Shown here: piece by piece, positions 1 through 64,000 of the stretch
Layout of the letters: the number at the start of each line of letters is the position of its first letter
How positions within the stretch are numbered: the first letter of the stretch is position 1
DNA from: Malaciobacter pacificus
GTDB taxonomy: Bacteria; Campylobacterota; Campylobacteria; Campylobacterales; Arcobacteraceae
NCBI RefSeq assembly: GCF_004214795.1
Contig: NZ_CP035928.1
Location: 2,108,001 to 2,172,000, forward strand
Direction: 5' to 3'
Length of the DNA: 64,000 nt
Notes under the pieces: generated by a model
Seen by the model: the letters and a program-made list of their open reading frames with translations, nothing else
Databases searched by the model: none
Told to the model about the DNA's origin: nothing
Translations under genes and position numbers: made by a program

Positions 1-1236
1 TACAATGAAGTTTTTGAAAAAATACCTGATAGATTTTGGATTCCAGCTCATGTTCAATTTGAATATTTAAAAAATAGAGAAAAAATTATTAAAAAACCTA
101 TTGCAGAAAAATTTATTCCGCTTGAAGATGAAGTTAAGAGAACAGCAACTAAAGTTAATGATATATTGAAGCATGTAACTTCTATTGTAGATAAAACAAA
201 AAAAGATGATAAGCATCCTCATGTAGAACAAACAAAAATTTCTATTTTTGTTGATGAAATAAATAAATTTATTCAAAAATCTAAAGATTTTGAAAAAGAA
301 TTTCTTATTCAGGTTGAATCTGCAAAAAATGATGTTTTAAGTGTGGAAGATAATGATGATATTTTTGAAGCTATCAAAAAATATTTTAAAATAGGACCTG
401 AATTCACCTTTAATCAAATTATGGAAATTACAACAGAAGGAAAACATCGTTATGAATTTAAAATCCCTCCAGGATACGGTGATTATTATAAAAAAGAAAA
501 AAAAGGAATTCAGATTTTTGGTGATTTGATAATTTGGAAGCAAATAATTGAATACAGCAAAGAAAAAAAATTACCAATTATTTTTATAACAAATGATATT
601 TCTAAAGATGATGATTGGTGCTATTTAGATAAAAATAAAAAAATAATTAGTCCAAGAGAAGAGTTAATTAAAGAATTATATGATTCTTCAAAAGTTGAAT
701 TTTGGATTTATAGTCAACCTAATTTTTTATATAAAGCTAATAAGTACCTACAATCAACTATTGAAAAAACAAGTATTCAAAATGCTTTATTAATGCTTTC
801 TCAAAGAAATAAGAGAGAAAGTTTTTTACGTTATAAATGTTCACAGTGTAATAGCATAAATACAGTATATAAAAATGATTTGGATTTAGATTTTGAATGT
901 GTTGCTAGTGATGATCGTAATATGGGTTCTGAAAATCAATATGAAGCAAGGGAATATTTTGAATGTGATTGTGGAAATAATATAGAAGCTATATTTACAG
1001 TATGGGAATATCCAGTAGGTATTCATAACTATGATTCTATAGAATTGTATGGAGGAGATTTAATTGATTCTTTCCATTTTACGATAAACTTTTTTAATGA
1101 AGAAGAACGAGAAGAAATTGAATGTGATATTTGTGGTTCAGAATGTGATAGAGATAATATGATATATATGGAAGATGTTGGATATATATGTCCAAATCAT
1201 GAAATTAATCCACAAAATAAACATCATAATGATTGA
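1..1236 (+). CDS. PIN-like nuclease domain protein, 5' end outside window
   Basis: The reading frame is open from base 1, so the N-terminus lies upstream; the first internal start-like codon (TTG at 166) is not a likely real start. The visible part is 411 residues. Residues encoded around 1-60 (RFWIPAHVQFEYLKNR) and around 510-610 (GDLIIWKQI, then FITNDISKDDDW) match the layout of the PIN-like family known as PIN_8/DUF4935, whose acidic residues in GD..IW and TND.K.D would bind metal for RNA cleavage. A coiled region lies between. The C-terminal third is Cys-rich (CSQC, CDCG, CDICGSEC), which suggests zinc-binding modules for substrate or partner recognition. Nuclease activity and a defence role are inferences from family and island context. 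The family call is fairly secure. Confidence 0.7.
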   Translation, partial: YNEVFEKIPDRFWIPAHVQFEYLKNREKIIKKPIAEKFIPLEDEVKRTATKVNDILKHVTSIVDKTKKDDKHPHVEQTKISIFVDEINKFIQKSKDFEKEFLIQVESAKNDVLSVEDNDDIFEAIKKYFKIGPEFTFNQIMEITTEGKHRYEFKIPPGYGDYYKKEKKGIQIFGDLIIWKQIIEYSKEKKLPIIFITNDISKDDDWCYLDKNKKIISPREELIKELYDSSKVEFWIYSQPNFLYKANKYLQSTIEKTSIQNALLMLSQRNKRESFLRYKCSQCNSINTVYKNDLDLDFECVASDDRNMGSENQYEAREYFECDCGNNIEAIFTVWEYPVGIHNYDSIELYGGDLIDSFHFTINFFNEEEREEIECDICGSECDRDNMIYMEDVGYICPNHEINPQNKHHND

Positions 1237-1277
1237 TATTATAAATTAATAAAAGTTAAAACAACAAAGGTAATTTA

Positions 1278-1925
1278 ATGAAAAACTTATTTGAATATTT
1301 TGAAAAAAGCTTCACTTATATATATAGTATATTATTTTATATTTCACTAATTTCAATAATAATAGTTATATCATTTATATTAGGAGTTATAGATTCTAAT
1401 TTAAAAGAAGAAAACCATAAAATAATTATTCAAATGTTACCTGCATTAGGAATTACTTTGTCTGCATTATTAGCTTCAACAAGTTTAATGAAATCAATTC
1501 AAAATACAAATAAAATTGAACAGAAGAAGAAAACAAATGAATTAGAATTGAAAAAAAATAAAATATCATTTTATTTAAATCTTGTTCAAAGTTATATACA
1601 AATGTATATTGAAGATTTTAAAACTATATTAGATGATGATTTAATGGAAGATTTTAAAATAAAATTGGAAGAATATTTAAAATTAATATTAAATGATAAT
1701 GAGATTAAAGCATTAAATGATAAAGAAATTAGACAGTATATTGTTTTTATGGAAATGAATATAAATTATACAGATCGATATTTAAATAAAAAAGAATATC
1801 CAAATAAAGAAGATTTAGTCAAATCAATAGAAGAATCTTATAGTAAAATGTATTCACTTCTTGAGTCACTTGGTAAAAAATATAATATTGATTTTTCCCA
1901 TTTAAAAATAAATTTTACATATTAA
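1278..1925 (+). CDS. small membrane protein with cytoplasmic helical domain, unknown function
   Basis: A 215-aa protein that I do not recognise. Two hydrophobic segments (about residues 14-37 and 49-68) are followed by a long charged, Lys/Glu-rich helical region to the C-terminus, so a membrane-anchored protein with a cytoplasmic coiled domain is likely. AAAGGT lies 5 nt before the ATG and supports the start. It follows the PIN-like gene by 41 nt on the same strand and may be co-transcribed with it. A pairing of a nuclease-like protein with a two-helix membrane protein recalls defence effector pairs, but nothing in the sequence proves this. Confidence 0.6.
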   Translation: MKNLFEYFEKSFTYIYSILFYISLISIIIVISFILGVIDSNLKEENHKIIIQMLPALGITLSALLASTSLMKSIQNTNKIEQKKKTNELELKKNKISFYLNLVQSYIQMYIEDFKTILDDDLMEDFKIKLEEYLKLILNDNEIKALNDKEIRQYIVFMEMNINYTDRYLNKKEYPNKEDLVKSIEESYSKMYSLLESLGKKYNIDFSHLKINFTY

Positions 1926-1995
1926 TTAAATATAAGAATAAACAAAATGAAAATTATAATTTGTAAAAATTAAAGAAAGTGAAATACCCTCTTTA

Positions 1996-2028
1996 ATTAA
2001 TACGGGAGTGTTAGAAATTTTGTGTCAG
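1996..2028 (+). repeat. left target duplication and left inverted repeat of the IS256-bounded unit
   Basis: ATTAATAC at 1996-2003 is directly followed by a 25-bp repeat starting GGGAGTGTTAG and ending TTTTGTGTCAG. The same eight bases follow the matching right repeat at 9045-9069. The two 25-bp repeats agree at 19 positions in inverted orientation, with the inner 11 bases identical. An 8-bp duplication is usual for IS256-family elements. Confidence 0.8.
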
Positions 2029-2059
2029 TCTGATAGAATTTATTCTAAAGGATTGAACA

Positions 2060-3262
2060 ATGAATCAAACACTTGATTTAACAGATGCACTTAATCAGAT
2101 TAAAGCTGGTGCAAAAATAGATGGTAAGGATGGAGTTTTAGCTCCACTTATCAAACAACTAACCGAAGCTGCATTACAAGCAGAACTTGAATCTCATCTT
2201 ACAACAGAGATAAATAAAAATCGTAAAAATGGTAAATCTACTAAAACTATGAAAAGTAGTGTTGGAGAATTTGAACTTGAAATTCCAAGAGATAGGAACG
2301 GTTCTTATGAACCACAAATAGTTAAAAAACATCAAACCCATATATCAGACCATATTGAGGAAAAGATTTTATCTTTATATGCTCTTGGTAATAGCTACTC
2401 TCAAATATCTGAACATATTCAAGAGTTATATGGTATTGAGTTTTCTAAAGCAACAATAAGTGCTGTTACAGACAAAATTATACCATTACTCAAAGAGTGG
2501 CAACAAAGACCGTTAGAATCAATCTATCCATTTGTATGGCTTGATGCAATACATTATAAAATAAAAGAGAATGGCAAATATATTTCAAAAGCTGTCTACA
2601 CTATTTTAGGAGTAGGACTAAACGGTAAAAAAGAGATACTTGGACTTTATTTATCTGAAAATGAAGGAGCAAATTTTTGGCTACAAGTTTTAACTGATTT
2701 AAATAATCGAGGTGTACAAGATATACTTATTGCTTCAGTTGATGGTTTAAAAGGCTTTCCTGAAGCTATAAATGCAATATTTCCAAATACTGAAGTTCAA
2801 TTGTGTATCGTACATCAAATTAGAAATTCAATACGCTATGTAGCTTCTAAAAACCAAAAAGAGTTTATGAAAGATTTGAAGCTTATCTATCAAGCTATCT
2901 CCAAAGAAGCTGCTGAAATGGAACTTGACAATCTTGAGTCTAAGTGGGGTAAAAAATATCCTATTGTAATTAAGTCGTGGAGGAACAAATGGGAACATCT
3001 ATCTGCATATTTTAAATATACTGAAGAGATTAGACGCATCATCTACACCACTAATATTATTGAATCAGTTCACAGACAGTTTAGAAAACTTACTAAAACT
3101 AAAGGTGCTTTCCCAAATGAAAATAGTCTTCTCAAACTTTTGTATATGGGTATTCAGAATGCTTCTAAAAAATGGACAATGCCTATTTGGAATTGGTCTT
3201 TAACTATTTCACAGTTGGCAATATTATTTGAGGGCAGACTAGATGAATCTTTAAACTTATGA
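2060..3262 (+). CDS. IS256-family transposase
   Basis: A full-length 400-aa transposase of the mutator/IS256 type. The catalytic triad is visible as D162 (WLDAIHYK), D228 (SVDGLKGFPEAI) and E335 (TTNIIESVHRQ), and the family signature QLCIVHQIRNS lies between the second Asp and the Glu. The N-terminus (residues 1-150) carries the usual DNA-binding part. It starts 32 nt inside the left terminal repeat, as expected for the family. The frame is intact, so it may still be active and may mobilise the whole bounded unit. Confidence 0.95.
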   Translation: MNQTLDLTDALNQIKAGAKIDGKDGVLAPLIKQLTEAALQAELESHLTTEINKNRKNGKSTKTMKSSVGEFELEIPRDRNGSYEPQIVKKHQTHISDHIEEKILSLYALGNSYSQISEHIQELYGIEFSKATISAVTDKIIPLLKEWQQRPLESIYPFVWLDAIHYKIKENGKYISKAVYTILGVGLNGKKEILGLYLSENEGANFWLQVLTDLNNRGVQDILIASVDGLKGFPEAINAIFPNTEVQLCIVHQIRNSIRYVASKNQKEFMKDLKLIYQAISKEAAEMELDNLESKWGKKYPIVIKSWRNKWEHLSAYFKYTEEIRRIIYTTNIIESVHRQFRKLTKTKGAFPNENSLLKLLYMGIQNASKKWTMPIWNWSLTISQLAILFEGRLDESLNL

Positions 3263-3416
3263 CTTAAAAAGTGATTTTTGTTGTTCAAAAAGTCCTTAGG
3301 ATTTGAGAGAATCACTAAATTCTACTTCTTGAACACTTTTTGGAACAAATTATATCTCTAAACAAAGGTTATAAAGCCAATAAGTTAGATTTTCTAATTT
3401 TGTTCCAAAATCTAGA
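3263..3416. other. noncoding IS256 tail with repeated GTTC(C)AAAA inverted motifs
   Basis: There is no gene in this stretch. TTTTGGAACAAA at 3338-3349 is the perfect reverse complement of TTTGTTCCAAAA at 3399-3410, and a related GTTCAAAAAGT lies near 3282. The spacer between the main arms is about 49 nt. The region lies between the IS256 transposase stop and the IS1182 insertion point and ends in TCTAGA. It could be the structured end region of the IS256 element, but I cannot show its role. Confidence 0.45.
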
Positions 3417-5118
3417 GAGACTGTGAAAGAACTAACTCCTATGTAAGTAAAAAGAATCGAGTTAAAGAATATTTTTCAATATTTAAATGTATAAACTCAT
3501 TTTTCGATGATAAAAAGCTTTAAAAAAGACTAGAACTGCAATGTACTCTGCTATTTCTTGTTTTATATCTTCAATATTGCCACTTTTACTGGCTTTTATT
3601 AGCTTTTTAAACAGTGTAATACCAATTAGATTTAATAATCTTCTAAAATTATAGGTAAGCATAATAAGAGCATTCTCTCCAGCAACTTTTATTTTACCCC
3701 GTACTAGAAAATGACTCCAGCCAAGATTTTGTTTGATTGTCCCAAATGGGTGTTCAACTAATTCTGCACGCTGTTGAATCATCACTTTAGCTTCTTGTGT
3801 ATTCATCTTTGCACGGTGTGCAGTGACAACTTCTTCATGTTCCCAACGCCAAAGACGTTTTGCAGGAGTTTTTTCAGGAATACATTGTGAACGTATTGGA
3901 CAAACTTTACATACAGAACCAGTACCAAAATACATAAAGCGTTTTATACCATTTTGCTCAAAAGTAGTTTTTTTCCGCTTCATCACTTTTTCATTTGGAC
4001 AAATATAACAGTCATTGATTTCATCATAAGTGAATGAATCTCTTGGAAACTTCCCTTTATCTTTTTGCTTCTTTTGCTTGTCTGGTTCAGGAATATAAAC
4101 ATCAATCCCTTCATCACTACATCGCTTGATCTCTTTGGAATTATAATAACCTGCATCAGCTGCTACTTTCATTTGTTCATTATCAATAACTTCTTTAGCT
4201 TGTGTTGCCATTGGATAAAGTTGATCGTGGTCTACCCCTTTACTAGAAATATCAGTAGCAACTATGAACTTATATTTTCCATCAACAGCAATTTGAGAAT
4301 TATAAGCTACCAAGTGATGTGCTGGTTTAGTCATTAAGGTCGCATCAGGATCACTTTTACAATACTGTTTTACTTGATGTTCTTTGAGAATATTCAGATC
4401 ATCATTTAGTTTGGCTTTACGCTTTTTAAGTCGGTCAATATGTTGCTTACAAACAAGAGGTTTAGTTTCTTTATTCTCACAACTATCACTGTATTCTAGG
4501 GAATTTAGATACTCTGTTATTTTCTCATCAACTGATTCCATATCTTTAAGAGTCATTTTTTCAGAGATAAGTTGATTCTTTGAGGCATTAGCTCTTAAAA
4601 AAGCTCCATCAATAGCAACAACTTCTCCATCAATTAAATCAACAGAACGACATAATATTACAAAGTCACGAAATAGTTGTTTTAACACTGAAGGATTATC
4701 TTTACGAAAGTTAGCAATAGTTTTATATCCAGGAGTTAATCCTTCACATAGCCACATCATTTCAACATTACGTTTAATCTCACGCTCAAGCTTTCTAGAA
4801 CTTCTAATACTATTTAGATATCCATAGAGATAAATTTTTAAAAGTAGTGCTGGATGATATGCTGGTTGACCTTCCAAACCACCATTATTAGTAAATACTC
4901 CTAAAGAAGCTAAATCAATACTATCAACATAACTATCAATAGCTCTTACTGGATTATTTTCATCAACATATTCATCTAAACTAGGAGGAAAAAGAAGTTG
5001 TTGATTACGGTCTAAACCTTCTTTGTAGTTCGGCATTGTAAAGCCTTTTTATTAATCTATGATATCTATATTTTAGCTAATTTTCTGTTATCAACGGCTT
5101 TAGTTCTTTCACAGTCTC
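3417..5118 (-). mobile_element. IS1182-family insertion sequence, complete
   Basis: Perfect 19-bp inverted repeats (GAGACTGTGAAAGAACTAA at 3417-3435; reverse complement at 5100-5118) frame a single transposase gene. TAGA occurs directly outside both ends (3413-3416 and 5119-5122) as a 4-bp target duplication. The element is inserted in the noncoding part between the IS256 transposase and the 3' end of the histidine kinase gene, so it looks younger than the IS256-bounded unit. Confidence 0.85.
3483..5036 (-). CDS. IS1182-family transposase
   Basis: A 517-aa DDE transposase. The N-terminal part (YKEGLDRNQQLLFPPSLDEY, then HPALLLKIYLYGYLNSIRSSRKLE) is the typical DUF772 head of IS1182/IS5-like enzymes. 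The catalytic core includes AIDGAFLRANASKN and AADAGYYNSKE. A Cys-rich segment (CYICPNEKVM, CKVCPIRSQC) follows, and the C-terminal part contains AELVEHPFGTIKQNLGW, which holds the likely catalytic Glu. The frame is intact, and it is the only gene of its element. Confidence 0.95.
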   Translation of the reverse strand: MPNYKEGLDRNQQLLFPPSLDEYVDENNPVRAIDSYVDSIDLASLGVFTNNGGLEGQPAYHPALLLKIYLYGYLNSIRSSRKLEREIKRNVEMMWLCEGLTPGYKTIANFRKDNPSVLKQLFRDFVILCRSVDLIDGEVVAIDGAFLRANASKNQLISEKMTLKDMESVDEKITEYLNSLEYSDSCENKETKPLVCKQHIDRLKKRKAKLNDDLNILKEHQVKQYCKSDPDATLMTKPAHHLVAYNSQIAVDGKYKFIVATDISSKGVDHDQLYPMATQAKEVIDNEQMKVAADAGYYNSKEIKRCSDEGIDVYIPEPDKQKKQKDKGKFPRDSFTYDEINDCYICPNEKVMKRKKTTFEQNGIKRFMYFGTGSVCKVCPIRSQCIPEKTPAKRLWRWEHEEVVTAHRAKMNTQEAKVMIQQRAELVEHPFGTIKQNLGWSHFLVRGKIKVAGENALIMLTYNFRRLLNLIGITLFKKLIKASKSGNIEDIKQEIAEYIAVLVFFKAFYHRKMSLYI

Positions 5119-5158
5119 TAGAGGTTGTGACACATTTAACATGAACTATAAAAAATAT

Positions 5159-6715
5159 TTACTTTAATGGTAAGATTATTTTAAATTCAGCTCCAGAATA
5201 CTCTTTTCCATTGTACTTATAATTTATATTATGAGCTTCAATAGTTCCATTCATCCCATCTACTATTAAGTTGTAAGTCATATGAAGTCCAAGACCTGTC
5301 CCTTGAGATTGATGTTTTGTTGTAAAGTATGGTTCAAAAACCTTAGGAAGTATATCATCACGTATACCTCCTGCATTATCCTTAAATATAATAGTAACTT
5401 TATCTTCTTTTAGTTCTGTAGATATAAAAATAAGCTTATCATCTTCTTTATTTTTAAAAGCATCTTTTGAGTTATTGAATATATTGATGAAACATTGAAC
5501 CAATTCATTTGGATAGCCATTTATAATTATATTCTCATCTATATCTTTTATAATTTCTATATCATTACTCTTTATACTACCCTCTACAAGATGTAAAAAG
5601 CTTTCAATAGTATCAGCCAATTTAAACTCAACTACTTTTCGGTCACCCTTTATAAAGTTTCTAAAGTCATCTATAGTTTTTGATAGATACTGTGCGTTAT
5701 CATTTATTGAATCACAGGTTCTTATAAATATTTCATCTGTAAGTGTATTATATTCTTTTTGAAGTTTTAACCCTGTAGATGCAGTTGATATAACTGATAG
5801 TGGTTGTCTCCATTGATGTGCAATATTCCCTATCATCTCACCCATTGCTACAAGCTTTGATTGTTCTGCAATTAATCTTTCATTCTCTTTTTGTTCAGTT
5901 ATATCTGTTATATATCCTAAATAGTGTGTAGTATTTCCATTATCATCTCTTAATACCACAGTATAATCTAATACCCATTTTGACTTACCATCTTTTGCTA
6001 TAAGCCTATATGGTTTGTGTTGGAAAAATTTGCTATCTGATTTACTTCCCTCTTCAACTTCACTTATTACAGTTTGTAAATCTTGCTTATCAATACAATC
6101 AGCATAATGAACTTCACCATTTAAAAACTCATCTTGTGTATATCCTAAGAGTCTTGATACACTTTGTGATACATAATTAATACTCCAATTATCATCATTA
6201 TTCCATTTAAAAAGTACTGAATCTCCTTGGTCAAATAATGAAAGTAAGATAGTCTGTTCATTTGTTTTGTATTGAAGCTTTTCTTTTTCAATTTTAATTT
6301 GAATATTTGATTTGATTTGTCTATAGATGAGATATATTATCACTAGTGATATAAAGAAAGATAATATTCTAATAGTCATAGTACTAGTTAGTGATGATTT
6401 TATAATATCTGATTTTGAGTGGGAGACAATATAAGCTACTGTTTTATTTGATAAGTTTTTGATTGGTAAAAAAGAGATGATTTCAATATTTTTATTATTT
6501 TTAATATAAAAATTAAACTTCTCACCTTTTTGAGTATTAGTATGTATTATTTCTCTCATTGGTTCAAGTTTCTTTTTATTTTCTACTATACATAGTTGTT
6601 TTGAATGAAATGGACCTAAGTTAAGCATAAAATCTTCATCTTCAGCAGATTGTTCATAGTTTATTACTAAATTTTTTGTTTCCCAAGCTTTTATATCAAA
6701 TATATGTTTATTTAC
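5159..6715 (-). pseudogene. sensor histidine kinase, C-terminal part (PAS-HisKA-HATPase), cut off from its N-terminus by an IS
   Basis: This frame encodes the rest of a Cache domain, a transmembrane helix (around LSFFISLVIIYLIY), a PAS domain with a PAC motif (HYLGYITDITEQKENE), the phosphoacceptor block GEMIGNIAHQWRQPLSV and an ATPase domain with N box (INIFNNSKDA), G1 (DNAGGI) and G2 (GTGLGLHMTY). The frame runs open past its first ATG (6628) to the 8-bp IS4 target duplication at 6708-6715. Joining this to the part at 8279-8901 with one duplication removed gives a continuous protein of about 723 aa. No response regulator gene is adjacent. As it stands, the sensor domain is separated and the gene is broken. 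Confidence 0.85.
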
Positions 6716-6728
6716 TTAACTTTCGCAC
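6708..6728. repeat. target duplication and inverted repeat at the IS4 left end
   Basis: TTATTTAC (6708-6715) is repeated at 8279-8286. Next to it inside the element is TTAACTTTCGCAC (6716-6728), whose reverse complement lies at 8265-8277. The transposase stop codon and last three codons lie in this repeat. Confidence 0.85.
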
Positions 6729-8080
6729 CTAAAACCAAGCAATTTTCCAGTCACATCTCTTAATAGATCAATGATAGCTGTAAAATCCTCATTTCTATTG
6801 ACAACTTCTTCAATTTTTGCAATCTCATCTAAAATAGCTAAAAATGCTTGCATAGCTATTGCTAGAGTATGAAGTTCACATTCTAAATCTTTAAACAATC
6901 CACCAATTGTTTTAGGTTCATTGCTGATACGATTTATATAGCTAACAACATTGTATGTAAAAAAAGATAGTGTAATTCTGGCTATCAAAGCTTCATAGAT
7001 TCGATTCTCTTCTTTTCCGAATCCAAAGTGTTCACGAAGTTCTTTATACCCTTGTTCTATATCCCATCGTCTTTTATAAATATCTATAATCTCTTCATCA
7101 CTAAGTATAAGATTGGTTGATACGATTGGTATTAAATTCTCTTTTGTTTTTATAAAAACAATTTTTAATTTACCAGCTTTTTTATGTTCAACTATGGTTG
7201 AAAAATACTCAAACTTTATCTTTTTGCCATATTGACCCATCTTGATAGATTTAAGCTTTTTAAATTTGTTATAGATGCCATCAAGGGTCTTTTTCTCTCC
7301 TGTAAAATTCCATATCCTGTCATTGTTTACCATTCTTGAAATGACTTGCAATCCAAGTTCATTCATAGTTTCTATAAATACAGGTTTAGAATACCAGCTA
7401 TCTACAAGCAGATAATCTGCATATATACCACTAGCTACTGCTCTTTTAATCATCTCTATAGCAATTTGTGATTTCCCTTTTAAGCTTTCCAATCTTCGCT
7501 TATGTGCATTGGTTCGATGATCAATAATATTTGTAAACTCTTCTATCTTTACCCTTGCATAACTGTTCATAGCAATTGCAAAGTCCAACATAAAATTTGA
7601 ATAACCATCACTATAGTTTAGTGATACAACATTTACACCTCTGATTTTTCTCTTTGCTTTATTGCTCCAAAGGTTGTCACAACTTCCCTCTATATTTTTA
7701 CCAACTTTATCTTCAACAGTATCATCAAGTATAAGAACTCTTACTAGCTTTGAATCTTGCACTTTATGAAGTAGTGATAAGATCTTTAAAGAACTAAGAG
7801 ATAATAGTTTTCTCCAATTATAAGAAGTATTGGAAAGTAATCGATAATATACATCTTTTTTGAAACTATCATTACTTTGATCCATAAAGGTTGATATTTT
7901 TTTATTCATAACCAGCATATATACAAAATGTAATACAACCATATGAACAGCAACTCCCTCTTTTTTAGAAAAATTGCTCTTGGTTAAAATAGTTTTCATA
8001 TTTAACAAACGTAATGTTTCATAGATTGGATTTTTTAACTTATCGTTTATAATACCGATGATCTTGGATTCTATCTGCAT
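6716..8080 (-). CDS. IS4-superfamily transposase
   Basis: A 454-aa DDE transposase of the DDE_Tnp_1 type. The catalytic motifs are LILDDTVEDK (D119/D120), YLLVDSWYSK (D227) and the IS4 Y-R-E signature YKRRWDIEQGYKELR (Y335, R338, E342). The C-terminus (GFRCES) is encoded in the terminal inverted repeat. The frame is intact and the length is normal for IS4-like enzymes. I cannot assign the subgroup from sequence alone. Confidence 0.92.
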   Translation of the reverse strand: MQIESKIIGIINDKLKNPIYETLRLLNMKTILTKSNFSKKEGVAVHMVVLHFVYMLVMNKKISTFMDQSNDSFKKDVYYRLLSNTSYNWRKLLSLSSLKILSLLHKVQDSKLVRVLILDDTVEDKVGKNIEGSCDNLWSNKAKRKIRGVNVVSLNYSDGYSNFMLDFAIAMNSYARVKIEEFTNIIDHRTNAHKRRLESLKGKSQIAIEMIKRAVASGIYADYLLVDSWYSKPVFIETMNELGLQVISRMVNNDRIWNFTGEKKTLDGIYNKFKKLKSIKMGQYGKKIKFEYFSTIVEHKKAGKLKIVFIKTKENLIPIVSTNLILSDEEIIDIYKRRWDIEQGYKELREHFGFGKEENRIYEALIARITLSFFTYNVVSYINRISNEPKTIGGLFKDLECELHTLAIAMQAFLAILDEIAKIEEVVNRNEDFTAIIDLLRDVTGKLLGFRCES

Positions 8081-8278
8081 TCTTACCCTTTAATATAATA
8101 GATATTATAGCTAAAAGTGCCTATTTAAGGGCTTTATTGAGAGTTCAAAATAGAAAAATATCATAGAAAAACAACTAAATTATTTTTATGTCAACAAGGA
8201 TAAGATTATTAACTAAAGGAGTAATGTTTTAGGGAGATTTAGCTACAATTTTAATCAATTTAACGTGCGAAAGTTAAG
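6716..8278 (-). mobile_element. IS4-type insertion sequence interrupting the histidine kinase
   Basis: A 1.56-kb element with perfect 13-bp terminal repeats (TTAACTTTCGCAC) and an 8-bp target duplication (TTATTTAC). It contains one transposase gene. Excising the element with one duplication restores the kinase frame (FLV-N-KHIFD), so no other damage to the kinase is visible and the insertion looks recent. One extra G (8278) between the right repeat and the duplication leaves the exact outer base uncertain. Confidence 0.88.
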
Positions 8279-8901
8279 TTATTTACTAAAAAATGAGAAT
8301 GCATATTACTTACATTATTTAAGTAAATTTGATATTTTGCACTAGAAAAAGAGATTTCCATTGCACCTATATGGATATTATTTTTATCAAATAAAGGAAA
8401 AGTATTTCTAAATCCATGAGCAGTTCTTCCTTGAGTAAAACCTCTAATAGGTTCTTTTGTTTCATTTGCTATTTTATAGTCTTCTCTTATTTCAGTTAAA
8501 TCATCACCAAACTTTGATGGTTTATGTACTCTTAAAAAAGATATATTATCTCTATTTACAAATTGTAGTTGCAATACACCTTGTTTTTTAGCGATTCTGT
8601 ACTGTTCTTGTAGTTGGGTATTTAGTTTTTCTCTATTGATGTTATTTTGCTCTTCAGTTGCTGTATAGGACTCACTTAAAAATTTAATAGCATCTGTATT
8701 TCTCATTATTGATTGAGAAATAGCATAAGCAATGTTTTTTTGTGTTGTATTTAAAATTTCAAAATGGATTTGTAGTTTGTTTAAATCTTCTTTTAGAACT
8801 AAATCTATTCTTTGTTTTGAGTTTATCTCTGTAATGAAATATACTATGGTATTTATAGATATAAAAAGTAATATTAATAATATAATATTTTTTATTTTCA
8901 A
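8260..8901 (-). pseudogene. sensor histidine kinase, N-terminal Cache part, truncated by the IS4 insertion
   Basis: The frame encodes an N-terminal membrane helix (about residues 4-22) and most of a periplasmic Cache-type sensor domain (VLQLQFVNRDNISFLRVHKP, then GFTQGRTAHGFRNTFPLF). The last six residues (NLTFAR) come from the IS4 terminal repeat and are not original. The start is TTG at 8901 with GAGGT about 9 nt upstream, which supports this unusual start. A truncated membrane-anchored sensor might still be made but would have no kinase domain. Confidence 0.82.
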
Positions 8902-9044
8902 GAAAAGAGTACCTCTTATTTAACTTTAATTATTGTATCTTAATTATTATTTAGCTTAAATAAATAGTCCCACATCCTGTAGTTTTTGGCGCAAATTAGG
9001 ATTAGTAAGATTAAATATGCTAAAATTCTAAGAACTATCAGTTA
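8902..9044. other. kinase upstream region inside the IS256-bounded unit
   Basis: This is noncoding sequence between the kinase start and the right terminal repeat. On the minus strand TATGCTAAAAT near 9010-9025 could hold a -10 element. No IS256 transposase fragment can be read here. If a second IS256 copy once stood at this end, only its terminal repeat remains. Confidence 0.4.
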
Positions 9045-9077
9045 CTGACACAAAACTCTGAACAGTCTCATTAATAC
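9045..9077 (-). repeat. right inverted repeat and right target duplication of the IS256-bounded unit
   Basis: CTGACACAAAACTCTGAACA begins a 25-bp repeat (9045-9069) that is the inverted partner of 2004-2028, with 19 of 25 matches. ATTAATAC follows directly (9070-9077) and equals the left flank. CTGATAG also occurs just inside both ends, so similarity extends slightly beyond the 25 bp. Confidence 0.8.
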
Positions 9078-9100
9078 AAGATATACTTAGAAATATTAAC

Positions 9101-9589
9101 TTACCTTTGTTCTATAAATTCAGAATCTTTTAATTGTTTAAATAAAGGCATTGTATATCGAGGGAAACCACTTTTATTAACAACATCCATAATATAAACT
9201 CTTAAATAAGATATAATGTGAGTAAAAGCAGAATCAGAGGCAAATGTACTTACAGTTTCTTTTATACAATCATCCAATAAATTTAAATCCAATACTTTAT
9301 AAACAGCTTGAACTTTAGCAAAAACATTCAAAAAATCTTCAGTTTCTTTTTTTATAGTAAAATTACATCCCATTGTACAAATAAGTAAAAAATCTTTCTT
9401 ATTTTCAGGATTATGTATTACATCAACATCCATTTCAGTTAAAGAAATATCAGACTCTAAGTGCTTTTCTATTCGTCCTGAAATAGATATTACTTTACTA
9501 CTACTCTCTAAAAGAACTACATCTTCTAAATTAATTTTTGATATAAACTTATCAAACTCTTCTTTACATTCAAATTTTTTTTCATTCAT
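9101..9589 (-). CDS. SecB-like chaperone, putative third gene of a toxin-antitoxin-chaperone module
   Basis: A 162-aa acidic protein, close to SecB in length (about 155 aa). The C-terminal part (residues 121-150, with ISYLRVYIMDVVNKSGFPRY followed by TMPLF) has the order of the conserved SecB helix and 'gFP-P' segment, and the N-terminal two thirds has alternating hydrophobic residues fitting a beta-sheet. It starts directly after the stop of the preceding gene (TAAATG junction). Position, size and this similarity suggest a dedicated SecB-type chaperone as in HigBAC or CmdTAC systems. The housekeeping SecB role is unlikely in an island. The fold call is moderate and rests mainly on the C-terminal motif. 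Confidence 0.5.
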   Translation of the reverse strand: MNEKKFECKEEFDKFISKINLEDVVLLESSSKVISISGRIEKHLESDISLTEMDVDVIHNPENKKDFLLICTMGCNFTIKKETEDFLNVFAKVQAVYKVLDLNLLDDCIKETVSTFASDSAFTHIISYLRVYIMDVVNKSGFPRYTMPLFKQLKDSEFIEQR

Positions 9590-10156
9590 TTAAGCTACTC
9601 TTTTAAAATCAAAATTACTACTATATAATGTTACACTATTAAAACTATTATAATTAATTGTTTTATTGACATTTATAGTACCTGACATTTCTCTTTTTTT
9701 ACTAATTATTGTTTGATTGTATTCTTGATTAATTACAGTCTTGAAAATATCATATAATTCTGCCTCTTGTTTTCTATATAAATTATAAAAGTTATAGCCT
9801 AAAGTAGCAAATTCATTTGGTAAAATAAGTTCTTCTTTTTTATATAACTCATCAAATCTTAAATCTTCTGAAAATATTAAAAGATGATAAGATTCATAAA
9901 ATCTTTTATATAATAAAATTTCTGAATTTTTAATAACGTTATATAATTTTTCTTCATTGCTAATATACTTAAGAAACATATCTTCATCTATATTATGTAT
10001 TTTTATCCAATACTCAAAGGTATCTTCTTCTCCACAACAAAGATAAATCGTTTTATTTTCTAAAGAAATTTCTTCTTTATTCCCTTCAAAATAAACTGTT
10101 AAATAAGTATTTATTTTTTTATGATCAATTTCTAAATATGTTTTTTCTATTTTCAT
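9590..10156 (-). CDS. hypothetical protein, putative antitoxin of the SecB-associated module
   Basis: A 188-aa protein without a domain I recognise; no helix-turn-helix is evident. I place the start at ATG 10156, where ATGA overlaps the stop of the preceding gene by 4 nt, instead of the TTG 15 nt further upstream. The C-terminal 35 residues (ending NSFNSVTLYSSNFDFKRVA) are polar with aromatic residues and look flexible, which would suit a tail that depends on a chaperone, as described for TAC antitoxins. Translational coupling to both neighbours argues for one complex. The antitoxin role is inferred from gene order only. Confidence 0.5.
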   Translation of the reverse strand: MKIEKTYLEIDHKKINTYLTVYFEGNKEEISLENKTIYLCCGEEDTFEYWIKIHNIDEDMFLKYISNEEKLYNVIKNSEILLYKRFYESYHLLIFSEDLRFDELYKKEELILPNEFATLGYNFYNLYRKQEAELYDIFKTVINQEYNQTIISKKREMSGTINVNKTINYNSFNSVTLYSSNFDFKRVA

Positions 10157-10548
10157 TCTTTTAATTCCCAAACAATGTCTTTTGCTTCTTCTACGTTTTT
10201 ATAAACATAAACATTTACATGAGTAGGATATTTTCCTTTTCCTATATCTTTGATAGTAGCATATCTTTCCAAATTTTCAGCTTTGTAAATATGATTACCT
10301 AAAGCACCATATCTATCAAGCATATTTTTTGCTTCTTCAAATGTAGCAAAACAAGATAACCCCTGATACTCACATTCTTTACCTTTAAACTTTACAGCTC
10401 TATGATGTGGCTGAGTCCAGTATTGTGGTATAAAATCTTCATTATTTAATTCTTTATTTTTTGTTATTCTATAATAATTATCATATGAAATACTTACTTT
10501 TTTTTCATCTGGACAACTTCCAGTCAGATCATATTTATACTCTATCAA
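10153..10548 (-). CDS. hypothetical protein, putative toxin of the SecB-associated module
   Basis: A 131-aa protein and the first gene of the three-gene minus-strand operon. I cannot assign a family with confidence. An early YYRI and a late VEEAKDI segment could correspond to the Arg and Glu positions of small ADP-ribosyltransferase folds, but this is weak. HHRAVKFKGKECEYQGLSCF, followed by ATFEEA, is the most distinctive block. Size and first position match toxins of HigBAC (HigB) and CmdTAC (CmdT). The toxin role is inference. The gene starts about 60 nt from the integrase 3' end. Confidence 0.45.
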   Translation of the reverse strand: MIEYKYDLTGSCPDEKKVSISYDNYYRITKNKELNNEDFIPQYWTQPHHRAVKFKGKECEYQGLSCFATFEEAKNMLDRYGALGNHIYKAENLERYATIKDIGKGKYPTHVNVYVYKNVEEAKDIVWELKE

Positions 10549-10605
10549 CTATATCACCTATTATTTCTTAATTATGATTTTAGTAAAATAAAACTGTAGT
10601 TATTA

Positions 10606-11832
10606 TTAAATTTCAATTAACTTATCCAACCAATCAGCGTACCATTGAATCAATTCTTTCTTTTCTTCAAAATATTTATATTTTGATTCTCTATTATAAG
10701 CAGCTCTTACTTTATTTTTTTCCTTATGAGCTAAACAGGCTTCAATAATATCTGAATGAAAACCATGTTCCTTATATAATTCATTTGCAATTGTTGAGAA
10801 CATACTTCTAAAACCATGAAATGAATGCACATCTTGATAACCTAATCTTTTTAATGTATCAGATAATACTGCTCTTGAAACACCTTGATTTATTCTTATA
10901 TTAGAAGGAAATACATACTTACTTCTAGGTCTTGAATATGGTTCTATTTCTCTAATTATTTTGACTGCCTGTTTAGGTAAAGGGAAAACAAAATCTACAT
11001 TCATTTTCATTTTATCTTTTGGAATATCCCAAATTGCATTATCTAAATCTAATTCATCCCATTCCATTAACCTAATGTTTTCACTTCTTACAAATACATA
11101 AGGTATTATTTTGAAAATAAATACTGTACTGATATCACTTCTAAATCTATCCCCTAAAGTATTGATATCATTTAACAACTGTTTAATATCCTTTATTTCT
11201 GTAATAGCTGCTAAATGTGAATCTTTTTTATTTGGTACTAAAACAGCTTTTTTATCTATATCTGCAATTATATTATGTTCAATATATTCTTTTGTTACCG
11301 CATACATATATACTTTATTTATTAATGATAATAGTCTATGTGCAGTTTCAATAGTTCCCCTATTTTGCACTTTTTCTAAAATATTTATGATATTAACTCG
11401 CTTAATATCTTTAATAGCAATGGTACCTAACCAATCAGTAATATTTTTAAACATTCTTTTATTTTGAGTAACAGTTGCTACACTTGCACTTTTTTTTCTA
11501 AGTTCTATCCATTCATCAATAACATTTCCTAAAGTCAATGATTCTGAAGCTTTTTTAATTCTTTTTTGCGAGATAGGATTAATATTATTAGCCAATAATT
11601 GTCTAGCTTCTTCTCTCTTTTCTCTAGCTTCTTTTAAAGTAACTTCAGGATAAACTCCAAAACTGGTAGATTTTCTTTTAGAACCATAAACAAAATCGAA
11701 TCTAAAATATTTTGTTCCATTTGCTCTTACAATTAAACATAATCCTTGACCATCGCTTAATTTATAATCTTTATCTTTAATTTCAGCTTTTTTGATTACT
11801 ATGTCAGATAAAGGTTTAACAAGTTTCGCCAT
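10606..11832 (-). CDS. P4-type tyrosine integrase of the genomic island
   Basis: A 408-aa integrase. The N-terminal DUF4102-type arm-binding domain (LSDGQGLCLIVRANGTKYFR, then FGVYPEVTLKEAREKREEAR) is followed by a core-binding domain and the catalytic domain. The catalytic residues are visible as Arg in RSENIRLMEW, HGFR, His in ACLAHKEK and Tyr in AAYNRESKY. It is intact and lies at the island edge next to a core gene (YciI-like, then rpoC). The other end of the island is not in the window. Confidence 0.93.
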   Translation of the reverse strand: MAKLVKPLSDIVIKKAEIKDKDYKLSDGQGLCLIVRANGTKYFRFDFVYGSKRKSTSFGVYPEVTLKEAREKREEARQLLANNINPISQKRIKKASESLTLGNVIDEWIELRKKSASVATVTQNKRMFKNITDWLGTIAIKDIKRVNIINILEKVQNRGTIETAHRLLSLINKVYMYAVTKEYIEHNIIADIDKKAVLVPNKKDSHLAAITEIKDIKQLLNDINTLGDRFRSDISTVFIFKIIPYVFVRSENIRLMEWDELDLDNAIWDIPKDKMKMNVDFVFPLPKQAVKIIREIEPYSRPRSKYVFPSNIRINQGVSRAVLSDTLKRLGYQDVHSFHGFRSMFSTIANELYKEHGFHSDIIEACLAHKEKNKVRAAYNRESKYKYFEEKKELIQWYADWLDKLIEI

Positions 11833-11864
11833 TTTACGGTAATGCCTTTTTTATATTTTAAAGT

Positions 11865-11885
11865 TACCGCAAATAATACCGCAAA
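11865..11885. repeat. two direct repeats TACCGCAAA upstream of the integrase
   Basis: TACCGCAAA occurs at 11865-11873 and 11877-11885, a 12-bp period, about 35 nt upstream of the integrase start. A related TTACCGT lies nearer the start on the minus strand. Paired sites like this beside an integrase gene may be its arm-binding sites or operator. The role is not proven. Confidence 0.5.
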
Positions 11886-11979
11886 AAAACTTGATTTGAC
11901 CTGATTTTATTTGATTTTATATGATTAGATTTGAGATTAAGAAGTTTAACAAAGCCCTACAAAAAGGGCTTATTTGATT
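11886..11979. other. island-core junction region with a hairpin
   Basis: An AT-rich stretch with several TGATTTTA-like repeats, followed by a hairpin AGCCC-TACAAAAA-GGGCT (around 11954-11971). The hairpin lies just downstream of the YciI-like gene on the minus strand and probably ends its transcript. The island attachment site is likely in this stretch, but the partner copy lies outside the window, so no att core can be defined. Confidence 0.4.
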
Positions 11980-12273
11980 TTATTTACTTGGATTTGGCAT
12001 AACCTTAACAGGAACGACTTGGATTTCATCCATATTCCAAACACCACCTGTCACGTATGGTTCATTTTCCAACCACTCATCAAATTCATTGTCATCTTCA
12101 AAGTTAGTTAACACTGAAGATCCAACCATTTTTTCTTCTTCAATTAAAGCACAAGCAGAAATAATTTTACCTTCGGCCATTAATTTTTGAGTTCCTTCAA
12201 CATGTGCTGGTCTATTTTCCATTCTTTTATCTAGTGCATTATCATAATCATAAGCTATTACTAAATATTGCAT
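11980..12273 (-). CDS. YciI family protein
   Basis: A 97-aa protein with the YciI/YCII fold pattern: an N-terminal strand (MQYLVIAYDYDNAL), a central HVEGTQKLMAEGKIISACAL, and the C-terminal Trp/acidic region (DEWLENEPYVTGGVWNMDEI). Family members form small ferredoxin-like dimers, and their biochemical role is mostly unknown. This is a core gene at the island edge. It is followed by a terminator-like hairpin. Confidence 0.85.
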   Translation of the reverse strand: MQYLVIAYDYDNALDKRMENRPAHVEGTQKLMAEGKIISACALIEEEKMVGSSVLTNFEDDNEFDEWLENEPYVTGGVWNMDEIQVVPVKVMPNPSK

Positions 12274-12333
12274 TATTATCCTTTTTGTTTTTATTATAAT
12301 ATTTTATCATAATATCCAAATGATAAAATTAGA

Positions 12334-12720
12334 TTAAAAAAGATTAACTGCAAAAAAGAAAGATATAGGATATATTAAAACATTCATATATCTAAATATT
12401 GGGGTCATTTTAATATTCATAGGCATAACATTTATAAGCTCTTCACCATTAGATAGTTTTTTCATCATTGAAAGTTTAAAACTGATATCTAAAAATTTAA
12501 TTATTAAAATAGAACTCATCCAAAAACCAAAGTTATTTAGATAAAAACATAAAAAAATTGTGTATATAAAACTTGCATGAAATGTAAAATATAAAAGAAG
12601 ATTCTTTTGATATAAATAAAAATTATTTAAAATTAGGCTATGTAAAGAGTCAGCTTTTTGCCAATTTGATTCAAAAAGCTCAAGTGAGATAAAAATTATA
12701 AGTAATAAAATTAAATCCAT
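12334..12720 (-). CDS. small integral membrane protein, unknown function
   Basis: A 128-aa protein with about four hydrophobic segments (residues 2-14, 40-60, 66-80, 108-127). No family recognised. It starts 31 nt after the rpoC stop with a 9-bp hairpin in between, so it may be read through from the rpoBC operon or from a weak start of its own. No clear ribosome binding site precedes the ATG. Confidence 0.6.
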   Translation of the reverse strand: MDLILLLIIFISLELFESNWQKADSLHSLILNNFYLYQKNLLLYFTFHASFIYTIFLCFYLNNFGFWMSSILIIKFLDISFKLSMMKKLSNGEELINVMPMNIKMTPIFRYMNVLIYPISFFFAVNLF

Positions 12721-12728
12721 AAAAGTTT

Positions 12729-12750
12729 CAATAAGGCAAAAGCCTTATTG
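12729..12750 (-). terminator. hairpin between rpoC and the small membrane gene
   Basis: CAATAAGGC / GCCTTATTG forms a 9-bp perfect stem with a 4-nt loop, 2 nt after the rpoC stop. The minus-strand sequence that follows (AAACTTTT) is only a weak U-tract, so termination may be partial. Confidence 0.5.
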
Positions 12751-12751
12751 A

Positions 12752-21590
<8,839 letters not shown>

Positions 21591-21965
21591 TTATGCTAAT
21601 TCTACAACTGCTCCAGCACCTTCTAATTCAGCTTTTGCAGCTTCTGCATCTTCTTTTGAGATACCTTCTTTTACTTTTGCACCAGCTTCTTCAGCCATTG
21701 CTTTAGCTTCTTTTAATCCTAAACCAGTTAATGCTCTAATTACTTTAATAACATTAATTTTCTTAGCTCCAGCATCTTTTAAGATTACATCGAACTCAGT
21801 TTTTTCTTCAGCAGCTTCAGCAGCTCCACCAGCAACTGCACCAGCTACAGCTACAGGTTGTGCAGATACACCAAATTTTTCTTCGAATTCTTTTACTAAT
21901 TCAGATAACTCTAATACAGATAAACCAGAGATGTATTCTAATACGTCTTCTTTAGAAATTGCCAT
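21591..21965 (-). CDS. rplL: 50S ribosomal protein L7/L12
   Basis: A 124-aa stalk protein with an N-terminal dimerisation part ([20 protein letters not shown]), an Ala-rich hinge (around residues 38-52) and the conserved C-terminal domain with [20 protein letters not shown]. It recruits translation factors to the ribosome. It lies 52 nt after rplJ, forming the L10-L12 pair. Confidence 0.98.
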
Positions 21966-22017
21966 TTCATTTTCCTTAAATTATTTTTATTTATATTTAT
22001 TAAAATTGCTTATATTA

Positions 22018-22506
22018 TTAAGCAGCCTCTTCTTCTTTTTTTCTTCTAAGAGCATCAAGCCCAATTGTGAAGTTAGCAACAGGAGCCATCCAAGTAGCTG
22101 CAAGCATACCAAGAAGCTCTTCTCTAGATGGTAATTTAGCAAATGCCATAACTCTATTAACATCAGAAATTTCACCTTCGATAATTCCTGATTTAATTGA
22201 GAATTTATCTTTATTAGCCATTGCGAATTTATCAGCTACTTTACAAGCAGAGATTTGATCTTCAGACCATAAGAAAATATTTGTACCATTTAATTCAATA
22301 TCACCTAATTCAGCATTTTTAACTGCAACTGTAACTAATGTGTTTTTAGCAACTTGAACTTTAGTATTATTCGCTTTTGCATCTTTTCTTAAAGACTCTA
22401 ACTCTTTATGAGAAAGACCTTTATAATCACATACTACTACTGCTTGTGAACCTTTAAATTCACCAGTTAAAAAATCAATGATTTCAGCTTTTTGTTGTTT
22501 AGTCAT
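22018..22506 (-). CDS. rplJ: 50S ribosomal protein L10
   Basis: A 162-aa protein (MTKQQKAEIIDFLTGEFKGS) that anchors L7/L12 dimers to the 23S rRNA. The conserved VVCDYKGLSHKELESLRKDA segment is present. The gene is preceded by an L10-type leader, which supports autoregulation by the L10-L12 complex. GGGAGG lies about 10 nt before the ATG. Confidence 0.98.
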   Translation of the reverse strand: MTKQQKAEIIDFLTGEFKGSQAVVVCDYKGLSHKELESLRKDAKANNTKVQVAKNTLVTVAVKNAELGDIELNGTNIFLWSEDQISACKVADKFAMANKDKFSIKSGIIEGEISDVNRVMAFAKLPSREELLGMLAATWMAPVANFTIGLDALRRKKEEEAA

Positions 22507-22590
22507 TTATCTTTTCCTCCCTTCAAAACATCGACTTAGGCGGGACTTACTAGAAACGGAGGTGTTTCTAACCAGCTGTCTTCAGTTTTA
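22507..22590 (-). promoter_or_regulatory. L10-type ribosomal protein leader of rplJL
   Basis: The minus-strand leader contains GAAGACAGCTGGTT, then AAACACCTCCGTTTCTAGTAA and GTCCCGCCTAAGTC before the ribosome binding site. The GAAGACAG-GGT block and the purine-rich end resemble leaders bound by the L10(L12)4 complex. The structure was not computed. Confidence 0.55.
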
Positions 22591-22653
22591 TTTCAGTGCT
22601 TTGATTAACACTCAAAAATATTGATTAAAATCAACACTTTTGAATGTTTTATA

Positions 22654-22680
22654 TTAAATAAGGAAAGTATCCTTATTTAA
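22654..22680. repeat. 11-bp perfect hairpin spanning the rplA stop codon
   Basis: TTAAATAAGGA pairs with TCCTTATTTAA with a 5-nt loop, and the TAA stop of rplA lies in the first arm on the minus strand. It sits between the L11-L1 and L10-L12 gene pairs. It could be an RNA processing or attenuation site, but no U-run follows. Confidence 0.7.
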
Positions 22681-23371
22681 TGTCCATTAACTCTAAATTA
22701 TCTAATTTAATAGATGGAGACATTGTTAATGAAATTGCTGCATTAGTAATATATCTACCTTTTGCAGATGCAGGTTTTGCTTTATTAATAGCTGCTACGA
22801 AAGCCTTTACATTCTCTTCAATTGCTTGTTCAGTAAATGAAATTTTTCCAACTGCTGCTTGCATATTACCTTTTTTATCAACTCTATAAGTAACTTGACC
22901 ACCTTTAGCATCACTAACTGCTTTTGTTACGTCCATAGTTACAGTTCCAGTTTTTGGATTTGGCATTAAACCTTTTGGCCCTAAAATTCTACCAACTTTA
23001 CCAACTACACCCATACAGTCTGGAGTTGCTATTAAAACATCAAAATTAATGTTTCCAGCTTGAATTTCAGCTGCTAAATCATCATTACCAACAATATCAG
23101 CACCTGCTGCTTTAGCTTCGTCCATTTTTGTTCCCTTTGCAAATACTGCAACTCTTACAGTTTTACCAGTACCATTTGGAAGAACAACTGCACCTCTAAT
23201 CATTTGGTCAGCATGTCTAGGATCTACATTTAAGTTTAACGCTACTTCTACACTTTCGTCAAATTTAGCAGATTTTAAATCTTTAATTTTTGAACAAGCT
23301 TCATTTAATGCATATTGCTTGTCTTCAATTTTTTGTGCTAATTCTTTATATCTTTTTGAAACTTTTGCCAT
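22673..23371 (-). CDS. rplA: 50S ribosomal protein L1
   Basis: A 232-aa protein with the L1 hallmarks: [18 protein letters not shown] in domain II and [18 protein letters not shown]. It forms the L1 stalk that moves deacylated tRNA out of the E site, and in many bacteria it represses the L11 operon. It follows rplK by 78 nt. Its stop codon lies in a hairpin. Confidence 0.98.
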
Positions 23372-23449
23372 TTTTTTCTCCGCAATTTATTATATATTTT
23401 GCTACCGCCTTTTAAGTCTGGTGGTTAGACTATTTATTGATTTAGAATA

Positions 23450-23875
23450 TTATAATTCTACGTCAACACCCATTGATCTAGCAGAACCTGCAACAATCTT
23501 AGCAGCTTGTTCTTTATCATCAGTATTTAAATCAGAGATTTTCATATCTACGATTTCCATAATTTGATCTTTAGTCAATTTACCAATCTTATTTTTTAAT
23601 GGATTATCAGAACCTTTTTTAACTCCTGAAATCTTTTTAATTAAATCAGTCATTGGTGGTTGCTTTGTAACAAATGTAAAACTCTTATCTGAATAGATAG
23701 TAATTTCTACAGGAATGTTAAATCCACCTTTATCTTTAGTTTTTTCGTTGAATGCCTTACAGAATTCCATAATGTTAAGACCTCTTTGACCAAGAGCTGG
23801 ACCAACTGGAGGTGATGGGTTAGCAGCACCAGCAGGAATTTGTAATTTTAAGTAACCAGTTACTTTTTTTGCCAT
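23450..23875 (-). CDS. rplK: 50S ribosomal protein L11
   Basis: A 141-aa protein with the N-terminal [20 protein letters not shown] (binding site of thiopeptides and release factors) and the C-terminal [11 protein letters not shown] that binds the 23S GTPase centre. The gene is separated from nusG by a perfect 16-bp inverted repeat. Confidence 0.98.
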
Positions 23876-23911
23876 GTTTTTCCTTTCTAAAATATATTGT
23901 TGTTAATGATT

Positions 23912-23970
23912 TTTAGGCATTAGACAAATAAACTATAAAAGAAGCTAGTTTTACTTGTCTAATGCCTAAA
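23912..23970. repeat. perfect 16-bp inverted repeat between nusG and rplK
   Basis: TTTAGGCATTAGACAA (23912-23927) and its exact reverse complement (23955-23970) flank a 27-nt spacer. On the minus strand it lies downstream of nusG and upstream of rplK. No U-run follows, so it is not a plain intrinsic terminator; a processing site or regulatory leader is more likely. Confidence 0.75.
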
Positions 23971-23978
23971 TAAATAAT

Positions 23979-24506
23979 TTAAACTACTCTTTCTACTTGA
24001 GTATATGAAATTTCTACAGGAGTATTTCTTCCAAATATAGAAACATTTAATTTCAACAATCCAGAAGCCATATCAAAGTCTTCTACCACACCGTTAAAGT
24101 TTGCAAATGGTCCTTCATTAATTCTTACCATCTCACCTTCATCAAAAGATACTTTTGGTTTAGCTGCAGCCCTATTTTGAACTTTTTCTAATATCATGTT
24201 AATATCTTTATCAGATAATGCAGTTGGCTTTTTTGATTCACCAATAAATCTTCCAACTTTAGGCATTGATTGAATCCTATGCCATAAAGCAGTATCTAAA
24301 TCAATCTTTGCAAATGCATAAGCTGGATATAAAGGTCTTTCAACAATAACTTTTTTACCTTTTTTTATTTCAATTAAATCTTCTGTAGGAACTAATACTT
24401 CTGAAATTCTTCCATCAGCCATTTCTTCTGATAATTGAAGTAGTGCTCTTTTTACTGATAACTCACTACCAGAATAAGTTTGTATTGCATACCATTTTTG
24501 TGCCAT
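23979..24506 (-). CDS. nusG: transcription termination/antitermination protein NusG
   Basis: A 175-aa protein with an N-terminal NGN domain (KWYAIQTYSGSELSVKRALL) that binds RNA polymerase and a C-terminal KOW domain (GEMVRINEGPFANFNGVVED) that binds Rho or ribosomal S10. Length is normal. It lies 12 nt after secE in the usual order. Confidence 0.98.
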   Translation of the reverse strand: MAQKWYAIQTYSGSELSVKRALLQLSEEMADGRISEVLVPTEDLIEIKKGKKVIVERPLYPAYAFAKIDLDTALWHRIQSMPKVGRFIGESKKPTALSDKDINMILEKVQNRAAAKPKVSFDEGEMVRINEGPFANFNGVVEDFDMASGLLKLNVSIFGRNTPVEISYTQVERVV

Positions 24507-24518
24507 TTTTTTAGTTCC

Positions 24519-24701
24519 TTAGTTTATTACTGAAGATAGTGTTAAAGACATGATTGTATCAATTAGTGCTAAAAACAAAGTTATTACTGTAACAACAATA
24601 AATACAGATAAATATGCTGATCTTATTTGCTCTTTAATAGGAAAAATAACTTTACCAAGTTCTGCTTTAACACTAGAATAATAACTTCTTAATTTACTCA
24701 C
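24519..24701 (-). CDS. secE: preprotein translocase subunit SecE
   Basis: A 60-aa single-span protein of the Sec translocon (SKLRSYYSSVKAELGKVIFP, then one membrane helix). I start at GTG 24701, which has GGAG 6 nt upstream. The longer frame would use a TTG that overlaps this same GGAG. It lies just before nusG, as in most bacteria. Confidence 0.93.
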   Translation of the reverse strand: MSKLRSYYSSVKAELGKVIFPIKEQIRSAYLSVFIVVTVITLFLALIDTIMSLTLSSVIN

Positions 24702-24908
24702 AATCGACTCCAATAATTATTACAAAATACTATAAATTCTTTTAAAAAGAGCCTTAACTTCTTTTAAAAAAACTTCAGATATTACCAAGATAAAATAGAT
24801 CTTATGCATAGATTAACTTGGACACGAATTATATCGAAAAAAGCTTTAATTATGCTTATAATAAAAAAATTTAGATAAATTTGAAAAATAGAGGTTTGAT
24901 TTTTGTAG

Positions 24909-24984
24909 TGGCAGGCCAGGAGGGACTCGAACCCCCAACCATCGGATTTGGAATCCGGCGCTCTACCATTGGAGCTACTGACCT
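24909..24984 (-). tRNA. trnW: tRNA-Trp (anticodon CCA)
   Basis: The minus strand gives AGGTCAGTAGCTCCAATGGT and the anticodon arm GGATTCCAAATCC, with a T arm GGGGGTTCGAGTCCC and an encoded 3' CCA. It is 76 nt long and lies between rpmG and secE, the common arrangement in Campylobacterota. Confidence 0.97.
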
Positions 24985-25018
24985 GTGGGAATATAAGATT
25001 CGGGTTAAACCCGAATTC

Positions 25019-25186
25019 TTATGATTTTAATTTCACTTCTTTGTGATTTGTGTGCTTTCTTAATCTTGGACAATATTTTTTAACCTCAAATTTCTCAGTG
25101 TGAGTTTTTGGGTTTTTCCAAGTAGTGTAGTTAATATCTCCACTCTCTTCACATTTTAGTCCGATTTTAATTCTAATTCCTGCCAT
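25019..25186 (-). CDS. rpmG: 50S ribosomal protein L33
   Basis: A 55-aa protein, [20 protein letters not shown], then [20 protein letters not shown]. Only two Cys are present (one in each half), so the four-Cys zinc form is not used. It lies between tuf and tRNA-Trp and has AAGGATTAATTT upstream as a ribosome binding site. Confidence 0.96.
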
Positions 25187-25196
25187 AAATTAATCC

Positions 25197-26405
25197 TTAT
25201 TTGATAATTTCAGCAACAACTCCAGCACCTACAGTTCTACCACCTTCTCTAATAGCGAACTTAGTTCCCTTTTCAAGAGCAATTGGAGCAACTAATGAAA
25301 CTGTCATCTCAACGTTATCACCTGGCATAACCATTTCAGTACCTTCTGGTAATGTACAAGAACCAGTAACGTCAGTTGTTCTTACATAAAATTGTGGTCT
25401 GTATCCTGAGAAGAATGGAGTATGTCTACCACCTTCCTCTTTAGATAAGATATAAACCTCACCTTTAAATTCAGTATGTGGAGTAATTGATCCTGGCTTA
25501 ACAAGAACTTGTCCTCTTTGTACTTCTTCTTTTTTAATACCTCTTAATAAGATACCAGCATTGTCTCCAGCTTGACCTTCGTCCATTTCTTTTCTGAACA
25601 TTTCAATACCAGTTACAGTAGTTTTCATAGTGTCTTTCATACCAACGATTTCAATCTCTTCGTTTAGTTTGATAGTTCCTTTTTCAATTCTACCAGTTAC
25701 AACAGTACCTCTACCTTGAATAGTAAATACATCTTCTACAGGCATTAAGAAATCTTGATCAGCATCTCTTTCTGGAGTTGGAATGTAAGCATCAACTTCA
25801 GCCATTAAGTTATAAATTTTTTCAGACCACTCACCAGCAGCTCCACCTTTAGCTTCTTCTAAAGCTTGGAATGCAGAACCAGCAACGATTGGAGTATCAT
25901 CACCTGGGAAATCGTACTCTGAAAGTAATTCTCTAACTTCCATTTCAACTAATTCTAACATCTCTTCTTTATCTTCGTCATCTAATTGATCTTCTTTATT
26001 TAAGAATACAACGATGTAAGGTACACCTACTTGCTTAGATAATAAGATATGCTCTCTAGTTTGTGCCATTGGACCATCAGTAGCAGCGATAACTAAGATA
26101 GCTCCGTCCATTTGTGCAGCACCAGTAATCATGTTTTTAACGTAATCGGCGTGACCTGGACAATCTACGTGAGCGTAGTGTCTAGTTTCAGTTTCATACT
26201 CAACGTGAGAAGTAGCAATTGTAATACCTCTTTCTCTTTCCTCTGGAGCGTTATCAATTTGATCGTAATCCATTGTAGCTTGACCATTTTTAAGCCCTAA
26301 ACACATAGTGATAGCAGCTGTTAGTGTAGTTTTACCGTGGTCAACGTGACCAATAGTACCAATGTTTACGTGCGGTTTACTTCGCTCGAATTTTTCTTTT
26401 GCCAT
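25197..26405 (-). CDS. tuf: translation elongation factor Tu
   Basis: A 402-aa GTPase that brings aminoacyl-tRNA to the ribosome. G1 (GHVDHGKT), G3 (DCPGHADY) and G4 (NKED) are visible. Of the two usual domain II/III landmarks, [11 protein letters not shown] and the C-terminal [10 protein letters not shown] are present. It is the only tuf in the window and follows the Phe-Thr-Tyr-Gly tRNA genes, like the tRNA-tufB arrangement of many bacteria. Confidence 0.99.
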
Positions 26406-26435
26406 AGAATTCCCCTTCTAAAATTTTGGTTATTG

Positions 26436-26479
26436 CCCTCTGAGTAGATAAGCCCACAGTGGCTTCTCTATTCAGAGGG
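26436..26479 (-). promoter_or_regulatory. long hairpin in the tuf leader
   Basis: A 19-bp stem with two mismatches and a 6-nt loop (arms 26436-26454 and 26461-26479; CCCTCTGA at one end, AAGCC near the loop) lies 30 nt upstream of the tuf start. A TATAAT on the minus strand near 26518 would place it in the leader transcript. There is no U-run, so a processing or regulatory element is more likely than a terminator. Confidence 0.6.
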
Positions 26480-26625
26480 GATTATTATAAATGTACAAAA
26501 AATTTTTGTGACACGCATTATATTTAAAAAATACTAAATTTAACTTTAATGGGAGTAAATATTATGAAGAGTTATAAAAGTTTTTGTGCTTATAACTCAG
26601 CTCCCAGTAATCAATAAATAAAAAA

Positions 26626-26702
26626 TGGAGCGGGAGACGAGACTCGAACTCGCGACAATCTGCTTGGAAGGCAGAAGCTCTAGCCAACTGAGCTACTCCC
26701 GC
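26626..26702 (-). tRNA. trnG: tRNA-Gly (anticodon TCC)
   Basis: The minus strand reads GCGGGAGTAGCTCAGTTGGC with anticodon arm CTGCCTTCCAAGCAG and T arm GCGAGTTCGAGTCTCG; CCA is encoded. 77 nt. It is the last of four tandem tRNA genes before tuf. Confidence 0.97.
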
Positions 26703-26712
26703 AACATTTGCG

Positions 26713-26797
26713 TGGTGGTGAGGGAAGGATTCGAACCTTCGAAGCCGTAGGCGGCGGATTTACAATCCGCAGGATTTGACCACTCTCCAACCTCACC
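26713..26797 (-). tRNA. trnY: tRNA-Tyr (anticodon GTA)
   Basis: An 85-nt class II tRNA with a long variable arm. The minus strand starts GGTGAGGTTGGAGAGTGG, the anticodon arm reads GCGGATTGTAAATCCGC, and CCA is encoded. Confidence 0.97.
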
Positions 26798-26860
26798 GAT
26801 TAAAAAATTATTGTTCTGGTCAAGCGCTGATCTTATAAAAGATTACGCACGACAAAAAAA

Positions 26861-26937
26861 TGGAGCTGGTGAAGGGAGTCGAACCCCCGACCTGCTGATT
26901 ACAAATCAGCTGCTCTAGCCAACTGAGCTACACCAGC
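26861..26937 (-). tRNA. trnT: tRNA-Thr (anticodon TGT)
   Basis: The minus strand starts GCTGGTGTAGCTCAGTTGGC, has anticodon arm GCTGATTTGTAATCAGC and T arm GGGGGTTCGACTCCC, and ends in encoded CCA. 77 nt. Confidence 0.97.
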
Positions 26938-26945
26938 CTCCAAAA

Positions 26946-27021
26946 TGGTGGTTCGAGGCAGAATCGAACTGCCGACACAAGGATTTTCAATCCTTTGCTC
27001 TACCGACTGAGCTATCGAACC
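26946..27021 (-). tRNA. trnF: tRNA-Phe (anticodon GAA)
   Basis: The minus strand starts GGTTCGATAGCTCAGTCGG, has anticodon arm AAGGATTGAAAATCCTT and T arm GGCAGTTCGATTCTGCC, with encoded CCA. 76 nt. It is the first gene of the tRNA-tuf run. Confidence 0.97.
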
Positions 27022-27038
27022 ATTTTTAAAGGACTGGA

Positions 27039-27067
27039 ATTATACATAGTACATTATTAATATTAAC
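27039..27067 (-). promoter_or_regulatory. candidate promoter of the tRNA-tuf run
   Basis: A perfect TATAAT on the minus strand (27039-27044) lies 17 nt upstream of the tRNA-Phe 5' end. The matching -35 (GTTAAT, 27062-27067) is poor and overlaps the murD stop region. Confidence 0.5.
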
Positions 27068-28235
27068 TTAAATTCGAAACAAATTTTTTAAATTCTTCTC
27101 CTCTATGAGAATATGAATTAAATTGATCTAATGAAGCAGCGGCAGGAGAAAGGATTCCCACACCATCTTTATTTAAATTATTATCAATTAACTCTACCGC
27201 TTTGTCTAAATTGAAGCACTTTTTAACTGGTATTTCATACTTATTACAATAATTAGCTATTTTATCAGTATTAGTTCCAATAGAATAAACATAGATATTT
27301 AAATCTTTAATGTTTTCAAATAAAGGTATTAAATCTGCCCCTTTATCATCACCACCAAGAATTATATGTATATCTTTTGACTTATATGGTACTAAGGCAT
27401 TTATTGTTGCATCAACATTTGTAGCTTTACTATCATCAATCCATAATCTACTTTTTAAATCAAAGAATTCTTCTACTTTATGTTTATCTATATGAAAAGT
27501 ATTTATTTTTTCATAATCAACTTCATCAAATAAAATTTTTAAACTAGCTAAAGCTAGAATAGAATCTAGTAAAAAAGGTTCTTTAAATTTTATTTTAGAT
27601 TTATCAATATCAAGTTTTTTACATAGATCATCACTGCTTTCATATGTAATTACATGAGCATTAGTCTCGTAGTTTTTAAATGCATTAGGAATAATTGCAA
27701 TGTCATTTTCTTCCATCAAATCTAGAGGCTTTAATTTTGCATTTTTATACTCTTCAAAACTTCCATGCCAAGTAATATGATCTTCAGATATAGGAAGTAA
27801 TATAAAAATATTTGGTTTAGCTTTTATAGTATAGTGTAGAGTAAAAGATGAAGTTTCTAAAATCCATATCTTTTTATTTGTATCCAATTTACTTAATGGT
27901 ACACCAATATTTCCACCATATACACTATCATAATCTTCTAGTATATGTTGAGTCATTTGTGTAGTTGTAGTTTTCCCATTAGTTCCTGTTATCCAAATTG
28001 ATAAAGGCATTTCTTCATAGAATAAATCATAATCACTTATAACATTGGTAGATTTTTTTACCATTTCATTATATGGTGGTATTCCAGGACTTACAACTGT
28101 TAGTTCAGCACTACTTAAATCATAATCTTTAAAATCATTATCATCATACAAAATTGCATTAGGAAATTTTTCTTTTAAAGCTTGTGCTGTAATTCCTTTC
28201 CCTAATATTCTAATTTTTCTATCATAAGTATTCAT
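27063..28235 (-). CDS. murD: UDP-N-acetylmuramoylalanine--D-glutamate ligase
   Basis: A 390-aa cytoplasmic ligase adding D-Glu to UDP-MurNAc-L-Ala. The ATP-binding loop GTNGKTTTTQMT, the central LWIDDSKATNVDATINAL and ILGGDDKGADLIPL segments are typical of Mur ligases. It is shorter than the E. coli enzyme (438 aa), which is usual in Campylobacterota. It follows mraY by 9 nt, so the two form an operon. Confidence 0.96.
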   Translation of the reverse strand: MNTYDRKIRILGKGITAQALKEKFPNAILYDDNDFKDYDLSSAELTVVSPGIPPYNEMVKKSTNVISDYDLFYEEMPLSIWITGTNGKTTTTQMTQHILEDYDSVYGGNIGVPLSKLDTNKKIWILETSSFTLHYTIKAKPNIFILLPISEDHITWHGSFEEYKNAKLKPLDLMEENDIAIIPNAFKNYETNAHVITYESSDDLCKKLDIDKSKIKFKEPFLLDSILALASLKILFDEVDYEKINTFHIDKHKVEEFFDLKSRLWIDDSKATNVDATINALVPYKSKDIHIILGGDDKGADLIPLFENIKDLNIYVYSIGTNTDKIANYCNKYEIPVKKCFNLDKAVELIDNNLNKDGVGILSPAAASLDQFNSYSHRGEEFKKFVSNLS

Positions 28236-28244
28236 ATCTATTCT

Positions 28245-29306
28245 TTATCTAATTTTTAGACTTAATAAGGCAAACAGATTAGTCATAAATGCAATTATCC
28301 AAAATCTAACTATAATTTTGTTCTCTTTCCAGCCTTTTTGTTCAAAATGATGATGAATTGGTGCCATTAAGAACACTCTTTTTTGTCTAAGCTTATATGA
28401 ACCAACTTGTAATATAACAGAAACTGTTTCAAGTACAAATATAAATCCAATTGCAAGTAATAATAATTCTGATTTTGCTACAATTGCCATGTATCCCATA
28501 AACGCACCAAGAGGTAGTGAACCAGAATCACCCATAAAAACTTCAGCGGGGTGTGAGTTAAACCATAAAAATGCAATTAATGCGCCACAAATTCCTGCAC
28601 CCATTATTACTAATTCCCCTGCTATTTGAATATTAGGTAATAAAAGATAAGAAGAAAAAACTGAGTGTCCCGTTACATAAACTAGCAAAGAAAGTGTAAA
28701 AAATGCCATAACAGAAGGTACGGTAGCCAAGCCATCTAAGCCATCAGTTAAATTTACAGCATTTGAAGTTGCAACAATAACTAACATCCAAAAAACAATT
28801 GAATAAATACCCATCTCAAATAAAGGAAATTTATAAAAAGGCGTATATAAGTCTGTTGTATGAGAAAAATGATATAAAATAAAAGCTATAACACCTGCAC
28901 AAACAAATTGAAGTAATAATTTAGCTCTAGCACTTAGACCTTCTGAATTTTTTGCTTTACTGATTTTAGAGTAATCATCTTGAATCCCTATCAATGAGAA
29001 AAGACCTAAAGTAAGAAGTCCTCCAACTACATAGAAATTATTTAATTTTGCAGTTAACACTGTTGCAATTATTGTTGCAAAAATAAAAACAACTCCTCCC
29101 ATTGTGGGTGTCCCAACTTTTGATTGATGGGATTCAGGTGCATATTCATATATAGGTTGTGAAGCCTTTTTAGCTTTTGCCCATCTAATAAACTTCGGCA
29201 TTAATATCATTGTTAAGATAAATGCAATAAAAAAGCTCATTCCAGCTCTAACTGAAATATACTGAAATATGTTAATATCTAGGTGTCTATAAAACCAATA
29301 AAACAA
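28245..29306 (-). CDS. mraY: phospho-N-acetylmuramoyl-pentapeptide transferase
   Basis: A 353-aa polytopic membrane enzyme that makes lipid I. The conserved [20 protein letters not shown] with [26 protein letters not shown] and [13 protein letters not shown] are present, including the catalytic Asp residues. The start is TTG at 29306 with AAGG 7 nt upstream. It is divergent from gpmI. Confidence 0.97.
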
Positions 29307-29324
29307 ACTTAAACCTTCATTTTG

Positions 29325-29345
29325 ATATAATCAGCGCGATTATAT
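29325..29345. promoter_or_regulatory. palindrome with back-to-back TATAAT boxes between mraY and gpmI
   Basis: ATATAATC-AGCGC-GATTATAT is a near-perfect palindrome in the 68-bp divergent spacer. It contains TATAAT on both strands, so either promoter, or a regulator, could use it. It lies about 20 nt from the mraY start and 30 nt from the gpmI start. Confidence 0.5.
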
Positions 29346-29374
29346 AATAATATACTTGTTAAAAGGTTTAAATA

Positions 29375-30850
29375 ATGTCAAATAAGACGATACTAGTAAT
29401 TACAGATGGGATAGGTCATAACGAATCAACAAACTATAATGCATTTGCAACTGCAAATACACCTACGTATGACTATTTATTTGAAAATGTACCATATTCA
29501 TTAATCCATACATATGGAAATTATGTAGGTTTACCTAATGGTCAAATGGGAAATAGTGAAGTTGGACACATGACTATAGGTAGTGGTAGAGTTTTATATC
29601 AAGATTTAGTAAAAATTAATTTAGCACTAGAAAAGAATACTTTAGAAAAAAATGAAGTAATCATTAAAACATTAAATGATTCAAATAATATTCATTTAAT
29701 AGGACTTTTAAGTGATGGTGGTGTTCACTCTCATATTGACCATATTATTGGCCTTGCCAAAATTGCTAAAAAAAATGCAAAAAAAGTTTTTATCCATATA
29801 ATAACAGATGGTAGAGATGTTGCTCCTGATTGTGCAAATAAGTATATAGCGCAAATTGAAAATATCTGTGATGAAGATATAAAAATTGGAACAATATCTG
29901 GAAGATACTATACAATGGATAGAGATAACAGATGGGAAAGAGTTCAAAAAGGTTACGATGCAATTGCTTTTGCTACTCCTAAAACAACACAAAATGTAAC
30001 TGATTATGTTTCTAAGTCATATAAAGAAGAAATTTTTGATGAATTTATTGTTCCAAGTGCCTTTGAAGGTTATGATGGAATTGAAGAAAATGATGGAATA
30101 ATTTTCTGTAATTTTAGAAGTGATAGAATGAGAGAAATTTCTTCAGTTTTTGCAAAAAAAGATTTTAGCGAATTTAAAACAATTAATAAAAATATCAATA
30201 TTGCAACAATGACACAATATGATAAAAATATTCCATTACCAGTAATATTTCCTAAAGAGACTCCTAAAAACACTTTAGCTGAAGTTATTTCAAATGCAGG
30301 ATTAAATCAACTTCATACTGCTGAAACTGAAAAATATGCACACGTAACATTTTTCTTTAACGGTGGAGTTGAAGAGCCTGTATTAAATGAAAGTAGAGTT
30401 TTAATTCCATCACCATCTGTTGCAACTTATGATTTACAGCCTGAAATGAGTGCACCACAAGTTGGGCAAACAGTAAGAAATGCTATGGATAATAACACAG
30501 ATTTTATAGTTGTAAACTTTGCTAATGGTGATATGGTTGGGCATACTGGTGTTTTTGAAGCAGGAGTTAAAGCCGTTGAAGCTGTGGATAAAGAACTTGG
30601 ACTTATTATAGAAAAAGCAAAAGAAAAAAACTATAATTTAATATTAACATCAGACCATGGAAACTGTGAAATGATGAGAGATGAAAAAGGTAATACATTA
30701 ACTAACCATACAGTTGGAGATGTTTATTGTTTTGTAATGTCAGAAAAAGTGAGAGAAGTTAAAACTGGAAGTTTAAATAACATTGCTCCAACAGTTTTAA
30801 AACTTATGAATTTAGAAATTCCTTCACAAATGGATGAAGCATTAATATAG
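29375..30850 (+). CDS. gpmI: 2,3-bisphosphoglycerate-independent phosphoglycerate mutase
   Basis: A 491-aa metal-dependent enzyme interconverting 3- and 2-phosphoglycerate. VITDGIGHN (metal site), VGLPNGQMGNSEVGHMTIGS with the catalytic Ser, ITDGRDVAPDCA and the C-terminal LTSDHGNCEMM are in the usual order. AAAAGG precedes the ATG by about 8 nt. The next gene starts 9 nt after its stop. Confidence 0.97.
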   Translation: MSNKTILVITDGIGHNESTNYNAFATANTPTYDYLFENVPYSLIHTYGNYVGLPNGQMGNSEVGHMTIGSGRVLYQDLVKINLALEKNTLEKNEVIIKTLNDSNNIHLIGLLSDGGVHSHIDHIIGLAKIAKKNAKKVFIHIITDGRDVAPDCANKYIAQIENICDEDIKIGTISGRYYTMDRDNRWERVQKGYDAIAFATPKTTQNVTDYVSKSYKEEIFDEFIVPSAFEGYDGIEENDGIIFCNFRSDRMREISSVFAKKDFSEFKTINKNINIATMTQYDKNIPLPVIFPKETPKNTLAEVISNAGLNQLHTAETEKYAHVTFFFNGGVEEPVLNESRVLIPSPSVATYDLQPEMSAPQVGQTVRNAMDNNTDFIVVNFANGDMVGHTGVFEAGVKAVEAVDKELGLIIEKAKEKNYNLILTSDHGNCEMMRDEKGNTLTNHTVGDVYCFVMSEKVREVKTGSLNNIAPTVLKLMNLEIPSQMDEALI

Positions 30851-30858
30851 AGTTTAAT

Positions 30859-31554
30859 ATGTTGAATCTTAATATTAAAAAACTAAAAATCGACTTTAAA
30901 AAAAATAATCTAGTTGATATATCATTTAATATTGATGATTCTACAGCTTTAATTGGAGAAAGTGGGAGTGGAAAATCACTTACACTTAAAGCACTTCTAA
31001 ATCTTTTACCTAAAAATTTGGAAGTGACTAAGAATATAGATTCAAACTTTGAATTAAATTCAAACTCAATTGGTTTTATACCTCAAAATCCTTTTACTTC
31101 ATTATCACCAATGACAAAGATTAACAAACAATTTTTTTGTGATGAAAAGAAAAAAGTTGAAGTATTAAAATTAGTAGATTTAGATAAATCAGTTTTAAAT
31201 AAATTTCCTAGCCAACTAAGTGGTGGACAGATTCAAAGAGTAGTTATCGCAATTGCAATTAGTAAAGATGTAAAAATTTTACTATTAGATGAACCAACTA
31301 CAGCATTAGATATTGAAAATAAAAAAAATGTAATTACATTAATAAGTGATTTGAAAAAGAGGCTTAATCTTTTAATTCTATTCGTAACTCATGACATCGA
31401 ATCTATAAAAGAAATCTGCAAAAATATAGTTATTATAAAAAAAGGTAAGTTAATAGAATCTGGATTAACAAAAGAAATATTAGAAAATCCAAAACAAAAC
31501 TACACTAAAATATTAATAAACTCATCATTTGCAAATAAAGAATTTAGGAAATAA
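30859..31554 (+). CDS. orphan ABC transporter ATP-binding protein
   Basis: A 231-aa single ATPase domain: Walker A GESGSGKS, signature LSGGQIQRV, Walker B ILLLDEPTTALD and H-loop VTHD are intact. The Q-loop context (GFIPQNPFTSLSPM) resembles the DppD/NikD peptide-nickel subfamily, but the protein lacks their C-terminal oligopeptide extension. No permease or binding protein is nearby. It sits between gpmI and the PBP1A gene, with 1 nt before the latter's ATG, so it is probably co-transcribed with them. The substrate is unknown. Confidence 0.85.
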   Translation: MLNLNIKKLKIDFKKNNLVDISFNIDDSTALIGESGSGKSLTLKALLNLLPKNLEVTKNIDSNFELNSNSIGFIPQNPFTSLSPMTKINKQFFCDEKKKVEVLKLVDLDKSVLNKFPSQLSGGQIQRVVIAIAISKDVKILLLDEPTTALDIENKKNVITLISDLKKRLNLLILFVTHDIESIKEICKNIVIIKKGKLIESGLTKEILENPKQNYTKILINSSFANKEFRK

Positions 31555-31555
31555 A

Positions 31556-33526
31556 ATGTTCAAATATTTACTTGGTTTAGTTATAGTTATTTCACTTGGA
31601 ATAGCTGGTTGGTTATATAATTTATATGATGAGATTAAACATGATGTCGATAAAGTTGTAAATTATTCTCCAAAACAATCAACTCAATTTTTTGATAATA
31701 ATGGAAAACTTATAGCAAATACTTTTCAAGGTGAGAACAGGGATTATGTCAAATATGATGATATACCAGCTAGAGTTATCGAAGGATTAGTTGCAATAGA
31801 AGACACACAATATTTTGAACATTTTGGTATAAACCCAGATGCAATTAGTAGAGCAATAATTAAAGACATAAAAGCAAGAGCTTTTGTTGAAGGGGCAAGT
31901 ACTTTAACTCAACAATTAATAAAAATGCTTGTTTTAACAAGAGAAAAAAAAATAATTAGAAAAGTAAAAGAAGCTTTGTTAGCTATAAGACTTGAAACTA
32001 TTTTAACAAAAGAAGAAATTTTAGAAAGATATTTGAATCATGTATATTTTGGACATGGATATTATGGAATTAAAACTGCAGCAAAGGGATATTTTAATAA
32101 AGATTTATATGAATTATCATTAAAAGAAATTGCAATTCTAGTGGGTCTTCCAAGAGCTCCAAGCTTTTATGACCCTACTAAAAATTTAAAAATTTCTTTA
32201 GCAAGAGCTAACCAAGTTATAACAAGACTAAATACACTTGGTTGGATAAACGAAGAACAATATAAAATATCAATAAAAGAGACTCCTAAAATATATGACC
32301 AAACTTTAACACAAAATAAAGCTCCTTATATTATTGACTATGTTACAAAACTATTAATAAATGATATTCCTGACCTGAAATATGGTGGATATAAAATATA
32401 TTTAACAATTGATTTAGATGCACAAGAAATTGGTAAAAAAGCTTTAATCGCCTCTTATGAAGAAGCAGTAAAAAGAGATGAAGATTTTAGAAAAAAAGAA
32501 AAATCTTCTAATGATGAATACATAAATGATTTAAATGGAGCATTAGTATCTATTGAAAGTAATAGTGGGAAAATTCTAGCACTCGTAGGTGGTATGGATT
32601 ATAAAACTTCTATGTTTAATAGAGCTGTTCAATCAAAAAGACAACCAGGAAGTGCAATAAAGCCTTTTTTATACCAAATAGGTTTAAATGAAGGATTAAA
32701 TCCAGCTAGTGAATTAGCTGATATTTCAAGAACTTATGATTATAAAGTTAATGGACAAAAAAGAAGATGGCAACCAAAAAACTATGGTGGAAATTTTAAG
32801 GGATTATTATCATTAAGAGAATCTTTAATGTTCTCAAGAAATCTTTCTACAATTAATCTTGTAACAGATACTGGAATAGATATAGTTAGAGATAATTTAC
32901 AAAAATATGGATTTAAGACAATCCCAAATGACTTATCTATAACTCTTGGTACAATGAGTGTTTCACCTTTAGAATTTAGTGAATATTTTAGTGTATTTGC
33001 AAATAATGGAACGCAAGTTAAACCTTATATTATAGAGCAAATAACAAATAATAAAGGCGAAAGTATTTTCTTTGAACCTGAATATAAAGAGATTGATGAA
33101 CCTGAACAAACATATCTTATAACTTCAATTTTACAAGATGTAATAAATAATGGTACAGCAAGAAGAGCTGCAGTATCAGGTATTGAATTAGCAGGTAAAA
33201 CAGGAACTACAAATAATAATGTAGATGCATGGTTTGCAGGATATTCACCATCAATTCAAACTGTAGTTTGGTTTGGTAAAGATGATAATAAACCTATGAG
33301 GAAAACAGAAACTGGAGGTAAAATTGCTGCACCTGCATTTGCATTCTTTTTTAAAGAGTATTTAGCTTTACATCCTGAAATTCCAAGAACATTTACAAAA
33401 CCATCAAAAGTTTTTGTATCAACAATAAATGGAAAGACTGAATACTATACACAAAAATCTCCTCTTCCAGAAATTGAAATAGAAATCGTACCTGAAGATC
33501 CAAATGAAGAAGTAATGGAATTTTAA
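31556..33526 (+). CDS. mrcA: penicillin-binding protein 1A (glycosyltransferase and transpeptidase)
   Basis: A 656-aa bifunctional peptidoglycan synthase. I start at ATG 31556 (MFKYLLGLVIVISLGIAGWL), which has AGGA upstream. A short N-terminal membrane anchor is followed by a GT51 domain (IEDTQYFEHFGINPDAISRA, then EGASTLTQQLIKMLV) and a transpeptidase domain with SxxK in RQPGSAIKPF, SRN in MFSRNLS and KTG in LAGKTGTTNN. It ends convergently with glnA over a shared terminator. Confidence 0.96.
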   Translation: MFKYLLGLVIVISLGIAGWLYNLYDEIKHDVDKVVNYSPKQSTQFFDNNGKLIANTFQGENRDYVKYDDIPARVIEGLVAIEDTQYFEHFGINPDAISRAIIKDIKARAFVEGASTLTQQLIKMLVLTREKKIIRKVKEALLAIRLETILTKEEILERYLNHVYFGHGYYGIKTAAKGYFNKDLYELSLKEIAILVGLPRAPSFYDPTKNLKISLARANQVITRLNTLGWINEEQYKISIKETPKIYDQTLTQNKAPYIIDYVTKLLINDIPDLKYGGYKIYLTIDLDAQEIGKKALIASYEEAVKRDEDFRKKEKSSNDEYINDLNGALVSIESNSGKILALVGGMDYKTSMFNRAVQSKRQPGSAIKPFLYQIGLNEGLNPASELADISRTYDYKVNGQKRRWQPKNYGGNFKGLLSLRESLMFSRNLSTINLVTDTGIDIVRDNLQKYGFKTIPNDLSITLGTMSVSPLEFSEYFSVFANNGTQVKPYIIEQITNNKGESIFFEPEYKEIDEPEQTYLITSILQDVINNGTARRAAVSGIELAGKTGTTNNNVDAWFAGYSPSIQTVVWFGKDDNKPMRKTETGGKIAAPAFAFFFKEYLALHPEIPRTFTKPSKVFVSTINGKTEYYTQKSPLPEIEIEIVPEDPNEEVMEF

Positions 33527-33556
33527 TAATTCCATTTTATAAAAGATATAAAAAAA

Positions 33557-33579
33557 GGGAGAAGTTTTAAACTTCTCCC
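33557..33579. terminator. bidirectional terminator between mrcA and glnA
   Basis: GGGAGAAGTT / AACTTCTCCC forms a 10-bp stem with a 3-nt loop, with an A-run on the left and a T-run on the right, so it works on both strands for the convergent genes. Confidence 0.9.
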
Positions 33580-33606
33580 TTTTTTATTGTTAGCTTACCC
33601 TTGTTA

Positions 33607-35034
33607 TTAACAAGAGTAAGTTGATGCAAATTCAAATGCAGTTGGTCTTGATTCGTAAGGCCAAACTTGAGTTTCAAATTTGTAGTGTTGATAAGTATCA
33701 ATCATATCTTGAGTAAATACTGGTTGTAAGAATTCATTATCTCTAATTAATGCTTCTAAAGAACCTCTTAAAGTGTGAGGCATTTGAGGAATTTTTCTCT
33801 CTCTAATTTCATCTAATGGTAATTCGAATAAATCGTCATCCATTGGACCTACAGGCTCATATTTGTTATTAATTCCATCTAAACCAGCCATTAACATTGC
33901 AGCAAATGCTAAGTATGGACAAGCAGTTGAATCTGGGAATCTCATCTCAATTCTTGTTGCCATTTCACCAGCACCGTAAGGAATTCTACAAGATGCAGAT
34001 CTGTTTTGAGAAGAATAAGTTAAGATTGAAGGAGCTTCAAATCCTGGAATTAATCTTTTGTATGAGTTAGTTGATGGGTTAGTAAATGCAGCAACTGCTC
34101 TAGCATGCTTAAATACACCACCGATGTAATGTCTTGCAGTTTCTGAAAGATTTCCATATTCACCCTCTTTGTAGAATAAGTTTTTACCATCTTTCCAGAT
34201 TGATTGGTGAACGTGCATACCATTTCCATTATCACCAAATAATGGTTTAGGCATAAATGTACAAGATTTACCATTTAAGTGTGCAACCATTTTACATACA
34301 TATTTATACTTTTGTACATTATCAGCAGCTTCAACTAAAGTTCCAAATTTAATACCAATTTCACCTTGAGCTTGTGCAACTTCGTGGTGTCCTAGCATAA
34401 CTTCTAAACCAACTTGCTCTAAAACTAACATCATCTCAGCTCTTAAATCAACCATTGAATCTGTTGGTTGAACTGGGAAATAACCACCTTTAGTTCTAGG
34501 TCTATGTCCCATATTACCGTTTTCGTAATCAGTAGCATCAGACCAACAACCTTCTTCTGAATCTACTTTGTAGTAAGACTCATTGATTTCATCAACAATT
34601 TTAACATCATCAAAGATAAAGAATTCATTTTCAGGACCAAAATAAGCAACATCACCCATTCCAGATTCATCTAAATGTTTTAATGCTTTTTTAGCAATAG
34701 ATCTTGGACATTTTTCGTACATTTCACCTTTATAGATATCATAAACATCACAAAATACAATGATTGTTGAATCAGCTGTAAATGGATCTAAGAATGCAGT
34801 TTCTACATCTGGCTTTAAGATCATATCTGATTTATTAATTGGTTGCCATGCATCAACTGATGAACCATCAAAAGGCATACCAGATTCTAATAATTTAGCA
34901 TCAACAGCAGATAACATATAACTTAAGTGGTGCCACATACCTTTCATATCTGTAAATCTAAAATCTACAAATTTTACTTCATTCTCTTCACAATATTTAA
35001 AAAATTCGTCAGTATTGTTAACAAATTTACCCAT
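33607..35034 (-). CDS. glnA: glutamine synthetase, type I, without adenylylation Tyr
   Basis: A 475-aa enzyme making glutamine from glutamate and ammonia. The N-terminal FDGSSV, the metal/ATP site ([20 protein letters not shown]) and the C-terminal [20 protein letters not shown] are typical of GSI. At the adenylylation site the sequence is [12 protein letters not shown]403 replaces the usual Tyr, as known for Helicobacter enzymes, so GlnE-type control is not expected. AAGGAGT precedes the ATG. Confidence 0.97.
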
Positions 35035-35156
35035 AGGTTTGACTCCTTGAAATTATTTATGATAATTGTATCAGAAATCAAATAAAAAGAAGTAAAATAA
35101 CTGTATAAAAAATATACAACTAAACAAAAAAGTTACAATTGTTCAAAAGTTAATGC

Positions 35157-35948
35157 TTAAAAGTTAAGTAGCTCTTTATCTCTTTTTTCATAAGTCATAC
35201 ATTTTGTATAACCAATACTCTTTGCAAGATCAATACATTCATTATATTTAAATCCTATTTGATCTACACTATGAGCATCTGATGAGAAAGTAATAGGGAT
35301 ATCTAGCAAGTATGCCTCTTCTAATAGAAGTTTCGAAGGATATGTTTCAGCAATAGGTTTTCTTAATCCTGCTGCGTTAATTTCTAATGTCATACCTGAT
35401 TTCTTTATTTCTTTTAATGCATTTTTTGCAATAAGTCTAATATCTTTTTTTGGTAAGAATTTAAATACTTTAATTAAATCCAAATGCCCTACAATATCAA
35501 AAAGTCTAGTTTTAGCCATTTCTTCTATTGCCATAAAATATTCTGACCAAATTGTATCAATATCTTTTGATTTATAAACCCCTATAAATTCAGGATTATC
35601 AAATCCCCACATATCATTTTTATTTTTTAAGAAATGTACAGAGCCAATAAAATAATCAACATCAGTTTTTATAACCTCATCATGGATATGACCTTCTAAA
35701 TAATCAACCTCATAAGCTAATAAAATCTTAATCTGGTTTTTATATTTTTCTTTTGCCTCTAAAATCCAATTTTCATATATGTTCTTTTGTTCAAAAGACA
35801 TTCTATATTTAGGATCATATTCCATTGGTGCATGATCTGCAAAGCCATAAACATCAATACCTAATTCTATTGCTTTTTGTATATATTCATCAACACTACC
35901 TTCAGCATGATTACATAATATTGTATGATTGTGTAAATCTACTCTCAT
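35157..35948 (-). CDS. PHP-domain phosphatase, HisJ-like histidinol-phosphatase family
   Basis: A 263-aa PHP hydrolase. The metal-binding motifs are visible: DLHNHTILCNHAEGS near the start, GFADHAP, YFIGSVHFL, VGHLDL and FSSDAH near the end. HisJ-type enzymes remove phosphate from histidinol phosphate. The assignment to that substrate is from family only, since no other his genes are near. It overlaps the GGDEF gene by 4 nt (ATGA) and is the last gene of the moaD-moaE-GGDEF-PHP operon. Confidence 0.8.
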   Translation of the reverse strand: MRVDLHNHTILCNHAEGSVDEYIQKAIELGIDVYGFADHAPMEYDPKYRMSFEQKNIYENWILEAKEKYKNQIKILLAYEVDYLEGHIHDEVIKTDVDYFIGSVHFLKNKNDMWGFDNPEFIGVYKSKDIDTIWSEYFMAIEEMAKTRLFDIVGHLDLIKVFKFLPKKDIRLIAKNALKEIKKSGMTLEINAAGLRKPIAETYPSKLLLEEAYLLDIPITFSSDAHSVDQIGFKYNECIDLAKSIGYTKCMTYEKRDKELLNF

Positions 35949-37198
35949 CTATACCTCACTTTATTTCTTCCCTCATTTTTAGCTTTATACAAGTTTTTAT
36001 CAGCAAGCTGAATCATAGAATCTAAATTATTACTAAATTCAAAAGTACAACCAATTGAAACTGTGTAACTTAAATTAGAATCATCTAACTTAATTATATT
36101 TTTTTCAAATGAAATTCTTATATATTCTAATAACTTAATTACTTCATTTTTTTCTCTATTATAAAATAATATACAAAACTCTTCCCCACCAAGTCTACTA
36201 AGTATTCTATTATTTAATACATTTTTATTTAAAATATTTGCAACTTCTTTTATCGCAATATCTCCAATATCATGTCCATAATTATCATTAATAGATTTAA
36301 AATTATCAATATCTATAATTGCAATTGCAAAGTTTTTATTAGCTTTTTTGAACTCTTGATAATATTTTTTACCAACTTCAAATAAGTATCTACGATTATA
36401 AAGTCCAGTTAAATAATCAACATTTACCTTTTTCTTTAATTTTTCAAATAACTCCAAAGTATCTACTGTTGAATTAATTCTTGCAAAAAACTCTTCATCA
36501 GAAAACCCTTTGTACAAAAAATCATTAGCACCCAATTTTAAAAACTTTGCAGGTATTTTTCTACTCTTATCATTTGAAGTTACAATAATTGATAATTCAT
36601 CTTTAGAATACTCTGCTCTAACTTTTTTAGTTAACTCCAACCCATTCATATTTGGCATTAGATAATCAGTCAATATAACTTTTATATCACTATTCTTTTT
36701 CAATAATTCATATGCTTCTTTTCCATCAGTTGCATATAAAGCATTATATTTATATCTCAATAATAAATCCATTGCTTTACTTATAAAAGTCTTAGAATCA
36801 TCTACAAGTAATATTTTTATATTCTTATTATTAATAATTCTTTTTACAATAGATGAAGCATATTCTAACGCTGAAATACCATCTTTGATTATGTAGTCAA
36901 CTATATTTTTATTTTTAAACTTTTCTTCATATTCTAAAGTATCACTTCCTGTTAAAACAATAATGGGCAATGAAAATTTTTTTAAGAAATCAATTATTTC
37001 ACCTTGCGGAGCATCTGGCAAACCAAGATCTGCTAAAACAACTTCAAATTTACCTTTTTTTTCAAGTAGAACTTTTGCCGTTTCTTTCATAGTTTTAGCT
37101 GTATAAACATCAATATCTAAATCATCACTTAAAAAGTTTTTTAAAGCATTTAGTATTGATGAACTATCATCCACAACTAAAACTGAATATTTTTTCAT
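35945..37198 (-). CDS. REC-REC-GGDEF response regulator, putative diguanylate cyclase
   Basis: A 417-aa protein with two receiver domains (residues 1-120, phosphoacceptor Asp in VVLADLGLPDA; residues 128-245, Asp in ILTDYLMPNMNGLEL) and a GGDEF domain (about 260-417) with an intact active site SRLGGEEFCILF. The allosteric I-site RxxD five residues before GGEEF is absent, so product inhibition by that route is unlikely. It overlaps moaE and the PHP gene by 4 nt each. No kinase is adjacent. Confidence 0.93.
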   Translation of the reverse strand: MKKYSVLVVDDSSSILNALKNFLSDDLDIDVYTAKTMKETAKVLLEKKGKFEVVLADLGLPDAPQGEIIDFLKKFSLPIIVLTGSDTLEYEEKFKNKNIVDYIIKDGISALEYASSIVKRIINNKNIKILLVDDSKTFISKAMDLLLRYKYNALYATDGKEAYELLKKNSDIKVILTDYLMPNMNGLELTKKVRAEYSKDELSIIVTSNDKSRKIPAKFLKLGANDFLYKGFSDEEFFARINSTVDTLELFEKLKKKVNVDYLTGLYNRRYLFEVGKKYYQEFKKANKNFAIAIIDIDNFKSINDNYGHDIGDIAIKEVANILNKNVLNNRILSRLGGEEFCILFYNREKNEVIKLLEYIRISFEKNIIKLDDSNLSYTVSIGCTFEFSNNLDSMIQLADKNLYKAKNEGRNKVRYR

Positions 37199-37647
37199 TT
37201 AAGTAAACCTGCACCCTCTATTTTAGTACTTCTATCTTCAGCATAAATTCTTTTATTAGCAATTAAATCATATTTCCAAATAGGAGCTTTTGCTTTAAAA
37301 TCTTCCACAAATTCATCAATCAATTCTAAAGCTACTCTTCTTTTTGGAGAACAAACAGCAGCAATATATGAACTTTCATGATTTAAAACATCACCTCTAC
37401 TATGGGCCATTAGAACTATTGCATTTTTTGATTTTGCTTTTATTTGCCAATCATTAAACCATTTTTCTAAAATTGGTTCATAAATATCAAAAGATAATCC
37501 TTGAATATTGTTTTCATCTCTAACTACACCAACAAAAGTAATAATTGCTCCATAATTAGAGTTCTTAAACTCTCTATACCAAGAGTTAGTTATATTTTCA
37601 ACATCTAAGCTACCATTAAAAAGTTGTAAATATTTTTCTTCTTTCAT
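37195..37647 (-). CDS. moaE: molybdopterin synthase catalytic subunit
   Basis: A 150-aa protein (TFVGVVRDENN near the middle; MAHSRGDVLNHESSYIAAVC, then SPKRRVAL). With MoaD it converts precursor Z to molybdopterin. KAPIWKYD near the C-terminus holds the conserved catalytic Lys region. It follows moaD by 3 nt. Confidence 0.95.
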   Translation of the reverse strand: MKEEKYLQLFNGSLDVENITNSWYREFKNSNYGAIITFVGVVRDENNIQGLSFDIYEPILEKWFNDWQIKAKSKNAIVLMAHSRGDVLNHESSYIAAVCSPKRRVALELIDEFVEDFKAKAPIWKYDLIANKRIYAEDRSTKIEGAGLLK

Positions 37648-37650
37648 ATA

Positions 37651-37872
37651 TTAACCACCACAAACAGGAGGTAATAATGAAACTTTATCTCCATCATTTA
37701 ACTCAACATCTTTACTCATTACTAAAGTATCATTAATAGCAACAGCACAAGATTCCAGCCATTTTGAAGTCTCTATATCTTCTTTTAAATATTGTGATAA
37801 TTGACTTAGATTATTAATATCTAAAGTTAAACAATCTTTGTTTATTGGTCCTAAAAATTCTATTGTTACCAC
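37651..37872 (-). CDS. moaD: molybdopterin synthase sulfur carrier subunit
   Basis: A 73-aa ubiquitin-like protein ending in the required Gly-Gly (LLPPVCGG), which carries the thiocarboxylate used by MoaE. It is the first gene of the four-gene minus-strand operon and is divergent from the MqnA-like gene. Confidence 0.95.
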   Translation of the reverse strand: MVTIEFLGPINKDCLTLDINNLSQLSQYLKEDIETSKWLESCAVAINDTLVMSKDVELNDGDKVSLLPPVCGG

Positions 37873-37948
37873 TTTAAGCCTTTTTTTCTTAAGTTTATAA
37901 TATTATACCCAAACATTTTTTAACTTTATTCTAAGGAATCAGCTTTTA

Positions 37949-38611
37949 ATGATTTTTGCAAAAATCGATTTTATAAACTTATTACCATTTCATGTATATT
38001 TAAAAAAAAATATCAAATCATCCCAATTAAAACAAATAATTGAATATCACAAATCATATCCATCTTTTATAAATAAAAGATTCAGAAAAAGAAATGTTCA
38101 CAGTGCATTTATTTCATCAATTAAATCAAAAAATGAGAAGTCTTTAGATTTGGGAATAGTTGCAAAAAATGAAGTTTTATCAGTACTTGCTATTCCAGGA
38201 GAATATCAAAAAGATTATCAGTCTGACACATCAAATGCATTAGCTTTAATTTTAAATATTGATGGAAGAGTTTTAATTGGAGATAAAGCACTAAAATATT
38301 ATCACGTAAAGAATGATATTCAAATAATTGATCTTGCATTAAAATGGCAAGAGAAATATAATTTACCATTTGTTTTTGCAAGGCTATGTTACAACAAAAA
38401 TGGAAAACAATTAAAAAAAGTAATTAAAAATTTCAATAAAAAACACATAAAAATACCTCAATATATACTAGAACAATATTCAAAAAGAAGTGAACTAACG
38501 AAAGAACAGATTTTAAATTATCTTACTAAGATTGACTATAATATTGGAATTAAAGAGAAAAAAGCTTTAAAACTATTTTTTAAATTATCTAAAGAAAAAG
38601 GCATTATATGA
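37949..38611 (+). CDS. MqnA-like protein, putative menaquinone (futalosine pathway) enzyme
   Basis: A 220-aa protein with the MqnA/MqnD-type periplasmic-binding fold signature: [37 protein letters not shown] and [10 protein letters not shown] with PFVFARLCY. MqnA removes water from chorismate in the futalosine route to menaquinone. It is somewhat shorter than typical MqnA (about 250-280 aa) and may be a paralogue. It overlaps uppP by 4 nt. A UbiD-family gene (56413-58227) in the same window fits menaquinone synthesis. Confidence 0.7.
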
Positions 38612-39378
38612 CGATATTTGATACTATAATTCTAGGTATAATTGAAGGGATAACAGAATTTCTTCCCATATCCTCAACGGGACACTTAATAGTAGCAAGT
38701 GAGTTTTTAGGACTTGAACAATCTAATGTGAATAAAGCATTTGAAGTTATAATTCAATTTGCAGCAATACTTGCAGTAATTTTAAATTATCCTTCAAAAT
38801 TTACATTTTCACATGTAAGTTTATGGACCAAAGTATTTATTGCTTTTTTACCTATTGCAATAATTGGTTTTATCTTCTCAGATGTCGTAAAATCACTATT
38901 TTCTTTTGAAATTGTCGCATGGATGTTTATTATTGGTGGAATTATATTCTTAATTGTTGAAAAGTTCTATGATGAAAAAGCAACCCATACACTTGATGTT
39001 GAAGATGTAACATACAAGCAGGCTGCTTGGATTGGATTTGCTCAAATTTTTGCACTAATTCCTGGTACATCAAGAGCTGGTTCTAGTATAATTGGTGCAA
39101 TGTTAGTTGGACTTAATAGAAAAGCAAGTGCTGAGTTTTCATTTCTTTTAGCATTTCCCGTAATGTGTGCAACAACAGGTTATGATTTATTAAAACACCA
39201 CGAAGAACTTTTAAGTACAAATCAACATATGATAAATTTAGCAGTTGGATTTGTTGTATCATTTATTGTTGCATTTCTAGCAATAAAACTATTTCTAAAA
39301 TTTTTAGAAAATTTCACGTTTATTGCTTTTGGTATTTATAGAATACTATTTGGTATATTTTTATTACTTATCATGTAA
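38608..39378 (+). CDS. uppP: undecaprenyl-diphosphatase
   Basis: A 256-aa membrane enzyme recycling the lipid carrier of cell wall synthesis. The two catalytic motifs [16 protein letters not shown] and [10 protein letters not shown] are intact, with about seven membrane helices. It overlaps the MqnA-like gene by 4 nt and runs 15 nt into the convergent murG end. Confidence 0.96.
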
Positions 39379-40389
39379 TACAATATCTAGGATTTTACTT
39401 ACAGCATCTGGTTTAATTGAGTTTTTCAAATTTGTGCTAATATTTTTTATATCACAATTAATAGCTTTGAAAAACTCTTCTTCATCTAAATTACTTTCTC
39501 TTTGTAAAAAACATAAACCCTTTTCTTTTAAAACTTTAGCATTATAAAATTGATGATCTTTTGCAGCATAAGGATATGGAATAAAAAAAGAAGGTAAACA
39601 GTTTGCACACATTTCCCAAAGAGTTGATGCCCCTGCCCTACTTACTGCAAAATCTGCTTCTTGAACTTTTAATAAAAAATCCTTTGTAAATCCAAATACA
39701 TCTGCATTGATATTTAACTTATCATATTGAGCTTTAACTCTTTCATAATCATTTTTTCCTGCTTGATGAATAATTTTAATTCCTAAAGAGTTAAGTTTAG
39801 GTGCAACCTTTAATGCAAAATCATTAATAGCTATTGCACCTTGAGAACCGCCAAAAAAAGCTACTGTTTTAATTTCAGTTCTTACTCTAGCTTTATCGAA
39901 AAACTCTTTAGAAACAGGATAATCTTTAATCATCGATTCTTCACTAAATGATGAAAATAACTTACTTGCAAATTTACTTGTCACTTCATTTAATTTACCC
40001 ATTTTTGAATTTTGTTCATGGATGTAGAGTTTACAATTAGGTTTTAAAATCGATGCGAAAGTTGCAGCTGCTGCAGAATAACCTCCAACACTAATAACCT
40101 TTTTTACATTAAATTTATAATATATCTTTATACATTGCAATGTTTTAGAAAAAATATTTAGTAATGAAAATATTTTTCCTAAAAACTTTTTATTTACTAC
40201 ACCTTTAGTATCTAAAAAAAACTTTTGACTAATTCTATTATCTTCTTCAAACCATGCTTTATCTTGGCCATTAGAAGAACCAATGTAAATTACATTATAA
40301 CCTCTATTATTAAGTTCTTCTATAAATGAATCTGCTACTTTTAAGTGACCACCTGTTCCACCACCTGTAACCACAATATTATCTTTTTT
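39364..40389 (-). CDS. murG: UDP-GlcNAc:lipid I N-acetylglucosaminyltransferase
   Basis: A 341-aa GT28 enzyme that makes lipid II at the inner face of the membrane. I start at ATG 40389 ([20 protein letters not shown]) with AAGG about 11 nt upstream; an upstream start would add 11 Lys-rich residues. The Gly-rich GGGTGGH loop, FFGGSQGA and the acceptor motif [11 protein letters not shown] are present. It overlaps the ftsW end by 11 nt. Confidence 0.95.
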
Positions 40390-41635
40390 CATTAATTTTT
40401 TTAACCTTTTCTTCATATTCAAAATTAACTTTCCTACTAATAGAAAGAACTAATCCAATTGCTATTGCCATAGATAACATAGAAGAACCACCATATGATA
40501 ATAAAGGCACGGCAATTCCTTTAATAGGAATCATCCCTGATATTCCATAAGAGTTAATTAAAAATGCAACAATAATCATTAAAGCTATTCCAAGAGTAAA
40601 TAGATGATAAATAGGATTTTCAACTCTTCTACTAATTCTAAATATTCTCCATACAATCATAAAAAGAATAGCTATAATACATATTAAACCAATTAGACCT
40701 ATCTCTTCAGTAATACCAGCTAAAACAAAGTCAGTATGAACTTCTGATAAAAAACCTACTTTTATATCACCTAAAGAGACACCTTGTCCAAAAAAACCAC
40801 CATTATGTATTGCATTTAAGGAATGTGATACTTGATAAGGTTCAGGAAGTTCTTCAATCCTTAAGTATGGTTCTGCCCAAGAAGGAAGAATTGATAATAT
40901 TCCATCTTGAACCATAGCCCACCAAGAATAAATTCTTTGCATCCTATGAGGTGCAGCTAAAATTAAGCCTACTAAACCCATTAATGCTAAAGCTCCTAAA
41001 ACTAAAAAAAGTTTAAACGACCTATTTGCAAATATCAATAAAACAACCAATATTACACCAAGTAAAACAACTTGACCTAAATCTTTTTGAAGAAAAGCAA
41101 CAATAAAAACAACAACAAAAAATGCAAAAAAGTAAGGTGCTAGTAATAAAGCTTCATCTTTTAAACCTATTTTTTTAGGTTTATCTATAACTTTTCGATG
41201 AAAAGACCACGATAAAAAATAAATAAATCCTATTTTAAAAAATTCTACAGGCGATAATGAAAACCCAGGAAGTCTAATCCATCTATTAGCTCCACCTGAT
41301 GCTGTAACGATAGAAGATGGAAGAAAAGGCATAATAGCCATAATAAAAAAGAAAAGTACAAATAAACCCATACCAACTTTTCCTATAAGTTTATCAGGAT
41401 TTATCAGAGAAAAACTCCACATAATAAATATTGACAAAATACCTACTAATAACTGTCTTAAAAAAAAGTGAAATTGGTTATATCCAAAAAATTCAACAGT
41501 ATATATTGTTAATGAATAAGAAAAAACGATACTTGTAATAATTAACATTGATACTAAAAAAAATAGTGTGTAATCAGCATCACTTTCTTTTGTTATATTA
41601 TAAATTGATTTAATGTTGTTTTTGTTAAAATACAT
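40379..41635 (-). CDS. ftsW: SEDS-family glycan polymerase, FtsW-type
   Basis: A 418-aa polytopic protein of the FtsW/RodA family (about ten helices). GGANRWIRLPGFSLSPVEFF is the signature loop, and DFVLAGITEEIGLIG and PLLSYGGSSML near the end are family landmarks. Coupling with murG and the divergent ftsI suggests the septal FtsW rather than RodA. Confidence 0.92.
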   Translation of the reverse strand: MYFNKNNIKSIYNITKESDADYTLFFLVSMLIITSIVFSYSLTIYTVEFFGYNQFHFFLRQLLVGILSIFIMWSFSLINPDKLIGKVGMGLFVLFFFIMAIMPFLPSSIVTASGGANRWIRLPGFSLSPVEFFKIGFIYFLSWSFHRKVIDKPKKIGLKDEALLLAPYFFAFFVVVFIVAFLQKDLGQVVLLGVILVVLLIFANRSFKLFLVLGALALMGLVGLILAAPHRMQRIYSWWAMVQDGILSILPSWAEPYLRIEELPEPYQVSHSLNAIHNGGFFGQGVSLGDIKVGFLSEVHTDFVLAGITEEIGLIGLICIIAILFMIVWRIFRISRRVENPIYHLFTLGIALMIIVAFLINSYGISGMIPIKGIAVPLLSYGGSSMLSMAIAIGLVLSISRKVNFEYEEKVKKINEKR

Positions 41636-41663
41636 TTCTCATTATATAATAATATGGATAAAG

Positions 41664-43538
41664 ATGTCTTCAAAAAAAATTCAAACAGTTAACAAAACTA
41701 AAAAAATTGCTATTCTATTTTTAATGATTTTTTTCTTCTTATTTATATTAGTTATCTCTGTCTTTAGAACCATAAGTGAAAAAAGAGATTTACCATCACT
41801 TAGAAGTGAAAAAAAAGAGTTATCTGTAAGAGGGGACATCATAAGTGCAGATAATTTTAAAATTGCTACATCAAAAAAACTTTATACAGCTTCAATAGAT
41901 AGTAGATATTTAGACCCACAAAAAGAAGAACTGTTCATTAATCTATTTTCTATTTATAGTAATGTTGATTATCAAAAAGTAAAAAAGAAAATAGAAGAAG
42001 GTAAAAAGTCACCTGGATATTTAGTTCTATCATATAATATTGACTCAAGAAATGCGAAAAACTTAAAACAATTAGCTTTTAAATTAATAAAATTAGATGT
42101 TTTTATATCAAGAAGAGTAAATGGTACAAAAATACTTAGAGGATTAAATATTAGAGAAAGTGGAGAAAAAAGGATTTTTTCTTATGAAGATACATTGACT
42201 CCAGTTGTTGGATATATATCAAAGTATGAAACAGAAAATGGAAAAACAAAAGTAAAAGGTATAAAAGGATTAGAAAAAAAATATAACACTGTTTTAAATG
42301 AATCAAATGATGGTTTACTAGAAGGGAATAGAGATGTATTATCATACATATCATTTGATAAAAACTCAACAATTAGAAAAAGAACAGATGGCGCAACTTT
42401 AAAATTAAATATACCACTTAAACTTCAAAAAAACAATGAGTTAACATTAGATAAATATAAGAAGAAACTTGAAGCTGAAGAAATCATTGTTTCCATAATG
42501 GAAAGTAAGACAGGTAAAATTTTAACATTAGCATCCTCAAATAGATTTAATCCTCAAAGAATTAAACAAGAAGATATACCTTCTTTAAATGTGCGAGCAA
42601 TTGAATATCCATTTGAACCTGGTTCTGTATTAAAACCTATATCAATAGCATTAGCAATGGATAAAAATAGAATTAAAAAAAATGAACTATTTTTTGCATA
42701 TAATAACAAAGGTAAACCTAACAAAGATGGTGAATTTCCAAAAGGAAGATACAAATTAGGTAAATATACAATAAAAGATGATCATCGATTCAAAAAACAC
42801 TATTTAACATTAGATGATATTGTTATATTTTCTTCAAATATTGGAACATTACAAATAGCACAACGATTATCTGGTCCAGAATTTTATGAAGGTCTTAAGA
42901 GATTTGGTTATACAAGAAAATCTGGAATAGATTTACCTTATGAAAAAAAAGGTGTTATGCCAAAAGTATGGCAATTTTCTGCAGGTGATGAAGAAGGAAA
43001 AGATAATGTTTTTAAAGCTACAGTTTCTTATGGTCAAGGTATGACATCTACATTTATGCAAGTTTTAAAATCATATTCAGTTTTTGAAAATAATGGATAT
43101 ATTGCTACACCACAAATTGTATCCCACTTGGAACATAATGATAATAAATATAAAGCTTATGATGAAATTCAAGAACAAATAATAAGCAAAAAAACTGCAA
43201 ATGAAATGAGACGAATGTTAATTAAAACAGTTGATGAAGGGACAGGAAAAGCAGCAAAAATTGATGGATTAATAATTGGAGGGAAAACTGGAACTGCACA
43301 AATTGCAAGAGGTGGTAAATATTTAAAAAAATATATTTCATCATTCTTTGGTTTTGTAAATGATGGTGAAAATTCATATACAATTGGTGTTACAGTAATT
43401 GATCCAATTTCAACTGGAAAAAATTGGTATTATTATTATGCCTCATGGTCTGCTGTTCCTGTATTTAAAGAAATCACTCAAAATTTAATCAAATTAAATT
43501 ATCTTACACCTAAAAAAGATATAATTTCAAATCAATAA
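41664..43538 (+). CDS. ftsI: penicillin-binding protein, FtsI/PBP3 type transpeptidase
   Basis: A 624-aa class B PBP. I start at ATG 41664 ([20 protein letters not shown]) with GGATAAAG directly upstream, since the longer frame overlaps the ftsW start. One membrane anchor (about residues 14-35) is followed by a dimerisation domain and the transpeptidase domain with SxxK in [17 protein letters not shown] in IFSSNIGT and KTGT in GGKTGTAQ. It makes septal crosslinks with FtsW. Confidence 0.95.
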
Positions 43539-43549
43539 AAAGGAGAAAT

Positions 43550-44053
43550 ATGTTTGGTAGAAAACTAAAAGAATACAATATTCCAAGAGAAGAATTAGAA
43601 AAATTTAATTATGCGAAAATTACTACAGATAGTGGGATAATTTGGCTAAAACTTTTTAATAAAGAGACTCCAATTGCCGTATCAAACTTTGCTACACTTG
43701 CAAATGATGGATTTTATGATAACTTAAATTTTCATAGAGTAATTCCAGGATTTATGGCTCAAGGTGGTTGTCCAGATGGCACAGGTATGGGAAATCCTGG
43801 TTGGGCAATTAAATGTGAAACTGATGCAGAAAAACAGGTTCATAAAAGAGGAAGTCTATCTATGGCTCATGCAGGTAAAGATACAGGAGGAAGTCAATTT
43901 TTTATATGTTTTGTTCCTTCTCCCCATTTAGATGGAGGTCATACTGTATTTGGTGAGATAGAAGAAAATGACTCTGAAAGTTTTTCTAACTTAGATAAAA
44001 TAACAACTGGTACAAGTATTATAAATATTAAAATTTTAGAAAAGAAAAATTAG
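43550..44053 (+). CDS. cyclophilin-type peptidyl-prolyl cis-trans isomerase
   Basis: A 167-aa cytoplasmic-looking cyclophilin without signal peptide. [20 protein letters not shown] contains the catalytic Arg, and [20 protein letters not shown] and [13 protein letters not shown] are typical. It follows ftsI by 11 nt and may be co-transcribed. Confidence 0.95.
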
Positions 44054-44059
44054 AAAGTA

Positions 44060-44082
44060 AAGGCAAGTTTTTAACTTGTCTT
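44060..44082. terminator. hairpin between the cyclophilin gene and the 46-aa ORF
   Basis: AAGGCAAGTT / AACTTGTCTT forms a 10-bp stem (one G-U) with a 3-nt loop, directly after the cyclophilin stop. The two flanking genes are convergent, so it may serve both. Confidence 0.6.
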
Positions 44083-44086
44083 ACTT

Positions 44087-44227
44087 CTAAGAACCAACAT
44101 TAACTTGTGTACTAATAACATATCCATCTAACATTATATATGACTTATATGGATCTTTTTCATCTTTTACAACACATACATCAAAAGCGCTGTATTTATC
44201 TTCTATATAACTATTTAATAATTCCAT
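44087..44227 (-). CDS. 46-aa small protein, unknown function
   Basis: A short frame (MELLNSYIEDKYSAFDVCVV, then KDEKDPYKSYIMLDGYVIS) with a very strong ribosome binding site, AAGGAG 6 nt before the ATG. The product is acidic, has one Cys, and has no membrane segment or signal. It lies alone between the cyclophilin gene and the rRNA operon terminator. The strong start site and compact, varied composition favour a real gene. I do not recognise the family. Confidence 0.6.
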   Translation of the reverse strand: MELLNSYIEDKYSAFDVCVVKDEKDPYKSYIMLDGYVISTQVNVGS

Positions 44228-44420
44228 AATAACTCCTTAACTTTTATTCATATATTATATAATAACTGAATTACAAAAAGGTTACTAAAATGGTTATTTT
44301 ATAATCAATTATAATAAAAAATAGTAGAAAGCAATAGGAAATAAACTAAATAAAAATGTAAGACTAAATAGTAAAAAAGGGAATAAAAAAGAGAATAGTA
44401 GAATTAATAAAAAAGCTGCT

Positions 44421-44470
44421 AAAAAAAAAGCCTACCTAAACAGACTTAAAAAAGAATGCTTAGATAGGCT
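44421..44470 (-). terminator. rRNA operon terminator
   Basis: On the minus strand AGCCTATCTAAGCA pairs with TGTTTAGGTAGGCT (14 bp including two G-U pairs), followed by a run of nine T. It lies about 15 nt after the 5S gene. Confidence 0.88.
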
Positions 44471-44485
44471 ATTTGTAAACTCAAG

Positions 44486-44602
44486 AGCTGGCAGCGGCCT
44501 ACGTTTCCACACCTGAAAGGTGCAGTATTATCAGCGATGAAGTGCTTGACTTCCAGGTTCGGAATGGAGCTGGGTATTTCCACTTCTCTGTAACCACCAG
44601 CA
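44486..44602 (-). rRNA. rrf: 5S ribosomal RNA
   Basis: About 117 nt. The minus strand contains the typical core CCCAGCTCCATTCCGAACCT and GAAGTCAAGC, with complementary ends (GCTGGTGG / CCGCTGCCAGC). It is the last gene of the operon. Ends are estimated to a few nt. Confidence 0.95.
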
Positions 44603-44792
44603 ATATGAGTAAAGAAGATACTTATAAAGTATACTCTTTACTCACATCAAGATAGTCTTGAGTGTAAAGATAATGTTAAAGTCTAAAAAAGCTCTTAAAA
44701 AAATTGACATTTTTTCAAGGTAACGCTTTACAATTTTACACTGTTTATTAAGTAAACTTAATAAGATAGTAAACCAAGAAATTTATAAAAAA
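44603..44792 (-). other. 23S-5S spacer
   Basis: About 190 nt of AT-rich spacer. I see no tRNA or ORF in it. Confidence 0.6.
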
Positions 44793-47715
<2,923 letters not shown>

Positions 47716-48003
47716 TAACTTAGTAAACTAAGCTACCTTTTTTCTTAATAGTATTTCTACTATTTTTTGAATAATTATTCCTTGGCTACTATCTTATTAA
47801 ATTTACATTTAATAAATATAGTTGTGTTTTAAATTGTTTCTTTATTAACTTATATCTATATCGCTATAAATATTCGCTAGAAAAATTTTAAGACTTTAAC
47901 ATTATGTTTTTAAATATCGTATTACCATCTCTAGTAATTCTTAGGTTTAAAACCTAATATAAATCCAAATATATTTGAACTTATATTAAGTTTTATAGGT
48001 ATA
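47716..48003 (-). other. tRNA-Ala to 23S spacer
   Basis: About 288 nt of AT-rich internal transcribed spacer. I see no further tRNA or ORF. The part next to 23S should pair with the region after the 23S 3' end for RNase III processing, but I did not compute this. Confidence 0.6.
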
Positions 48004-48079
48004 TGGTGGAGATAAGCGGGATCGAACCGCTGACCTCCTGCGTGCAAGGCAGGCGCTCTCCCAGCTGAGCTATATCCCC
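48004..48079 (-). tRNA. trnA: tRNA-Ala (anticodon TGC)
   Basis: The minus strand starts GGGGATATAGCTCAGCTGGG, has anticodon arm CTGCCTTGCACGCAG and T arm AGCGGTTCGATCCCGCT, with encoded CCA. 76 nt, in the 16S-23S spacer. Confidence 0.97.
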
Positions 48080-48117
48080 ATATATGCTGAGTTAATCTTT
48101 TTTTACAGATTATTTAA

Positions 48118-48194
48118 TGGTGGGCCTACCAGGACTTGAACCTGGGACCTCACGATTATCAGTCGAGCGCTCTAGCCAGCTGAGCTATAGGCCC
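48118..48194 (-). tRNA. trnI: tRNA-Ile (anticodon GAT)
   Basis: The minus strand starts GGGCCTATAGCTCAGCTGGC, has anticodon arm CTCGACTGATAATCGTGAG and T arm CCAGGTTCAAGTCCTGG, with encoded CCA. 77 nt, upstream of tRNA-Ala in the 16S-23S spacer. Confidence 0.97.
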
Positions 48195-48290
48195 CTATTA
48201 CCTATTTTAAATAATCTTTATAAACTGAATATATCAATTAGTTTTTCTATAAATGTTTCGAGTTAAGAAACGAATCTTAACTCTTTCTCT

Positions 48291-49808
<1,518 letters not shown>

Positions 49809-50202
49809 GTGTTTGAAACTGACAACTTTATGTAACTTTGCATTCTAAAAAAATTTGCATTTTTTCAGAGTACTGCAATTTTAGTTACAAAATTATCACT
49901 CATTGTTTAGCTTAAAGCTAAAAATAAAATTTTTACATTCTATTTAATAGACAAGAATTTTTATTCTTGTTTTTTTATTTAACATTTATTTAATTATCTT
50001 ATTGATAATATTCAGTTTATAAAGATTACTCTTCTTTAAACTTTATTTCTTTTTAAAGATCGTTAACTCTCAACTCATCTCTCTTCCGTTTGATGTGTCT
50101 CAGTCAATTTGGACGGGAATTATAATAGATTCTTGACCCTTTGTCAAGGGGTTTATGCTTAAATTTAACTTAAATTTTTAAATTCCTCCCTTTCCCACCT
50201 TT
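49809..50202 (-). promoter_or_regulatory. rRNA operon leader and promoter
   Basis: This 394-nt stretch contains no gene. A consensus sigma-70 promoter lies on the minus strand: TTGACA at 50142-50147, 17 nt, TATAAT at 50119-50124, followed by a GC-rich discriminator (TCCCGTCC), the pattern expected for growth-rate and ppGpp control. Transcription would start near 50112 and give a leader of about 300 nt. Confidence 0.9.
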
Positions 50203-50844
50203 TTACTCTGTTTCTATTGGGTTTTTTATTCCTTTTGTTGAATAACCCGTCTTAGGATTGATAATTAATTCTTTAAAATTGTCATTTTCATCAATAAATT
50301 TGATACTACATGACTTAATAATCTCATATTCAAAGCTTTCATTATCAATATTACTTAGACGAGAGTAAACTCTACCATCTTTTCCAAAAGATATTTGTCC
50401 TAAACTTGTTGTACTATTACATGAAATCTTTACATCTTTTATTCCAAAGTTTTTACTTAGCAGTACATACTTACTATTATTATTTGTTTCATTACATAAA
50501 TTTGAGCTGTAAATATTTTTATTTGTTAATGGATCTTTAAAACTTTCACTTGCATTTGGATGTCCTGACAAATTCTCATCACTATAAATACTATAGTAAA
50601 TTCCACCAACTGACTCTCGACATCTAAAAAATTTTAAAGTCCATCTTTTTTTATGCCAAAGAGTATCATTTGAGAATTTATCGTCGATTAAAGCTTGATA
50701 CCTAATGTGTGAGATATATAGATCTAATCTATTTATAACTTCATTTAATTTATTTATCTTTTGATTAGGTATAAAAAATGTATAAAGAACTATTAATAGT
50801 GTAATTACAAAAATTAATTCTAAAAGTGTAAATGATTTTTTCAT
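50203..50844 (-). CDS. pseudopilin/prepilin-like protein
   Basis: A 213-aa protein with a type III signal: short KK leader then FTLLELIFVITLLIVL, with Glu at +5 of the mature form, as needed for cleavage and methylation by prepilin peptidase. The rest is a soluble domain with several Cys (CRESVGG, SSNLCNETNN, KISCNSTTS). It overlaps the upstream membrane protein gene by 4 nt. Type II secretion or type IV pilus minor subunit is possible; no other pilus genes are in the window. Confidence 0.8.
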   Translation of the reverse strand: MKKSFTLLELIFVITLLIVLYTFFIPNQKINKLNEVINRLDLYISHIRYQALIDDKFSNDTLWHKKRWTLKFFRCRESVGGIYYSIYSDENLSGHPNASESFKDPLTNKNIYSSNLCNETNNNSKYVLLSKNFGIKDVKISCNSTTSLGQISFGKDGRVYSRLSNIDNESFEYEIIKSCSIKFIDENDNFKELIINPKTGYSTKGIKNPIETE

Positions 50845-52040
50845 TTAAGTTTTTTTATGTAAACACTATATAGCTTTTTACCATAATACTCTATTGATAT
50901 TTCTTTGTCATAATTATAAAACTTTCTTTTTGAAACAAAATAATCAGCACCAGAATTTATATTATAGAATTTTAATCTCATCAACAGTTTTTCATCATCA
51001 GTAAATATGTAATTAATTTTCTCTTTTTTTAATTCACTTGCTAATTCTTTAACAAAGTGATATTTATATGCAAAATGTTTTTTGCTATCTGGTAATAATG
51101 TATATAATGGTTTATTAACAATAGTTAAAAATACATTTACTAATAACATACTTATAATTACTATTGCTGAAATTTTATGAAATTTTCTAAATTCACTTAA
51201 TCTTACTCTATATGAATGAAAATATCTTTTTAGCATAAAAGGAAGAGATATAACAACATAAGGTGCAAAATCTTCAATATAAACTCTTTGACGAAAAGAA
51301 AAAAGTAAAGATACTATTAATGCAGTAATGGAAATATACCATGTAAAAGTTCTTTCTTCATTTTTTAAAGAAGCTCGATACATAGAGTAAATAAAGTATA
51401 TAAATAGAAATGGTGAGAAAACACTTGCGTAAATGGCAAAAGTATCAACTAAAAATCCTCTCGGTTTACCTTGAGTATCTAGTCCATAAATAGACATAGA
51501 TAAAAGAAATAGAACTAATGATAAAAAAATTAATCTATTATCTTTATTTTTTAAAGAAAAAAAGAATATTGCTAAATATAAAATTACAAAAGAATTATCT
51601 ACAAATAGATATATAAATAATAATAAATAACAATGCTTCTTAAATTTTTGATAATAATAAATATAAAGTAATGTACAAAAAGTAATTACAATTGCGCTAT
51701 TAACTAATAAAGATGCACTTATAACACCAGGAAGAATCATAAATATAAAAATAGAAATATATCTATCTCTTTCATATTTAAAATAGTCTTTTGTTAATTT
51801 AAACATCAAGATTACACTTAATGTATAAAATACAATGAAGGGTAAACGAAGTGCTAAATCATTTTGTCCAAATATATATATTGAAGTATTTGTGATTAAG
51901 GATAACACTGAATTATTAACAAAAACATTTAATGCTTCTTTGTATGAAATGCTTAAGGTTTGAGTTGTATATAGCAATACAACTACTGTAAATGCTAAAA
52001 CAGTAGAAAATAAGTAGTTGTAATTGCTGGTTTTTATCAT
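50841..52040 (-). CDS. polytopic membrane protein, putative GT39-like glycosyltransferase
   Basis: A 399-aa protein with about nine hydrophobic segments and a short soluble C-terminus. The region FGQNDLALRLPFIVFYTLSV resembles the first loop of GT39/ArnT-like glycosyltransferases (FG.se.a.RLp), but the usual early Asp/Glu motif (DE) is not clear; SYKEAL holds a Glu at a similar place. It is coupled to pabA/trpG upstream and the pseudopilin downstream by 4-nt overlaps. Function is uncertain. Confidence 0.6.
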   Translation of the reverse strand: MIKTSNYNYLFSTVLAFTVVVLLYTTQTLSISYKEALNVFVNNSVLSLITNTSIYIFGQNDLALRLPFIVFYTLSVILMFKLTKDYFKYERDRYISIFIFMILPGVISASLLVNSAIVITFCTLLYIYYYQKFKKHCYLLLFIYLFVDNSFVILYLAIFFFSLKNKDNRLIFLSLVLFLLSMSIYGLDTQGKPRGFLVDTFAIYASVFSPFLFIYFIYSMYRASLKNEERTFTWYISITALIVSLLFSFRQRVYIEDFAPYVVISLPFMLKRYFHSYRVRLSEFRKFHKISAIVIISMLLVNVFLTIVNKPLYTLLPDSKKHFAYKYHFVKELASELKKEKINYIFTDDEKLLMRLKFYNINSGADYFVSKRKFYNYDKEISIEYYGKKLYSVYIKKLK

Positions 52041-52606
52041 AACTTTAAGAAATTATCAATCATTTCATAACCATATTCACTCATTATTGATTCTGGATGA
52101 AACTGAACTCCATAAATTTTTTTATCTTTAATTTCTAAAGACATAATTTCATCATCGTCACAACTAATAGAAGTTACAACGATATTTTCAGGAAGATTCT
52201 CTTTTTTTACTATTAAAGAATGGTATCTAGTTTCTGTAAATTCATTTGGTAAGTTTTTAAAAATAGGTGTTTCATTTGTAACTTTTACTTTTGAAGTTTT
52301 TCCATGCATCATATTTTTAGCTCGAATAACTTCTCCACCAAATACTTGAGCAATACTTTGGTGACCTAGACAAATTCCAAAAATTGGTTTTTTATCTGCA
52401 AAATATTCAATTACTTCTAAACATACACCTGCTTCATTAGGAGTTGCTGGTCCTGGAGATATTATAATTTTTTCTGGATTTAATTTTTCAATCTCTTCTA
52501 CACTTAATTCATCGTTTCTAATAACTTTTAAATCAGCACCTAACTCTAAACAGTACTGAACTATATTATATGTGAATGAATCATAATTATCAATCATTAA
52601 AATCAT
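52037..52606 (-). CDS. glutamine amidotransferase, anthranilate/aminodeoxychorismate synthase component II
   Basis: A 189-aa class I amidotransferase of the TrpG/PabA type. The nucleophile Cys is in GICLGHQSIA and the His-Glu pair in GVQFHPESIMSEYG; MIDNYDSFTYNIVQY is the typical start. It supplies ammonia for folate or tryptophan synthesis; which one cannot be told here, as no trpE or pabB is adjacent. It is the first gene of a three-gene coupled minus-strand operon. Confidence 0.93.
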   Translation of the reverse strand: MILMIDNYDSFTYNIVQYCLELGADLKVIRNDELSVEEIEKLNPEKIIISPGPATPNEAGVCLEVIEYFADKKPIFGICLGHQSIAQVFGGEVIRAKNMMHGKTSKVKVTNETPIFKNLPNEFTETRYHSLIVKKENLPENIVVTSISCDDDEIMSLEIKDKKIYGVQFHPESIMSEYGYEMIDNFLKL

Positions 52607-52695
52607 TTTTTATGTGTCCTAGTTAATTCATATATTAATTGTTGTTATTATATCAATAATTTTATTTTTTTTGATTAAATGAATTTTTATATTCT

Positions 52696-52714
52696 TTTAT
52701 GATAATCATTCTTA
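52696..52714. promoter_or_regulatory. candidate Fur box upstream of fbpA
   Basis: TTATGATAATCATTCTTA has the GATAATCATT core of Fur boxes. It lies about 80 nt upstream of the iron-binding protein gene. A weaker match (ACAATTATCAATA) lies at about 52758-52770. Confidence 0.55.
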
Positions 52715-52788
52715 CTATTAAGATTAATTAAAGAATATAAAGAATATAATTTCAATAACAATTATCAATATAAAATAAAGGCTAGATA

Positions 52789-53793
52789 ATGATAAAAAAA
52801 TTAGCACTTAGTGCAATCGTTTTTGCAAGTTCATTAATTGCAGCAGAACAAGTTAATGTTTATTCAAGTAGACATTATGATACAGATAAGCAACTTTTCA
52901 AAGCATTTGAAAAAAATACTGGAATCAAAGTAAAAGTAATTCAAGCTAAAGATGATGCTTTAATCAAAAGATTACAAACAGAGGGTAAAAATTCACCTGC
53001 AGATGTATTTATAACTGTAGATGCAGCAAGAATACAAAGAGCAACAGAAAATAAACTTTTTCAGCCAATTGATTCAAAAATTTTAACACAAAGAATTCCA
53101 TCGACTCTTAGAGACAAAGATAATCAATGGTTTGCAATTACAAAAAGAGCAAGAATTATTGCTGTTAGAGAAGGTAGTGGTTTTGAAAATAAAGAATATA
53201 CATATGAAGAATTAGCTGACCCAAAATACAAAGGTCAAATAATGGTTAGATCTTCAAGTAATGTATATAATCAATCACTAATGGCTGCTATGATTGCTCA
53301 CCATGGAGTTGAATATGCAACAAAATGGGCAGAAGGTGTTGTATCAAATATGGCAAGAGAGCCTAAAGGAAGTGATAGAGACCAAGCAAGAGGTGTAGCT
53401 GCTGGCTTAGGAAGTATTTCAATACTAAATACTTATTATTTAGGAAAACTTGCAGTAGGAAGTGCATCAGATAAAGAGACTGTAAGTAAATTAAAAGTAA
53501 TATTCCCTAAATTTAAAAATGGTGCAACACATGTAAATGTAAGTGCAGCAGGTGTAGCAAAATATGCTAAAAATAAAGAAAATGCAATTAAGTTTATAGA
53601 GTTTTTAACATCTAAAGAGGCTCAAGAAATTTTTGCAAAAGGTAATTATGAGTACCCAGTAGTTAAAGGTTCAGAAATATCTGAATTAGTTGCTTCATGG
53701 GGAGTATTAGAGGATGATAATTTAACAATTAATGACCTTGGAGCAAATAATGCTAATGCAGTTAAAGCTTTAGACATTGCAGGATGGAAGTAG
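52789..53793 (+). CDS. fbpA: ferric iron ABC transporter, periplasmic binding protein
   Basis: A 334-aa protein with a signal peptide (about residues 1-18, LALSAIVFASSLIAA) and the FbpA/FutA fold: NVYSSRHYDTDKQLFKAFEK, SPADVFITVDAARI and SILNTYYLGKLA with the tyrosines that bind ferric iron. The permease and ATPase genes follow at once, and a Fur-type box precedes it. Confidence 0.93.
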   Translation: MIKKLALSAIVFASSLIAAEQVNVYSSRHYDTDKQLFKAFEKNTGIKVKVIQAKDDALIKRLQTEGKNSPADVFITVDAARIQRATENKLFQPIDSKILTQRIPSTLRDKDNQWFAITKRARIIAVREGSGFENKEYTYEELADPKYKGQIMVRSSSNVYNQSLMAAMIAHHGVEYATKWAEGVVSNMAREPKGSDRDQARGVAAGLGSISILNTYYLGKLAVGSASDKETVSKLKVIFPKFKNGATHVNVSAAGVAKYAKNKENAIKFIEFLTSKEAQEIFAKGNYEYPVVKGSEISELVASWGVLEDDNLTINDLGANNANAVKALDIAGWK

Positions 53794-53796
53794 TTA

Positions 53797-55401
53797 TTGA
53801 CAATTAAATTAAAAGGTTTGAAATTAAGTAGTGCTGTTTTAACACTACTAATTTCAATACCTATGGTTACTATATTTTTATTTCTATTTATTGGAAATAC
53901 TGAAAACTGGGAACATATTAAAAATACTGTTCTACTAGACTATATTTACAATACACTATATATAATGATTGGTGTAGGACTTCTAACAACCTTACTTGGA
54001 TTCACTACTGCTTATTTAATATCATTATACGAATTTAGTTTCTCAAAAATATTTGATTATGCTTTAATATTGCCCTTTGCAATTCCTACTTATATTATGG
54101 CATTTATATATAATGGTATGTTTGGAATATCTGGAAATGTAACTGGATATTTTCTAGGATTGATGGATAAAAATATAAGTGAAGTTCCATTTTGGGATAT
54201 ACAATCAATTGAAGGCGCTGTAATAGTAATGTCTCTAGTTTTATACCCTTATGTTTACTTAGTTTGTAGAACTTATCTTAGTTTTGAATCATCATCAATT
54301 ATAGAGGCAGCTAAAACATTTAATTTAAATACATGGCAAATACTAAAAAAAGTAATCCTACCTATTTCAAGACCAGCAATTATCGCAGGAAGTACACTTG
54401 CAGTAATGGAAGCAGTATCTGACTTTGGTGTTATGGATTATTTTGGAGTAAATACCTTTGTAACTGGAATCTTTAGACTTTGGGAAGGAATGGGAAGTAT
54501 TGAAGACGCTTCAAAGCTAGCAAGTATTTTAATGACTTTCATTTTTATTCTGATTTTACTTGAAAGGTTCCAAAGAAGAAATAAGGTATATAAAAGTAGT
54601 GGTAAAGATTTTAGACCAATTACTAAAATCAAATTAAGTGGTTATCAAAATGTTTTAGCTGTAGTAATTTGTTTTATTCCTCTATTTTTTGGTTTTTTAA
54701 TGCCATTTGTTCAGTTAATTTTTTGGTTTATTGATTCTTATAAAACTGTTATTGATGAAGATTTTATTGAACTATTTTTTAGAACTATACAACTTGGAGT
54801 AATTTCTGCAACTGTTATTACATCAATTGCGTTATTAGTTGTTTATAATTTTAGAATTAATAAAGATAAAACATCATCATCACTTGTACAAATAACAAAA
54901 CTAGGTTACTCTATACCAGGGGCAGTAGTTGCAGTTGGTATTCTTTCTTTTTTTGGAATATTAAATGAGTATATGTTGAAACTTTTTGATACAAGTTTTT
55001 TAGTTTCAGGAACAGCTCTTGCAGTTGTTTTTGGATATTTAGTTAGATTTATTGCAATTTCAATTAATAATTTTGAAGCAGGATTTAATAGAATACCCCA
55101 AAGTTATGATGATGCAGCACAAATATCTGGAATTGGGCAATTTAAAACTTTTAGAAAGGTTATATTCCCTTTAATAAAAAACTCTGCCTTTGCTTCTTTT
55201 ATAATAATTTTTATTGAAGTAGTTAAAGAGTTACCTTTAACAATGGTTTTAAGGCCATTTGATTATAACACTTTGGCAATTAGAGCATTTGAATTAAATG
55301 AACAAGCTCAAACTATTGAATCTGCTGTTCCTTCAATGTGTATTGTAATTATTGGTATAATCTCTGTGATTTTATTAACAAGAAATATGAAAAAGGCTTA
55401 A
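53797..55401 (+). CDS. fbpB: ferric iron ABC transporter, permease
   Basis: A 534-aa inner membrane protein with about 12 helices in two homologous halves. Each half has an EAA-type loop: EAAKTFNLNTWQILKKVILP and DDAAQISGIGQFKTFRKVIF. The start is TTG at 53797; GGAAG 6 nt upstream, overlapping the end of fbpA, supports it, and the next ATG would remove the first helix. Two-half permeases of this kind are typical for FbpB/ThiP. Confidence 0.93.
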   Translation: MTIKLKGLKLSSAVLTLLISIPMVTIFLFLFIGNTENWEHIKNTVLLDYIYNTLYIMIGVGLLTTLLGFTTAYLISLYEFSFSKIFDYALILPFAIPTYIMAFIYNGMFGISGNVTGYFLGLMDKNISEVPFWDIQSIEGAVIVMSLVLYPYVYLVCRTYLSFESSSIIEAAKTFNLNTWQILKKVILPISRPAIIAGSTLAVMEAVSDFGVMDYFGVNTFVTGIFRLWEGMGSIEDASKLASILMTFIFILILLERFQRRNKVYKSSGKDFRPITKIKLSGYQNVLAVVICFIPLFFGFLMPFVQLIFWFIDSYKTVIDEDFIELFFRTIQLGVISATVITSIALLVVYNFRINKDKTSSSLVQITKLGYSIPGAVVAVGILSFFGILNEYMLKLFDTSFLVSGTALAVVFGYLVRFIAISINNFEAGFNRIPQSYDDAAQISGIGQFKTFRKVIFPLIKNSAFASFIIIFIEVVKELPLTMVLRPFDYNTLAIRAFELNEQAQTIESAVPSMCIVIIGIISVILLTRNMKKA

Positions 55402-55402
55402 A

Positions 55403-56398
55403 ATGGTAAGTGTAAATAGTTTTGGTATATCATTTGATAAGACAAAAATTTTAGAAGATATAAATTTTGATGTAAATGAAGGTGAAATAGTAACTTTACT
55501 AGGACAAAGTGGTTGTGGGAAAACTACTATTTTAAGATCAATTGCAGGATTACAAAGGGAACATGAAGGAAACATTTGTATTGGAAATGTCTGTGTATCT
55601 TCAAAAGAGGTATTTAAAAAAGATAGAGAAGTTGGATATATTTTCCAAGATTATGCCCTATTCCCTCATTTAAATGTCGAGGAAAATATTGCTTTTGCTT
55701 TAGATAAAATGCCTAAAAAAGAAAAAGAAAAAAGAGTTACAAAACTATTAGAGCAATTTGATATTGCATCACATAGAAAAAAATCAACTCACCAACTTTC
55801 AGGTGGACAACAACAGCGTGTTGCAATAGCTAGAGCTATGGCTAATAATCCCAAAATTTTACTACTTGATGAGCCATTTGCAAACCTTGACTCTCAACTT
55901 AGATATAAAACAAAAATGTGGTTAAAAGCTTTAATCAAAGACTTAAATCTTAGTGCAATTTTAGTAACCCATGATAAAAAAGAAGCCCTTAGTATTTCAG
56001 ATAAGATTGGAATAATCCATAATAAGCAACTACTTCAATTTGACACAACACTTAATATATATAACAACCCACAAAACTACTATGTAGCAAATTTTTTATC
56101 AGAATTAAATCTTATTCCTAATGAATTGATAAAAAAACAAAATATTGATATCAATGAAGATAAAGTTGCAGTTATTGAAATTCATAAATGTAAAATCACT
56201 AAATCTATAAATAATTTTGAATTAAAAGTATTAGATTCATCTTTTTGTGGTGAGTATTATGAATTATTAGTTGATTTCGTAGATTATAATTGTGAAAAAA
56301 CATTTAAAATTATAGTTGAAAATGTAGAAGATTTTTGTGAGAATGAAACTTATTATTTAGATATTGATTTAAATGATTTAAAAATTATTGCAAAATAA
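55403..56398 (+). CDS. fbpC: ferric iron ABC transporter, ATP-binding protein
   Basis: A 331-aa ATPase: Walker [10 protein letters not shown], signature [15 protein letters not shown], Walker [14 protein letters not shown]-loop [11 protein letters not shown]-terminal regulatory domain (from about residue 235) follows. It starts 1 nt after the permease stop. Confidence 0.94.
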
Positions 56399-56415
56399 GA
56401 GAAAAGTTTCTCTTA
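56396..56415. terminator. shared hairpin containing both stop codons of fbpC and ubiD
   Basis: TAAGAGAAA / TTTCTCTTA forms a 9-bp stem with a 2-nt loop. Its first three bases are the fbpC stop and its last three are the ubiD stop on the other strand. It is short for a terminator but symmetric for both genes. Confidence 0.55.
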
Positions 56416-58227
56416 TAATTGCCATTGTTTAATAAATTCATCATCAATATCTAAAATACCTCTAACTCTTAAATCCTCAATTACTTCCATAGAACAATCA
56501 ACATCATCAGGCCATCTTCTTTTGAAGTTGTCATAAGAGTTTTTGTTTGTTCCATCTAAACAAATTGTATTTGAATCAATGTAAACATCTCTGTTTGAAT
56601 CAATATTATTTACAACTCTCCAAACTAGCATATAAGGATTTTCAACATCATTTTGATTTGCCTCATCAACAATTACTAAAATCTTCAAGTTTTCATATAA
56701 TGGTTTCAAATCTTCAAATAAATGCTTTTGGCTTCTTGTTTTATCAACTGTAATTACAGTAACTGGATTTTTTGTATCTTTATAGTATTGTTTTAAATTT
56801 TTTATTTCATTTGTTATTGATTGCATCTTAAATAGTAATTCATCATCTTCTAAAAGTGTAATTCCTAACTCTTCAATTTCATTTCCTGTACAGTCAAGTC
56901 CAAGTTTTCCACCTACTGCAAATTTTGGTGAACTGTGGTCAAGAGCATCAACAACACCCCTTGTAATTAAAATTTCATCAATATCAATTCTATTTAAAAT
57001 ATGTCTAACTATTGCATCATGGTCTGTTAAATCAGGTGCATCTTCATTTACAAAAATTGCATGTTTTACAAAACTCATTTGCCCTACTCCCCAAAACGCA
57101 TGCATCATCTGAGAAGCATGTCCTGGGTATAAAGTTTTAATTTTTGCTAAAATTAAGTTATGAAAAACCCCATTTTCTGGCATATAATAATCAATTAAAT
57201 CAGGTGCTGTTGTTTTAAGTAATGGTAAGAAAATTCTCTCTGTCGCATGCCCCATATATTTATCTTCTAGTGGTGGTTTTCCAACAACTGTCGCTAAATA
57301 AGTTGGCTCTTTTTTGTGTGTAATTGCTGTAACTTCCATAAAAGGATACTCTTCTTCTAATGTATAATATCCAGTATGATCACCAAATGGACCTTCTATT
57401 CTTAATTTACTTGCATCTACAAATCCTTCAATAATAAAATCATTATCTTTAGGTACATAAATATCATTTGTAATTGATTTTACAAGTTGAGCATTTTTAT
57501 TTTTTACAAAACCATAAAGCATAAGTTCAAAAATACCAATAGGTAATGGTGCTTGCCCACACCAAATATACATAGGATCTCCTCCTATTCCAATAGAAAC
57601 AGGCATTTTTTTACCTGCTTTTTTATACTCATGGAAAAAATGATTTGAATCTTTATGAATTTGCCAATGCATTCCAAGTGTATTATCATCATATACTTGT
57701 AATCTATACATTCCTAAGTTTTTCATTTCACCATTTAGACTAGTTGTATAAACTTGTCCCATAGTAATAAAAGGACCTCCATCTTGTTCCCAAGTAGTAA
57801 GTACTGGTAAATCAGATAGTTTTGCATCATTTCCAAGTTTTATTACTTGTTGACACTCACCTTTTCCTTTTAGTTTCTTTGGAATTGTATTTTTTAAAGC
57901 AAATAACTTTCCAAATGTTGATAGTTTTTCACTAAATGTAGTTGGTGGTTTCATTTTTAGTAAGCTTTCAATCTCACTTCCAATTTTATCCCCATCACCA
58001 ATAAATAATTTTACTGCTTTTTCATTACAAAATACATTCATTAAAACTGGTATATCAAATTTCTTTTCATTTTTCTTATCTACAACATTTGTAAATAAAA
58101 TTGCTTTAGAATCTGGTTTCTTTACTTCAATATATGCTATGTGAGGTATTTCTAAATAAATATCTAATTCATCATCAATAACTTTTAGTAAATTGTTCTT
58201 TTTTAATAATTCAATTGCTTCTTTCAT
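56413..58227 (-). CDS. ubiD: UbiD family decarboxylase (menaquinone-type)
   Basis: A 604-aa prenylated-FMN-dependent decarboxylase. YRLQVYDDNTLGMHWQIHKD, SIGIGGDPMYIWCGQAPLP, the glutamate-containing EGPFGDHTGYYTLEEEYPFM and the DALDHSSPKFAVGGKLGLDC segment are typical. The 600-aa length fits the form found with the futalosine menaquinone route in Campylobacterota. The substrate is inferred. Confidence 0.93.
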   Translation of the reverse strand: MKEAIELLKKNNLLKVIDDELDIYLEIPHIAYIEVKKPDSKAILFTNVVDKKNEKKFDIPVLMNVFCNEKAVKLFIGDGDKIGSEIESLLKMKPPTTFSEKLSTFGKLFALKNTIPKKLKGKGECQQVIKLGNDAKLSDLPVLTTWEQDGGPFITMGQVYTTSLNGEMKNLGMYRLQVYDDNTLGMHWQIHKDSNHFFHEYKKAGKKMPVSIGIGGDPMYIWCGQAPLPIGIFELMLYGFVKNKNAQLVKSITNDIYVPKDNDFIIEGFVDASKLRIEGPFGDHTGYYTLEEEYPFMEVTAITHKKEPTYLATVVGKPPLEDKYMGHATERIFLPLLKTTAPDLIDYYMPENGVFHNLILAKIKTLYPGHASQMMHAFWGVGQMSFVKHAIFVNEDAPDLTDHDAIVRHILNRIDIDEILITRGVVDALDHSSPKFAVGGKLGLDCTGNEIEELGITLLEDDELLFKMQSITNEIKNLKQYYKDTKNPVTVITVDKTRSQKHLFEDLKPLYENLKILVIVDEANQNDVENPYMLVWRVVNNIDSNRDVYIDSNTICLDGTNKNSYDNFKRRWPDDVDCSMEVIEDLRVRGILDIDDEFIKQWQL

Positions 58228-58317
58228 ATAAACCTCAAATAAAAAATCTGACTTAATTAAGTATAAATCTTATATCATTTTATCAATAAAATATAGTTTA
58301 TAATAGGGATTTTTAAT

Positions 58318-59490
58318 ATGATTGATAATAATGAATATAATTTTGAAGAAAAAGTTGACAGAAAAAATACAAATTGTGCAAAATGGGATGGCTTAGATAA
58401 ATATTTTGGATATGAAGATTTAAACCCACTTTGGGTTGCAGATATGGATTTTAAAACGCCTTCATTTATTAATGATGCAATCATAAAAGCAGCCAATAAT
58501 TCAATTTATGGATATAGTATAGTTAGTGATGAGCTATTAAACTCAATTGTTTCTTGGCAAAAAAATCAACATAATTGGGAAATAAATAAAGAAGAAATCT
58601 TTATGACAAATGGAGTAGTTCCTTCTTATAGTGCTTGTATTGAAGCTTTTAGTGACATAGGAGATGAAGTAATCGTTCAAACACCTATTTACCCTCCATT
58701 GTATAAATGTGTAACACAAAATAATAGAAAAGTTGTAGTTAATGAATTAAAAAATGATAACGGTTACTATTCGATGGATTTTGAAGATTTAAAATCTAAA
58801 ATTACTAATAAGACTAAAATTCTAGCTCTTTGTTCTCCTCATAATCCAGTTGGAAGAGTATGGAATAAAGAAGAACTAAAACAGCTAGCTCAAATTTGTA
58901 TTGATAACAATATAATTATAATTGCGGATGAAATACATTCAGATATTACATTTAAAAAGTTTACTCCTATAGCATCAATTAATGAAGAAATTGCAAATCA
59001 AACTTTAACATTAAATAGTGCAGGAAAGACATTTAATATCGCAGGGCTTAACACATCATATGCAATTAGTAAAAACTTATCAATTTTAGGCAAATTTAAA
59101 AAAGAAGCTATAAAAAGAGAGATTAATTCAGTCAATTTTTTTGGGCTAATAGCAACTCAAGCAGCATATGAGAATGGAGCTAACTTTGTTAAGCAATTAA
59201 ATGAATATTTAAAATTGAATATAGAATTTGCAAAAAATTATTTAGAAAAAAATAATTCTAAAATTAAATTTTATATTCCAGAAGCTACATATCTTCTTTG
59301 GCTAGATTTTAAAAATACTAATTTATCTCATAATGAGATAAAAAATAAGCTGTTAACCAAAGCAAAAGTAGCCTTAAATGATGGTGTTTCCTTTGGTAGC
59401 AATGGGAACAACCACTTTAGATTAAATGTAGCTGTAAATCAAAATGCCCTTGAAATCGCTTTAAATCAGATGCTAAAAGAGTTTAAATAG
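58318..59490 (+). CDS. PatB/MalY-type PLP-dependent aminotransferase or C-S lyase
   Basis: A 390-aa fold-type I PLP enzyme. The PLP Lys is in LNSAGKTFNIAG, preceded by CSPHNPVGRVWNKEEL and ADEIHSDITF. This set of motifs is that of PatB/MalY cystathionine beta-lyases, which break C-S bonds in cystathionine or cysteine conjugates. It is divergent from ubiD, with a 90-bp spacer. Confidence 0.92.
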   Translation: MIDNNEYNFEEKVDRKNTNCAKWDGLDKYFGYEDLNPLWVADMDFKTPSFINDAIIKAANNSIYGYSIVSDELLNSIVSWQKNQHNWEINKEEIFMTNGVVPSYSACIEAFSDIGDEVIVQTPIYPPLYKCVTQNNRKVVVNELKNDNGYYSMDFEDLKSKITNKTKILALCSPHNPVGRVWNKEELKQLAQICIDNNIIIIADEIHSDITFKKFTPIASINEEIANQTLTLNSAGKTFNIAGLNTSYAISKNLSILGKFKKEAIKREINSVNFFGLIATQAAYENGANFVKQLNEYLKLNIEFAKNYLEKNNSKIKFYIPEATYLLWLDFKNTNLSHNEIKNKLLTKAKVALNDGVSFGSNGNNHFRLNVAVNQNALEIALNQMLKEFK

Positions 59491-59619
59491 CAAAGGGGTA
59501 GCAAAGTATTACTATTTTTCTCACTGAACAAAGAATAAATCCTTAATTAGATTTTTTCTTTTATAAGATAAAAAAATTAGTGTACAATCATAATAAGAAA
59601 TTAATAAACAGGATTAAAA
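59491..59619. promoter_or_regulatory. nuoA upstream region
   Basis: A spacer of about 130 bp. TACAAT near 59582 could be the -10 of the nuo promoter, about 38 nt before the nuoA ATG. No clear terminator for the preceding gene is seen. Confidence 0.4.
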
Positions 59620-59982
59620 ATGTCTACACAACTTGTTTTAGCTTCAGTTATTTTTGTTCTTATAGGTTTCATTTTATCTGCAGTTTTTGTTTTAACAAAA
59701 TTTGTAGGACCTAAAAATGAAGAAGCACAGCTAAAAAACAGTGTGTATGAAAGTGGTGTTTCTAATCCTGTTGGAAATACTAACATCAGATTCTCTGTAA
59801 AGTTTTATTTAGTTGCAATCTCATTTTTACTTTTTGATGTTGAAGTAGTCTTTATGTTTCCTTGGGCAGTAAATGTTGTAGAATTGGGAATGCTAGGCTT
59901 AGTTAAAATGTTTATTTTTGTTGGCTTATTGTTTGCTGGTTTAATTTATATTTATAAGAAAAAGGCTTTATCATGGGATTAG
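59620..59982 (+). CDS. nuoA: NADH-quinone oxidoreductase subunit A
   Basis: A 120-aa protein with three membrane helices. KNSVYESGVSNPVGNTNIRF and FLLFDVEVVFMFPWA are conserved in NuoA. It overlaps nuoB by 10 nt and starts the complex I cluster. Confidence 0.97.
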   Translation: MSTQLVLASVIFVLIGFILSAVFVLTKFVGPKNEEAQLKNSVYESGVSNPVGNTNIRFSVKFYLVAISFLLFDVEVVFMFPWAVNVVELGMLGLVKMFIFVGLLFAGLIYIYKKKALSWD

Positions 59983-60488
59983 GAGTTGAATCTAAACTTG
60001 GTGATTCTATTGTTACTACTAAACTAGACCATGCAGTTAACTGGGGTAGATCATACTCTTTGTGGCCAATGGCATTTGGTACTGCTTGTTGTGGTATTGA
60101 GTTTATGAGTGTAGCTGGGGCTAAATATGATTTATCAAGATTTGGTGCAGAAGTTGTAAGATTCTCACCTAGACAAGCAGATTTACTAATAGTAGCTGGA
60201 ACAATTTCATATAAGCAAGCTCCTATTTTAAAGAAGATCTATGAGCAAATGTGTGAACCCAAATGGGTTATCTCAATGGGAGCATGTGCATGTTCTGGTG
60301 GGTTTTATGACAACTATACAACAGTTCAAGGAATTGATGAAATTATTCCGGTTGATGAATATATTGCAGGTTGTCCACCAAGACCAGAAGCTGTTTTAGA
60401 TGCAATTATGAGAATTCAAGATAAAGCTAAGAATGAATCAATCATAAAAGATAGAGTTAAAGAATACAAAGGATTCTTAGATGCTTAA
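59973..60488 (+). CDS. nuoB: NADH-quinone oxidoreductase subunit B
   Basis: A 171-aa subunit carrying cluster N2. The Cys ligands are seen in [24 protein letters not shown] and [10 protein letters not shown]. It overlaps nuoA and nuoCD. Confidence 0.98.
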
Positions 60489-62115
60489 ATGTGACATGTT
60501 AATTGATTCAAAAGATATAAAATCGACTATTTCAAAACTGAAAAATGAAGAAAACTTCACAATACTTTTAGATATAACAGCAATTGATTATCTAAAATAT
60601 CCAGATGTTACACCATCAAGATTTGCAGTAGTTTATATTTTAAGAGATTCAACATTTAAAAATCAAAAAACGATAAAAACATATGTTGATGACAATACTT
60701 TAAGTATTGATTCTATTCATGATTTATATGAATCAGCAAATTGGGCTGAAAGAGAGACATATGATCAATATGGAATTAAGTTCCTTGGTCATCCAAATTT
60801 AAAAAGAGTTTTAAATCATCATCAGTTTATTGGTCATCCTTTAAGAAAAGATTACCCAGTTACAAAAGGTCAAATCTGTACAGAAACTGAAGATTTAATG
60901 GATGAGATGCTACCAAAACTAAAAGCTAAAGGTTATAGTGAAGAAGAAATAAACGACTTAATGCTTTTAAATATAGGGCCTTCTCACCCAGCTAGTCATG
61001 GTACTATTAGAAATTTTGTAGCTATGGAAGGTGAAACAATTACTACTTGTGTAACTGAAATTGGATATTTACATAGAGGTTTTGAAAAATCTTGTGAAAC
61101 ACATACTTATTCACAAATAATTCCTTACACTGATAGATTGAACTATTGTAGTGCAATTTTAAATAATATTGGTTTTTCAAAAGCAATTGAAGAGATGTTA
61201 AATATTGATATTACACCACGAGCTAAGATGATTAGAGTTGTTATTGGTGAATTAAGTAGAATCATTGACCACCTTGTTTGTAATGCGGCTAATATGGTTG
61301 ATTTAGGTGGTCTAACAAACTTTTGGTACCTATTTGCTCCAAGGGATAAAGCATATGATTTATTATCAAAACTAACTGGAGCTAGACTAACAAACACATA
61401 TACTAGAATTGGTGGTTTAGAGTTTGATTTATATGATGGTTTTGATGGAGATTTAGAAGAGGTACTTAAAGATGTTGAAACTGCTATTGATGATGCTTTA
61501 TCACTGATTGCACATAATAAAATCTTTCATGATAGAACACAAGATGTAGGTGTTATAAAACCTGAATTTGCTCTAGCAAATGGTATTTCTGGACCTAATT
61601 TAAGAGCAGCAGGAGTTGCTCATGATTTAAGAAAAGATAAGCCTTATTATGGATATGAAAATTTTGATTTTGATGTAATTATTGGAAGTCATGGGGATGT
61701 TTATGACAGAATGATGTGTAGATTTGAAGAGATGAAACAATCAATTAGAATTATTAGACAAGCCATGAAAGAGTTGCCAGGTGGGCCTTTAAATGTAGAT
61801 CACCAAGGAATCTTCTTGCCTGATAAAAAAGATGTTTATGGAAATATTGAAGGTTTAATGAATCAATTTAAATTAACATTTGAAGGTATTAAAGTACCAA
61901 AAGGTGAATATTATGGTTCAACTGAAGCAGCTAATGGAGAACTTGGATTTTTTATTGTAAGCGATGGTGAGGGAAAACCTTATAAAGTAAAATGTAGACC
62001 ACCTTGTTTTTATTCACTAGCGGCTTATTCAAAAATAGTTGAAGGTGGTATGCTTGCAGATGCTGTTGTTACAATGGCTAGCATGAACTTTATTGCAGGG
62101 GAGTTTGATAGATAA
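60481..62115 (+). CDS. nuoCD: NADH-quinone oxidoreductase fused subunit C/D
   Basis: A 544-aa fusion. The N-terminal NuoC part (about residues 1-150, with [20 protein letters not shown] and HPLRKDYP) is joined to NuoD (about 165-544, with [27 protein letters not shown] counterpart and SIEGGM-like end). Fusion is known in E. coli but many relatives keep the genes apart. It overlaps nuoB by 8 nt and nuoE by 1 nt. Confidence 0.96.
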
Positions 62116-62594
62116 TGGCTGAATTTAAATATACACCTGAAAATGAAGTAAAATTTCAAGAATATGTATCAAGATATCCAAAAATTGATTCTTGTATGTT
62201 ACCTGCACTTTGGTTAGCTCAAAAACAAGAGGGATGGGTTAGTCCTGAAGCTATGAGTTACATTGCTGATAAACTAGGGAAAACTCCAGTAGAAGTTTAT
62301 GGTGTAGCAACGTTTTATACAATGTTTAATCTAAAACCAATTGGTAAATATCACATTGAATTATGTAAAACACTATCTTGTATGCTATGTGGAAGTAAAG
62401 ATATAAAACAATACATTAAAGATAAAATAGGAATAGAACCTGGTCAAACTAGTGAAGATGGATTATTTCACTTAAGTGAAGTTGAGTGTATGGGTGCTTG
62501 TGGTGGAGCTCCTATGATAGCTTTAAATGGTAAATATCATGAAAAATTAACAAAAGAAAAAGTTGATGAGCTTTTGAAGGAGTGTAAAAAATGA
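62115..62594 (+). CDS. nuoE: NADH-quinone oxidoreductase subunit E
   Basis: A 159-aa thioredoxin-like subunit with a 2Fe-2S site: CKTLSCMLCG and CMGACGGAPM hold the ligands. Together with NuoF it makes the NADH-accepting module. It overlaps nuoF by 4 nt. Confidence 0.97.
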   Translation: MAEFKYTPENEVKFQEYVSRYPKIDSCMLPALWLAQKQEGWVSPEAMSYIADKLGKTPVEVYGVATFYTMFNLKPIGKYHIELCKTLSCMLCGSKDIKQYIKDKIGIEPGQTSEDGLFHLSEVECMGACGGAPMIALNGKYHEKLTKEKVDELLKECKK

Positions 62595-63838
62595 TTACAA
62601 AAATTGTTAGTAAAAATTTTGATATCCCTGATTCTCATAAACTTGAAGTTGCAAAAGCAAATGGAAGATACTCTTCAATTCAAAAACTTTTTTCTATGAG
62701 TCCAGATGATGTAACTGCTGAAGTTGTTGCATCTGGACTCAGAGGAAAAGGTGGTGGTGGAGCACCTTGTGGTCCTAAATGGCAATTAATGCCTCCAGTT
62801 GATGAAAGACCAAGATATCTAATTGTAAATGGTGATGAAAGTGAACCAGGTACATTTAAAGATAGACAAATTTTTCAATACGACCCACACCTTTTAATTG
62901 AAGGCATAATTTGTTCTTGTTATGCAATTAGTGCAAATCATGCCTATATTTACATTAGAGGTGAATATGAATTCTTCTCTGATAGAGTACAAGATGCAAT
63001 TAATGAAGCATATGAAGCTGGAATTATTGGTGATAAAGTTATGGGATATGACTTTAAGCTTGATATTACAGTTCATAGAGGAGCTGGTGCTTATATTTGT
63101 GGTGAAAAATCAGCACTTATAGAATCACTTGAAGGTAAAAGAGGACACCCAAGGCTTAAGCCTCATGGCAAAGAGTGTGAGTGGTTCTTTGACAATCCTG
63201 CCACTGTCAACAATGTAGAAACTATTGCTTCTGTTCCGAACATTGTTGAAAATGGTGCGCAGGGTTATACAAAATACGGAACAGAAAAATCTCCCGGAAC
63301 TATGCTATTTGCAATTTCAGGACCTGTTAACAATCCAGGTGTATATGAAATGGCTTATGGTAATAAAATGATTGATTTCCTAAACATCCTTGGTGGAGGT
63401 ATGATAAAAGGGAAAAAATTAAAAGCCATTATCCCAGGTGGATCATCATGTCCAATCTTAACTGCTAATGAAGTAGAAAAGGCAGTTTTAGATTATGAAT
63501 CGATGTGGGATATTGGTTCAACTTTAGGTACGGGAGGAATGATTGTAATTGATGAAGATACATCAATGGTTGATGTAGCAAAAAACTTAATAGAATTTTA
63601 TCATCATGAATCGTGTGGTCAATGTACACCTTGTAGAGAAGGTTGTGGATGGATTGATACGATTTTAGAAAAAATTCTAAAAGGTTTAGGTTCAAGTGAA
63701 GATTTAAAAACAATACTAGATGTGACAAATACTATGAATGGTAAAACAATATGTGTATTTGCGCCAGCTGTTAAAGATATTATTGAAAGTATTGTAAAAA
63801 AATTTCCACATGAATTTGAATCATATTTTAAAAATTAA
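62591..63838 (+). CDS. nuoF: NADH-quinone oxidoreductase subunit F
   Basis: A 415-aa subunit binding NADH, FMN and a 4Fe-4S cluster. GLRGKGGGGAPCGPKWQ is the NADH/FMN loop, YICGEKSALIESLEGKRG follows, and the cluster site is HESCGQCTPCREGC. Its presence shows an NADH-type complex I; Campylobacter and Helicobacter lack nuoE/nuoF. Confidence 0.98.
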   Translation: MITKIVSKNFDIPDSHKLEVAKANGRYSSIQKLFSMSPDDVTAEVVASGLRGKGGGGAPCGPKWQLMPPVDERPRYLIVNGDESEPGTFKDRQIFQYDPHLLIEGIICSCYAISANHAYIYIRGEYEFFSDRVQDAINEAYEAGIIGDKVMGYDFKLDITVHRGAGAYICGEKSALIESLEGKRGHPRLKPHGKECEWFFDNPATVNNVETIASVPNIVENGAQGYTKYGTEKSPGTMLFAISGPVNNPGVYEMAYGNKMIDFLNILGGGMIKGKKLKAIIPGGSSCPILTANEVEKAVLDYESMWDIGSTLGTGGMIVIDEDTSMVDVAKNLIEFYHHESCGQCTPCREGCGWIDTILEKILKGLGSSEDLKTILDVTNTMNGKTICVFAPAVKDIIESIVKKFPHEFESYFKN

Positions 63839-63862
63839 TTAAACTTATACAGGAGAAAATAT

Positions 63863-64000
63863 ATGGCAAAAAATACTATGACGTTTACTGATAACAGAAA
63901 TGGTAATACTTATGAATATAATATTGTAGATGGAACTAGAGGACCAAGTGTTGTTGATATTTCATCATTTTATAAAGACTCTGGAATGTTTACATATGAC
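63863..64000 (+). CDS. gltA: citrate synthase, N-terminal part (runs off the window)
   Basis: The first 46 residues are visible: MTFTDNRNGNTYEYNIVDGT, RGPSVVDISSFYKDSGMFTY. This matches the start of type II citrate synthases (GT.GP.vvDI..y.dtGmFTyD). AGGAG lies 7 nt before the ATG. It begins 24 nt after nuoF, where nuoG would be expected, so it may be co-transcribed with complex I genes. Confidence 0.88.
   Translation, partial: MAKNTMTFTDNRNGNTYEYNIVDGTRGPSVVDISSFYKDSGMFTYD

Follow-up and report, generated by a model that had tools for sequence, protein, structure and literature searches.

The stretch of DNA analysed here, a 64,000-nt segment of the Malaciobacter pacificus chromosome (the window), carries three minus-strand genes directly beside a tyrosine integrase gene (Table 1). 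We refer to these genes as T, A and C, for candidate toxin, antitoxin and chaperone. T and A share a 4-nt overlap (ATGA), and the TAA stop codon of A is followed at once by the ATG of C (TAAATG); the sequence-only reading had described the genes, their sizes, both junctions and the adjoining integrase correctly. This order and coupling give a three-gene operon with a SecB-like candidate in third place, as in known toxin-antitoxin-chaperone (TAC) systems. A mechanical ORF list starts A at a TTG five codons upstream of the ATG used here. A stop-free six-frame run of at least 131 codons arose in 1 of 500 Markov-1 simulations of a 1448-bp stretch, and the ORFs are therefore more than chance. In-frame codon-usage log-odds were 0.46 for T, 0.31 for A and 0.44 for C, with 0.47 for the integrase; for A, one reverse-strand frame scores equally high (0.32 vs 0.31), so that codon usage alone leaves its coding frame unsettled.

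Table 1. Features of the T-A-C operon and of the island borders (window positions unless a contig is named)
Feature	Position	Strand	Description and basis
Candidate toxin T	10548..10153	-	131 aa; TTG start, AGGTGA upstream of start
Candidate antitoxin A	10156..9590	-	188 aa counted from ATG; C-terminus ...FDFKRVA
A residues 151-188	9593..9706	-	polar tail with few acidic residues and a terminal -RVA; candidate region for chaperone addiction and degradation, from composition
Candidate SecB-like chaperone C	9589..9101	-	162 aa
C residues 122-149	9143..9226	-	part aligning with the SecB-like profile (HMMER, hhalign)
Tyrosine integrase of the island	10606..11832	-	408 aa; Pfam Arm-DNA-bind_3 7.8e-23, Phage_integrase 2.3e-17
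Right att copy	11993..12023	.	31-bp perfect direct repeat; exact recurrence, same strand
Left att copy	G000:C1:2091604-2091634	same strand as right copy	copy of the 31-bp repeat; sequence match
yciI-like host gene (presumed)	11980..12273	-	97 aa, att repeat in 3' end; ORF list, putative name

The operon sits at the right end of an integrated island of about 28.4 kb, bounded by 31-bp direct repeats, and is the first cargo beside the island integrase. The integrase suggests that the island is a mobile element, and the size follows from the two copies of the repeat, whose flanks do not align to each other. The right copy lies within a host gene that we take to be yciI-like. No second same-strand match of at least 18 bases from the flank 11833-12760 was detected in the 116 kb leftward or in the window, and no tRNA gene was found within the window to the left of the right-hand copy, in the 12 kb that follow this copy on its right, or in the 116 kb beyond the window. 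The island is positioned between a gene at 12752-17281, presumably rpoC, and a pair of genes some 3 kb past the left copy that we take to be rpsL and rpsG, with a few other ORFs in between; all three were named by eye. Elsewhere in the same island, a ThsB-like TIR protein (PADLOC E 2e-21) is encoded directly upstream of a 453-aa protein with a PIN_8 domain (Pfam 7e-29; window 1-1236, L068:15128-17236), a candidate two-gene defence system. On the 3' side of C, the same strand has no listed gene for about 200 bp; a fragment of a dCache-type sensor and then a transposase gene come next. The region 5159-8901 appears to be a sensor kinase interrupted by this DDE transposase gene (6716-8080), with the dCache part at 8260-8901 (Pfam) and a kinase-like part, recognised by eye, at 5159-6628. 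A second transposase gene (3483-5036) is flanked by 35-nt inverted ends (3401-3435 and 5100-5134).

To assess C, we compared it by hhalign with a profile of 11 SecB and SecB-like proteins. The field of 486 sequences was made up of 183 ORFs from in and around the window, a set that already includes T and A, together with 300 shuffled copies of C and the proteins C, T and A. C ranked first of the 486, scoring 28.8 against 20.7 for the next sequence, and was again first when E. coli SecB was left out of the profile (28.5 vs 19.9); the match is 28-30 residues long. In HMMER searches with a 5-member profile, C was the best of 559 entries, in which it stood twice (E 4e-4; best of 500 shuffles 0.085). 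Four other profiles searched against 1,186 sequences placed C first (11 and 6 members), third (10 members) and outside the top four (3 members), and with these profiles shuffled copies of C score near or above C itself. The sequence-only reading had seen a SecB-like C-terminal segment in the 162-aa protein; this holds as a local match at residues 122-149, confined to some 28 residues. C matched neither Pfam SecB nor the PADLOC CmdC model. Its only family match of weight is to phrog_16879, a phage family of unknown function (E 3e-6, residues 53-155), which was detected in its own genome only among 397 genomes of the phylum and in none of 14 control genomes. The low-confidence AlphaFold model of C (pLDDT 39) places strands before helices, as in SecB. 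SecB was absent among the best 50 Foldseek rows per library for this model; the matches returned, to capping protein and phage coat proteins, are meaningless at such confidence. Searches with C matched its own genome only among 298 genomes of the order, and no match was confirmed in genome contigs or viral contigs searched with a SecB-like alignment (A2); the A2 profile includes C of the window, so that its match to the window is circular. Taken together, these profile comparisons are suggestive of a SecB assignment, and we consider it quite likely that C is SecB-like.

No family in Pfam, NCBIfam, PHROGs or PADLOC matched T or A with any weight. Neither protein matched HigB, HigA, MqsR, MqsA or HicAB families in Pfam or NCBIfam, in agreement with the earlier remark on their lack of likeness to HigB and HigA. 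T, A and C likewise had no match to the PADLOC PD-T4-9 (CmdTAC) models, a search in which HMMER filters may hide very weak matches. Searches with T matched its own genome only among 298 genomes of the order, and those with A its own genome, with two doubtful matches besides, among 104 genomes of the family; the window's genome is the sole member of its genus in the searched set. We set these two weak matches (E 0.0024) aside solely on account of the length of their ORFs (540 and 549 aa). Single-protein scans for T, A and C in viral contigs and for T in genome contigs, which require an exact 8-residue word and detect close relatives only, returned nothing. Plasmids gave no match for T, A or C, other than one at E 7 to part of C. 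Phages gave none for T or C and three weak matches for A, in Aeromonas phage CF8_0024, a Salicola phage and a Vibrio phage. The first of these (tblastn E 0.09; alignment score 101, shuffle z 12) was not accepted as a relative of A for three reasons: the Salicola phage match scores much the same (95) yet is unlike it (31 between the two), the three neighbours compared resemble neither T nor C, and the Aeromonas phage match is the top hit of a very large search. T has weak PADLOC matches to REase_I (E 6e-4) and PD-T4-10_A (0.011). The REase_I family gave eight matches in 60 genomes, seven of them within ORFs 774-836 aa long and one within an ORF of 342 aa; we read these as pieces of type I restriction subunits, and therefore took the match of T as chance and rejected a REase_I identity. 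The AlphaFold model of T (pLDDT 34) is of no use, and an ADP-ribosyltransferase-like layout, guessed by eye, is a doubtful assignment. T and A are thus orphans, with no convincing relative in the collections searched. The sequence-only reading had looked to the same triplet in other islands, and here the result went against it: the exact T-A-C triplet did not recur in the order and family genomes, viral contigs or genome contigs searched, the reason being that T, A and C each lacked a convincing relative there, and not that members were found apart.

A ends -RVA and is the only one of 55 window genes with an -AA or -VA ending (0 of the 54 others); among ORFs from other loci, TAC loci left out, the background is 6 of 143. 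This ssrA-like ending is of the type carried by TAC antitoxins and is a candidate ClpXP-type signal; the host tmRNA tag, ANNTNYAPAYAKAA, ends YAKAA. The last 38 residues of A contain two acidic residues, the lowest value within the protein, yet one common to 15 of 151 overlapping windows of A. No two-component homologue of A was found that could reveal a C-terminal extension.

To place this operon among other SecB-like loci, we surveyed the phylum and viral contigs. None of the 104 genomes of the family had a Pfam SecB match above the cut-off, and sub-threshold matches in 13 genomes were not accepted as SecB; the family therefore seems to lack a house-keeping SecB. The CmdC model PDLC04072 matched at E <=0.01 in 13 of 249 genomes and revealed four real triplets; at the other nine loci, ORFs were listed for six (L034, L035, L036, L038, L040, L041), while three (L037, L039, L042) were left unopened. 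With profile A2, 397 genomes of the phylum yielded nine clear SecB-like genes besides that of the window, a count that leaves out the two weakest matches (G419 in an ORF of 805 aa and G450 in one of 400 aa). The SecB-like gene is third in a triplet at seven of these nine loci (L030, L031, L032, L033, L054, L055, L059), of which L054 is a near copy of L030; at the remaining two, L057 and L058, it has no toxin-antitoxin pair. In those two cases the SecB-like genes (L057:1492-1884, L058:1492-1896) stand beside genes that we labelled by eye as sugar-transferase-like (acetyl- and glycosyltransferase-like). Viral contigs contributed five loci with relatives, four of them with a triplet (L062, L063, L065, L066); the fifth begins too near C to tell. 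A 4-nt overlap of the first two genes recurs at 5 of the 11 related triplets (L030, L031, L032, L033, L054). Moreover, all 11 readable middle proteins end in -AA (10) or -VA (1): YAA in L030 and L054, KAA in L031 and L033, CAA in L032, QAA in L055, L062, L063, L065 and L066, and AVA in L059. Several of them are close relatives, so that the 11 amount to about five independent groups, and one of the 11 proteins shares the -VA form of the window. At these loci, a toxin followed by an antitoxin is presumed from gene order and from the nature of the third gene; labels of 'HEPN-like' and 'ImmA-like' given to some of the relatives' proteins by eye were dropped, as Pfam returned no match of that kind. 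The window's proteins stand apart from these relatives. T showed no detectable likeness to six related T proteins, nor A to eight related A proteins (best shuffle z 0.7 and 1.8). Pfam SecB matches C of all four relatives compared, with L059 below the cut-off and the other three above it, whereas C of the window has no such match. Among phage families, phrog_21664 is matched by the C proteins scanned from four relatives, and phrog_16879 by that of the window.

The arrangement itself has well-studied precedents. CmdTAC (PD-T4-9) of E. coli ECOR22 has the same order of toxin, antitoxin and SecB-like chaperone, and its antitoxin CmdA ends LAA like other TAC antitoxins (PMC11618068, as far as accessible), compared with RVA in A. 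CmdT is an mRNA ADP-ribosyltransferase, whereas T has no match to the models of that system. HigBAC and MqsRAC, from Mycobacterium, E. coli C496 and others, resemble the operon in architecture and in proposed chaperone control; they differ in their HigB, HigA, MqsR and MqsA domains, none of which was matched in the window's proteins. In the accessible part of PMC4257090, SecB outside the alpha-, beta- and gamma-proteobacteria is described as mostly lying beside toxin-antitoxin genes (44 of 70), and the portion of PMC9519451 available to us proposes TACs as a broad defence class. Among the titles listed in literature searches, including one on TAC diversity since 2023 (15 of 192), none concerned TACs of this phylum, which is no proof of absence.

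These data make it likely that T-A-C is a TAC operon, which the 28.4 kb island carries as cargo next to its integrase. The TAC-type module proposed from the sequence remains the best reading, backed by same-order triplets with SecB-like third genes, the -VA ending and the island borders; it is weakened by the poor model of C and by the exact triplet not being found elsewhere. T and A could instead form a plain two-gene toxin-antitoxin pair, or A could be the toxin, with C a non-chaperone third component such as a modulator or phage-derived protein. The SecB likeness of C, which spans no more than 28-30 residues and is borderline by HMMER, would suit this, as would PD-T4-10, whose first protein is described as the antitoxin in the part of PMC9519451 consulted. 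We nevertheless think it unlikely, as the -VA ending of A, the position of C as third gene and the relatives with the same gene order are each in line with a TAC. Orphan island cargo, that is, unrelated genes without toxin-antitoxin function (e.g. anti-restriction or establishment genes), would account for the lack of a recognised domain in any member and for phrog_16879 as the one weighty family match of C. The tight coupling, the -VA ending, the segment resembling SecB and the precedent of TACs in the same phylum speak against it and render it quite improbable.

In favour of a strongly diverged CmdTAC or HigBAC are the shared gene order and the omission of CmdA from CmdTAC calling because of its variability (PMC11618068, in the part seen). 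It is nonetheless very improbable: the operon matched no PADLOC PD-T4-9 model and no Pfam or NCBIfam HigB or HigA family. Under the preferred TAC reading, the three-gene arrangement is one already known, while T and A resemble nothing found in the collections searched, so that what is new here is probably the toxin-antitoxin pair itself.

The mechanism that we propose is built on the operon anatomy, the island borders, the -VA ending and the same-order relatives with their -AA or -VA middle proteins. T would be a toxin neutralised by A, and the tail of A would need holding by C, whose SecB fold is supported but weak. Left unheld, this tail with its ssrA-like -RVA end would presumably be taken by ClpXP, destroying A and freeing T. 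By analogy with CmdTAC and HigBAC, the trigger is likely to be a phage structural protein competing for C: CmdA is destroyed by ClpP once the T4 capsid protein takes the chaperone (PMC11618068), and the lambda major tail protein plays the same trigger role for HigBAC (PMC11980606), each as given in the available portion of the report. Freed T would stop growth and so abort the infection; loss of the island would free T likewise. T would most likely block translation, as HigB, MqsR and CmdT do according to the parts of the literature available to us. If the module works in this way, it would set a toxin-antitoxin pair without a findable relative on a chaperone-based phage sensor.

In TAC systems a chaperone serves as a phage sensor. 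Their toxins are portrayed as varied (PMC11618068), and the chaperone-addiction tail is reported to be transferable between antitoxins (PMC5105189), both in the passages accessible to us. Among the related loci, L062 and L065 are 71% alike in C, 65% in the last 90 residues of the antitoxin, 40% in its first 130 residues and 26% in the first genes (90 aligned residues). This gradient raises the possibility of toxin exchange within one TAC slot, and the relatives suggest, from their sequences only, that sensor part and toxin part are exchanged separately. Whether the operon represents a new TAC type is evenly poised: T and A would found new toxin and antitoxin families joined to a portable chaperone-plus-degron sensor, while in the phylum the SecB-like gene and the antitoxin tail, as the sensor half, would be kept and the toxin half exchanged; the island would carry one such exchange, with an undescribed toxin. 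Within the pairs formed by the viral loci, the middle proteins (L062:2293-2985, L063:2383-2985, L065:2218-2985, L066:2188-2985) also show length variation, differing in how many copies of a KKHFEIINSF-like repeat of 10 residues they carry N-terminal of the tail. A nuclease-like gene follows the SecB-like gene at four loci (L031:1884-2534, L033:769-1443, L055:601-1302, L062:3432-4094), directly next to it except in L055, where it comes one small ORF later; the L062 gene matches Pfam Endonuclease_NS (5e-37), and the others are alike by eye.
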